Positions 1 to 43,494 of a DNA stretch of 43,494 nt are shown piece by piece. The DNA comes from an uncultured Bacteroidota bacterium (GTDB taxonomy: Bacteria; Bacteroidota; Bacteroidia; JABEUT01), in assembly GCA_903916255.1 (NCBI GenBank), contig CAIWVW010000002.1, positions 1 through 43,494 on the forward strand, in the 5' to 3' direction. Both the position numbers and the translations under genes were made by a program. The notes below the pieces were generated by a model. It was not told where the DNA came from and ran no database searches. It saw nothing but the letters and a program-made list of their open reading frames with translations. The first letter of the stretch is position 1. Every line of letters starts with the position of its first letter.

Positions 1-1
1 C

Positions 2-409
2 GGAACCTATACGGTGAAAGAAACCGATGCCCATGGATGTACCGCTACCAACAGTGTAACCCTGGCCTGTCCGGATGCCTTGCCACAGGATAAAGGCAAT
101 GAACCCGAACAGCAACAACCACCCGTATGCTGCCAAACCATTGATAACATCAACCTCTATCCCAACCCGAACACCGGACAGTTTACCATTCAGTGGTCCG
201 GAGTCAGTGGTCAGCCTGCCTCGTCGGCAGACGGGTGGTCAGTTGAAATTTACAGCCTGCTGGGCCAACGAGTATATGCTCAATCCACTATCCACGAAGC
301 ACAACTCATGATTAATATCTCCGACCAGCCTAACGGAATTTATTTAATCCGCATATTGGATAAAGACGGTACTATGGTGGGTCAGAAAAAGGTGATTAAA
401 ACGCAATAA
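2..409 (+). CDS. T9SS cargo protein, C-terminal fragment (5' end outside window)
   Basis: The reading frame is open from the first bases, so only the last 135 or so codons are present. The first visible residues (GTYTVKETDAHGCTA) match the end of a SprB/PKD-like adhesin repeat. A low-complexity linker follows, then a type A T9SS sorting domain with the YPNPNTGQF box, an EIYSLLGQ core and a Lys-rich end (GQKKVIKTQ). Such domains direct export through the outer membrane by the Por machinery and are usually cleaved there. The size and function of the full protein cannot be seen. The sorting domain carries an extra stretch of about 20 residues between FTIQ and VEIY that is encoded by repeat-like DNA; see the repeat entry at 191-245. 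A strong terminator follows the stop codon. Confidence 0.85.
   Translation, partial: GTYTVKETDAHGCTATNSVTLACPDALPQDKGNEPEQQQPPVCCQTIDNINLYPNPNTGQFTIQWSGVSGQPASSADGWSVEIYSLLGQRVYAQSTIHEAQLMINISDQPNGIYLIRILDKDGTMVGQKKVIKTQ
191..245 (+). repeat. Degenerate CAGT(T/G)GTCAGT repeat plus small palindrome inside sorting-domain coding sequence
   Basis: Imperfect units of the type cagtggt/cagttg run through the codons between FTIQ and VEIY. A small palindrome, CTGCC-TCGTC-GGCAG at 216-230, sits within them. Compared with the sorting domain at 11.4 kb, the palindromic part is a net in-frame insertion of about 21 bases. The reverse complement is the ctgacca-type repeat also seen between genes at 422-438 and 40444-40472. 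Confidence 0.6.
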
Positions 410-421
410 GAGCTAATAGCC

Positions 422-438
422 GGCAACTGACAACTGAA
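422..438. repeat. Short (aactgac)-type repeat
   Basis: Two tandem caactga units directly follow the stop codon of the T9SS gene and precede its terminator. The unit is the same type found inside two sorting domains (191-245, 11435-11470) and at 40444-40472. Confidence 0.4.
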
Positions 439-440
439 TA

Positions 441-472
441 AAAAAGGCGAACCATTTGGTTCGCCTTTTTTT
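441..472 (+). terminator. Rho-independent terminator after the T9SS gene
   Basis: A 13-bp perfect stem (441-453 with 458-470) with a 4-base loop (attt) is followed by a T run. The A run on the other side would let it work on either strand. Confidence 0.85.
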
Positions 473-531
473 GTGGGAGAGTAGATAATGTAAAAGAATA
501 AGCGGGAAAATAATAATCTTAATTAAATTTA

Positions 532-539
532 TATATTTG
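532..539 (+). promoter_or_regulatory. Bacteroidota -7 box for the 558 gene
   Basis: TATATTTG matches the TAnnTTTG consensus and lies 18 bases before the ATG at 558. No clear TTG -33 element is visible at the usual distance. Confidence 0.45.
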
Positions 540-557
540 TGAGATAAAATAAAAAAT

Positions 558-1058
558 ATGGAAAACACTACTCCGGAAATCACAAACATAACCACGCCTC
601 CAATTCCAAAGAAAAACGTTTTTCTGCTTGTTATTTGTATCCTTACATTTGTTGGCAGCGGATTTGGTATACTCGGGTCTTTTTTCAGCTTTGCTACTGC
701 TGATGTTGTTTCCTCCATAAACAGCGAATACAGGGAGCAAATGGAAACCCAGCAAACTCCCAGTTTCCTGAAAAATATGTTTCAGTCGGCGGCTGAAAAT
801 TCAACGCCCGCTAAAATAAAGGAAATGGCTCTTGTAAAATTAGTATCGTGTTTACTGACTCTTTTTGGCGCTATTATGATGCTTCGGTTGAGGAAGGCTG
901 GTTTTTACTTGTATGTTGCAGGAATAATTATTTATATAGGGCTTCCCATATATTATTTGAGTGGATTCATAGGTGCAGCGACTGGAGTATTTTATGCAGC
1001 TATCGGCATTGGTTTTGTCGTTATGTATGCAGTGAACCTCAAATCCATGGATAAGTAA
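558..1058 (+). CDS. Hypothetical small integral membrane protein
   Basis: This 166-residue protein has about four hydrophobic segments: residues 19-45 (FLLVICILTF), about 92-113, about 115-138, and about 141-160. A charged loop with several Glu, Gln and Lys residues lies after the first segment. The N-terminus is rich in Thr and Pro and should be cytoplasmic. I recognise no family and no catalytic motif, so the function is unknown. It stands alone between a terminator and a convergent esterase gene. The start is supported by the -7 box at 532 and the A-rich stretch before the ATG. Confidence 0.7.
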   Translation: MENTTPEITNITTPPIPKKNVFLLVICILTFVGSGFGILGSFFSFATADVVSSINSEYREQMETQQTPSFLKNMFQSAAENSTPAKIKEMALVKLVSCLLTLFGAIMMLRLRKAGFYLYVAGIIIYIGLPIYYLSGFIGAATGVFYAAIGIGFVVMYAVNLKSMDK

Positions 1059-1093
1059 ATTACCCGGCAAAAAAATAATTATCCGGTAAAAAA
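1058..1093. repeat. 17-base near-direct repeat between convergent genes
   Basis: AATTA(C/T)CCGG(C/T)AAAAAA occurs at 1058-1074 and again at 1077-1093 with two differences. It lies just past the stop codon of the membrane protein gene. No function is evident. Confidence 0.35.
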
Positions 1094-1145
1094 TCAGGCC
1101 CTTTTTTTGGGAAGGGGAATTTATAGAGTAGTGGCAAAAGTGCTC

Positions 1146-2138
1146 TTATGGTTCAAAAGGCAGGGTTATTTCCCCGGCAGTGCAATCCCCTTGTATCACA
1201 TTTTCGCAAAAGCGAGTAATTTGCTGTATCAGATAATTTGTTTTTAAACCACTCACGTGTTCCCCTTTAGCAATTGTGGTCAGTTGGTAACAACCCTGCA
1301 AGTGTTTATAGCGTTGGGCAATAAGATATCCACCCTGAACAGGTACCATTTTTCTATAGTGTCCGTCAGCGCTTGTATATGGAACAATTGTATCTGCGGT
1401 TCCATGAAAAATAAGTATTGGCAAACGCCTGGCATCGGAAGCTGATATACTGGAAGTATCACCTATCCCTCCCCACATATCAATAATCCCTTTTACGGAA
1501 TAAGCGCTTTTTAATGTGTTGGTTGAACTGTCCGTATTTCCAAGGTATTTGCCTATCCACGGAAATTTATTTTCCCAATTTGCCTGTATATAGTATTCCG
1601 AATAGAGCGCTGTTAAAGCTCCCGAGCTTGCTCCGCCTATAAAAATAGAGGAGGTGTCAATTGTATATTCTGAAGCGTTGCAGGCTAAAAAACGAAGCGC
1701 CGCTTTTGTATCCTGCACTGCACGGTATAGGGCCAGGTATAATGTGCTGTCCCATTTATCGGGATATTGATTGAGGCCTTCGCGGTAATCGATAGAAACT
1801 GCAACAAACCCCTGTCGGGCAATCAGCTCAATCTCTTTGCGCAGATTCTCTTTATATGAATGTACAAACCCTCCTCCATGAAGCAGAAGAATTACGGGAT
1901 GTTTTTTTATTGAATCGTTTGCGAGAAAACGGGGGCAGACAATATCCATCGATAAGGTTACATCATAATCCTTCCAGTCTTTTGCATGGCCATATACTAC
2001 ATTTCCATAGTGCTTAAGCCCATTTTCCGTGTACGTAAAAGGTTGAGGTATATTACCTCCGCTATAATTATTTTGGCTGAACAGGCTTGTTGCAATAAGC
2101 AAAAAAGCCAGAACATTCAGGGGGATGTACTTTTTCAT
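1146..2138 (-). CDS. Secreted alpha/beta-hydrolase (carboxylesterase-like)
   Basis: This 330-residue protein has an N-terminal signal peptide (residues 1-21, ending SLFSQ). It has the oxyanion-hole motif HGGG at 87-90, the nucleophile elbow GASSG at 169-173 (Ser171), an acid in HGTAD (Asp249) and the catalytic His in KGEH (His294). This is the hormone-sensitive-lipase/carboxylesterase type fold, also used by polysaccharide deacetylases and feruloyl esterases. The substrate cannot be told. It lies 131 bases downstream of a GH44 glycosidase gene on the same strand, so removal of acyl groups from plant polysaccharides is a reasonable guess. There is no T9SS domain, so the protein is probably periplasmic. 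The ATG at 2138 is the start giving a complete signal peptide. Confidence 0.85.
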   Translation of the reverse strand: MKKYIPLNVLAFLLIATSLFSQNNYSGGNIPQPFTYTENGLKHYGNVVYGHAKDWKDYDVTLSMDIVCPRFLANDSIKKHPVILLLHGGGFVHSYKENLRKEIELIARQGFVAVSIDYREGLNQYPDKWDSTLYLALYRAVQDTKAALRFLACNASEYTIDTSSIFIGGASSGALTALYSEYYIQANWENKFPWIGKYLGNTDSSTNTLKSAYSVKGIIDMWGGIGDTSSISASDARRLPILIFHGTADTIVPYTSADGHYRKMVPVQGGYLIAQRYKHLQGCYQLTTIAKGEHVSGLKTNYLIQQITRFCENVIQGDCTAGEITLPFEP

Positions 2139-2142
2139 TCAT

Positions 2143-2160
2143 GTTCAATAATAATTGAAC
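2143..2160. promoter_or_regulatory. Inverted repeat just upstream of the esterase start
   Basis: GTTCAAT-AATA-ATTGAAC is a perfect 7-bp inverted repeat ending 5 bases before the ATG. It could be an operator or a 5' leader hairpin, but sequence alone does not decide. Confidence 0.35.
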
Positions 2161-2204
2161 GTGCTAAAAGTAGTTTATCCTTGGCAATTATTTTGTCGCG
2201 TGGG

Positions 2205-2241
2205 AAAATATCATAAAAATGAAAATATTATATGATATTTT
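2205..2241 (-). terminator. A/T-only inverted repeat, possible weak terminator of the GH44 gene
   Basis: Perfect 11-bp arms (2205-2215 and 2231-2241) with a 15-base spacer lie 29 bases past the GH44 stop codon. On the minus strand the 3' arm ends in TTTT. The stem is almost pure A/T, so it would be weak. Confidence 0.35.
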
Positions 2242-2269
2242 GTAGTTGATTTATGTCAATATAGTTCCC

Positions 2270-4135
2270 TTATTCCTTTACCAATTTCTTTACAACAGTT
2301 CCACTGTTACCGGAAATGCGGGCCAGATAAACTCCATCAGGCATGTCTTGCAGGTTTATCTGGGTCATTCCTGTGGTTGACTTTACAACAAGGGTTTCAA
2401 CCGTTTTTCCGGTTACATCCGTTATCTCAATTGTTAAATTTTCAACTGATGCAGGCGTATAGGTAAGTGTATATATACCTGCGGAAGGATTAGGATACAC
2501 ACTCACATTATAGGGACTGTTGACAGAGGCAACACTGCTGTTCACTAAACTGTCGGATAACACAAAGTGGTATACGCTTAATTGCGGTATGGTGTATGTA
2601 AAATGGTTGCCTGAAATCGCTATGCTTCCCATATATTTTATTGCTGTATCGGTTTGAGAAAAAGCATAAATTTTAGCTTTATTAAATGTGGTATTGGCTG
2701 TAATATTAAAATCGGCAACCAGTGTCGAATCATAATCTTTATTCATGGCAATAACATTCATCACCGTGGTGTCTGAACTTTGAATAGCAGAATACACGGA
2801 AGATGCTGTCCAGTTATTTGTGTTGGCATAAACGTGTGTATTACCGAATGTGCTGTTGTGCCCGTCATAGTTCCGGAAAATTTGAAATGCCGGAATAAGG
2901 AATGTATCCACAGGGCCCCAGATGGAAGTCCAGTAAACACCAAATCGGCCGCAAATACCGAGCATATCAGCTTCTGCTATACCGCCTGATATATGGTTTT
3001 CGCCACCAAACTGATACTCGGTAAATGCAATTTTAGTTCCCGGATTGTATGTATTAATACTATTCTGTACAGCGCGTATATACACAACAGGGCTATAGTT
3101 TTGCCCTATCCAACTGTTTTCTGCATAACTGGAATCCCACAACGTGCGCGGCGCTTCCATACGTGCAATAGCAACACCCCTATCATTACCGCCGCCATCC
3201 ACTCCTTCCAGTGTGTTGCTATTATCGAGCCCTTGGGCGGAAGAATAATAATGTATATCATACACATCCAGCAAACGATGGCCGATGGAATCGGACGCAT
3301 GTTTCATATAGGATAGATATGCAGCGCAAAAGGTTCCATACGATGAAAAGAAACTCCAATCCGGTGCGCCCTGAAACTGGAGATAAGAATAATAGCCATA
3401 ATCAACGGGGCCGAAAGCAAGTGCATTCGAGTCCATTCTTTTTATGGTTTCCGATAATGCAGTCGACCTGTTTATGGCTTCGGCAATGGTAGGCTGGGCC
3501 GGGTGCAATAGGGGTTGCGATGTGTTCCAGATGGACCATTCGTTATCCATTTCATAATTTTTTATACCGGTAGAAGAAGAGGAGTTGCCAAATTGAGTTA
3601 TCAAATTGTTCATGCATTCATCTACATAAACATAACCGTCGGAAGTATCGGGGATAAATGAAAAAGCAGAACCTTTGTTGTTTACAACTTGCCTCCACCT
3701 TGGCGAAGGCGGAGAACTGGTAACAACCCCGTTTCCATCGCGCGAAACATATCCGCACATGGGAAGGGTAAGAAGCGAAGTGCAATTCATACTTAGTGAG
3801 GTATCATGAAATGCGGAAAGAACAATATTAGGAACAAGGTAATCGGCATTAGGCACTCCAATGGCATAAGGCATATAATTATCATTATCATTGATGTAAT
3901 CGGCACCCCCGTTGGAGAAGTTGTCTTCCCAATTATAAGATGTCATACGGTTTCCTCCCAATCTCCGGGCTGCAATATTATCCGGACGGTCGAAACTCTG
4001 GCCATTGGTGCCATAAATAAGCGGGCTGATGGCTTGCCTCTCCAAATTTGTGTTAATGGTAAATGTGGTGGATAATTGTGCGCTCAGGCACAGAGAAAAT
4101 CCGCATGCGGAAAGCAAGAGGTATATTTTTTTCAT
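2270..4135 (-). CDS. GH44 glycoside hydrolase with T9SS sorting domain
   Basis: This 621-residue secreted enzyme has a signal peptide (residues 1-19, ending CLSAQ) and a GH44 catalytic domain. It has the family's N-terminal block (RRLGGNRMTSYNWE at 57-70, then SNGGADY), the acid/base region YEMDNEW with Glu199, a VYDIHYY strand at about 291-297, and the nucleophile region FTEYQFGGENHISGG with Glu373. A T9SS type A domain follows from about residue 545 (VYPNPSAG box, DVTGK core, VKKLVKE end). GH44 enzymes are endo-beta-1,4-glucanases/xyloglucanases, retaining mechanism. Export by T9SS places it on the cell surface or outside. No SusC/SusD pair is near, so it is not part of an obvious polysaccharide utilisation locus. 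Confidence 0.92.
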   Translation of the reverse strand: MKKIYLLLSACGFSLCLSAQLSTTFTINTNLERQAISPLIYGTNGQSFDRPDNIAARRLGGNRMTSYNWEDNFSNGGADYINDNDNYMPYAIGVPNADYLVPNIVLSAFHDTSLSMNCTSLLTLPMCGYVSRDGNGVVTSSPPSPRWRQVVNNKGSAFSFIPDTSDGYVYVDECMNNLITQFGNSSSSTGIKNYEMDNEWSIWNTSQPLLHPAQPTIAEAINRSTALSETIKRMDSNALAFGPVDYGYYSYLQFQGAPDWSFFSSYGTFCAAYLSYMKHASDSIGHRLLDVYDIHYYSSAQGLDNSNTLEGVDGGGNDRGVAIARMEAPRTLWDSSYAENSWIGQNYSPVVYIRAVQNSINTYNPGTKIAFTEYQFGGENHISGGIAEADMLGICGRFGVYWTSIWGPVDTFLIPAFQIFRNYDGHNSTFGNTHVYANTNNWTASSVYSAIQSSDTTVMNVIAMNKDYDSTLVADFNITANTTFNKAKIYAFSQTDTAIKYMGSIAISGNHFTYTIPQLSVYHFVLSDSLVNSSVASVNSPYNVSVYPNPSAGIYTLTYTPASVENLTIEITDVTGKTVETLVVKSTTGMTQINLQDMPDGVYLARISGNSGTVVKKLVKE

Positions 4136-4201
4136 AATGGATTAGTAATAGGCGTTAATTTACAGACACCAAATTAAGAAAAATATTTGAAAACACAAGG
4201 T

Positions 4202-4591
4202 TTATTTCTTCAACGCATCCCTTATTTCCATAAGCAACGCATCAGTCGATGATATGGCAGGTGGGGGAGGTGGTGAAGCAGCAGCGTCTTCTTTTTTCTT
4301 GGCTGCGTTTATCAGTTTAATTACAATAAACAGAGCTGCCGCCACAATTAAAAACGATAGGATATTGGAAATAAAATTGCCATACTTAATGGCAGTACCC
4401 GGAATTACAAGCTGGGTTAAATCGCTTAATTTGGCAGCTTTCAAAGCAGGTGTTAATACTGCCGGGGTAATAATGTCGTCTACCAGTGATTTGACGATAC
4501 TGCTGAATGCTGCGCCAATAACAATACCTACAGCAAGGTCAATTACATTGCCCTGAAGGGCGAACTTTTTAAATTCCTGGAGTGCTGACAT
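4202..4591 (-). CDS. mscL: Large-conductance mechanosensitive channel MscL
   Basis: This 129-residue protein has the typical MscL length. The N-terminal helix [24 protein letters not shown] matches the family signature, with TM1 at about 16-44. A periplasmic loop, TM2 (about 75-98) and a charged C-terminal helical tail (MEIRDALKK) follow, after a Pro-rich linker. It forms a homopentameric inner-membrane pore that opens under membrane tension to release solutes during hypo-osmotic shock. It is 113 bases downstream of the GH16 gene on the same strand and has its own candidate -7 box (4639-4646). Confidence 0.96.
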
Positions 4592-4638
4592 GGGGTTTTA
4601 TTTTTTTAGTTAATATGTTCTTTATTAGAATCGGCAGG

Positions 4639-4646
4639 CAAAAATA
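4639..4646 (-). promoter_or_regulatory. -7 box for mscL
   Basis: CAAAAATA on the plus strand reads TATTTTTG on the minus strand, matching TAnnTTTG. It lies 47 bases before the mscL ATG. Confidence 0.4.
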
Positions 4647-4704
4647 AAAATTTTGAATAGATACACCCCGGGTCTAAATCATATTTTGAGTAAGAACCCA
4701 AATT

Positions 4705-5487
4705 CTATTTGCCGGGCGACATCTTATAAACCCTTACGTAATCTACATACATCGTATCCGGAAGGTTTGTCGATGCATCAGGGTCTCCGGGCCATCCACC
4801 GCCTACTGCCATATTCAACAGAATATAAAATGGACGATGAAAAGCATCGGTTTGATGAATATTATCGGCAATTGAGCCTTCCCAATATTTTTTTCCGTCT
4901 ACAAACCACTTTATGGAAGCGGAATCCCATTCTATGGAATATATATGGTAATCATTCAGTTTTTTAATTGTTGTTGTTCCTCCATAACTTGACAGGTCAT
5001 CATTGTTCGCCCAGTGCATAGTACCATGCAGCGTCGGGTCGTCGTTTACATATTCCATAATGTCCACTTCTCCGCAATAAGGAAATCCGGTGAAGTCGAT
5101 AGTATCGCCAAGCAGCCAAAAGGCAGGCCATAACCCTTGCCTGAAAGGCAATTTTATTCGGGCTTCTATTTTTCCGTAGGTCCAGCGTTGCAGCCCGTGT
5201 GTTTTGAGCCGTGCCGAGGTATAATGGCTTTTGAGATAATTTTCCTTTCTGGCAATAATCATCAAGTTGCCATTTGCTACAGTAGAATTTTCAGGCCTTG
5301 AGGTATAAAACTCCAGTTCATTGTTTCCCCATCCGTCTCCTTTTGTTCCGGTGTCGAAGGTCCAGTTTTGAGCATTTATTAGATTACCGTCAAATTCATC
5401 GTGCCACACCATGGTCCACTTTTGCGCAATGCCGTGAGTCATCGGAATAAGAAAACAAAAAAGGAGCGCACAAACAATTTTTCTCAT
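4705..5487 (-). CDS. GH16 family beta-glucanase (laminarinase-like)
   Basis: From the ATG at 5487 this is 260 residues with a clear signal peptide (MRKIVCALLFCFLIPMTHG). A longer frame from 5547 would overlap lpxK by 35 bases and bury the signal peptide, so I chose the internal ATG, 25 bases past the lpxK stop. The GH16 catalytic motif GEVDIMEYV (ExDxxE: nucleophile, assisting Asp, acid/base) is intact. So are flanking family blocks: WHDEFDG, NNELEFYT, GKIEARIKLP, WPAFWLLG and the C-terminal YVDYVRVY. Family members cleave beta-1,3 or mixed beta-1,3/1,4-glucans. There is no T9SS domain, so it is probably periplasmic. Its place at the end of the prmC-ligA-lpxK run is unexpected for a glycanase. 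Confidence 0.92.
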   Translation of the reverse strand: MRKIVCALLFCFLIPMTHGIAQKWTMVWHDEFDGNLINAQNWTFDTGTKGDGWGNNELEFYTSRPENSTVANGNLMIIARKENYLKSHYTSARLKTHGLQRWTYGKIEARIKLPFRQGLWPAFWLLGDTIDFTGFPYCGEVDIMEYVNDDPTLHGTMHWANNDDLSSYGGTTTIKKLNDYHIYSIEWDSASIKWFVDGKKYWEGSIADNIHQTDAFHRPFYILLNMAVGGGWPGDPDASTNLPDTMYVDYVRVYKMSPGK

Positions 5488-5512
5488 GTATGAGACAGAG
5501 GTTCCGGGTAAA

Positions 5513-6619
5513 TTATGTATGAATCTTCCGTATAGGTTTATTGGCATCTAACGGGCTAAGGCCGGCAATAAGGTCATTTTCAAAATCCGATTCATCATGC
5601 ACCTTAACAGATATAGGAAGGTAATATACAGGCGCTGTTCCAAAGTCTTTCATCAGGTCGCCTATATGCAGGCGCATGGAATCTTTTTCGGTGGTTATGA
5701 TAATCTTTTTCGGGTTTGTAATAGTATTGAATGTTTTTGCCACTTTTGCTATATCTTCGCTTGTAAATATATGATGGTCTCTGAATGGAACATGAATCAC
5801 ATCGCGCGCCATTTCCGCCAAATGAGTATAAATGCTGTGCGTGTTGGCAATGCCTGTCATTAAAAGTACAGTGCAGTTTTTGTCGATGGGCGGAGCAGCC
5901 GGGGTATTTTTAAATACCGGCGCAAGTGGCTCATAAAATATGCTGGAAAAATATACTTTTTGTTTTGAGGTCGACTTGATATTTTTCAGAAGCAGTTTCT
6001 TTTCCACATCCGAAATGTTTACAGGAACATTTGTAACAATAATAATATCGGCTCGTTTGTATCCGCCTTTTGGTTCTCTCAGCCTTCCTGCCGGAAGCAT
6101 GCTGTCGTTATAGAAAGGGTCATTGTAATTGGTAAGGAGGATAGAAAGGTTTCGTTTTACATAGCGGTGCTGGAAACCGTCATCTAAAATTATCATGCGC
6201 AATTGCGGATTTAAACTCAGCAATATCTTTATTCCGCGCACCCGGTGTTCGTCCACAGCAATGTATATATCCTTTAGTCTTTTTTTCAGTTGCATCGGCT
6301 CATCGCCAATTTCCTTTGCATTGCTCGAATTATTTACCAGCAGAAACCCTTTATTTATCCGACCATAGCCCCGGCTTAAAATTCCGATTTTGTTTGGCGG
6401 CAAATCCAGGTTTTCATATTGCTTGTTCAATTTAATAAGCAAACGGGCCACATATTCCGAATGCGGCGATTTGCCTGTTCCGCCTGCCGAAAGGTTCCCG
6501 ATGGATATTACCCATAGCGGGAAGCGCTGAGAACGCAAGATGCCTATATTAAAAAATATATTGCGAACGGTTACTATCGTTCCGTATAAAAAAGCAAAAG
6601 GATATAAAAGATATTTCAC
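5513..6619 (-). CDS. lpxK: Tetraacyldisaccharide 4'-kinase LpxK
   Basis: This 368-residue protein transfers phosphate from ATP to the 4' position of the lipid A disaccharide precursor at the inner membrane. The N-terminal hydrophobic helix (residues 1-28) anchors it. The P-loop is GNLSAGGTGKSP (41-52), and the DDGFQHR block conserved in LpxK is near residue 145. The length is slightly above the usual 320-350. The ATG at 6619 is 11 bases after the ligA stop, suggesting one transcript with prmC and ligA. Together with kdsC at 35 kb it shows the organism makes lipid A-Kdo type LPS. Confidence 0.95.
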   Translation of the reverse strand: MKYLLYPFAFLYGTIVTVRNIFFNIGILRSQRFPLWVISIGNLSAGGTGKSPHSEYVARLLIKLNKQYENLDLPPNKIGILSRGYGRINKGFLLVNNSSNAKEIGDEPMQLKKRLKDIYIAVDEHRVRGIKILLSLNPQLRMIILDDGFQHRYVKRNLSILLTNYNDPFYNDSMLPAGRLREPKGGYKRADIIIVTNVPVNISDVEKKLLLKNIKSTSKQKVYFSSIFYEPLAPVFKNTPAAPPIDKNCTVLLMTGIANTHSIYTHLAEMARDVIHVPFRDHHIFTSEDIAKVAKTFNTITNPKKIIITTEKDSMRLHIGDLMKDFGTAPVYYLPISVKVHDESDFENDLIAGLSPLDANKPIRKIHT

Positions 6620-6630
6620 GCGCGTATATT

Positions 6631-8673
<2,043 letters not shown>

Positions 8674-9519
8674 CTAAAAATGACGGCATTTAAGCATCCT
8701 GTTTTTGTCATTTAAGTCATTTTTAATGGTAAGGTCACTGAAAGCCATATTGCAAAGCAATTCAGACAAATCATCGCCCAAATCTTCATTAATTTCAAAA
8801 TAAAGGCTTACCGGTTTTAATTTTTTTGCGTACCGGGCAATGGCATCATAAAAAACCAGCGGGGTTTCATCAGGCACAAACAGGGCCAGGTGCGGTTCAT
8901 ACATATATACGTTACGCTGCACCGAATCTTTATCTGCCGATGGGATATAAGGTGGATTGGAAACTATAATATCAAAGGTTTCATCCTGCATTTCTTCCAC
9001 TAAATTAAGGGCGTTCATTTTTTTGAAATGAACTTCCAGATTCAAATCTTCAGCGTTTTGCTTTGCCACCTTCAGCGCTTTTTCCGAAACATCTATAGCT
9101 GTAATGTTGCAATGCGGTAAATGTTTTTTAAGTGCAAGCGCTATGCAGCCGCTGCCGGTGCATACATCCAGAATTTTCAATTTTTGCCCTGCATGTTCTT
9201 TAATTATCCAATCTGCCAGTTCTTCGGTTTCCTGGCGGGGAATTAAAACATCTGGGGTTATTTTCAACATCATTCCATAAAAGTGGGCTATACCCAGCAG
9301 ATGCTGTATGGGTATTCCTTTTTTCAGGTCACTTAGTAAAGAGTTTATTTTTTCACCTTGTTTAACATCTAATTCAAGTTGCGGTTGCGAAATGATAGTT
9401 AACTTTGGAATCTTGAATGCATCAATAAATATATAGCTGAGTATGGTTTGTGATTCCTCTGCTGAGTATAAATTTTTGAGTTCAGAAATAAATAATTCTC
9501 GGGCTTCCTTTATATTCAT
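8674..9519 (-). CDS. prmC: Peptide chain release factor N5-glutamine methyltransferase PrmC
   Basis: This 281-residue SAM-dependent enzyme methylates the Gln of the GGQ motif in RF1/RF2, improving translation termination. It has an N-terminal helical domain (1-75), the PRQETEELADW block at 94-104, the SAM-binding motif DVCTGSGCIAL at 118-128 and the catalytic NPPY at 188-191. It is the first gene of the prmC-ligA-lpxK-GH16 run and is divergent from ribD with only 49 bases between starts. A consensus -7 box (9524-9531) lies so close to the ATG that the transcript could be nearly leaderless. Confidence 0.96.
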   Translation of the reverse strand: MNIKEARELFISELKNLYSAEESQTILSYIFIDAFKIPKLTIISQPQLELDVKQGEKINSLLSDLKKGIPIQHLLGIAHFYGMMLKITPDVLIPRQETEELADWIIKEHAGQKLKILDVCTGSGCIALALKKHLPHCNITAIDVSEKALKVAKQNAEDLNLEVHFKKMNALNLVEEMQDETFDIIVSNPPYIPSADKDSVQRNVYMYEPHLALFVPDETPLVFYDAIARYAKKLKPVSLYFEINEDLGDDLSELLCNMAFSDLTIKNDLNDKNRMLKCRHF

Positions 9520-9523
9520 GCTC

Positions 9524-9531
9524 CAAATATA
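9524..9531 (-). promoter_or_regulatory. -7 box for prmC, giving a very short or absent leader
   Basis: CAAATATA on the plus strand reads TATATTTG on the minus strand. Its inner edge is 4 bases from the prmC ATG, so transcription would begin at or within a few bases of the start codon. Confidence 0.5.
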
Positions 9532-9568
9532 GTGTTAATCAATATAGACGAAAATAATCAGTTAAGAG

Positions 9569-10606
9569 TTGCCTGTCCACGAAAAATATATTAAAAAGTG
9601 CTTAATATTAGCGGCTAAAGGGCTTGGAAATGTGGAACCTAACCCTATGGTGGGCTGCGTTATTGTGCATAATGGTAAAATAATAGGGGAGGGGCACCAC
9701 GAAAAATATGGCGGACCCCATGCAGAGATTAATGCCATTAAGGCGGTAAAAAACAAGGAACTGCTAAAGGAGTCAACCCTATATGTATCACTTGAACCCT
9801 GTTCCCATCATGGCAAAACCCCTCCCTGCGCCGATGCCATATTGAACTATGGAGTTAAAAAAGTGGTGATTGGTTCTGTTGACCCAAACCCTATGGTGAA
9901 AGGAAAGGGTATTGCCAAACTTGTTCGCGGCGGATGCGATGTAATAACGGGCGTACTTGAAAATGAATGCATGGATTTGAACAAGCGATTTTTTACTTTT
10001 TACCATGAACATCGTCCATATATCATATTGAAATGGGCCATGACTAAGGATGGATTTATAGATAAGATTAGGCAACAAAACCAAAATCCTTTAAAAATTA
10101 CGGGAGCCGCAGCCAATAAGCTTTCCCATATATGGAGAAGTGAAGAACAAGCCATTATGATTGGTACTGAAACGGCGATAAAAGATAATCCATCGCTTAC
10201 TACCCGCCATGTAAAAGGGCGTTCCCCTATCCGGATTGTAATGGACCGCAACCTTAGAATCCCTGAAGAGTCTAATATCTTTAATAACTTTGCATCTGTA
10301 ATTGTACTGAACGCGAAGAAGAATGCTCAAAAGGGAAATACAGCGTTCGTAAAGATTAAGTTTGATGGCGATAAGTTGGATGGCATAATGGCCGAATTAC
10401 ATAAACGAAATATTCAGTCGGTAATAGTGGAAGGAGGGGCTAAATTATTATACTCGTTTATTAAACAGGGCTTGTGGGACGAAGCCAGGGTATTTACTTC
10501 AACCTTGAAAATTGGCGAAGGCGTTAAGGCCCCGGAATTTGCTTATAAAGCAACAGCTAAAATAAAAGTGGGTAAGGATACGTTTACACAGTACGTTAGA
10601 AAGTAG
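9569..10606 (+). CDS. ribD: Bifunctional diaminohydroxyphosphoribosylaminopyrimidine deaminase / reductase RibD
   Basis: This 345-residue enzyme performs steps two and three of riboflavin synthesis. The N-terminal deaminase domain has the zinc site HAE (51-53) with PCSHHGKTPPC (Cys78 and Cys87). The C-terminal NADPH-dependent reductase runs from about residue 148 and includes IVEGGAKLLYSF. The only start consistent with the domain end is TTG at 9569, because a stop codon lies two codons upstream in frame and no ATG precedes the conserved HEKYIKKCL. No FMN riboswitch fits in the 49-base gap to prmC. The next gene begins one base after its stop. Confidence 0.95.
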   Translation: MPVHEKYIKKCLILAAKGLGNVEPNPMVGCVIVHNGKIIGEGHHEKYGGPHAEINAIKAVKNKELLKESTLYVSLEPCSHHGKTPPCADAILNYGVKKVVIGSVDPNPMVKGKGIAKLVRGGCDVITGVLENECMDLNKRFFTFYHEHRPYIILKWAMTKDGFIDKIRQQNQNPLKITGAAANKLSHIWRSEEQAIMIGTETAIKDNPSLTTRHVKGRSPIRIVMDRNLRIPEESNIFNNFASVIVLNAKKNAQKGNTAFVKIKFDGDKLDGIMAELHKRNIQSVIVEGGAKLLYSFIKQGLWDEARVFTSTLKIGEGVKAPEFAYKATAKIKVGKDTFTQYVRK

Positions 10607-10607
10607 T

Positions 10608-11198
10608 ATGAAAAAAATAATTGCAGTTGCACTCTTCATTCTTGGTTCTTCATTTTTTACGATTTGCGTAGCGCAATATGTAAGGCCGGGATTCGATTCT
10701 TCCGCTTTAGGAAAACGTGTGCCGCCTAAAACTATTGAAGATAATTTATCATTGGGCGGAAGTTTCGGGTTGCAGTTTGGTGATGTAACTTTTATTGAAC
10801 TGGAACCCATGTTGAATTATCATGCAGGTGAAAAATTTATTGCAGGCATAGGTCCTATTTACCAATATCTGAAGGTGAATGACCCTTATTTTGGCAATTA
10901 CACCTCGAGCACTTACGGAGCCCGTGTGGCAGCCATGTATTTTTTGCCTGAAGAACTGTCTAAAATATTTGTAATGGGCGAATTCGATGTGCTGAATGTT
11001 CCAGAGCCCAGTTTATATTCATACCAGATTGAAAGAGGGTACCTTACATTTCCCTTACTCGGAATTGGTTATAAAGAAGAAGTTTCCGACCGCACCTTTT
11101 TTTATGTATATGGCCTGTGGAATTTTAATAATTCCATTTACAATCCGTTTTCAAACCCTATAATAAATGTAGGGGTTGATGTTGGGCTGTGGCGGTGA
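10608..11198 (+). CDS. Outer-membrane beta-barrel-like hypothetical protein
   Basis: This 196-residue protein has a signal peptide (residues 1-22, ending ICVAQ). Alternating hydrophobic strands follow, such as SLGGSFGLQFG, FIAGIGPIYQYL, YGARVAAMYF and FFYVYGLWNFN, and the sequence ends in VGVDVGLWR. This is the pattern of small Bacteroidota outer-membrane barrels of eight or so strands. I recognise no named family. The ATG comes one base after the ribD stop, so it is probably co-transcribed with ribD, although no link to riboflavin synthesis is evident. Confidence 0.75.
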   Translation: MKKIIAVALFILGSSFFTICVAQYVRPGFDSSALGKRVPPKTIEDNLSLGGSFGLQFGDVTFIELEPMLNYHAGEKFIAGIGPIYQYLKVNDPYFGNYTSSTYGARVAAMYFLPEELSKIFVMGEFDVLNVPEPSLYSYQIERGYLTFPLLGIGYKEEVSDRTFFYVYGLWNFNNSIYNPFSNPIINVGVDVGLWR

Positions 11199-11203
11199 TA
11201 AGC

Positions 11204-11228
11204 TAAAAGTGAAAAGTTAAAAGTGAAA
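11204..11228. repeat. 14-base tandem repeat (taaaagtgaaaagt)
   Basis: TAAAAGTGAAA occurs at 11204-11214 and 11218-11228 in the same direction, period 14, directly after the stop of the barrel gene. Confidence 0.45.
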
Positions 11229-11236
11229 CGTGCGAT

Positions 11237-11263
11237 TGTCCTTCTGAACAGAGTAAAGAATCT
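11237..11263. repeat. Copy of a tgtc(a)ttctgagc...gaagaatct-type interspersed repeat
   Basis: This intergenic 27-base stretch resembles the repeat at 11371-11398 (a tgtc start, a ctga core and an a/g-rich end). From memory such sequences are scattered through many Bacteroidota genomes. It lies between convergent genes. Confidence 0.45.
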
Positions 11264-11266
11264 GTT

Positions 11267-12931
11267 TTACTTCTGAACAATCACTTTTCCTTCTCCAACC
11301 AAACTACCATCTTCATTTGATACGCGATAGAAATAAATGCCACTTGGTTCACTGCTAAGGTTAATGAGATTGTCACCCTGAGCAGAGCGAAGGGTCTCTT
11401 TAAATACTTTTTCACCCATTATATTATATACCTCAACTGATAACTGACTACTGACAGCTGATGACTGAATAGTAAAGATGCCTTTGGAGGGGTTGGGGAA
11501 AATAGTTAGGTTGGAATTACTTAAAATTTCCTTTGTTCCTGTTTCAATAGTAGGATTGCATGGCAGCCAGCTGGCAATAAAAAAGGCCTCACGGCCACTT
11601 ATTGTATCCGGGCCAAAAATGCAGGTGTCCACAATGTCTCCCGTAAGATAAACATATTGACCAGATTGGCTCACATTAATGTCATCTCCATCATCTTCAT
11701 CTCCTTCTGTAAACATAGTTCCACATTTCACTTTACCGGAAGAATCAAACTCTACCAATAAATCCGCTGTTCGCGATGAAGTCTTTAGTTTAAAAGTATC
11801 GGTTCCAAGTTTTAAAGCATAAGACCCATCTCCGCTAGAGCAATTGATTAGCATATAACCATTATTAAGGGTATCTGAAGCAAGAGACACAGCACCCCAA
11901 ATATTTGTATCTAACTCCATTACTTCCTTCGCCCAACTCACACTACCGGAAGAATTAAATTTTGAATAGTATGGAGTAATTTGGGTTACCGGCCCAAACG
12001 TTTGGGAACCTATTGTAAAAGTTCCCGAAGTGAAACTACCGGAAAGATATACATTATCATATTGGTCAACTCCCAACCCCACGCCTGTACTGCTTCCTTT
12101 GCCTGAATTAATTGGTGAATTCCAAACCCAAGCTACATTGCCCGCTGAATCATATTTAACTAAAAAAGCATTAAAAGGCCCTGCTAAATTGTTATTAACA
12201 AAATATTGAAGAGTATCTGAACCAAAAACTACAGTACCATTATATGCTCCGGTTATATATGCGTTTCCAGTATTATCAACAGTCAGAGAATTTACAATTC
12301 CTATATCGCTGTCAATTACAGATTTTCCGGCTCTCATCCATTTGGGATTGCCATTCATATCAAATTTCATCAGGAAGGGCATTTTATTAAGTGAACCTTT
12401 AGTTGAATCATTTCCAATGCGAAAAGTTCCCAGGGAACCATAGAACCAACCCGTAGCATAAACATTTCCAGCTCTATCGGTAGCAATTGTTTGCACTTTT
12501 GCAGCAATATTTCTGTTAGTTGTTGGAACTATCCATTTTAATAAACCGATAGAATCGAATTTTGCAATAAACAGGTTTATTGCATTATTTCGAATAGTAT
12601 CGGTACCAAAAACCATAAAAGGGAAACTGAAAACCCCTCCTAAATAAGCCGTTCCGGAATAGGTAGCAACAGCAGAAGATGAACATCCATTACAGTAGGA
12701 GGCTTGGATGTCCCATTTCAAAACACCATTTTGGTCAAATCTAACTAGGTTTGGAGTTGAATTGTAATCGTTTGTAAAGTAAATATTGCCACTATTATCT
12801 GATGCAATTATATGGTCAAGATAATAGGGTGAAGGGTCAGAAGGAATCGGCTCAAGTTTACCCCATTTCCATGTTTGCCCGTTTACAAATAAAAAACAAA
12901 AAATGAAAACCAAAAGGAGTAGCTTTTTCAT
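11267..12931 (-). CDS. Secreted repeat (beta-propeller-like) protein with T9SS sorting domain
   Basis: From the ATG at 12931 this is 554 residues starting with a signal peptide (MKKLLLLVFIFCFLFVNGQ). The earlier in-frame ATG would place 15 residues before it. The body consists of repeats of roughly 55-70 residues with recurring elements: DNSGNIYFTN, DRAGNVYATGWF, DNTGNAYITGAY, DQYDNVYLSGSF, and FDxxG(x)xKW. This is the SBBP/NHL-like pattern predicted to fold as a beta-propeller. A type A T9SS domain ends the protein (FPNPSKGIFT, EVYNIMGEK, GEGKVIVQK). Its sorting domain contains two repeat-derived segments, SSAVSSQLS and ETLRSAQGD (see repeat entries). The function is unknown beyond being an exported surface or extracellular protein. 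Confidence 0.85.
   Translation of the reverse strand: MKKLLLLVFIFCFLFVNGQTWKWGKLEPIPSDPSPYYLDHIIASDNSGNIYFTNDYNSTPNLVRFDQNGVLKWDIQASYCNGCSSSAVATYSGTAYLGGVFSFPFMVFGTDTIRNNAINLFIAKFDSIGLLKWIVPTTNRNIAAKVQTIATDRAGNVYATGWFYGSLGTFRIGNDSTKGSLNKMPFLMKFDMNGNPKWMRAGKSVIDSDIGIVNSLTVDNTGNAYITGAYNGTVVFGSDTLQYFVNNNLAGPFNAFLVKYDSAGNVAWVWNSPINSGKGSSTGVGLGVDQYDNVYLSGSFTSGTFTIGSQTFGPVTQITPYYSKFNSSGSVSWAKEVMELDTNIWGAVSLASDTLNNGYMLINCSSGDGSYALKLGTDTFKLKTSSRTADLLVEFDSSGKVKCGTMFTEGDEDDGDDINVSQSGQYVYLTGDIVDTCIFGPDTISGREAFFIASWLPCNPTIETGTKEILSNSNLTIFPNPSKGIFTIQSSAVSSQLSVEVYNIMGEKVFKETLRSAQGDNLINLSSEPSGIYFYRVSNEDGSLVGEGKVIVQK
11371..11398. repeat. Interspersed repeat serving as coding sequence (peptide ETLRSAQGD)
   Basis: The 28-base unit begins tgtcaccctgag and ends gaagggtctc. 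Read on the minus strand in frame it supplies residues ETLRSAQGDN of the sorting domain at 11267-12931. A diverged relative is intergenic at 11237-11263. Confidence 0.6.
11435..11470. repeat. Tandem (aactgat/actgac)n repeat inside sorting-domain coding sequence
   Basis: About five imperfect 7-base units. On the minus strand they encode the segment SSAVSSQLS between FTIQ and VEVY, the same place where the repeat at 191-245 lies in another gene. Confidence 0.6.
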
Positions 12932-12988
12932 TCCGTAAAGATAGTGTATTATAAATACCAGGTAATTAGCTTGCATTTGCCATTGCTA

Positions 12989-13100
12989 GTGAAATGCAAC
13001 AGTAGCTTTAAAGTACTGTTGCGCTTGTAAGTGTCTATTTATCAAAAAATAACACAAAAATACGGTGCTTTATAAAGTCATATAAAGTGTTGCATTTCAC
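12989..13100. repeat. Inverted repeat element with 13-bp perfect arms
   Basis: GTGAAATGCAACA (12989-13001) and its exact reverse complement (13088-13100) flank 86 bases. Inside is a second hairpin, GCAACAGTA...TACTGTTGC (12996-13022), whose left arm overlaps the outer arm, so the two structures are mutually exclusive. It fills the gap between a minus-strand T9SS gene and the terminator of the next gene. It contains no ORF. It could be a small non-autonomous element or a leader structure of the gene starting at 12931. Confidence 0.45.
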
Positions 13101-13116
13101 AAAAAATTAAAACTGC

Positions 13117-13154
13117 AAAAAAAATGAGCTATAAACACATAGTTTATAGCTCAT
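13117..13154 (-). terminator. Rho-independent terminator of the Trp/Tyr-rich protein gene
   Basis: ATGAGCTATAAAC (13124-13136) pairs perfectly with 13142-13154 across a 5-base loop. On the minus strand the stem is followed by eight T residues. Confidence 0.85.
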
Positions 13155-13173
13155 GCCTTTTAATTGAGAAAGG

Positions 13174-14757
13174 TTAGCGTCTTCCACCGCCACCGCCTCT
13201 GTTGCCACCGCCGCCACCGCCGCTTGGTGCGGGTGCCGAGCGTGCCGGTGCAGAATAAGAAGGTGCCGCATGGTAAGTAGGTTCGGCTTGTTGCCAGCTG
13301 TTGCTATGGTACGATTGTGCCCTTTGAATATTGGAATAGGGTTGGGTGTTTCGCTGCAGGCTCCGTTGCTGTTGGGGTTGTGCTTGCGCCCTTTGAGATT
13401 GGCCTCTTGGCGGGTTTACCACCGGTTGCCTTGTATAGGGTTGCCTAACATCAGCACCTTGCTTTTCATCGGGCACTTTGGGCTGCTCCGGGTTAGGATT
13501 GAGCGCCGTGTATTTGGCAGCATTTTTTGCCAGGTAGGTATTACGTTCCTGTAAATTTATGGAACCGTCTTTATGCATTACCTTTTCATTCAGTTCGCCA
13601 TATTGGCGCAAAGCAGCCACCCGTGTGGCATCATTGTGTATGAAATCTTTAGGCAGGTAGGCCCTGTTTTCGTGCACCCAGTTATGAACCACCTGTCTGC
13701 TCATGGTGTTTAGCCTGTGTTGTCCGTAATAGTGGCTGATATAAGCAGAACCAAGATGCGGATACCTGTGCCAGTGGCTAGGTCCCCAGAAATACCAGTT
13801 GGTAAAGTAATAAGAAGGGAAACCAAAACATATCATGTTACCGTAAGGGCCATAATAAAAACCCCAATCATACCAATACGGATAAGGATACCAATAAGCG
13901 TAAGGATACCAGGTTGGATAACCAAACCAATAAGAATAAGGGAAAACGGCATAATTGTTTATGTCGGCATCATCCAGCGGAGCATCTACATCGCTTTGGT
14001 TATAGCCATTATCGGTGGCGTATTCATTGGCTGCCTGTTTCATTTCGTTTTGTGCAGCGGTATCTGTTTGCATAGTATTTTGCCAATCGGCTAATTGTTG
14101 CGCATTAACAGCTGCTTCTGCCGCAGCGGTAGAGTCGCTCTTATGCATTACCCATTCAGGGTTGCGTTTGTAGCGGTCGCCCACTCTTACAGAAAGGCTC
14201 AGGTGGTCGTTCAGCAAATTCATTACTTCCGGCATTTGAAGCAGGTCGGTAAATACTTTCTGCACATCGGCCGGATAGGGGGAAATTACATCGTTAAACT
14301 GTTCATTGGTATTAATCTGCAAGTCATTCACCTTTTTCAGCAGGTCGTATTCGTCTCTGCCATATTTCAATGCCATATCATGCACTTCCGCCGGATAGTC
14401 ATTCAATATGGTTTCAATATCTTCTTTCGATTTTTTTCCGCCTGTAACCAACCTTGAAATAAGATTAGGATAGCGGCTCAGGTTCCAGACATCTTCCTGT
14501 TTTGTTTTAGAATAGCTGCTTACTAAATCGGCAAAAGCTGCGCTCGAATTCTTTTGCAAACTGGCTACATCCACAATAATGGCAGGGTATTCGCAAGCCG
14601 TAAAAATCTCCCTCCTGACCGAATCGGGATATAGGGCCAATGCATTAATTGCGGCGGAATCTTCTTTTGTCCAGGGAGTATGCGATGTTACTTGCTGGGC
14701 ATTTGCTCCTGCAGCGGTTAGGGTCAGCAGCAGCGCGGAATAAATAAGTGTTTTCAT
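13174..14757 (-). CDS. Secreted Trp/Tyr-rich protein with Gly/Arg tail, DUF3300-like N-terminal part
   Basis: This 527-residue protein has a signal peptide (1-20, ending GANAQ). The N-terminal 240 residues are helical and begin with INALALYPDSVRREIFTACEYP, which resembles the ALALYPD opening of DUF3300 proteins. A central stretch at about 268-325 is very rich in Trp, Tyr, Pro and Phe (YSYWFGYPTWYPYAYWYPY). Then comes a Gln/Pro/Arg-rich disordered region, and the protein ends in Ser/Pro and Gly/Arg runs (GGGGGGNRGGGGGRR). No catalytic motif is visible. The function is unknown. A periplasmic or surface role is inferred from the signal peptide. The aromatic stretch suggests binding to carbohydrate or membrane surfaces, but this is a guess. 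It has its own promoter box and terminator. Confidence 0.75.
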   Translation of the reverse strand: MKTLIYSALLLTLTAAGANAQQVTSHTPWTKEDSAAINALALYPDSVRREIFTACEYPAIIVDVASLQKNSSAAFADLVSSYSKTKQEDVWNLSRYPNLISRLVTGGKKSKEDIETILNDYPAEVHDMALKYGRDEYDLLKKVNDLQINTNEQFNDVISPYPADVQKVFTDLLQMPEVMNLLNDHLSLSVRVGDRYKRNPEWVMHKSDSTAAAEAAVNAQQLADWQNTMQTDTAAQNEMKQAANEYATDNGYNQSDVDAPLDDADINNYAVFPYSYWFGYPTWYPYAYWYPYPYWYDWGFYYGPYGNMICFGFPSYYFTNWYFWGPSHWHRYPHLGSAYISHYYGQHRLNTMSRQVVHNWVHENRAYLPKDFIHNDATRVAALRQYGELNEKVMHKDGSINLQERNTYLAKNAAKYTALNPNPEQPKVPDEKQGADVRQPYTRQPVVNPPRGQSQRAQAQPQQQRSLQRNTQPYSNIQRAQSYHSNSWQQAEPTYHAAPSYSAPARSAPAPSGGGGGGNRGGGGGRR

Positions 14758-14840
14758 AAGAACGATATTTAGGGATTACCATCAATCAATTAGACGATAG
14801 TTGCTAATAGAAGCCTTTGTTAATAAATGTTACTGCCTAA

Positions 14841-14848
14841 CAAAGGTA
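14841..14848 (-). promoter_or_regulatory. -7 box for the Trp/Tyr-rich protein gene
   Basis: CAAAGGTA on the plus strand reads TACCTTTG on the minus strand. It lies 83 bases before the ATG at 14757, leaving a leader of roughly 75-80 bases. Confidence 0.45.
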
Positions 14849-14919
14849 ATTCAGCAATATATGCAATTAATGCCATAACTCATATACCCCGCTGATAGTT
14901 ATCATATTCCTTTAAATAG

Positions 14920-14947
14920 AAAAGCCCCCAAGTAATTGGAGGCTTTT
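14920..14947 (-). terminator. Terminator of the first Spy-like gene
   Basis: A 12-bp stem with one mismatch (14920-14931 with 14936-14947), loop gtaa, ends in TTTT on the minus strand 21 bases after the stop codon. Confidence 0.75.
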
Positions 14948-14967
14948 GACAGGAATTACTTAGTTAA

Positions 14968-15345
14968 TTAATTACCGCCTCTGTGGCTGCCCATTCCCTG
15001 GTGGGCTTGTGTGTATTTGTCATATTGAATGCCTTGGTCAGCAGTTAGAACACCCTTAATTTGGGCATCTCTTTGCTGGCGGGCCGGCTCCATTTTAGCG
15101 CGCATAGCTTCCCGGTCGCCATTGCTTGCTGCTTTGGCATCCTGCATAGATTTTGCAAAGGTTTGTTCAATGGCTAAAATTTTACTTTCCTGGTCTGGCG
15201 TAATGCCTGATATGGATGATTTAATTTGCGCTGTTTGCCTCTGTGCCCATGCCTGAGGGTCCATCTGCGCTTTTTCCTGTGCCGATACATTGGCAGTCAT
15301 AAGTGCCAGTCCGGCGGCTAAAGCCAATGATTTGATGATTTTCAT
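14968..15345 (-). CDS. Small periplasmic Spy/CpxP-like (DUF4890-like) protein
   Basis: This 125-residue protein has a signal peptide (MKIIKSLALAAGLALMTANVSA), and the mature part is almost wholly helical and charged. It contains ITPDQESKILAIEQTF and QIKGVLTADQGIQYDKY, the pattern of Spy/CpxP-like periplasmic proteins where a helix ends with L-T-x-x-Q. It ends in a His/Gly tail. Relatives act as envelope chaperones or metal-stress sensors, but function here is inferred from pattern only. The next gene upstream (15465-15863) is a paralogue. Promoter box at 15414 and a terminator at 14920 suggest it is transcribed alone. Confidence 0.75.
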   Translation of the reverse strand: MKIIKSLALAAGLALMTANVSAQEKAQMDPQAWAQRQTAQIKSSISGITPDQESKILAIEQTFAKSMQDAKAASNGDREAMRAKMEPARQQRDAQIKGVLTADQGIQYDKYTQAHQGMGSHRGGN

Positions 15346-15413
15346 GATAATGTTGTTTTTTTAGGTTGTGAATGATTAGACGTTATTTTATATTTAAAAT
15401 TGCGAGGTCTTTT

Positions 15414-15421
15414 CAAAGATA
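15414..15421 (-). promoter_or_regulatory. -7 box for the first Spy-like gene
   Basis: CAAAGATA on the plus strand reads TATCTTTG on the minus strand, 68 bases before the ATG at 15345. Confidence 0.45.
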
Positions 15422-15464
15422 TAAATAATAGTGATAACTTATTACTGATTAGGACTAATGAAAG

Positions 15465-15863
15465 TTATTGATTAGACGGAGTGGCAGCAGGGCTTCGTTC
15501 CTGTCGCATAGTAGGCCTCTTTTGTTGTGTTAAATATTTTTGGTATTGCTCATCAGTTAAAACTGATTTCATTTTAGCGTCTTTTTCGTTAACTAATGCC
15601 CTCTTTTTCGCGGTATCCATGGGCTGCAAATCCCGCATTCCATTACCAAAATCTAAATTGATTGTATAAACTGATTTATATTGTTCAGAACTTAAACCCA
15701 ATGTCTGTTGCATCCTTATAGATTGATGCTCTGCCATTGCTTCTAAATTTTTTTGCATTGGGTTGTTACTTTGTTGCGATTGTGAATTGGCTTGTTGTGC
15801 CGAAAGATTGGGTGCTGAAAGTGCCAGCCCGGCCAGTACCGGTAAAAATTTAATGATTTTCAT
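15465..15863 (-). CDS. Second Spy/CpxP-like periplasmic protein
   Basis: From the ATG at 15863 this is 132 residues. The frame continues upstream to 15911, but that start would run through the promoter box and add 16 residues ahead of the signal peptide (MKIIKFLPVLAGLALSAPNLSA). The signal peptide matches that of the neighbour at 14968 in many positions. A Gln/Asn/Ser linker follows, then a helical part with LGLSSEQYKSVYTINLDF and MKSVLTDEQYQKYL. It is most likely a diverged tandem duplicate of the neighbour, with the same inferred envelope role. Confidence 0.75.
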   Translation of the reverse strand: MKIIKFLPVLAGLALSAPNLSAQQANSQSQQSNNPMQKNLEAMAEHQSIRMQQTLGLSSEQYKSVYTINLDFGNGMRDLQPMDTAKKRALVNEKDAKMKSVLTDEQYQKYLTQQKRPTMRQERSPAATPSNQ

Positions 15864-15908
15864 GTTCAGGGGAGTTAAAGTGTTTGATTTAAAAGATTTA
15901 ATTAAACA

Positions 15909-15916
15909 CAAACATA
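15909..15916 (-). promoter_or_regulatory. -7 box for the second Spy-like gene
   Basis: CAAACATA on the plus strand reads TATGTTTG on the minus strand, 46 bases before the ATG at 15863. It supports the internal start, since the longer frame would begin inside this box. Confidence 0.5.
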
Positions 15917-15926
15917 ATGATTTCTT

Positions 15927-17171
15927 TTAATTCAAAAGTCCTTTGGGATAACACAAAAAGTATTTATGGGTAATCTTATCCAACTCTCCCGCCCCGGGAT
16001 AGTCAGATGCTTTGGTAATATCCATTGTTTTACCATCGGGGTAAAGAATGTTTATTCGGCCTCCATTGGTAGATACTTTATCATGCTTATAGATGGCATT
16101 TTCTACTTCTCCCGAAAAAACGAAATAGGAAACATTTTTATCATTCAACCCGTATTTGCTTTTGGCTTTTTTAATCAATTGCTTTACTTTTTGCTCTGCA
16201 AAAGGCTCTTGTTGTAAAAAGGTAGAGTAAAGCCTGCGGTTTATTAGCCAATCGCTAAGGGTAGACAGAATAAAATCGGGATGGCTTATCCATACTTTTA
16301 TGCAACTCATAATATCATGGTCATCCAACATGGCAAAGGCATTCACCAGTTCAGTATTCTTTTCAAAATCTTTCTTGTTGAAGCTATTGTAGATAAACAG
16401 TTTTAATGCGGGTGTGCAAAACAATTCTCCGCCTGCGGCCGCTATTTCTTTGGCACGGTCAATAATATTAACAACCAATTCCATGGCTGAAAGAACCGTT
16501 TTGTGGAGGTAAACCTGCCAATACATAATCCGCCTTGCAATAATGAACTTCTCGATAGAATAAATGCCTTTGGCTTCCACTACCAAATTGCCTTTAGCCA
16601 CACTCAACATATTTATAATACGGTCGTAGCCAACAACGCCTTCCGATACTCCGGTAAAGAATGTATCGCGGGTTAAATAATCCAACCTGTCCACATCCAG
16701 TTGGCTGGATACAAGCTGATGCAAAAACTTTTTGGGATACTCGTTGCGAAAAATTTTCATAGCGAGTGTCAATTCCCCGTTGAACTCCTTATTTAGTTTC
16801 TCCATAAATATGGAAGACATATCCTCATGCGGAATATGATGCACTATGCTATGCTCCAAATTATGCGATAGCGGCCCATGCCCTATATCATGCAATAATA
16901 TTGCAAGTTTGGCGCTCTCTTCCTCTTTTTCGGTAATCTCAACCCCTTTAGAGCGTAAGGTTTCAATAGCTTTATGCATAAGGTGCATGGCGCCCAGCGT
17001 GTGATGGAAGCGTGTATGAATAGCACCCGGATAAACTAAATGCGTAACACCTAACTGCTCAATCCTCCTTAACCGTTGAAACCAGGGATGCTCAATCAAT
17101 TGGAATATGATACCATCGGGGATGGTTATAAATCCATATATCGGGTCGTTGACTATTTTTTTCTTGAACAT
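15927..17171 (-). CDS. HD-domain phosphohydrolase (dGTPase/SAMHD1-like)
   Basis: This 414-residue protein has the HD metal site: His in IHTRFHHTLG (about 52-57), the HD pair at 94-95 in LLHDIGHGPLSH, and the last Asp in QLDVDRLDYLTRD (about 180). The opening NDPIYGFI and the WFQRLRRIEQLG helix are typical of the YdhJ/SAMHD1-type subgroup. Proteins of this type hydrolyse dNTPs to nucleoside and triphosphate or act on other nucleotides. The exact substrate is unknown. It is cytoplasmic and lacks a signal peptide. Its -7 box is at 17210. Confidence 0.88.
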   Translation of the reverse strand: MFKKKIVNDPIYGFITIPDGIIFQLIEHPWFQRLRRIEQLGVTHLVYPGAIHTRFHHTLGAMHLMHKAIETLRSKGVEITEKEEESAKLAILLHDIGHGPLSHNLEHSIVHHIPHEDMSSIFMEKLNKEFNGELTLAMKIFRNEYPKKFLHQLVSSQLDVDRLDYLTRDTFFTGVSEGVVGYDRIINMLSVAKGNLVVEAKGIYSIEKFIIARRIMYWQVYLHKTVLSAMELVVNIIDRAKEIAAAGGELFCTPALKLFIYNSFNKKDFEKNTELVNAFAMLDDHDIMSCIKVWISHPDFILSTLSDWLINRRLYSTFLQQEPFAEQKVKQLIKKAKSKYGLNDKNVSYFVFSGEVENAIYKHDKVSTNGGRINILYPDGKTMDITKASDYPGAGELDKITHKYFLCYPKGLLN

Positions 17172-17209
17172 GAAACTAATTGCAAAGTTGAGAATTGAAA
17201 ATTAAAAGA

Positions 17210-17217
17210 CAAAGGTA
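17210..17217 (-). promoter_or_regulatory. -7 box for the HD-domain gene
   Basis: CAAAGGTA on the plus strand reads TACCTTTG on the minus strand, 39 bases before the ATG at 17171. Confidence 0.5.
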
Positions 17218-17248
17218 AAAAATAGCTTGGAGCTTTGGAAATGACAAA

Positions 17249-17791
17249 TCAGGGGAGAAGTATCTTATTATTTTGCGGATTCTTTTTGGAGTATAAAATA
17301 GTCATGGTGTCTCCAATCTTATATATATTATTTTCGTCTTTTTTTGAAAATGTTAAAAATTTTAAGCTATCTACCTTGAATTCGCATTGGATATAATACC
17401 CTTTATAACTTTTGGCAATGCTATACCATTTTTTAGCAATTATACCTTTTGTTTTAGTACCATTTTCTAATAAATCCGTATTCTTGTAATGATCAGTATA
17501 TATTCCAAATGATGGTCCGAGAATTAATATAGATGCTAATGGAATAGCTAAAATCAGCCATATTTTAGAGCCAAAAATGGATGTGAATCCAAGAAGTGTT
17601 CTAAATAATAAAACTGGAATAACAATAAAAATCAAGACAAAAGGCAACCATTTTAAAAAACCTGTTGTTGCATATAAAATTGAATCTGGCATTCCTAAAA
17701 AAAGAAATGCAACAATCCCAATGAGTATTAAAGCATACAATAAACTTCCTTTACGGTACTTATTTGTTTTTTCCTGATGTGATGGATTCAT
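17249..17791 (-). CDS. Membrane protein with DUF3592-like C-terminal part
   Basis: This 180-residue protein has three hydrophobic segments in its first half (about 17-38, 46-68, 76-97). A beta-rich tail follows with KTKGIIAKKW, YYIQCEFKV and YKIGDTMTILYSKKNP. The tail pattern (V/I-x-A-x-V strand, then G-D-x-v-x-V-x-Y-x-x-x-N-P) resembles DUF3592 proteins, whose role is unknown. It begins 11 bases after the gldC stop codon and so is probably co-transcribed with gldC. Confidence 0.65.
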   Translation of the reverse strand: MNPSHQEKTNKYRKGSLLYALILIGIVAFLFLGMPDSILYATTGFLKWLPFVLIFIVIPVLLFRTLLGFTSIFGSKIWLILAIPLASILILGPSFGIYTDHYKNTDLLENGTKTKGIIAKKWYSIAKSYKGYYIQCEFKVDSLKFLTFSKKDENNIYKIGDTMTILYSKKNPQNNKILLP

Positions 17792-17802
17792 TTAATGTTC
17801 TC

Positions 17803-18144
17803 TCAACTCTTACTCGGTTCCTTCAATATCCCCGATTTAATTGCATATTCATGGCTGTAATCGTACAAGCTGGCTGCAAGGGCTTCTTCGCCAGTGGCTT
17901 TTTTCAGCGTATCGCTTTGGTTCAATAACATTTGGTGAATGAACTGCCGCATTTCATCTACACCCATATCCTTTGTCCAAAGATTCAGGTGTAACGATGT
18001 TTGTTCTTTCCCGTCCCATAAAGCAAGGAAAAAGGATTTGCAGTCGCCGCTCTCGTTGTTTTCGGTAGAGGTCCACTTCATGCTTACGGGCAGGTTGTTT
18101 TCATTTAGTTCAACGGTAATGTTAATTTCCGATTTCTTATTCAT
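17803..18144 (-). CDS. gldC: Gliding motility protein GldC
   Basis: This 113-residue cytoplasmic protein matches GldC over its length: KKSEINITVELNEN start, LALWDGKEQTSLHLNLWTKDM core, MGVDEMRQFIHQML helix and a C-terminal ALAASLYDYSHEYA helix. GldC is an accessory protein found in gliding, T9SS-bearing Bacteroidota. Loss reduces but does not abolish gliding in Flavobacterium. The exact mechanism is not known. It agrees with the five T9SS-sorted proteins elsewhere in the window. No other gld or spr gene is present here. Confidence 0.92.
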   Translation of the reverse strand: MNKKSEINITVELNENNLPVSMKWTSTENNESGDCKSFFLALWDGKEQTSLHLNLWTKDMGVDEMRQFIHQMLLNQSDTLKKATGEEALAASLYDYSHEYAIKSGILKEPSKS

Positions 18145-18245
18145 AAATTAGGAGTTAGTGGTAAGGAGTAAGGGATAAGTATTTAAAGAGTGTCAAAATT
18201 ATCAAAAGTTATTAATACTTATCCCATCCCCCTAACTACTTATCC
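18145..18245. repeat. Inverted and degenerate (g/a)gtaagggataag repeat region
   Basis: GGGATAAGTATT (18172-18183) and its exact reverse complement (18214-18225) form a 12-bp inverted repeat with a 30-base spacer. Outside it are further imperfect units of the same sequence (ggagttagtggtaaggagtaag; ctaactacttatccctt). It fills the gap between the divergent gldC and DUF1599 genes. Confidence 0.5.
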
Positions 18246-18256
18246 CTTTTTGCAAT

Positions 18257-18264
18257 TATCTTTG
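18257..18264 (+). promoter_or_regulatory. -7 box of the DUF1599-tpiA operon
   Basis: TATCTTTG matches TAnnTTTG and lies 23 bases before the ATG at 18288. It is the only clear box upstream of the five-gene run ending at 26358. Confidence 0.5.
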
Positions 18265-18287
18265 GAAAATCTTATTTAAGGCTATTT

Positions 18288-18848
18288 ATGACAAAAACAC
18301 TCCGGCAATATGATGCGGCTGTTAAATCGGCAAAGGATATCTTCATGAAGAAGATGTATGACTATGGTACAGCCTGGCGCATACTCCGCACTTCCTCCAT
18401 TACCGACCAGGTGTTTATCAAAGCCCAGCGCATACGGAGCATTGAAGAAAAAGGAATGCAAAAGGTGGGTGACGATATTAACGGAGATTTTGTCGGAATC
18501 TATAACTATGCTGTAATTGCACTCATTCAATTGCACATGAAGGAGGATACCCGTACCGAGATTCCTGCCGATGAAGTAGAAAAACTGTTTGATATGCAAA
18601 CAGGGGCCTGCCGCCAACTTATGCAGGATAAGAACCATGATTACGGCGAAGCGTGGAGGGAAATGCGCATTTCATCCCTTACCGACCTTATATTAATGAA
18701 ACTTATGCGCATCAAGCAGATTGAAGAACATAAGGGGCAAACCCTTATTTCCGAAGGGATTGATGCCAACTATTACGACGTGATGAATTATGCTATATTT
18801 GCGTTAATACGTTTAACCGAAAAAGTGCAGCATGAAGAGAATCGTTAA
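18288..18848 (+). CDS. DUF1599 family protein with internal duplication
   Basis: This 186-residue cytoplasmic protein is made of two similar halves, about residues 9-84 and 103-180. Each carries the pattern DYG-x-AWR-x-(M/L)R-x-SS-(I/L)-TD, then a K-x-x-R-I-x-x-IEE helix, and ends in YNYA/MNYA-(V/I)-(I/F)-ALI. This duplicated form is typical of Bacteroidota DUF1599 proteins, which are linked by domain studies to nucleotide metabolism; the reaction is not known to me. It is the first gene of the operon and overlaps the next gene by 17 bases. Confidence 0.85.
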   Translation: MTKTLRQYDAAVKSAKDIFMKKMYDYGTAWRILRTSSITDQVFIKAQRIRSIEEKGMQKVGDDINGDFVGIYNYAVIALIQLHMKEDTRTEIPADEVEKLFDMQTGACRQLMQDKNHDYGEAWREMRISSLTDLILMKLMRIKQIEEHKGQTLISEGIDANYYDVMNYAIFALIRLTEKVQHEENR

Positions 18849-19950
18849 GATTTCGCAGGTATTAGTAGGGATACTTTTCATCTTTTCCGGGTTCGTTAAA
18901 GCCGATGACCCGGCAGGATTTACCATTAAACTGCATGAATATTTTGCCGCCGATGCCTTAAATATGCCTTGGCTCGATAAGTTCGCTTTTGCCATGGCAT
19001 TCTCTATTCCTATTATAGAAATGACCTTGGGTTTTATGCTTTTGTTGGGCAACCGTAAGAAATTGACACTTGTTCTTGTCACGTTGATGATGATTTTCTT
19101 CACCTTCCTTACATGGTACACCGCCCATTATAATAAAGTACTTGAATGCGGCTGCTTTGGCGACGCAATTCCTATGACATCCTGGCAGTCGTTTTGGAAA
19201 AATGTGGTGCTGATGGTATTTATTTTATTACTGATATTCGGTAATAAGCACATGTATTCCATTGGCGGCAAAGCTCAGAACATATTGGTGATTCTTTTCC
19301 TTGCAGGCTCCACAGGGTTTGCGTATTACTGTTATAATTATTTGCCTGTATTGGATTTCCGCCCTTATAAAGTGGGTACCGACATTAAGCAAGCTATGCA
19401 GGGCATACCTGATGAAGAGAAATTCTTCTATACACTTAAAAACAAGAAAAGCGGCGAGACAAAAGAGTTTGATAAGTTCCCTGATAATTATCAAAACGAT
19501 TGGACTTTTGTAAGCAGCCGAACCGAAATAACTAAAAAAGGTGTTGAAGCAAAAATTAAGGATTTCAATATTTCGGCAATGGCCGGAACGGATGTTACGG
19601 ATAGTATTTTGAGCGTTAAGGGAAACCAATTTTTACTTATTATGGAAACTATCACCGATGCGAATAAAGATGATGAAACCATTACTAAAATTAACGCACT
19701 CGCAAATGAATGCCTGAAAGGCCATATCGGATTTATTTGCCTTACAGCATCCGACCCGACTGCTGTTTCCGATTTTCAAAAGAAATATAAGACTGCATTT
19801 AAGTTCTTTAATACCGATGGAACTGTGCTTAAAACCATGATTCGTTCTAACCCCGGGCTTATATTGATTAAAGGCGGAGTAGTGAAAGCCATGTGGCATT
19901 ACCATTCTATTCCTGCCTATGCAGATGTAACTGCAAAATATCTCCATTAA
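18832..19950 (+). CDS. BT_3928 family protein (DoxX/MauE-like membrane protein with C-terminal domain)
   Basis: This 372-residue protein begins with a four-helix DoxX/MauE-like membrane domain (helices at about 8-24, 53-72, 77-97, 116-135). It contains the ECGCFGD motif (Cys106, Cys108) shared with MauE-like proteins that handle disulfides. After a fifth helix (about 143-163) the remaining 200 residues look periplasmic, with no CXXC pair; the fold may be thioredoxin-like (LLIMETITDAN, FICLTASDP, NPGLILIKGGVV). Role is inferred as redox or disulfide-related. The ATG lies inside the end of the DUF1599 gene, suggesting translational coupling. Confidence 0.82.
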   Translation: MKRIVKISQVLVGILFIFSGFVKADDPAGFTIKLHEYFAADALNMPWLDKFAFAMAFSIPIIEMTLGFMLLLGNRKKLTLVLVTLMMIFFTFLTWYTAHYNKVLECGCFGDAIPMTSWQSFWKNVVLMVFILLLIFGNKHMYSIGGKAQNILVILFLAGSTGFAYYCYNYLPVLDFRPYKVGTDIKQAMQGIPDEEKFFYTLKNKKSGETKEFDKFPDNYQNDWTFVSSRTEITKKGVEAKIKDFNISAMAGTDVTDSILSVKGNQFLLIMETITDANKDDETITKINALANECLKGHIGFICLTASDPTAVSDFQKKYKTAFKFFNTDGTVLKTMIRSNPGLILIKGGVVKAMWHYHSIPAYADVTAKYLH

Positions 19951-19952
19951 AC

Positions 19953-21032
19953 GTGCTGCGTTTTATCATCAAACGGATAATGCATGGGTTCCTCGTATTA
20001 TTCGGTGTGCTTGTTTTGGTGTTTTTATTATTTAATGTATTGCCGGGCGACCCTGCCCGATTGATGATGGGCCAGCGTGTAAATCAAAAATCATTGGATA
20101 TTATTCATAAAGATATGGGGTTAGATGAACCTGTTTATGCCCGCTTCTTTTTATATGTGAACGACCTTTCACCTGTCTCAATTTATAATCCAACGGTAGT
20201 TTCAAGCCATATTTATTTTGACCCTGAAAAGTACAACCATGCTTTAAAGGTTTGCAGTTTCACTCAGAACAGGGCATTGATACTGAAGTTTCCCTATTTA
20301 AGACGCTCGTATCAAAACCGCAAAAAGGTGAGTGATATTATCGCATCTGCATTGCCAAATACCGCTGTTCTGGCATTTACTGCCATTATAATTGCATCTG
20401 TATTAGGAATATTTATGGGGATAATTGCAGCCCTCTTCAAAGATTCCATTTACGATAAAGTATCTATAGTTCTTTCTGTGCTTGGATTAGCGGGTCCATC
20501 CTTTTTTACCGGATTAATAATAGCCTGGCTTTTCGGGCATGTGCTGAATAGATACACAGGACTAAATATTACGGGCAACCTCTTCATTATTGATGAAGAC
20601 GGCAACAAAGTATTGCAACTTCAGAATCTTATTCTTCCTGCCATAACATTAGGGATACGTCCGTTGGCTATCATTGTACAGCTAACCCGTAATTCCATGT
20701 TGCAGGTAATGACCAAAGATTATATCCGCACAGCATTTGCTAAAGGGTTGCCATTGCGTACTGTGGTAATGAAACATGCCCTAAAGAATATGCTTAACCC
20801 TGTTATAACTGCTATTTCAGGTTGGTTTGCCAGCCTTATTGCCGGAGCCGTTTTTGTAGAATATATATTCGGTTGGGAAGGCATCGGTAAAAATATTGTA
20901 GATGCACTTGGGCGGTTTGATTTGCCTGTAATTATGGGAGTGATACTTGTAACATCATCGCTTTTCGTAATTATTAATATATTGGTCGATATTTCCTATG
21001 GGTTACTGGACCCTAGAATAAAAAATGTCTGA
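19953..21032 (+). CDS. ABC transporter permease, DppB/OppB type
   Basis: This protein is 359 residues from a GTG start 2 bases after the upstream stop. An ATG in the same frame at 19893 would overlap the previous gene by 58 bases and add a Cys-rich, non-membrane leader, so I prefer GTG. It begins with the family's first membrane helix (RFIIKRIMHGFLVLFGV) followed by VLPGDPAR. It has five further helices and the EAA loop (YIRTAFAKGLPLRTVVMKHALKN) that contacts the ATPase. The stretch between about residues 60 and 120 is longer than usual and polar. Such permeases work as DppB-DppC heterodimers, with ATPases and a binding protein, to import peptides or nickel. None of these partners is in the window. 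Confidence 0.88.
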   Translation: MLRFIIKRIMHGFLVLFGVLVLVFLLFNVLPGDPARLMMGQRVNQKSLDIIHKDMGLDEPVYARFFLYVNDLSPVSIYNPTVVSSHIYFDPEKYNHALKVCSFTQNRALILKFPYLRRSYQNRKKVSDIIASALPNTAVLAFTAIIIASVLGIFMGIIAALFKDSIYDKVSIVLSVLGLAGPSFFTGLIIAWLFGHVLNRYTGLNITGNLFIIDEDGNKVLQLQNLILPAITLGIRPLAIIVQLTRNSMLQVMTKDYIRTAFAKGLPLRTVVMKHALKNMLNPVITAISGWFASLIAGAVFVEYIFGWEGIGKNIVDALGRFDLPVIMGVILVTSSLFVIINILVDISYGLLDPRIKNV

Positions 21033-21076
21033 ACTATGATTTGTCTGAATTAACAACCAAAGAAAAACATAAAAAA

Positions 21077-21850
21077 ATGAATCGAAAGAAAATAGTAGCC
21101 GGAAACTGGAAAATGAATAAGCTTTATTCAGAAGCAGTAGAGTTGGTAGATGAAATTACCATCGCATTAAAAGATGACGAAAAAGCCGATGGGATAGTTA
21201 AAATATTGATTCCTTCGTTTCCTTATTTGCGTAAGGTGGCGCGCCATTCACACGGTATAAAGAATATGTTTACCGGCGCACAAAATTGTGCGCATGAAGA
21301 AGGTGGAGCTTTTACCGGAGAAGTATCTGCCGCAATGATAAAATCATTAGGTGTAAGCCATGTAATTATTGGACATTCGGAGCGGAGAAGTTATTTTCAC
21401 GAAACAAATGAGGACCTGAAAAAGAAAGTAAATATTGTACTTGGTCAATCTCTCACTCCCATATTTTGTGTGGGCGAATCGGAAGAAAAAAGACATGCCA
21501 AGGAACATTTTGCGGTTATTGAAAAACAGATAACCGACAGCTTGTTTCACCTGCCGGCAACAGAATTTGCTAAAGTAGTTTTGGCGTATGAACCTGTTTG
21601 GGCAATAGGAACCGGGCTTACGGCCACCAGCCACCAGGCACAGGAAATGCATTTGTTTATCCGTACCCTTATTGAAAAGAAGTATGGCAAAGAAACAGCT
21701 AACATGATTTCCATTTTATACGGAGGAAGCTGCAATGCTAAAAACGCCACCGAATTATTTGCCTGCCCTGATGTTGATGGCGGTCTGATTGGCGGAGCTT
21801 CGCTTGTTGCAAAAGATTTTATAACCATAATTCATTCGTTTCCTCAATGA
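21077..21850 (+). CDS. tpiA: Triosephosphate isomerase TpiA
   Basis: This 257-residue glycolytic enzyme interconverts dihydroxyacetone phosphate and glyceraldehyde 3-phosphate. The opening KIVAGNWKMN gives catalytic Lys and Asn. The catalytic His is in IIGHSERR, and the Glu in YEPVWAIGTG. The phosphate-binding loops SILYGGSC and GLIGGASL are present. The ATG at 21077 gives normal family length. A frame from TTG at 21041 would add 12 charged residues and is less likely. It overlaps the following gene by four bases (ATGA), so translation of the two is probably coupled. Confidence 0.97.
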   Translation: MNRKKIVAGNWKMNKLYSEAVELVDEITIALKDDEKADGIVKILIPSFPYLRKVARHSHGIKNMFTGAQNCAHEEGGAFTGEVSAAMIKSLGVSHVIIGHSERRSYFHETNEDLKKKVNIVLGQSLTPIFCVGESEEKRHAKEHFAVIEKQITDSLFHLPATEFAKVVLAYEPVWAIGTGLTATSHQAQEMHLFIRTLIEKKYGKETANMISILYGGSCNAKNATELFACPDVDGGLIGGASLVAKDFITIIHSFPQ

Positions 21851-24800
21851 AATTTTTGAAGAATATATTCTTTCTGGCGTTGTTTTTGTGTCTTGTAAAT
21901 TATTGCAACGGTCAGGGAAATCGAATGACCCAATTCGACCATGACTCTATTAAGTTTATAGATGAAGTGGAAAGTTATCTGAATACAGGGCTTGCCGATA
22001 AAAGCGGAATTAAGGATTTTATGAAAGATTTTATTATAGAATGGAAATCTCCCGCATATACTACCTATCTGAAACACGCAACCTACCGGATTGCAGATGA
22101 AATGCTGTCAAAGAAAATGCAGGTATATCCTACCTTTCAATCGTTTTTGAGCAGCATGAAGAACTTTGTAAAATCTGGTCAGTCACAGGAAAAGTTTGAC
22201 CAGTGGGATGTATGTCTTGAAAAGCAAATGAAGCAAAAACCATTTACAAACCTGAACACATATCTTTCCGTGTGCGAAAATCTTTTCGGGTCGGGCATAA
22301 TGTTTAAATCACCTACCGTTACCTGGAGTACTAACACGAATGAGTATCAGTTTAATTGCGACAGTACCCAGGAAATCATATTCGATAAACTGGATTTGAA
22401 ATGTGCCAACGAACGAAATGATACCATACTTGTTTATGGAACCAAGGGGATTTACTTTCCCATAAAAGGGACATGGAAAGGAATGGGTGGAACAACCGAC
22501 TGGAGCCGAACCGGCCTCGTTGCCGCTGATGTTTATGCTGAACTGAAAAAATATAATATTATATTTAAAGAAGGCGGTTTCTTTGCCGATTCCGTTACCT
22601 TTTGGAATAAAAATTATTTTGACCATTCCCTTGAAGGAAGGGTGATTGAACGGGACATAACAGAACCAAAAGAACGGGAAACCTATCCTCGTTTTGTATC
22701 CTACGGAAAGCGCTATTCTATTCCTAATCTCACTCCGGATGTAACCTATAACGGAGGGTTCTCCATGCGCGGCAGGCGATTTGTCGGTTCGGGTACAAAA
22801 GATGAACCTGCGCAATTAATTTTTAAACGGAATAACAAGCCATTCTTAACCACCTCTTCCCTTTTCTACGGTATTACAAAAGATAATATTACGGCTGATG
22901 ATGCCCGCATTAATTTTTCACTGGATGGGGATTCCATATTCCATCCGGATATACAAATGATATACAACATCAGCAAAAAACATATTTCCTTAATACGTTC
23001 CACACAGGGATTATCTCAAGCGCCATTCTTTGATACGTACCATAAAGTAAATATGTTTTTTGAAGAATTGTCATGGTATACCGACCAGCCTAAAATCGAG
23101 TTTCGGATGATAGAAGGCAATACGCAAACGACAGCCGATTTCGAGTCGCAGGATTTTTTCCGTCCGGAATTATATGAAAAACTGCGCGACCCTTCAGGAA
23201 TGAGCCCGATAGTGGAAATTGCCAAATACTCCAAATCCATCAATTCACGCGATTTATTGATGGACGACATGGCTTCCTTTATGCGCATCACTTCCGATGA
23301 ATTGCGGCCCATTATTTTCAGGCTCGCTATTATAGGTGTTGTAAATTACGATGTACAAACAGACCGGATACATGTGGAAGATAAGCTCTTTACTTTTATC
23401 GATAACCGTTCCGGCAAAGCCGATTATGATGTGTTGGATTACCATTCGGTAGACCCGGCTAAAAGAAGTGCCAATGATTCAACCCCTGTAAATGACTCTA
23501 CGGTGAAAGATAACGGTGTGATGAATTTAAATAACTATGATATCAGTTTAAGCGGCGTGGGTGTTGTCGATGTAAGCGATTCCCAGAATGTAATACTGTT
23601 TCCCGCCAAGAGGCACCTGGTTTTGCACCGTAACCGCGAAGTGACTTTTGCCGGAAGTATACGTGCAGGGCGTTTTGCTTTTTATGGAAAACAATTCGAT
23701 TTCGATTATGCCGATTTTAAAATAAAAATGAAAAATGTGGATTCCCTGCGCTTGTATGCCAACTCATATACAAAAGATTCCACCGGAAAATATCCTATCG
23801 TAAAAGTAAAGAGTTTGATAAGGCATTTAAGCGGAGAATTGCTAATCGATAAAACCATTAATAAATCGGGGTTGAAGTCATTAAAGCAGTATCCCATATT
23901 AATTAGCGATACCAATACATTTGTGTATTATGATACAAAGGATATTCAGAATGGAGTATATAAACGCGATAACTTTTACTTTAAACAGGACCCCTTCACC
24001 ATCGACAGTTTGGGCAGTTTTTCAAATTCAAGGCTGCATTTCGATGGTACCTTTGCTTCGGCAGATATAGTGCCTGAAATTCGCGAAACATTAAGGCTAC
24101 AGCCCGATTATTCCCTCGGGTTTGTGCATGATGCGACCGCCGATGGTATGGACCTTTACAAAGGGAAAGGCAAATTATACAATAAATTAAAGCTCAGCAA
24201 CCAGGGCTTGATTGGCGACGGAACACTTAAATATGTAACCTCGGTTTCAAAGTCCGACAGGTTTATATTTTTCCCGGATTCGATGAATGCGCGCGCCCAA
24301 AGTTTTGATGTGGCAGAACAAAAAGCGCGGCCCGAATTCCCGCAGGCCCATGGAGATACTGTGTATGAACATTGGCTCCCGAAACAAAATTTACTTTACG
24401 TAAAAGATTTACTGACTCCTTTTACATGTTACAATAAGTTTGCCACATTCCATGGCACACTCACGGTTTCCCCTGAATTACTTTCCGGCAATGGCCGAAT
24501 GGATTTCCTGAAAGCTTTTGTAACATCTGCAAATTTCAGTTTACTTCAGCACCGTGTAACATCCGATACCGCAAACTTTAATTTACGTGCATCCGATTCT
24601 GCTTCGGAAATTGGCTTCGGAACCACCAACATGAAAAGCGACATTGATTTTGAAACCCGTATAGGAGAATTTAAAAGCAATCAGAGCGGTTCACTGGTGC
24701 ATTTTTACGAGAATAAATATATAGCTTACATGGACGAATTCAAATGGTTTATGGACCAGGATGAAATTGAACTGGGCACCACCAAGAAAAAGGAAACCGA

Positions 24801-26358
24801 AACAGGGGAGGCAAAGGATATACAGCTTTCAGGAGCCAGATTTATTTCCGTTGCTCCTCATCAGGATTCGCTGCAATTCATTTCTCCGCAGGCAAGGTTT
24901 AATCTCAGGAAATGCCTTATTACGGCACACCAGGTTTCATATATCGATGTGGCCGATGCACGCATAGTGCCGGATAGTGGAAATATTACCGTGCACCGGA
25001 ATGCTTTTATGGAACCTTTAATAAATTCGACCATTACGGCCAATAAGGTTACTAAATATTATACTATTTATAAAGCAGATATAAGTATTACATCGCGGAA
25101 AAACTATTCTGGTTCGGGGCATTATGACTTTATTGACGGAGCCAAGAATAAGCGCCCCATGTATTTCAGCAATATCCATGTCGATACATCACATCAAACC
25201 ATTGCCAATACTGAAGTTTCAGATACAGCTAACTTTTCCATCAGCCCAAATTTCAGGTATAAAGGCGGGGTAACCCTGAAAGCATCCGACCCATTCTTAT
25301 ATTTTGACGGCGCCTGCCGCATCAACCACAGCTGCAATGAAATTAAAATTTCCTGGCTTAAATTCTCCGGCGAGGTCGACCCTAATAACGTACAAATACC
25401 TGTGGGTCATTCCGTGAATGATAATAATGTTCCGCTTGCCGTATCGCCTGTTATGGCCACTGCCGATTCATTCCATATATACGGCGCATTCCTGTCACCG
25501 CTTATTAATCCGAAAAAAGATATTGTTATTATTCCCGACAGCGGTTATCTGGCCTATGATGCACCTACACAGCAATACCGTATTTCGAATAAGGAAAAAC
25601 TGGTGGCACAGTCTCTGCCCGGAAATTATGTGAGCCTGGATACCCGCAAATGCATCGAATATGGTGAAGGCACAATGCACCTTGGCGATGATTTTCAGAT
25701 GGTGGATGTTAAAACTGTGGGCAACATAACGCACTATATTATTCCCGACTCGGTGGAATGCAATGTGTCGATGCTGATTAATTTCTTCTTTGACGATGCG
25801 GCTATCGATAAAATGGCAACAGATGCTGCGGCGTTCACTAATTTAAAACCCATTGATGTTTCTAATGCCGACTTTCAGAAAAACCTGCGGGAGCTTATGG
25901 GTAAAGATGAAGCGGATAAACTGATTTCGCAATTAACCCTTTATGGTACAGCTAAAAAGTTACCCAAAGAACTGCAATCGCAATTTTTCCTTAGCAATAT
26001 TAAACTCAAATGGAACAATGAAACCCACTCCTATGTTTCGGAAGGGCTTATCGGAGTTAGCAGCATTGGTAAAACCATGATAAATAAAGAAACGAACGGA
26101 GTTGTTGAAGTGCGTAAACGTAAGGGCGGCGGCGATGAATTGAATATCTATATCGAATTCGACCCGATGCACTGGTACTACTTTAATTATTGGTCGGGCT
26201 TAATGCAGGTGGTGTCTTCCAGCGATGAATTTATGAATGCCATGAATTCCGTGAAAGATGATAAAAGAAAGCAGAAAACAGATAAAGGAAGTTTCTCTTA
26301 TTCCACTGCGCCAAATACCAAGAAATCTCTGTTTCTGAAACGAATTTACGGAGAGTAA
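21847..26358 (+). CDS. Very large exported protein of unknown function (1503 residues)
   Basis: There is a signal peptide (residues 1-22, MKFLKNIFFLALFLCLVNYCNG). No lipobox, T9SS domain or membrane helix follows. Residues 25-150 look helical. From about 155 onward the chain is mostly alternating beta-strands, with motifs such as GTKGIYFPIKGTW and HRNREVTFAGSIRAGRF near 590-605. Near 453-517 lies a mixed helical segment that resembles a winged helix (RDLLMDDMASFMRITSDELR...IGVVNYDV). Two DTANF motifs occur near 905 and 1123. The long periplasmic beta-rich chain recalls OstA/LptA or TamB-like lipid-bridge proteins, but I see no diagnostic motif, so this is only a hypothesis. Its ATG overlaps the tpiA stop, and it ends 9 bases from the convergent pyrC stop. 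Confidence 0.8.
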   Translation: MKFLKNIFFLALFLCLVNYCNGQGNRMTQFDHDSIKFIDEVESYLNTGLADKSGIKDFMKDFIIEWKSPAYTTYLKHATYRIADEMLSKKMQVYPTFQSFLSSMKNFVKSGQSQEKFDQWDVCLEKQMKQKPFTNLNTYLSVCENLFGSGIMFKSPTVTWSTNTNEYQFNCDSTQEIIFDKLDLKCANERNDTILVYGTKGIYFPIKGTWKGMGGTTDWSRTGLVAADVYAELKKYNIIFKEGGFFADSVTFWNKNYFDHSLEGRVIERDITEPKERETYPRFVSYGKRYSIPNLTPDVTYNGGFSMRGRRFVGSGTKDEPAQLIFKRNNKPFLTTSSLFYGITKDNITADDARINFSLDGDSIFHPDIQMIYNISKKHISLIRSTQGLSQAPFFDTYHKVNMFFEELSWYTDQPKIEFRMIEGNTQTTADFESQDFFRPELYEKLRDPSGMSPIVEIAKYSKSINSRDLLMDDMASFMRITSDELRPIIFRLAIIGVVNYDVQTDRIHVEDKLFTFIDNRSGKADYDVLDYHSVDPAKRSANDSTPVNDSTVKDNGVMNLNNYDISLSGVGVVDVSDSQNVILFPAKRHLVLHRNREVTFAGSIRAGRFAFYGKQFDFDYADFKIKMKNVDSLRLYANSYTKDSTGKYPIVKVKSLIRHLSGELLIDKTINKSGLKSLKQYPILISDTNTFVYYDTKDIQNGVYKRDNFYFKQDPFTIDSLGSFSNSRLHFDGTFASADIVPEIRETLRLQPDYSLGFVHDATADGMDLYKGKGKLYNKLKLSNQGLIGDGTLKYVTSVSKSDRFIFFPDSMNARAQSFDVAEQKARPEFPQAHGDTVYEHWLPKQNLLYVKDLLTPFTCYNKFATFHGTLTVSPELLSGNGRMDFLKAFVTSANFSLLQHRVTSDTANFNLRASDSASEIGFGTTNMKSDIDFETRIGEFKSNQSGSLVHFYENKYIAYMDEFKWFMDQDEIELGTTKKKETETGEAKDIQLSGARFISVAPHQDSLQFISPQARFNLRKCLITAHQVSYIDVADARIVPDSGNITVHRNAFMEPLINSTITANKVTKYYTIYKADISITSRKNYSGSGHYDFIDGAKNKRPMYFSNIHVDTSHQTIANTEVSDTANFSISPNFRYKGGVTLKASDPFLYFDGACRINHSCNEIKISWLKFSGEVDPNNVQIPVGHSVNDNNVPLAVSPVMATADSFHIYGAFLSPLINPKKDIVIIPDSGYLAYDAPTQQYRISNKEKLVAQSLPGNYVSLDTRKCIEYGEGTMHLGDDFQMVDVKTVGNITHYIIPDSVECNVSMLINFFFDDAAIDKMATDAAAFTNLKPIDVSNADFQKNLRELMGKDEADKLISQLTLYGTAKKLPKELQSQFFLSNIKLKWNNETHSYVSEGLIGVSSIGKTMINKETNGVVEVRKRKGGGDELNIYIEFDPMHWYYFNYWSGLMQVVSSSDEFMNAMNSVKDDKRKQKTDKGSFSYSTAPNTKKSLFLKRIYGE

Positions 26359-26367
26359 AAGATTTTT

Positions 26368-27720
26368 TTAACGGTCGAAAAATATTCGTTGCCCTTTTGT
26401 GGTTTCGTCAAAGGTTCCGTTGGAATAAACGAGATTGCCGTTTACAAATGTATGTGTAACCTTGGAGTGCAATGTTTCACCTTCCAGTGGGCTCCATTTG
26501 CATTTATATAGTATGTTGTCCTTTTCTACTTTCCAGGCTGAATTCAAATCAACCAACAGGAGGTCGGCCCAATAGCCTTCACGTATAAATCCACGCTTTT
26601 GCACTTTGAATGCAGTGGCAGGCGCATGGCTCATTTTGTTTGCAATTTCTTCCACCGATATTTTACCTTGTCTGTAAAGTTCCAGCATTACATTCAGCGA
26701 ATGCTGCACCATCGGCCCGCCGGAAGGACAGGAGAAATAGGCCTGTTCTTTTTCATCATGTGTATGCGGGGCGTGGTCGGTAGCAATGGTATCAATCTTA
26801 TTATCTAACAAAGCCTGTAGAAGACCCGTTTTGTCATGCTCGGTTTTAATGGCAGGGTTCCATTTAATCATGTTTCCTTTTTCGGCATAATCTTTATCGG
26901 AAAACCATAGATGGTGCGGGCATACCTCCGAGGTTATTTTCTTTTGCTCCAGCGGAAAAGAGTTGTCGAACAGTCCCGTTTCTTTGGCTGTGGAAACATG
27001 CACTACATGCAGCCTTGTGCCCATTTTTTTTGCCAGTTCCACCGCATGGCGGGAAGAAATATAACAGCATGCCTCATTACGGATTACCGGATGAACAGAA
27101 GGTGGCGGATTATCTCCATATTCTTCTTTTATAATTTTTGCATTGTTTTTAATAATGCTTTCTTCTTCGCAATGCACGGCTATCAACAGGTTATTTATAC
27201 CGAATAATTTTTCAATACTCTCGGGATTATCTACCAGCATATTTCCCGTAGATGAACCCAAATAAATTTTTACTCCGCAAACATTTGCAGGATTTATTTT
27301 TATCACCTCTTCGAAATTATCGTTGGATGTCCCCATATAAAAGGAGTAATTTGCCAATGATTTTTGTGCAGCTATATCATATTTATCCTGCAAAAGTTCT
27401 TGCGTCAATACAGGTGGAAACGTATTAGGCATATCCATAAAAGATGTTACGCCTCCTGCTACAGCAGCTTTCGATTCGGTATGAATATCGGCTTTATAAA
27501 CCAATCCCGGCTCGCGGAAATGCACATGTGTATCTATTACTCCCGGAAAAAGGTACTTACCTTCTGCATCGATTATTTGGGTGTCCGGTATTGAGAATTG
27601 AGCAGTGGGTATAGTGGCAGAGCTTATTTTTTCAATTAGCCCGTTTTGAATTAAAATATCTCCCCGGAATGTTTTCCCTTCGTTAACAATAGTTGCATTT
27701 CGAATGAGAATGCCCGGCAT
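26368..27720 (-). CDS. pyrC: Dihydroorotase (class I type)
   Basis: This 450-residue zinc amidohydrolase closes carbamoyl-aspartate to dihydroorotate, step three of pyrimidine synthesis. The metal motif is DTHVHFREPG (about 62-71). The bridging carboxylated Lys is expected in CGVKIYLGSSTG (about 147), further His ligands in AVHCEEE and LHVVHVS, and the catalytic Asp in ATDHAPHT (about 316). All motifs are present, so it should be active rather than a non-catalytic PyrX-like copy. It starts 6 bases after the DPM1-like gene stop and is probably co-transcribed with it. Confidence 0.94.
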   Translation of the reverse strand: MPGILIRNATIVNEGKTFRGDILIQNGLIEKISSATIPTAQFSIPDTQIIDAEGKYLFPGVIDTHVHFREPGLVYKADIHTESKAAVAGGVTSFMDMPNTFPPVLTQELLQDKYDIAAQKSLANYSFYMGTSNDNFEEVIKINPANVCGVKIYLGSSTGNMLVDNPESIEKLFGINNLLIAVHCEEESIIKNNAKIIKEEYGDNPPPSVHPVIRNEACCYISSRHAVELAKKMGTRLHVVHVSTAKETGLFDNSFPLEQKKITSEVCPHHLWFSDKDYAEKGNMIKWNPAIKTEHDKTGLLQALLDNKIDTIATDHAPHTHDEKEQAYFSCPSGGPMVQHSLNVMLELYRQGKISVEEIANKMSHAPATAFKVQKRGFIREGYWADLLLVDLNSAWKVEKDNILYKCKWSPLEGETLHSKVTHTFVNGNLVYSNGTFDETTKGQRIFFDR

Positions 27721-27726
27721 ATAGAT

Positions 27727-28440
27727 TTATACTTTTAAAAACCGCATTTGAATAACCCCGAAAATAGCTTCTTTAAATATCTTTCCGCTCATTTTTGAAA
27801 CGCCTACCACACGGTCGGTGAAAGTGATGGGCACTTCCACAATTTTAAATCCTTTTTTGTAGGTGCGGTATTTCATTTCTATTTGAAAAGCGTAGCCGAT
27901 AAACTTAATATCATCAAAGTGGATAGCTTCCAAAACTCTGCGGCGGTAGCATTTAAAACCTGCTGTTGTGTCCTTCACATTAATCCATAATACCATGCGA
28001 ACATATAACGATGCAAAGTAGGACATTACTACGCGCTTGTAATCCCATTTAGTAATATGGCCGCCTTTTACATAACGGGAACCTACCGCCAAATCGGCAC
28101 CATTTACACAAGCTTCCTTCAAACGGATAAGGTCATCGGGATTATGTGAAAAATCGGCATCCATTTCAAAAATGTATTCATAGCCGTGCTCTAATGCCCA
28201 GCGGAACCCTGCTATGTAAGCTGTTCCCAACCCCAATTTTCCCTGGCGTTCCACTATAAAAAGCCTGCCGTCAAACTCTTTCATTAAGGTTTTAACTATA
28301 TCGGCAGTGCCATCCGGCGAGCCGTCATCAATTATGAGCAAATTAAAACCACCCTGCAAAGACATTACTTTGCGGGTTATATTTTCAATATTACCCTTTT
28401 CGTTATAGGTGGGAATTATTACTAGGCTGTCTGAAGACAT
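27727..28440 (-). CDS. Polyprenol monophosphomannose synthase (DPM1-like GT2)
   Basis: This 237-residue family 2 glycosyltransferase begins with IIPTYNEKGNIENI. It has the nucleotide-binding DDGSPDGTAD near 36-45, KLGLGTAYIAGF near 68-79 and the metal motif EMDADFSH near 93-100. The C-terminal GYAFQIEMKYR and VPITFTDRVVGVSKMS blocks are typical of DPM1-type enzymes. There is no C-terminal membrane helix, as in the shorter bacterial forms. It transfers a sugar, usually mannose from GDP-mannose, to a polyprenyl phosphate carrier. In Bacteroidota such enzymes feed O-glycosylation or lipid-linked sugar pathways. Confidence 0.93.
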   Translation of the reverse strand: MSSDSLVIIPTYNEKGNIENITRKVMSLQGGFNLLIIDDGSPDGTADIVKTLMKEFDGRLFIVERQGKLGLGTAYIAGFRWALEHGYEYIFEMDADFSHNPDDLIRLKEACVNGADLAVGSRYVKGGHITKWDYKRVVMSYFASLYVRMVLWINVKDTTAGFKCYRRRVLEAIHFDDIKFIGYAFQIEMKYRTYKKGFKIVEVPITFTDRVVGVSKMSGKIFKEAIFGVIQMRFLKV

Positions 28441-28486
28441 TTATTGTAGAAAGTTTGCAAATATCACAAAATATGTCGAGCTATCA

Positions 28487-28948
28487 CTAATACTGTGAAA
28501 TCATTCTGCGGTGATAGTTAATTTGGCCCATGTGGTAATCGAGGTGGGAAATGAGGTGCATCAGGAAAAAGCCCTTGGTTAGCTTCTCTTTGCCAAGCAG
28601 GTGTGCGGGAAATGCGGTGTATTCTTCTTCCAAATCGATTTCAGCGGTTGCTTTCAGGGTGGAAACGACCACTTCCATAGTTTTTTGCACTTCCGTTACC
28701 AGTTCGGCCGAAGGTATATTTGAAACAGAAAACTCTTTATCCCTGTTTCTTACATAGCCCGAATTACCCATAACATGACCGATAAAATGCTGCAAATTAC
28801 CACAGATATGCAGGCAAAGGTTTCCTCCCGAATTTTTAATTCCGGCGGTTAATTCCCATATTTTTTCTTCGTTGGGATAGAGTTTTATCTCTTCGATAAG
28901 CTTGTTCAGTTCTCGTTCAAAAATCTCAGCGGCAAATTCGGCAACCAT
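28487..28948 (-). CDS. DinB/DUF1572 family protein
   Basis: This 153-residue four-helix bundle has His residues in the usual DinB places: HICGNLQHFIGH near 48-59 and HLISHLDYHMGQINYHRR near 131-148. Family members bind a metal ion and include thiol transferases (such as bacillithiol transferases), but the specific role is unknown. No signal peptide is present. The stop codon is 46 bases from the start of the DPM1-like gene, so the three minus-strand genes may share a transcript starting from the -7 box at 28971. Confidence 0.85.
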   Translation of the reverse strand: MVAEFAAEIFERELNKLIEEIKLYPNEEKIWELTAGIKNSGGNLCLHICGNLQHFIGHVMGNSGYVRNRDKEFSVSNIPSAELVTEVQKTMEVVVSTLKATAEIDLEEEYTAFPAHLLGKEKLTKGFFLMHLISHLDYHMGQINYHRRMISQY

Positions 28949-28970
28949 AGTTCTTCCTTGTAATTGTTAT

Positions 28971-28978
28971 CAAATGTA
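28971..28978 (-). promoter_or_regulatory. -7 box for the DinB-like gene
   Basis: CAAATGTA on the plus strand reads TACATTTG on the minus strand, 23 bases before the ATG at 28948. Confidence 0.5.
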
Positions 28979-29089
28979 GGAAAATTATTTAACCCGCTTA
29001 ATGTGAAGCCCAAATAAAAGGATTAAAAGCGTTCCTAAAGCCATATACGTAAATTTCGTACATTCGTGTTTATATAAATAAAACAAACT

Positions 29090-29923
29090 ATGTTATTAGG
29101 TGTTCATTGCTCCGTAAGCGGAGGATTAGAAAATTCCTTTGAGGAGGCCAAAACGTTGGGAATTGACACGTTTCAGGTTTTTACCCGTAACCAGCGCCAG
29201 TGGAAGGCCAAACCAATATCGGAAGATGAGAAAAAAGCGTTTGCTGCAGCCTGGGCTCAGAACCCGCAGGTGAAAGTTATTTTTTCGCATGCTTCATACC
29301 TTATTAATCTTGCGAGCGCTGACCCGGAGCTTCGTAATAAATCTATTGCCGGGTTTACCGAAGAAGTAATCCGCTGCACTGAACTTGGGCTTGCATACAC
29401 CGTGCTGCATCCCGGCGCGGCCGGAGAAAGCACGCCGGAAGAAGCGATGGAACGAATTGCCGATTCATTGAAAAAAGTGGTTCAGGAAACGCATGGCTCT
29501 AAAGTGAAAATACTGCTTGAAAATACAGCCGGGCAAGGCTCGCATGTAGGCTATAAGTTTGAGCATATCCGTACTATAATGGACCATACAGGCTCCGACA
29601 GAATAGGTACTTGCTTTGATACCTGCCACGCCTTTGCTGCGGGCTATAATATTGCTACTGAAGAAGGTTTCCATAAAACATGGCACGACTTTGACCACAT
29701 AATCGGGTTAAGTAAGTTACATGCTATTCACCTGAATGATTCGAAAGGTGATTTTGCCAGCCGCATCGACCGGCACGAACACATTGGCAAAGGCAAAATA
29801 GGCCCGTTGGCTTTTAAATTAATGATGAAAAAATTTCAGCATATACCCAAAGTTATCGAAACGGATGAAGCCGATAATATGGATGCCGTAAACCTGAAAG
29901 TTTTACGCGAACTTGCGGAATAG
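29090..29923 (+). CDS. nfo: Deoxyribonuclease IV (endonuclease IV)
   Basis: This 277-residue TIM-barrel enzyme cuts DNA at abasic sites in base excision repair using three zinc ions. Metal ligands fall in the expected motifs: FSHASYL (His near 64), TVLHPGAAG (His near 105), LLENTAGQG (Glu near 143), CFDTCHAFAAGYN (Asp and His), AIHLNDSK (His), DRHEHIGKG (Asp and His) and VIETDEA (Glu). The opening LLGVHCSVSGG is typical. The length is standard. A Nudix gene follows 8 bases downstream, so the pair forms a small repair/clean-up unit. Confidence 0.96.
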   Translation: MLLGVHCSVSGGLENSFEEAKTLGIDTFQVFTRNQRQWKAKPISEDEKKAFAAAWAQNPQVKVIFSHASYLINLASADPELRNKSIAGFTEEVIRCTELGLAYTVLHPGAAGESTPEEAMERIADSLKKVVQETHGSKVKILLENTAGQGSHVGYKFEHIRTIMDHTGSDRIGTCFDTCHAFAAGYNIATEEGFHKTWHDFDHIIGLSKLHAIHLNDSKGDFASRIDRHEHIGKGKIGPLAFKLMMKKFQHIPKVIETDEADNMDAVNLKVLRELAE

Positions 29924-29931
29924 GAGTAGAT

Positions 29932-30606
29932 ATGTATGCCGAATTTATAAATACGTTAAAAAAGGAAATCCTTTCAGGGCTGCCGGGGTGGGAGGCTCAG
30001 AAGAAAATGGCTCCCCTCGGAAGGGTGCATAGGGATTATCTCCCCCATGTGAAGGACGATGCGCGCCAGAGTAGTGTACTTATTTGGCTATACCCCGGCG
30101 GAAGTAAAATAAATACCCGCTTGATTTTACGCACCGAAGGCGGCGTACATAGCGGACAGGTCGCATTTCCGGGAGGGCAGGTGGAACAGTCGGACGGCGG
30201 TTATTGGAACACGGCCCTGCGCGAAGCAAATGAAGAAGTAGGTTTGCAAACTGATAAAATTTCATTGGTGGGTGCGCTTACCCCCTTATATATTCCGCCA
30301 AGTAACTTTTGGGTTCATCCTTTTATTGGCGCCGGTGAAAAGGCAGAGTCTGCTATTATCAGCGAAGCGGAGGTTCAAACGTATTTTGATGTGAACATAT
30401 TCCAGCTATTGCAGGAGGATGCTAAAATGGAGAAGTTGATTACGCTTAGTTCAGGCGATGAACGAATTACTCCATCCTATAACCTGGCGGGACATACCGT
30501 TTGGGGTGCCACCGCCATGATATTAAGTGAATTGGAAGAACTTATCCGCCGTACACTTGAAAAAATGGACACCCACTATATAAAACCCGAAATCCCCGAG
30601 ATTTAA
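29932..30606 (+). CDS. Nudix hydrolase, CoA-pyrophosphatase-like
   Basis: This 224-residue protein has the Nudix box near residues 82-104, from GGQVEQSDGGYW to REANEEVGL. Upstream is HSGQVAFPGG, the form found in coenzyme A pyrophosphatases (NUDT7/YeaB type), and PPSNFWVHPFIG follows. It probably hydrolyses CoA or a related nucleotide diphosphate derivative; the substrate needs testing. It is probably transcribed with nfo. Its stop codon overlaps the stop codon of the convergent T9SS gene by 3 bases. Confidence 0.88.
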   Translation: MYAEFINTLKKEILSGLPGWEAQKKMAPLGRVHRDYLPHVKDDARQSSVLIWLYPGGSKINTRLILRTEGGVHSGQVAFPGGQVEQSDGGYWNTALREANEEVGLQTDKISLVGALTPLYIPPSNFWVHPFIGAGEKAESAIISEAEVQTYFDVNIFQLLQEDAKMEKLITLSSGDERITPSYNLAGHTVWGATAMILSELEELIRRTLEKMDTHYIKPEIPEI

Positions 30607-31859
30607 TAAACCACCATCTTTTTTGTTACCGTTGAGCCGGAAGAACTGAAGGTATAGAAATAAACTCCGGGGCTCAGTGTATTTGCATTTATAATAATAG
30701 AATGCAAACCGGGACTCATCTTTGTATAGTTTTCGGTTAAAATTACTCTGCCTGTCAGGTCGCTTACATTGAAGTTTACATCAGCCAATTTGTTAATGGT
30801 ATATGTAATGGTTGACTTATCATTAAATGGATTCGGGTAGTTTTGGCTAATAATGGAGAATGGGGAGTTGATATTTTTAATTCCCAAATAGGCAACCACT
30901 GTATCTACGGTATAAATATCAATGTCCTGAAAGTAATTGGCACCATCTACCCCCGGGTGAAAGGTTACCTCATTCGTGTCGCATGGGAAAAATACATTAT
31001 TCCCCCCTTCTGTTGGAAACATTCCATACGCGGTATATTGGTTCCACACCTCGAAGCTATTTGCCACAAGCCTTTTTGAAGGGTAGGGGATTCCGGAAAA
31101 ATCGGTAGGAAGGGCCAGATAACTTGTTCCTGCGGGGAGGTTAGGGCAAGTATCATTCGTGAATGAATGATACCCGTATATAAACCAGCAACTGTCTCGT
31201 TTACTTGAGTCGCGGTAATTCACTGTAACAGCAAATCTGTATGTGCTTAATGTTAAATTACCTACATACCAACGTAAGTTTTTTATTTCATAATTGTTGT
31301 TATAACCTATAATGCTGTCGATAAACATGGTGTCTGCTAAAATATTTGGAGTAGGGTATCCATAAGCATCCACACTGTTTAGTTGGATTTCAAGTGTATC
31401 TCGTTTTGTACTAACGTTTTTCTGTATTATTGGCACATTTATATAGGCAATACCAAAGTTAACCAATAGGTCGGGGTTAATGGTAGTATCTCCTCTTGGG
31501 GTAGCGGAAGATAAACTATCGAATGCCACGGTAATAGAGTTTATGCAATCGTAGTTCATAAACATCATAGATGATGCCTTGTAACTATTAAGCGTATCTT
31601 TAGGGAAGCTGTAATATGTATTAAGAAGCTGTGCCTGGCTGTATTGGTAATTACCAATAAATTTGGCTTCATCGGCACTGTAATAATCCACCACGATTGT
31701 ATCATATAAAATAATCAGCGTATCGCCGCCTACTTTTCCTCCTTGTTGAATTCGGTGGTCGGGCTTGCCCTTAGCCGTTTGATGAAAATACGTTTGTGCG
31801 TTTACCAATGGCAAACAAAATAATATGGATAGGCAGATGGTTAATAGTGTCGTCTTCAA
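30603..31859 (-). CDS. Secreted protein with T9SS sorting domain, paralogue of the 31964 gene
   Basis: This 418-residue protein has a signal peptide (1-21, ending LPLVNA). The start codon is TTG at 31859, supported by the -7 box at 31885-31892; no ATG fits the signal peptide. The body (about 25-335) is beta-rich with many Asp and Thr residues and two Cys regions, and I recognise no domain. The T9SS type A domain begins at about residue 340 (QNYPNPFNDKSTITY) and ends TKKMVVY. It shares layout, motifs and sorting domain with the next upstream gene and so is a tandem duplicate. Unknown function, extracellular or surface location. Confidence 0.82.
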   Translation of the reverse strand: MKTTLLTICLSILFCLPLVNAQTYFHQTAKGKPDHRIQQGGKVGGDTLIILYDTIVVDYYSADEAKFIGNYQYSQAQLLNTYYSFPKDTLNSYKASSMMFMNYDCINSITVAFDSLSSATPRGDTTINPDLLVNFGIAYINVPIIQKNVSTKRDTLEIQLNSVDAYGYPTPNILADTMFIDSIIGYNNNYEIKNLRWYVGNLTLSTYRFAVTVNYRDSSKRDSCWFIYGYHSFTNDTCPNLPAGTSYLALPTDFSGIPYPSKRLVANSFEVWNQYTAYGMFPTEGGNNVFFPCDTNEVTFHPGVDGANYFQDIDIYTVDTVVAYLGIKNINSPFSIISQNYPNPFNDKSTITYTINKLADVNFNVSDLTGRVILTENYTKMSPGLHSIIINANTLSPGVYFYTFSSSGSTVTKKMVVY

Positions 31860-31884
31860 AGGATAGTGTTTAATATAGGAGCAT

Positions 31885-31892
31885 CAAATGTA
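31885..31892 (-). promoter_or_regulatory. -7 box supporting a TTG start
   Basis: CAAATGTA on the plus strand reads TACATTTG on the minus strand, 26 bases before the TTG at 31859. Confidence 0.5.
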
Positions 31893-31907
31893 CGCATAAT
31901 TACATAA

Positions 31908-31939
31908 AAAAACCCTGACAGTTTAACGTCAGGGTTTTT
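31908..31939 (-). terminator. Terminator of the 31964 T9SS gene
   Basis: A perfect 12-bp stem (31908-31919 with 31928-31939) and an 8-base loop; the minus-strand product ends in a T run. The stem starts 24 bases after the stop codon. Confidence 0.85.
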
Positions 31940-31963
31940 CTTTTATTGTTTAAAGAACGGCTA

Positions 31964-33250
31964 TTACTCGGTAATAACCATCTTCTTGGTAACTACGCTA
32001 CCATTCACATTGAATGAGTAGAAGTAAACACCAGGACTGAAGGAATTAGCGCTTAAGTTAATAACGTGTTCGCCTGCACCAGAATTGGTGTAAACGTTGT
32101 TTACCAATACTCTGCCTGTCATGTCATATACGGAGAAAGTAACATCCGATGACTTGGTAAGGCTATAGCTGATTTCAGTGTTCTTGTTGAATGGGTTAGG
32201 GAAGTTTTGGTTAACTGATAATCCATTAGCAGTAACGGTAGGAGCACCGGTAGTATATACGTCGGTAACAGAAGCTGCTACAGCATAATCTTGTTCGTAG
32301 AAGAACATGGTGTCTGTTGTGCAAGAACCTGGGCAAACATTCCATTCGTAGTTATTAGCTCCGAAAATGGTTCCGTTTGCGGTAGGAAGTGTGGTTACAA
32401 CATTGCTGTAATACAATTGCCATCCGTTAGCATAGCTGTTAACGTGAATGGTTTTGGTATCAGTGAACAAGTGACCAACAAAGGTTCCCGGGTTAGAATA
32501 ATCGTAGCTGCCGCAGGATGAACTGCAGGTGCTGAGCGGGAAACCATAACCTAATTCAAAAGTATCGGCTTTGTTACCGTTGAAGGTTACATTCACATCA
32601 AAGTGAATTGCATTTCCAGGCAAGGTGAAATTAGGAACTGCAATAGCTTCATAAAGGGTATCAAGTCCTGTGCCAGGAAGAACAAGATTTCCACCGGTGG
32701 TAGCAAATGTTACGCCGGGATAAATTGGAACCACTGCGGTGGTATAGGTTGCTCCTGTTGGGAGTCCGCTTGCAGGTAAGTTCTTAATAGTGAATACTAG
32801 GGTGTCATTGTGTCCGGAAGTATTCTTGTAAGCACATACTAACCACAGGGTATCAACAGTAACTGAAGTTGCATTGTAAGGGTTCAAGCTGCCATCGATT
32901 AATGTATCATAAGCTACATCTACTGAGTGAATCAGGTTGAAGTTTTGACGGGTAATAGCGCCATTGTTTGTATCAGCTTGGGTATAACGGCTGTTGATAA
33001 GGTCAGTAAACCAGCCTAATGAAGTGGAATATGCGGTTGCATAACCGGCATCGGTACCTGGATAGAAAAGTTGATAGTTATAAGTAGTACTGGAAGCTAC
33101 TTTTGAAACACGGTGTTTCGTTAAAGTAGGACCAACCTTTGGTTGACCCAAGTGTTGGGTTGGGCCGCCTGCATACTGCACTTGAGCCATAGCCCCAATA
33201 GTCAGTAAAGACAAGCTTAAGGAAGCAATTGTTTTAGAAATGTTTTTCAT
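31964..33250 (-). CDS. Secreted protein with T9SS sorting domain, possibly highly expressed
   Basis: This 428-residue protein has a signal peptide (1-22, ending IGAMA), a beta-rich body with Cys-containing loops (CPGSCTTD, STCSSSCGSYD) and a type A T9SS domain from about 352 (QNFPNPFNKNTEISY ... TKKMVITE). It is a paralogue of the following gene (30603-31859). Codon choice differs from its neighbours: AAC, AAG, TAC and GGT are more frequent, the pattern expected of a strongly expressed gene. It has a strong terminator, and an unusual A/T palindrome lies in its upstream region. No family is recognised. Confidence 0.85.
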   Translation of the reverse strand: MKNISKTIASLSLSLLTIGAMAQVQYAGGPTQHLGQPKVGPTLTKHRVSKVASSTTYNYQLFYPGTDAGYATAYSTSLGWFTDLINSRYTQADTNNGAITRQNFNLIHSVDVAYDTLIDGSLNPYNATSVTVDTLWLVCAYKNTSGHNDTLVFTIKNLPASGLPTGATYTTAVVPIYPGVTFATTGGNLVLPGTGLDTLYEAIAVPNFTLPGNAIHFDVNVTFNGNKADTFELGYGFPLSTCSSSCGSYDYSNPGTFVGHLFTDTKTIHVNSYANGWQLYYSNVVTTLPTANGTIFGANNYEWNVCPGSCTTDTMFFYEQDYAVAASVTDVYTTGAPTVTANGLSVNQNFPNPFNKNTEISYSLTKSSDVTFSVYDMTGRVLVNNVYTNSGAGEHVINLSANSFSPGVYFYSFNVNGSVVTKKMVITE

Positions 33251-33316
33251 AATGATTTGAATTTTTGGATTTGATTTAGGACTGCTAAGATATATATAAG
33301 TTTAATAGCAGGTAGT

Positions 33317-33353
33317 GTTTTTTAGGTTTTTTTTCAAAAAAAGCCCAAAAAAC
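33317..33353. repeat. Near-perfect A/T palindrome between divergent genes
   Basis: 18-base arms (33317-33334 and 33336-33353) can pair with one mismatch and one G-U pair. They surround a single C, so the real loop is a few bases larger. It lies in the 210-base gap between the divergent T9SS gene and the membrane protein. The gap otherwise holds only A/T-rich sequence and the -7 box at 33440. Confidence 0.5.
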
Positions 33354-33439
33354 AATAAAACTATACCATTTTTTAGCACAGTAAACATTTAACTGGTGAG
33401 CAAAATCAGTATGTAAAATTAAAAGTAGAATTAAATATA

Positions 33440-33447
33440 TATTTTTG
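33440..33447 (+). promoter_or_regulatory. -7 box for the 33461 membrane protein
   Basis: TATTTTTG matches TAnnTTTG and lies 13 bases before the TTG start, which would leave only a short leader. Confidence 0.45.
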
Positions 33448-33460
33448 TGCATACTTAACA

Positions 33461-35032
33461 TTGAATACAAAAACTTTAAAATATTCTGAAATTACCCTTT
33501 TTTACGGAGGGGTATCCCTGAATATATGGCTTATTTGTCACTTTACATTTTTTGGGGGAAATGACGGTCCATCTCATTTGTATTATTCAAGAATAATTAA
33601 GTATCTAATTGAAGGGAACGCCTTTTTAAGCAAGTATTTTGTCCTTAATCATTTGCCGGTACCTAATATAACAGACCATTATCTTCTTGCCTTGTTTGAT
33701 GTACTTTTTAGTTCTGCTATTTCTGAAAAAATCTTGCTTTTTATTTTTGTTGCAGGTTTTCCTCTTATTTTCAGAGCTATAGTATATAAATATAACCCTG
33801 AAGGTATTGCATCAAGTTCATTTATAATCCCATTTACACATTGCACCTTGCTTTATTTAGGAGCCTATAATTTCTGTCTGTCCTTCACCTTCCTGTTTAT
33901 TGCATTGTATTATTTTTTTAAGAATTTTTCGGATGCGAGTAAATCCTATCCGCCTTTAAAATATGTTCTGTTTTTTTTATTGATACTCTTAAACTATTTT
34001 ACAAATGCTATATCCTTCTTATTCCTTTTTTCTATTTGCGGAACGGCCGAATTATATTGGCTTTACAGGCAAATGAGGCCAAAGGCAATAAGCAAAACAC
34101 ATATAGTTAAGCGATTTTTGTTTTTTGGTGGTATGTGGATACCACCTTTTATTATGCTGAATATTTTTAACAGCGCTATACCGGGGTTACATCATGAAAA
34201 TACCCTGACCTTACCGTTCAGCCTGCTTACTAAGTGGCTTTATAATATGCAGTGTCTTTCAGTTGACATACCCGGTGAGGGAGTTTTCACGCATCTTAAC
34301 TTATTGTGGGTAGTAATCACGTTGGCTATAGTGATTTATCTGAGGATAAAAGATAAGGCCAGGCATCGATTTTTTTTAACAGACATATTTCTTCTGTTTT
34401 TTCTTCTGACATTAATTGCCTATTTTAGTATTCCCGAAGGAGCGGGCGTTGGAATGATTTCTGATAGATTGCTTTATTATTTAATGATATTCCTTATTTT
34501 ATGGCTGGCATTACAAAAAAGGTTGGGAAAAATCGCTTTGCTTCTTTCTGCTGCTATAATGATGATTCATGTAGTATTTCTTTTCAATGTACATTACCCC
34601 CTTTTAACGGACTTGAATAACGATGCCCTTGATGTGCAAAAAGCTTCTGAGTATGTAGGCCCTAATAGTGTGGTTGCAGTTTTTAAAATAGCTAGAAACC
34701 CCTTGGAGCCGAGTATTAGCAATATTCTTGGTATTGATAAACCTATGGTAATATTAGAGCGATATGAACCCGATTATGGTTGGTTTGCAGTAAATAGAAC
34801 AATGGGCAAAGAACCGCAGTGGAAAGTAATGATTTTCCCGGATAATAAACTTGGATGGGTGGACATTAAAAACAATAAAGTAGTAAAGTTGATTGACTAC
34901 GTGCTTATATACGGTGATTACAATACTGCTCTTGCAACAGGCAAAAGCGATTTGCAAAAATTGGAACCTACCTATACAAAGGTTTTTTCTTCGGATGATA
35001 GCAAGGTTTACATTTTTTGTTTGAATAAATAA
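33461..35032 (+). CDS. Polytopic membrane protein, possible GT-C-type glycosyltransferase
   Basis: This 523-residue protein has about ten hydrophobic segments and a soluble C-terminal part of about 140 residues. Near the N-terminus is GGNDGPSHLYYSRII, with a Glu-Lys-Asn loop, in the arrangement (first helix, then a long external loop with acidic residues) found in GT-C glycosyltransferases. I do not see a definite GT-C DxD motif, so this is tentative. The start is TTG at 33461; no ATG occurs in frame before about residue 200, and the -7 box fits this start. Base composition is more A/T-rich than most neighbours. No operon partner. Confidence 0.65.
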   Translation: MNTKTLKYSEITLFYGGVSLNIWLICHFTFFGGNDGPSHLYYSRIIKYLIEGNAFLSKYFVLNHLPVPNITDHYLLALFDVLFSSAISEKILLFIFVAGFPLIFRAIVYKYNPEGIASSSFIIPFTHCTLLYLGAYNFCLSFTFLFIALYYFFKNFSDASKSYPPLKYVLFFLLILLNYFTNAISFLFLFSICGTAELYWLYRQMRPKAISKTHIVKRFLFFGGMWIPPFIMLNIFNSAIPGLHHENTLTLPFSLLTKWLYNMQCLSVDIPGEGVFTHLNLLWVVITLAIVIYLRIKDKARHRFFLTDIFLLFFLLTLIAYFSIPEGAGVGMISDRLLYYLMIFLILWLALQKRLGKIALLLSAAIMMIHVVFLFNVHYPLLTDLNNDALDVQKASEYVGPNSVVAVFKIARNPLEPSISNILGIDKPMVILERYEPDYGWFAVNRTMGKEPQWKVMIFPDNKLGWVDIKNNKVVKLIDYVLIYGDYNTALATGKSDLQKLEPTYTKVFSSDDSKVYIFCLNK

Positions 35033-35043
35033 GAAACAATATT

Positions 35044-35562
35044 CTAAAATTTCGGAATCACCCATTTCCCGCTGATTTTCATCACTTGTTCTATTACATC
35101 GCGTACACAACCTTTTCCCCCGTCTAAATGGGATACATAAACTGAAATGCTCTTTATCTCCTGAACAGCATCTTTGGGGCACACGGGTACGCCTATTTTG
35201 CTCATTACTTCATAATCCACCAGGTCGTCACCCATATAGAGTACCTCGCTCATGTCTAATTCGTAAATTGATACAAACTCTTTCATGGCATCCAGCTTGT
35301 TCTCCGTTTTAAGGTAGATATCGTCTATTCCAAGGCGGTTTAGCCGCTGCTTTACTATTTGTGAATTCCCTCCGGTTATAATACAAAGCCTGTATCCATT
35401 TTTAACGGCCAGCCGCATAGCAATACTGTCGCGCATATTCATAGTGCGCACCAATTCTCCGTTGGGCATTAATATAATGGATGAATCAGTAAGAACGCCA
35501 TCCACATCAAATACCATGGCTTTAACCTGTTTGAGTAATTGTTTAAAGTTTTTTTCTTCCAC
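35044..35562 (-). CDS. kdsC: Kdo-8-phosphate phosphatase KdsC (HAD family)
   Basis: This 172-residue protein has HAD motif I DVDGVLTD (near 18-25), motif II ITGG, motif III Lys in LKTENKLDAM and motif IV MGDDLVD. The C-terminal GGKGCVRDVIE is typical of KdsC. It removes phosphate from Kdo-8-P, giving free Kdo for LPS inner core synthesis; it works as a tetramer. The start overlaps the upstream DUF2520 gene end by 20 bases. Along with lpxK it supports LPS biosynthesis in this organism. Confidence 0.93.
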   Translation of the reverse strand: MEEKNFKQLLKQVKAMVFDVDGVLTDSSIILMPNGELVRTMNMRDSIAMRLAVKNGYRLCIITGGNSQIVKQRLNRLGIDDIYLKTENKLDAMKEFVSIYELDMSEVLYMGDDLVDYEVMSKIGVPVCPKDAVQEIKSISVYVSHLDGGKGCVRDVIEQVMKISGKWVIPKF

Positions 35563-36334
35563 GGGCTGTTTTAATAATGCTTTTAGTGAGGAGTTTATAA
35601 ATCTCTTTGTAGTCGGGGTGCGGTTTTAACAGTGCCGTCTGTTTCTTTATTATCTTCTTTTCATTCCTGCTTGCAGGCCCGGTCTGGCAAAGGGAAGGGG
35701 ATTGTTTACTAATGTTTTCTACTGTTTCTTCAGCCAGCGGTAAAAACAAATTGAAAGGAATTCCGGCTTCTTTGCAAAGTGTTTCGGCAATAGTGAAAAG
35801 GTGGTTTGGGAAATTATTTACAAAAACCGCTGTCATGTGCACTTTGGCACGTTTTTCAGAATCAAGGTAATAGGGTTTCCCTTTAAGTTCCTTAACTATA
35901 TAAGTGAGCTCATAATTCGTTTTTTTGTCTGACGCTTCAATAAAAAAGGGTGTGTTTGGTGCCAGTTTTGCCTTGCCTGCAAAGGAATACATGGGCCACA
36001 TAACGCCATAAACATTTGAAATGTTTTCCAGAATGCTCATCGCTGTGCTTCCGGAAGTATGCAGGACTATCTTACCCGGCAACTTTATTTTTTTGCAAAT
36101 TTCAGCAATGGCATCATCTTTAAGTGCAATAATATAGATGTCGGCATCGGTAATGATTTTTTTTAAATCATCGGTAAAGGCGCACCCTGTTTTTTGCGCC
36201 AGTTTACGGGCATTGGCAAGTGTCCTGCTGTAAACCTGAATAATATCAAAACTCCCTTTTAATGCTTCTGAAAGTGAAGTGGCAACATTGCCGGAACCTA
36301 TGAATACTATTTTTTCAGGCGAAGTTTTTTTCAT
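35543..36334 (-). CDS. Rossmann-like and DUF2520 domain protein
   Basis: This 263-residue protein has an N-terminal NAD(P)-binding Rossmann fold with GSGNVATSL near 13-21, an IIALKDDAI strand-loop and the HTSGSTAMSIL block. The C-terminal DUF2520 domain has HMTAVFVNNFPNHLF near 166-180 and a helical end. Relatives resemble ketopantoate or pyrroline-carboxylate reductases, but the substrate is unknown. It lies between ccmF (9 bases upstream) and kdsC (20-base overlap), a neighbour arrangement that suggests co-expression rather than a shared pathway. Confidence 0.87.
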   Translation of the reverse strand: MKKTSPEKIVFIGSGNVATSLSEALKGSFDIIQVYSRTLANARKLAQKTGCAFTDDLKKIITDADIYIIALKDDAIAEICKKIKLPGKIVLHTSGSTAMSILENISNVYGVMWPMYSFAGKAKLAPNTPFFIEASDKKTNYELTYIVKELKGKPYYLDSEKRAKVHMTAVFVNNFPNHLFTIAETLCKEAGIPFNLFLPLAEETVENISKQSPSLCQTGPASRNEKKIIKKQTALLKPHPDYKEIYKLLTKSIIKTARGRKKL

Positions 36335-36343
36335 TTTTGACTT

Positions 36344-38791
36344 TCAACTTTGAAGTTTTTTCGCTTCCCTGCCCTTTTTTATCCGTTGGCGGATAGAGAG
36401 TACCGTACCTAATACCATAATCAAGCATCCGAACCATAACACATTTATATAAGGGAAAACAACTGCTTCCAACACAATAAAGTCTTTGGAATTCCGCTTT
36501 GATTCGGAAACCGTGAAATCCATTTTGTGTGTTTCAGGATTTATTTTTTGGAACGAAAATTTTAACCCTAAATCGGGCAATGCTGCATCTATAGGCTTCA
36601 CCATGTCATTGGAGATTACATAAACCGGCTCCGCGCTGTGTATTTTGTCATTCACATCTATCACCTTCAAAACCGCACCCACCGCAACATCATCGGATTT
36701 CAGGTGGTACTGCAGTTTGTCAATATGTGTATCAAGCGAAGTAAGAATAATTATGCTATTCGAGGAAAACATTGTATCGCCTACCCCTAATGAGTGGGGC
36801 TTGGCTTCCCCATATTCATTTCCACCTGACGCATTGTTGTCCGTATTTAAGTCAGCAAACATAATATGGGTGTATATATCCTTATGCAGAAAGTGCTTGG
36901 TGCTTGGTTCAGCCACATTGCCCATTTGGGGGTTAATTTGTATCAGCGGATTGAGGGTAAATTGCGGGGTGTATTTTTTCGTGGCTGAATCTTTAGAGAA
37001 GAATTGAACCGAAAACAAAACATTATGCCCTTCTTTTCTTTTGCCTGTGTAAGTTACAAAATAATCGCCCATGCGGAGGGTGTCACCTTGTTCCAATAAG
37101 ATATCTGTTGCATTGGAAATATCTTTTCCCAGCGATTCCACATTTTTACCGGAAGTGTTTACCGAAATGACCTGCTTTGTAGATGTGGAAATTAATGCGC
37201 CCATAATAATCAATCCGAAACCCAAATGGGCAAAGGTGGCTCCGCCTTTTTGAAAGTTGGCTTTCTTATTTTTAATCAAGTAAAAGAAATTGGCTACCAC
37301 TGCAAACCAGCAAGTGAAAAGTAAGGCGATAAAGAATCCATTGGTAAGTTTTAAAACAAACGAAGCTATAATGGTTATGGCTGCACTAATTATAAAAGGC
37401 AGTGTAAGTTGCTTTATGAAATCTTTAATGTTGGTTGTTTTAAACTTAAAAAATAAACCAATGGCAACAAGGAATGTAACAATAATGGCAAACGGTACTT
37501 GCCAGCGGTTATAGAAGCCGATCCGGTCAACAGGTGGGGCTTGATTCAGCCCAAATATTTTATTGCTTACAGGGATGGATGTGATTACTATTATCTGCAT
37601 GCAGGACATCACTAATACCAATGCCCCTAAGAACATCCAGAATTCCCTTGACCATAATTCCTCTTCCTGCTCGGCTTTTGGAATCTTTCTATAATTAACA
37701 ACAAGCAGAACGATAGAAAGCAGAATGAAAAATAGCAAGTAAACCAATAACTGTCCCGATAAGCCTAAATCGGTAAATGCATGAACAGATGTGTTGCCCA
37801 ATATCCCGCTGCGGGTAAGGAAAGTAGAGTAGAGGACAAGTACAAAGGTGATGATAGGGAACAGGAAAGTAGATAAAGCCCCTTGTTTCCTTGCTTTGTA
37901 AATTATAAGTATATGTCCCGTTCCCACGAATGTTAGCCAGGGAATAAGTGACGCGTTTTCCACAGGGTCCCAGGCCCAGAAGCCGCCAAAACTTAAGGAT
38001 TCATAAGCCCAGGCACCGCCCATTAATATGCCCGTTCCTAAAATCATAATACCGAAGAACGACCAGGGAAGGGCGTCTAATTGCCAGTCGCCATATTTCT
38101 TTTTCCATAATCCGGCAATGGCATATACAAAAGGAACTACAGTAGAAGCAAACCCTAAAAAGAGGGTAGGAGGGTGAATGGTCATCCAATAGTTTTGCAG
38201 CAGTGGGTTTAGTCCACGGCCATCTAACTTGGTGAGGTAGTCAGGAAATTGGAAGAGCGGCAGGTTTGCAAAATCAGGTGCATCGCGCAGCAGGATGAAA
38301 GGATTGCTGCCAAGTTTTATTCCGAAAATGTAGAACCCTAATAGCATGGAAGCCAAAAATGCCTGCACCAAGGATAAGGTGCTCATCACCGGAGCTTCCC
38401 ATTGTTTTGCGCTCCACATTAAAATCAGCCCTAACACCACCTGCCAGAAGGTCCATAATAAAAAGCTGCCTTCCTGTCCTTCCCAAAAACAGGCAAGGGT
38501 GTAGCGTTTAGGCATGCTGTTGCTGGAATGTTCCCACACATAATAGTATTCGTAAGCATGTTTGAATATCATAGTGAACAGAGTAGCCATGATACCGATT
38601 ACCGCCAAAGAATGCAGGTAGAATGCTATCCTTCCTAATTTCTTCCACGGCCCGCCTTCCATTTCATCATTTTGCGCGGAGCGGAAGTAAGCGAATGCCG
38701 CCAGCAATGCCGCTGCAAAAGAGAGGAATACGAAACCATTACCCAATTGCCCCAGCAATGTGTGTTCGCCTATATATGTTATTTTATCCAA
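36344..38791 (-). CDS. ccmF: Cytochrome c heme lyase subunit CcmF
   Basis: This 815-residue membrane protein has about 15 transmembrane helices. It has the family blocks WEGQEGSFLLWTFW, GRGLNPLLQNYWMTIHPP, the heme-binding Trp-rich loop GGFWAWDPVENASLIPWL, LTRSGILGNTSVHAF, and a large periplasmic domain before the last helix. CcmF takes heme from CcmE and attaches it to apocytochrome c. It is longer than E. coli CcmF (about 650) owing to the periplasmic domain. A candidate -7 box sits at 38826, separate from ccmC-D-E by a repeat island. Genes for DUF2520 and KdsC follow at once. Confidence 0.95.
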   Translation of the reverse strand: MDKITYIGEHTLLGQLGNGFVFLSFAAALLAAFAYFRSAQNDEMEGGPWKKLGRIAFYLHSLAVIGIMATLFTMIFKHAYEYYYVWEHSSNSMPKRYTLACFWEGQEGSFLLWTFWQVVLGLILMWSAKQWEAPVMSTLSLVQAFLASMLLGFYIFGIKLGSNPFILLRDAPDFANLPLFQFPDYLTKLDGRGLNPLLQNYWMTIHPPTLFLGFASTVVPFVYAIAGLWKKKYGDWQLDALPWSFFGIMILGTGILMGGAWAYESLSFGGFWAWDPVENASLIPWLTFVGTGHILIIYKARKQGALSTFLFPIITFVLVLYSTFLTRSGILGNTSVHAFTDLGLSGQLLVYLLFFILLSIVLLVVNYRKIPKAEQEEELWSREFWMFLGALVLVMSCMQIIVITSIPVSNKIFGLNQAPPVDRIGFYNRWQVPFAIIVTFLVAIGLFFKFKTTNIKDFIKQLTLPFIISAAITIIASFVLKLTNGFFIALLFTCWFAVVANFFYLIKNKKANFQKGGATFAHLGFGLIIMGALISTSTKQVISVNTSGKNVESLGKDISNATDILLEQGDTLRMGDYFVTYTGKRKEGHNVLFSVQFFSKDSATKKYTPQFTLNPLIQINPQMGNVAEPSTKHFLHKDIYTHIMFADLNTDNNASGGNEYGEAKPHSLGVGDTMFSSNSIIILTSLDTHIDKLQYHLKSDDVAVGAVLKVIDVNDKIHSAEPVYVISNDMVKPIDAALPDLGLKFSFQKINPETHKMDFTVSESKRNSKDFIVLEAVVFPYINVLWFGCLIMVLGTVLSIRQRIKKGREAKKLQS

Positions 38792-38825
38792 CGGAAATTA
38801 GGTATGGGTTCTAATGTAAAGGGCG

Positions 38826-38833
38826 CAAAGTTA
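38826..38833 (-). promoter_or_regulatory. -7 box for ccmF
   Basis: CAAAGTTA on the plus strand reads TAACTTTG on the minus strand, 34 bases before the ATG at 38791. Confidence 0.5.
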
Positions 38834-38860
38834 ATCACAAACTGTTAGTAGCGTAAGTAG

Positions 38861-38884
38861 TCATGCTGAACTTGTTTCAGCATC
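38861..38884. repeat. Palindromic repeat tcatgctgaa-type
   Basis: ATGCTGAA-CTTGT-TTCAGCAT is an 8-bp perfect hairpin. It is of a kind I recall as common between genes in Bacteroidota. It lies between ccmF and ccmE. Confidence 0.55.
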
Positions 38885-38898
38885 GCAAAATATAGGGT

Positions 38899-38968
38899 AA
38901 GATTGCTTCGTGCCTCGCAATGACGAACATAGCGTCCCTCACGTCACTGCGAGGAACGAAGCAGTCTT
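38899..38968. repeat. Large inverted repeat with 27-bp arms (attgcttcg...cgaagcagt type)
   Basis: Arms 38899-38925 and 38942-38968 are complementary at 24 of 27 positions around a 16-base centre. They carry the core gcgaggaacgaagca, a common interspersed repeat type. The right arm ends 15 bases before the ccmE stop codon, so ccmE and ccmF are separated by a strong structure. Confidence 0.65.
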
Positions 38969-38983
38969 ATCAAACAAAAAAAA

Positions 38984-39391
38984 CTACATGGAGCTCGTCT
39001 GCTTCGTCTCCGTAGGCTTGCCGTCTTGGTATTTTGACGGGCATTTCATCAGCACATCTTTGGCATCAAATTCCTCATTGCCTTTGGCGGTGCCAATTAC
39101 CACAATCTGTTCCGAATGTTCAAAATCATCCGGTTTTGGTTTTTCGAGCATTACTTTACGCTCGGTGCCATCACGGTCTATCAGGTAAAAAGTAAAGAGG
39201 TTGGCATTTAAATGCGCATCATATAAGAAAGGCTTGTTCTTATCCAGCTTACCCACTACGTGGAATGTACGTGTAGGGTGTTCGTCCGCTTCTTTAAAAG
39301 AGGCATAGGTACTATTATTGGAGAGCGAAGTCATAATCACCCCAAAAGCTATGGCTATAATCAGAATGGCTATGATGTGTATCTTTTTCAT
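38984..39391 (-). CDS. ccmE: Heme chaperone CcmE, cysteine-type
   Basis: This 135-residue protein has an N-terminal membrane anchor (5-24) and a periplasmic OB-fold domain (RTFHVVGKLD, VMLEKPKPDDFEHSEQIVVIG). In E. coli CcmE binds heme covalently through a His in an HxxxY motif. Here the matching place reads CPSKY near 120-124, that is Cys-x-x-x-Tyr. Such C-type CcmE proteins are known from Desulfovibrio and some archaea, where Cys holds the heme. The ATG follows the ccmD stop codon directly with no gap. Confidence 0.9.
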   Translation of the reverse strand: MKKIHIIAILIIAIAFGVIMTSLSNNSTYASFKEADEHPTRTFHVVGKLDKNKPFLYDAHLNANLFTFYLIDRDGTERKVMLEKPKPDDFEHSEQIVVIGTAKGNEEFDAKDVLMKCPSKYQDGKPTETKQTSSM

Positions 39392-39631
39392 TTATTTCTT
39401 GTTTTCCTCTATGCTCTTTTCCACCCGCGAAACCTTTCTGTCTATGCTTATTAAATAAGCAAACAGCCCAAACAAAATGATTACCAATACCCCAACAACA
39501 ACATATATTTTGCCGTTGCTTCTCATTCCGTCGGCCATTTCCACAGGCGGGTTTGCCAGTGGTGTTTGCGCTTGTGTCAAGAGGGTGCAAAGTAAGAATA
39601 TTACGAGGGGAATAAACCTGATTTTTCTCAT
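39392..39631 (-). CDS. ccmD: CcmD family protein
   Basis: This 79-residue protein has a signal-peptide-like N-terminus (1-21, ending TQAQ), a short MADGMRSNGK segment, one strong membrane helix (about 43-62, VVVGVLVIILFGLFAYL) and a charged end with SIDRKVSRVEKS. This fits the CcmD family of Bacteroidota, which is longer than the proteobacterial form. CcmD helps release holo-CcmE from CcmABC. It sits 11 bases after the ccmC stop and abuts ccmE, which strongly supports the assignment. Confidence 0.82.
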   Translation of the reverse strand: MRKIRFIPLVIFLLCTLLTQAQTPLANPPVEMADGMRSNGKIYVVVGVLVIILFGLFAYLISIDRKVSRVEKSIEENKK

Positions 39632-39642
39632 GTTAAAATATG

Positions 39643-40329
39643 CTATTGGTTCTGTAAATGCCGTTTAATGCGTTCGGTGCGGATATTGATGGATGCAACC
39701 CAGCAGCAAAGCAGCAGCCAGCCTATCACCGCAGGGTAAAATACCATGCGCATGTGGCTGTCTAAATCATATTTGTTGAAGCCGGGGTTGCCTCCGTTGC
39801 CGGGATGTAATGAATCCACTTCTTTAAGCCTCGGGTAAATCATTACAAAAGTTATCATCATTACATATGCGAAGATGTTATACACCGCCGAAATCCTTGC
39901 CCTTTTTTGTTCATCGTCCATAGCGTTACGCAATACCACATAAGCAAAGTAGCTTAATAAGGCAATTGCGGCGCCATTCAGCTTCGGGTCATTGGTCCAC
40001 CATGCACCCCAGGTGTAGCGTGCCCAAAGGGAGCCGGTTATTAACCCCAAAATACCAAATGCCAGACCAACATAAGAAGTCTGTGAAGCAATAATATCAT
40101 AATCTTCATTGGGTTTGTTGAGGTAGCGGATGCTATAAACGAGAGATACGGTAAGTATAAACATCATGGAGAACCACATGCATACATGGAAGTAGAGGTT
40201 GCGTATGGTTTCATGCAGAATTTCCAGCGCGGGCACAGGCATAAGGAAACCTGCTATTACCGTATAGGTAAGGAAAACCACACAAGCGTACTTCCAATAA
40301 GATTTACTAAAAATGTCTTTCTTTATCAT
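39643..40329 (-). CDS. ccmC: Heme handling protein CcmC
   Basis: From the ATG at 40329 this is 228 residues. A start at 40368 would take 13 residues from repeat DNA and is rejected. It has six helices. The Trp-rich motif WGAWWTNDPKLN near 115-126 and His residues in LYFHVCMW and SHMRMVF match the CcmC pattern that loads heme onto CcmE. Next to it are ccmD and ccmE, as in other system I operons. Upstream is a repeat island (40348-40472) that separates it from ccmB. Confidence 0.93.
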   Translation of the reverse strand: MIKKDIFSKSYWKYACVVFLTYTVIAGFLMPVPALEILHETIRNLYFHVCMWFSMMFILTVSLVYSIRYLNKPNEDYDIIASQTSYVGLAFGILGLITGSLWARYTWGAWWTNDPKLNGAAIALLSYFAYVVLRNAMDDEQKRARISAVYNIFAYVMMITFVMIYPRLKEVDSLHPGNGGNPGFNKYDLDSHMRMVFYPAVIGWLLLCCWVASINIRTERIKRHLQNQ

Positions 40330-40347
40330 TTTGTTGAAAAAAGATTT

Positions 40348-40418
40348 GCCACTAAAGCACCAAGACACAAAAGAACACTAAAATTTTGTGGGATTTTGTG
40401 TTTTAGTGATTTTGTGGC
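40348..40418. repeat. Inverted repeat with 25-base arms (gccactaaa-type)
   Basis: Arms 40348-40372 and 40394-40418 are imperfect reverse complements (about four mismatches) rich in caccaa/ttggtg-like words. I recall this as a frequent intergenic repeat type in Bacteroidota. It lies 19 bases upstream of the ccmC ATG and may replace part of the ccmC leader. Confidence 0.6.
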
Positions 40419-40443
40419 AGGAATAATCCGATCGCTACCAAAA

Positions 40444-40472
40444 CTGACCACTGACCACTGACTGCTGACCAC
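40444..40472. repeat. Tandem ctgacca repeat
   Basis: About four copies of ctgacca/ctgactg in 29 bases. They are followed by T runs (40473-40485) just beyond the ccmB stop, which could also act in ccmB termination. This is the same unit type as at 191-245 and 11435-11470. Confidence 0.55.
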
Positions 40473-40483
40473 TTTTTTGTTTT

Positions 40484-41134
40484 TTAATCCCGCCAAAGAT
40501 ATGGAAATAATAAATAACAGAGGGCGGCAATCATCGCATCTAACGCAAGCAGGGCGGCTACATATCCCCCATAACCAGTAACATCCGAGCCATTCACAGC
40601 CATTTCGGAAAGATGCTGGGCGGTGATAAGCAGCGGCACTAATAATGGGAAACTGATAATAGCCATGAGCGTAAAGCCTCCTCCGCCTTTAGATGCTATG
40701 GAGAAGGACATAGTAAGCAGACTGGAAATACCCCAAACGGTTAGCAATAGCGCAGTAAGAAACAGCAACAGGTTAGTGTCGTTAAAGCCTACAAAAAACT
40801 GGAAGCAAATAAATGCTAGCAGGCTTACTGAAAGCAGGAATAGCCCGTTATAGATAAGCCTTGCCAAAATAAACCTGCCCGGCGAAACAAGCGTATATAT
40901 GTAAAACATCTCACTCTCCCGCCCGGCAAAACTGCCCGAGGTGGCAAACATGGATATGAAAATGATTAAGAGCCAAAACACCGCATTGTGCGCGGCACTG
41001 TCTGTATTGCCTTGCAACCCCAAATAACTTATATAGACCGTGCTGCCCGTGTAGAGCATAATAGCCAGCCATGCTTTGCGGCTGCGTAGCTCATGGCGTA
41101 GCTCACGTTGTATTATAGCAAGGACTTGGTTCAT
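40484..41134 (-). CDS. ccmB: Heme exporter subunit CcmB
   Basis: From the ATG at 41134 this is 216 residues with six helices. MNQVLAIIQRELRHELRSRKAW opens like CcmB, then SYLGLQGN and the FAGRESEMFYIYTLVSPG block, which is conserved in the family. CcmB is the membrane partner of the ATPase CcmA, and together with CcmC and CcmD it releases heme-loaded CcmE. CcmA is not in the window. A TTG start upstream at 41188 would add 18 residues and is rejected because it lies in the -7 box. Confidence 0.9.
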   Translation of the reverse strand: MNQVLAIIQRELRHELRSRKAWLAIMLYTGSTVYISYLGLQGNTDSAAHNAVFWLLIIFISMFATSGSFAGRESEMFYIYTLVSPGRFILARLIYNGLFLLSVSLLAFICFQFFVGFNDTNLLLFLTALLLTVWGISSLLTMSFSIASKGGGGFTLMAIISFPLLVPLLITAQHLSEMAVNGSDVTGYGGYVAALLALDAMIAALCYLLFPYLWRD

Positions 41135-41185
41135 GGGGCAAAAATACGAATAGATATTGGACTTATATTTAAACCCAATTAAAAT

Positions 41186-41197
41186 CAAATATATTTG
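41186..41197. promoter_or_regulatory. Palindromic double -7 box, CAAATATATTTG, between divergent genes
   Basis: TATATTTG at 41190-41197 serves the TPR gene on the plus strand. CAAATATA at 41186-41193 reads TATATTTG on the minus strand for ccmB. The boxes overlap and are exact reverse complements, so they cannot both be occupied at once. Confidence 0.6.
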
Positions 41198-41216
41198 TAC
41201 ATCAAATCGATAAAGT

Positions 41217-42248
41217 ATGACATCAATTAAAAATGGAAAGACAATATTATTTGTTTTTGCATTATTATCATTTGGTACTATTTGTTTTTCCCAGAATTTG
41301 ATTGTAAAAGGTGATACGCTTTTTGCCCGGAAAGAGTATAAAGAAGCTTTATTTATTCTTAATAAAGCAATTATTAAGTACCCTGATTCTAGTCGGGCAT
41401 ATTTTTACAAGGCTTCTTCTGAGTTAGAATTACACATGTATGATACTGCAATCTCAGATTTCAATAAATCAATTGAACTTCATCTTAAAACCAAGGATTT
41501 AACAGGAGCTTATTATAGTATTGGCATGATAAAATCAATAGAACATGATTATACCGGAGGGATATATTATTACAATCAAGCTATTGGTATATCACCTAAT
41601 GAGTGGCTTTTTTATTATGCGAAAGCCAATAATGAGTTAGATATCGGCGACAACAAAAATGCCTTAGAGGATATTAATATTGCTGCAAAATTAAACACGG
41701 ATTCTGCCGCAGATATCTATAACTTACGAGGACTCATAAAATTCTATACCCAGGATACTTTAGGGGCTCTTAAAGACTTTAGTACTGCTATTCGCAAGGA
41801 TTCAAATAACCCTACTCCTTATTACGGACGGGTTAATCTTAAAATAGCCTTGAAAGAGTATCGTGGTGCATTGATGGACATTAATAAAGTATTGAAAATT
41901 GATACATCAACTATAATACTAGATTATAGGGGTAATATTAAAGAAAAAATGAAAGATACTGTCGGCGCAATGGATGATTATAATAAGTTACTTACCTATA
42001 ACCCTACATTTGCACGTGGGTATTTTGATAGGGGATGTTTGGAGGAAGCCCTGAAAAAATACCCTTCGGCAATTTCAGATTTTACCAAAGCAATGGAAAA
42101 CTATCCTGAATATATTCCTTATTACATTCATAGAGGTACATGCTACGAGATAACTGGGCGCAAAGAAGATGGTTGTAACGACTATCATAAGGCTTTAGAT
42201 ATGGGTGATGTAAAGGCTTCTGATTTAATAGTGAAATATTGCAGGTAA
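41217..42248 (+). CDS. TPR repeat protein, exported
   Basis: This 343-residue protein begins with a signal peptide (1-25, ending TICFSQ). It then has about eight tetratricopeptide repeats of 33-36 residues, with typical A-x-x-x-Y/F and D-x-N-K/x-A-I patterns (DFNKSIEL, DINIAAKLN, DFSTAIRKD, DYNKLLTYNP, DFTKAMENYP). TPR arrays bind partner proteins. The partner is unknown. It ends in YHKALDMGD...VKYC, close to family ends in Bacteroidota. The start is supported by the -7 box at 41190. Confidence 0.85.
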   Translation: MTSIKNGKTILFVFALLSFGTICFSQNLIVKGDTLFARKEYKEALFILNKAIIKYPDSSRAYFYKASSELELHMYDTAISDFNKSIELHLKTKDLTGAYYSIGMIKSIEHDYTGGIYYYNQAIGISPNEWLFYYAKANNELDIGDNKNALEDINIAAKLNTDSAADIYNLRGLIKFYTQDTLGALKDFSTAIRKDSNNPTPYYGRVNLKIALKEYRGALMDINKVLKIDTSTIILDYRGNIKEKMKDTVGAMDDYNKLLTYNPTFARGYFDRGCLEEALKKYPSAISDFTKAMENYPEYIPYYIHRGTCYEITGRKEDGCNDYHKALDMGDVKASDLIVKYCR

Positions 42249-42265
42249 ATCTAATTGCCTTGTTT

Positions 42266-42307
42266 CCTCTGTGAAACTCTCTCTACTCCGAGCACTCTGT
42301 GTTGAAA
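42266..42307. repeat. Degenerate cctctgtgaaactct-type repeat
   Basis: The words cctctgtgaaactct (42266-42280) and gcactctgtgttgaaa (42292-42307) resemble a short repeat that I recall from intergenic DNA in Bacteroidota. It lies just after the TPR gene. Confidence 0.3.
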
Positions 42308-42311
42308 TGTA

Positions 42312-42344
42312 TTTGTTTTAAACCCTATTTATTCCCTACATTTG
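42312..42344 (+). promoter_or_regulatory. Complete promoter: TTTG, 21-base spacer, TACATTTG
   Basis: A TTTG -33 element at 42312-42315 and a TAnnTTTG -7 box at 42337-42344 are spaced as in the Bacteroidota consensus. Transcription should begin near 42350, 20 bases before the ATG at 42370. It is the best match of a full promoter in the window. Confidence 0.6.
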
Positions 42345-42369
42345 TCTCCTATTTTAACACCACCTAACC

Positions 42370-42831
42370 ATGAACGCAACCTTCCGCGAGCTTACCAAAG
42401 AAGAGAATAATATGATGGAGCTATACAGGGATATGGCGCTAAAAATCTGCAAAAAATATGTACCCGGTTTTAAGGGCGAGTATAATTCCAAATTATTGAG
42501 CGATGTTTTCGCCGCATGGCTGAACGATACCGACCCGTTTGTAAAGCAGAATTACGATATGGATTTCCACCACGAATCGGAAAAAAAGCCCTCTGCTTAT
42601 ATGATTAAAATGACACTCGGCACCGTTTTTGGAGATGTATTGAATAAGGAGTTTCAGTCACAATGGAAACATGTATCTGATATGTACAGCGAGGAAATCA
42701 GCGTTCATCACACTGCTACCAATTATGCTACTTTCCCTTATTCATCTATCGAAAAACGTATTGCCTCCAAAGAATTGAATTTCTTTCAGGCAATTGAGGA
42801 GATGATGCGTGGACAGGTGCAAAAAAAGTAG
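42370..42831 (+). CDS. Hypothetical cytoplasmic protein
   Basis: This 153-residue protein has no signal peptide. It is mostly helical with many Glu, Lys and Met residues and several Asp/His pairs (MDFHHESEK, ISVHHTAT), but I find no known motif or family. It opens MNATFRELTKEENNMMELY and ends with an amphipathic helix (FFQAIEEMMRGQVQKK). The following lipoprotein gene starts 10 bases later, so the two share a transcript from the promoter at 42312. Confidence 0.7.
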   Translation: MNATFRELTKEENNMMELYRDMALKICKKYVPGFKGEYNSKLLSDVFAAWLNDTDPFVKQNYDMDFHHESEKKPSAYMIKMTLGTVFGDVLNKEFQSQWKHVSDMYSEEISVHHTATNYATFPYSSIEKRIASKELNFFQAIEEMMRGQVQKK

Positions 42832-42841
42832 CTCCCATAAA

Positions 42842-43372
42842 ATGAAGCCGACCCTACTATCAACTCTATTTCTATTCTTGCTTTTCTCCTCCTGTCAGCC
42901 TGGTTTTGAAGATAAATACGAAGCCAAAAACCAATTGGTAAGCGGCGTGAAAGAAGGAAAATGGGTGGAATATTTCGACTCATTGGAAAAGCCCACCAAA
43001 GATACCAATGCGCCCCATTATAAGCTTATTCAGTACAAAGTCGGAGTTCCGGTAGGAATAGTAAGAAAGTATGATAAAGGGGGCATATTAAATACTGAAA
43101 CCCCTTACAAAGATGGCAGAGCCAACGGAATAGAAATACAATATGATGAGGCGGGTAATATATTTGGAAAAACTCCTTATGTAAATGGACTAAGAAATGG
43201 TGTGCGCGAGGAGTATTGGGAAAACGGCAAAATATTATCGGAATGCCCTTATATAGACGGCAAGATTAACGGAGTGTATGTTGGATATACCAGGAGTGGC
43301 GAAATACTGGAGGAAATAACCTATAAAAATGGCAAGGAAAATGGAAGTTACAAGATATATCAGTCGAACTGA
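42842..43372 (+). CDS. YwqK/MORN-like repeat lipoprotein
   Basis: From the ATG at 42842 this is 176 residues. The frame continues upstream to 42809, but the signal peptide begins here (MKPTLLSTLFLFLLFSSC). The lipobox FSSC predicts a lipid-anchored Cys at residue 18. Then come five or so repeats of about 22 residues of the form (P/L)YKDGRANGIEIQY or PYVNGLRNGVREEYWENG, the MORN-like pattern of YwqK proteins. Annotated relatives are often labelled antitoxins, but that is not demonstrated for this secreted form, and no toxin gene is visible here. The gene after it begins 6 bases past the stop. Confidence 0.83.
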   Translation: MKPTLLSTLFLFLLFSSCQPGFEDKYEAKNQLVSGVKEGKWVEYFDSLEKPTKDTNAPHYKLIQYKVGVPVGIVRKYDKGGILNTETPYKDGRANGIEIQYDEAGNIFGKTPYVNGLRNGVREEYWENGKILSECPYIDGKINGVYVGYTRSGEILEEITYKNGKENGSYKIYQSN

Positions 43373-43378
43373 AATTTA

Positions 43379-43494
43379 ATGTCTGATGCGGAATTTAAAA
43401 ATGTAAAGATTATCCATAGAAAAGATTACGATTTACTCGGGAACCTGGAAGGGGAATGGGACTATAGCGATAGCCTAATAACAAGGCACTATGA
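43379..43494 (+). CDS. Start of a gene that runs off the window (38 codons seen)
   Basis: An ATG at 43379, 6 bases after the YwqK-like stop codon, opens a frame with no stop to the window end. It begins MSDAEFKNVKIIHRKDYD and contains LEGEWDYSD. It has no signal peptide. Too little is visible to name a family. The spacing suggests the same operon as the two genes before it. Confidence 0.65.
   Translation, partial: MSDAEFKNVKIIHRKDYDLLGNLEGEWDYSDSLITRHY

Follow-up and report, generated by a model that had tools for sequence, protein, structure and literature searches.

A 1503-residue exported protein of uncultured Bacteroidota with a predicted beta-jellyroll fold of the Lpt type

The window, i.e., the whole stretch of DNA analyzed here, comprises 43,494 nucleotides of one contig from an uncultured Bacteroidota bacterium. 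Its longest open reading frame, at positions 21847-26358 on the + strand, encodes an exported protein of 1503 residues that belongs to an unnamed family, as assigned from the ORF call and its homologues. The gene follows tpiA (21080-21850, +; likely start ATG at 21080; PF00121, TIGR00419), and its ATG at 21847 overlaps the tpiA stop codon TGA at 21848-21850, resulting in an ATGA overlap (21847-21850, +). Both the gene, as the largest of the stretch, and this overlap had been recognized in an earlier sequence-only reading. Further upstream (18288-21032, +), domain matches and related loci define a set of conserved genes for a DUF1599 protein, a MauE/DoxX-like protein of the BT_3928 family and a lone OppB-type permease. 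No ATPase or binding-protein gene lies beside the permease gene (19893-21032, +). About 40 related loci keep this lone gene in the same place, flanked by the BT_3928-family gene and tpiA. A GldC-like gene (PF19937; 17803-18144, −) lies upstream of the DUF1599 gene in divergent orientation and is kept in several loci of the same genus.

The 1503-residue protein starts with the leader MKFLKNIFFLALFLCLVNYCNG, followed by Q (...NYCNG/Q), for which we predict a signal peptide of residues 1-22 (21847-21912, +) with cleavage before Q23. This fits the Bacteroidota Q-rule, according to which a glutamine follows the signal-peptide cleavage site (PMC10653852). A leader followed by [AGS]Q is present in 69 of the 72 family members, confirming the signal peptide proposed earlier. 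A lipobox was not found in the sequence, as the cysteines 15 and 20 lie outside a lipobox context, and neither NCBIfam nor Pfam models matched a T9SS C-terminal sorting domain of type A or B; the sequence-only reading was correct on both counts. Hydropathy analysis revealed no hydrophobic helix beyond residue 40, and hence no transmembrane segment.

Comparison with a relative at 77% identity indicated strong purifying selection, with a pN of 0.143 against a saturated pS of 0.837. Since full-length homologues occur across many families and pN is this low relative to pS, the open reading frame is not a chance product, and the gene is real and strongly constrained. Among close and class-level relatives, 28 of 30 carry the gene, mostly as a single copy. 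In the genome collection, 270 stretches matched the family, of which 80 were retained, nearly all of them from uncultured Bacteroidetes, Flavobacteriales and Vicingaceae. One of these loci (L078) is titled Verrucomicrobia and shares its neighbours with L085; it probably represents a mislabelled bin. Two phylum-wide samples of Bacteroidota contained the gene in 10/198 and, using a profile, 6/148 genomes. The gene is thus widely spread but patchy across Bacteroidota and, as it is absent from most genomes sampled, dispensable at the level of the phylum. At 90% completeness, the order to which the window belongs consists of a single genus in the genomes examined.

To describe the genomic context, upstream neighbours were counted in the 62 loci for which 2.5 kb or more of upstream sequence was available, and downstream neighbours in 66 loci. 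The usual gene order is DUF1599, BT_3928-family protein, OppB-like permease, tpiA, prmA, the 1503-residue family gene and plsY. Upstream, prmA is nearby in 46/62 and tpiA in 42/62 loci; in 14 of the 62, prmA is not accompanied by tpiA, and in 6 both are missing. Downstream we observed plsY in 31/66 loci and a large TPR/OmpA-like gene in 10/66. The ATGA overlap with tpiA is retained in most same-genus loci (L034-L038 and L100), whereas elsewhere prmA sits between the two genes. In the five genomes of the window's genus (G000, G002, G004, G006 and G008) no full-length prmA was detected, the best PrmA match being partial at 39.5 bits; the same model matched 14/14 control genomes, and a real prmA scores 165 bits. 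The direct contact with tpiA, including the ATGA overlap, can therefore be ascribed to prmA not being recognizable in this genus, which would at the same time amount to an apparent loss of the ribosomal protein L11 methyltransferase.

The previously suggested translational coupling to a glycolytic gene is accordingly weak, and the family gene does not always follow tpiA. We also considered plsY as a functional clue. In two genomes without the family gene (loci L187 from G062 and L194 from G118), prmA sits immediately upstream of plsY, so that prmA-plsY appears as the inherited order into which the gene fits or from which it was lost. Neither plsY nor tpiA hence tells much about the function of the protein. 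In the genome of the window itself, plsY is located elsewhere (G000:C102:44446-44997, locus L189), flanked on one side by a sigma-factor-like gene and on the other by a relative of the large TPR/OmpA-like gene, the one found downstream of the 1503-residue family gene in other lineages.

Searches of Pfam, NCBIfam and PDB sequences with the 1503-residue protein yielded no family match, and the 26 family members compared against Pfam showed no match to OstA_2 (PF13100), LptC (PF06835) or TamB/AsmA (PF04357). A profile of 26 relatives gave a weak winged-helix match (TFE) at residues 462-503, and single members weakly matched Fe_dep_repress, TrmB and SgrR_N. Apart from these weak winged-helix matches, only isolated noise was recorded, and we did not take any of it as an identity for the protein. 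Profile-profile comparison by hhalign against Bacteroidota alignments of OstA/LptA, LptC and TamB remained at probabilities of at most 2.5%, while LptC against OstA, serving as a positive control for the procedure, reached 76-82%. A relationship to OstA or TamB, which the sequence-only reading had proposed to check at this level, was thus not found, and judged by its sequences the family is not a recognizable member of the OstA, LptC or TamB families. The genome carries separate OstA_2/LptA, LptC, LptD_2 and TamB genes, which makes the 1503-residue protein an addition to the Lpt and TamB sets. A search of open-access papers with generic terms returned no description of the family.

We next turn to the predicted structure. 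AlphaFold models were calculated for two overlapping fragments, residues 24-800 and 560-1503, using 52-row alignments of natural relatives. The first fragment was predicted with a pLDDT of 88.8 and a pTM of 0.75; the second reached a pLDDT of 88.9 and a pTM of only 0.55, leaving its long-range arrangement uncertain. DSSP assigned 95 strands to the models in total, 86 of them with at least four residues. According to these models, an all-helical N-terminal domain of six helices (residues ~34-150; 21946-22296, +) is followed by a first beta stretch of 26 strands (residues ~151-438; 22297-23160, +). A winged-helix insert (residues ~439-521; 23161-23409, +), also indicated by Foldseek matches to MarR-type folds and by the weak profile matches, interrupts the beta chain, much as had been suspected from the sequence. 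Given the exported location of the protein, DNA binding is not implied for this insert. A second, long beta stretch follows (residues ~531-1300; 23437-25746, +), whose fragment yields the best LptA/LptC-like matches, and the C-terminal region (residues ~1301-1503; 25747-26355, +) is modeled as helices and a few long strands. The last 200 residues contain helices and nine strands in the model, and no 26-strand outer-membrane barrel. Identity to the window protein amounts to ~0.35-0.55 in the beta core as compared to 0.27-0.33 in the helical N-terminal domain and the winged-helix insert.

Strands of at least six residues are amphipathic on average, with mean Kyte-Doolittle values of +1.07 and −0.97 for the two faces. 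The mean hydrophobic moment of the long strands was 1.02, compared to 0.69 after shuffling, with only 28 of 49 strands exceeding their own shuffled moment. Comparing the profile with itself revealed an adjacent internal repeat of residues 770-823 and 861-914 (24154-24588, +) at 96% probability, as well as short matches of 369-439 with 929-1001 and of 554-596 with 1013-1052. A larger duplication of two halves was considered and dismissed, as the long-range alignment was not significant.

Foldseek comparison of residues 560-1503 with the PDB returned LptC (6mit_C, probability 1.00, TM-score to target 0.64; 4b54_A, probability 0.99, TM-score to target 0.70, rmsd 2.9), LptA (2r19 and 2r1a, probability 1.00, TM-score to target 0.54-0.62) and LptD (9rpr_A, probability 0.77). 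Among the best 50 matches listed, all those outside the Lpt proteins stayed at or below 0.21, with apoB100 on top. Residues 24-800 matched LptC at 0.98, LptH at 0.96 and LptA at up to 0.93, and their winged-helix part matched MarR-type folds at 0.92-0.99. In a library of viral models, the top match was a chorein-domain (VPS13-like) protein of Tupanvirus at an E-value of 1e-4 and a moderate probability of 0.69. Chorein/VPS13 proteins are lipid bridges. Superpositions over the whole length were poor (TMq ~0.1) and are no evidence on their own. In its local matches, the beta part of the modeled protein therefore resembles the Lpt-type jellyroll by fold. The structural half of the sequence-only reading, namely stacked beta-jellyrolls like those of lipid-bridge or LPS-transport proteins, is supported by the models and the Foldseek matches; profile comparison with OstA, LptC and TamB was negative.

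The modest pTM of 0.55, the local nature of the matches and the fact that the groove itself is deduced from the model would also suit a beta-rich architecture that is Lpt-like only locally and serves an unrelated periplasmic role, e.g., binding of polysaccharide or peptidoglycan. We regard this as very unlikely, since other beta-rich classes such as TonB receptors, ushers and teneurins reached probabilities of at most 0.13 among the matches listed, against 0.9-1.0 for LptA and LptC, and the independent viral library, albeit moderately, also ranks a lipid-bridge-type protein first.

As in LptC and LptA (OstA family, PF06835/PF13100), successive antiparallel strands are predicted to form a jellyroll, and LptA is likewise a soluble exported protein of the periplasm. 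The protein described here is many times longer than its E. coli counterparts, however, adds the winged-helix insert, the helical N-terminal domain and the C-terminal cap, and has no detectable sequence homology to LptC or LptA, both of which are encoded besides it. LptC moreover consists of an N-terminal membrane anchor and a single jellyroll, whereas the present protein has a cleavable-type leader and many more strands. LptD shares a jellyroll, in its N-terminal domain, which Foldseek matched, but differs by the outer-membrane barrel that is lacking here, and LptD_2 is encoded elsewhere in the genome. That LptC, LptA and LptD are the best structural matches could point to a lineage-specific extra component of LPS export, a longer stand-in for LptA that docks on LptF/LptG-LptC and LptD. 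This seems improbable to us, because OstA_2/LptA, LptC and LptD_2 are already present in this genome and equally in genomes without the family gene, no Lpt gene is adjacent, and profile similarity to OstA or LptC is missing.

Proteins of the TamB/AsmA type are similar in size and layout, with ~1500 residues and a long periplasmic beta chain, and a TamB of equal length is encoded in the same genomes. AsmA-like proteins have an inner-membrane anchor (PMC12045153), in contrast to the protein studied here with its cleavable-type leader, its lack of a transmembrane segment and no TamB similarity in Pfam or profile comparisons. To VPS13/chorein proteins, which are eukaryotic and giant-virus proteins, the likeness is confined to the long beta-groove architecture, at the level of the fold and with a low whole-length TM-score. 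By its predicted fold, the family is a new and unnamed one of the Lpt or beta-taco type, to be filed under neither Lpt nor AsmA.

The export signal, the conservation, the confidently predicted fold, its likeness to Lpt proteins and the absence of a transmembrane anchor together favor the view that the protein is a soluble periplasmic lipid carrier with an Lpt-like beta-groove, to which we assign a probability of roughly 0.52. After export via Sec, the soluble protein would reside in the periplasm, where its long run of amphipathic antiparallel strands may stack into one or more grooves of the LptA/LptC-type beta-jellyroll (beta-taco). Such a groove would shield lipid acyl chains and pass the lipid wholly or partway between the inner and the outer membrane, with the helical N-terminal domain, the winged-helix insert and the C-terminal cap possibly acting as docking parts for partners in the membranes. 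With ~80 strands and two strands per 4.8 Å layer, one continuous roll would measure at most ~200 Å and could approach the width of the periplasm. It is from the models that we infer the hydrophobic groove, the lipid cargo, the span across the periplasm, the partners and the direction of transport. At the loci of the family, we found no operon partner of the kind that extracts lipid from the inner membrane or inserts it into the outer one.

The main rival to a lipid carrier is a periplasmic scaffold or assembly chaperone, in which the chain of jellyrolls would be a rod or a client-binding surface for the assembly of outer-membrane proteins or of the T9SS/gliding machinery and would hold no lipid. 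Its winged-helix and helical parts suggest that the protein contacts other proteins, the large TPR/OmpA-like gene adjoins the family gene at some loci, and TamL/TamB may be a rod-like scaffold or chaperone in Flavobacterium (PMC12045153). On the other hand, the specific best folds are those of LptC and LptA, which hold lipid in a groove, and the family is missing from most sampled Bacteroidota, unlike a core part of the T9SS. We consider such a scaffold rather unlikely.

Little is known about how bulk lipid crosses the periplasm of Bacteroidota. Although TamL and TamB are essential as a pair in Flavobacterium, depletion of TamL has only a minor effect on the lipids of the outer membrane (PMC12045153). 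A gene with an Lpt-like beta-groove that is present or absent among lineages at the same prmA-plsY site would offer a concrete gene for study. If the carrier reading holds, the family may, as a tentative possibility, stand for a hitherto undescribed single-chain lipid bridge of the periplasm that shares no sequence relationship with Lpt or AsmA proteins, is soluble at both ends, is equipped with a winged helix for docking or regulation outside the cytoplasm, and works beside complete Lpt and TamB sets, possibly on a lipid other than LPS.

By hand count, two TamB genes are present in 4/27 carriers of the family as compared to 8/13 non-carriers (Fisher p 0.008), a difference confounded by ancestry. 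We therefore discarded TamB copy number as a clue; in one family (f15) the carriers and the non-carrier all have a single TamB.

At 30603-33250 on the − strand, the window contains genes for two adjacent secreted proteins with apparent T9SS C-terminal sorting domains (NFPNPFN...GVYFYSF). These two sorting-domain-like C-termini suggest that a type IX secretion system is present in this bacterium.
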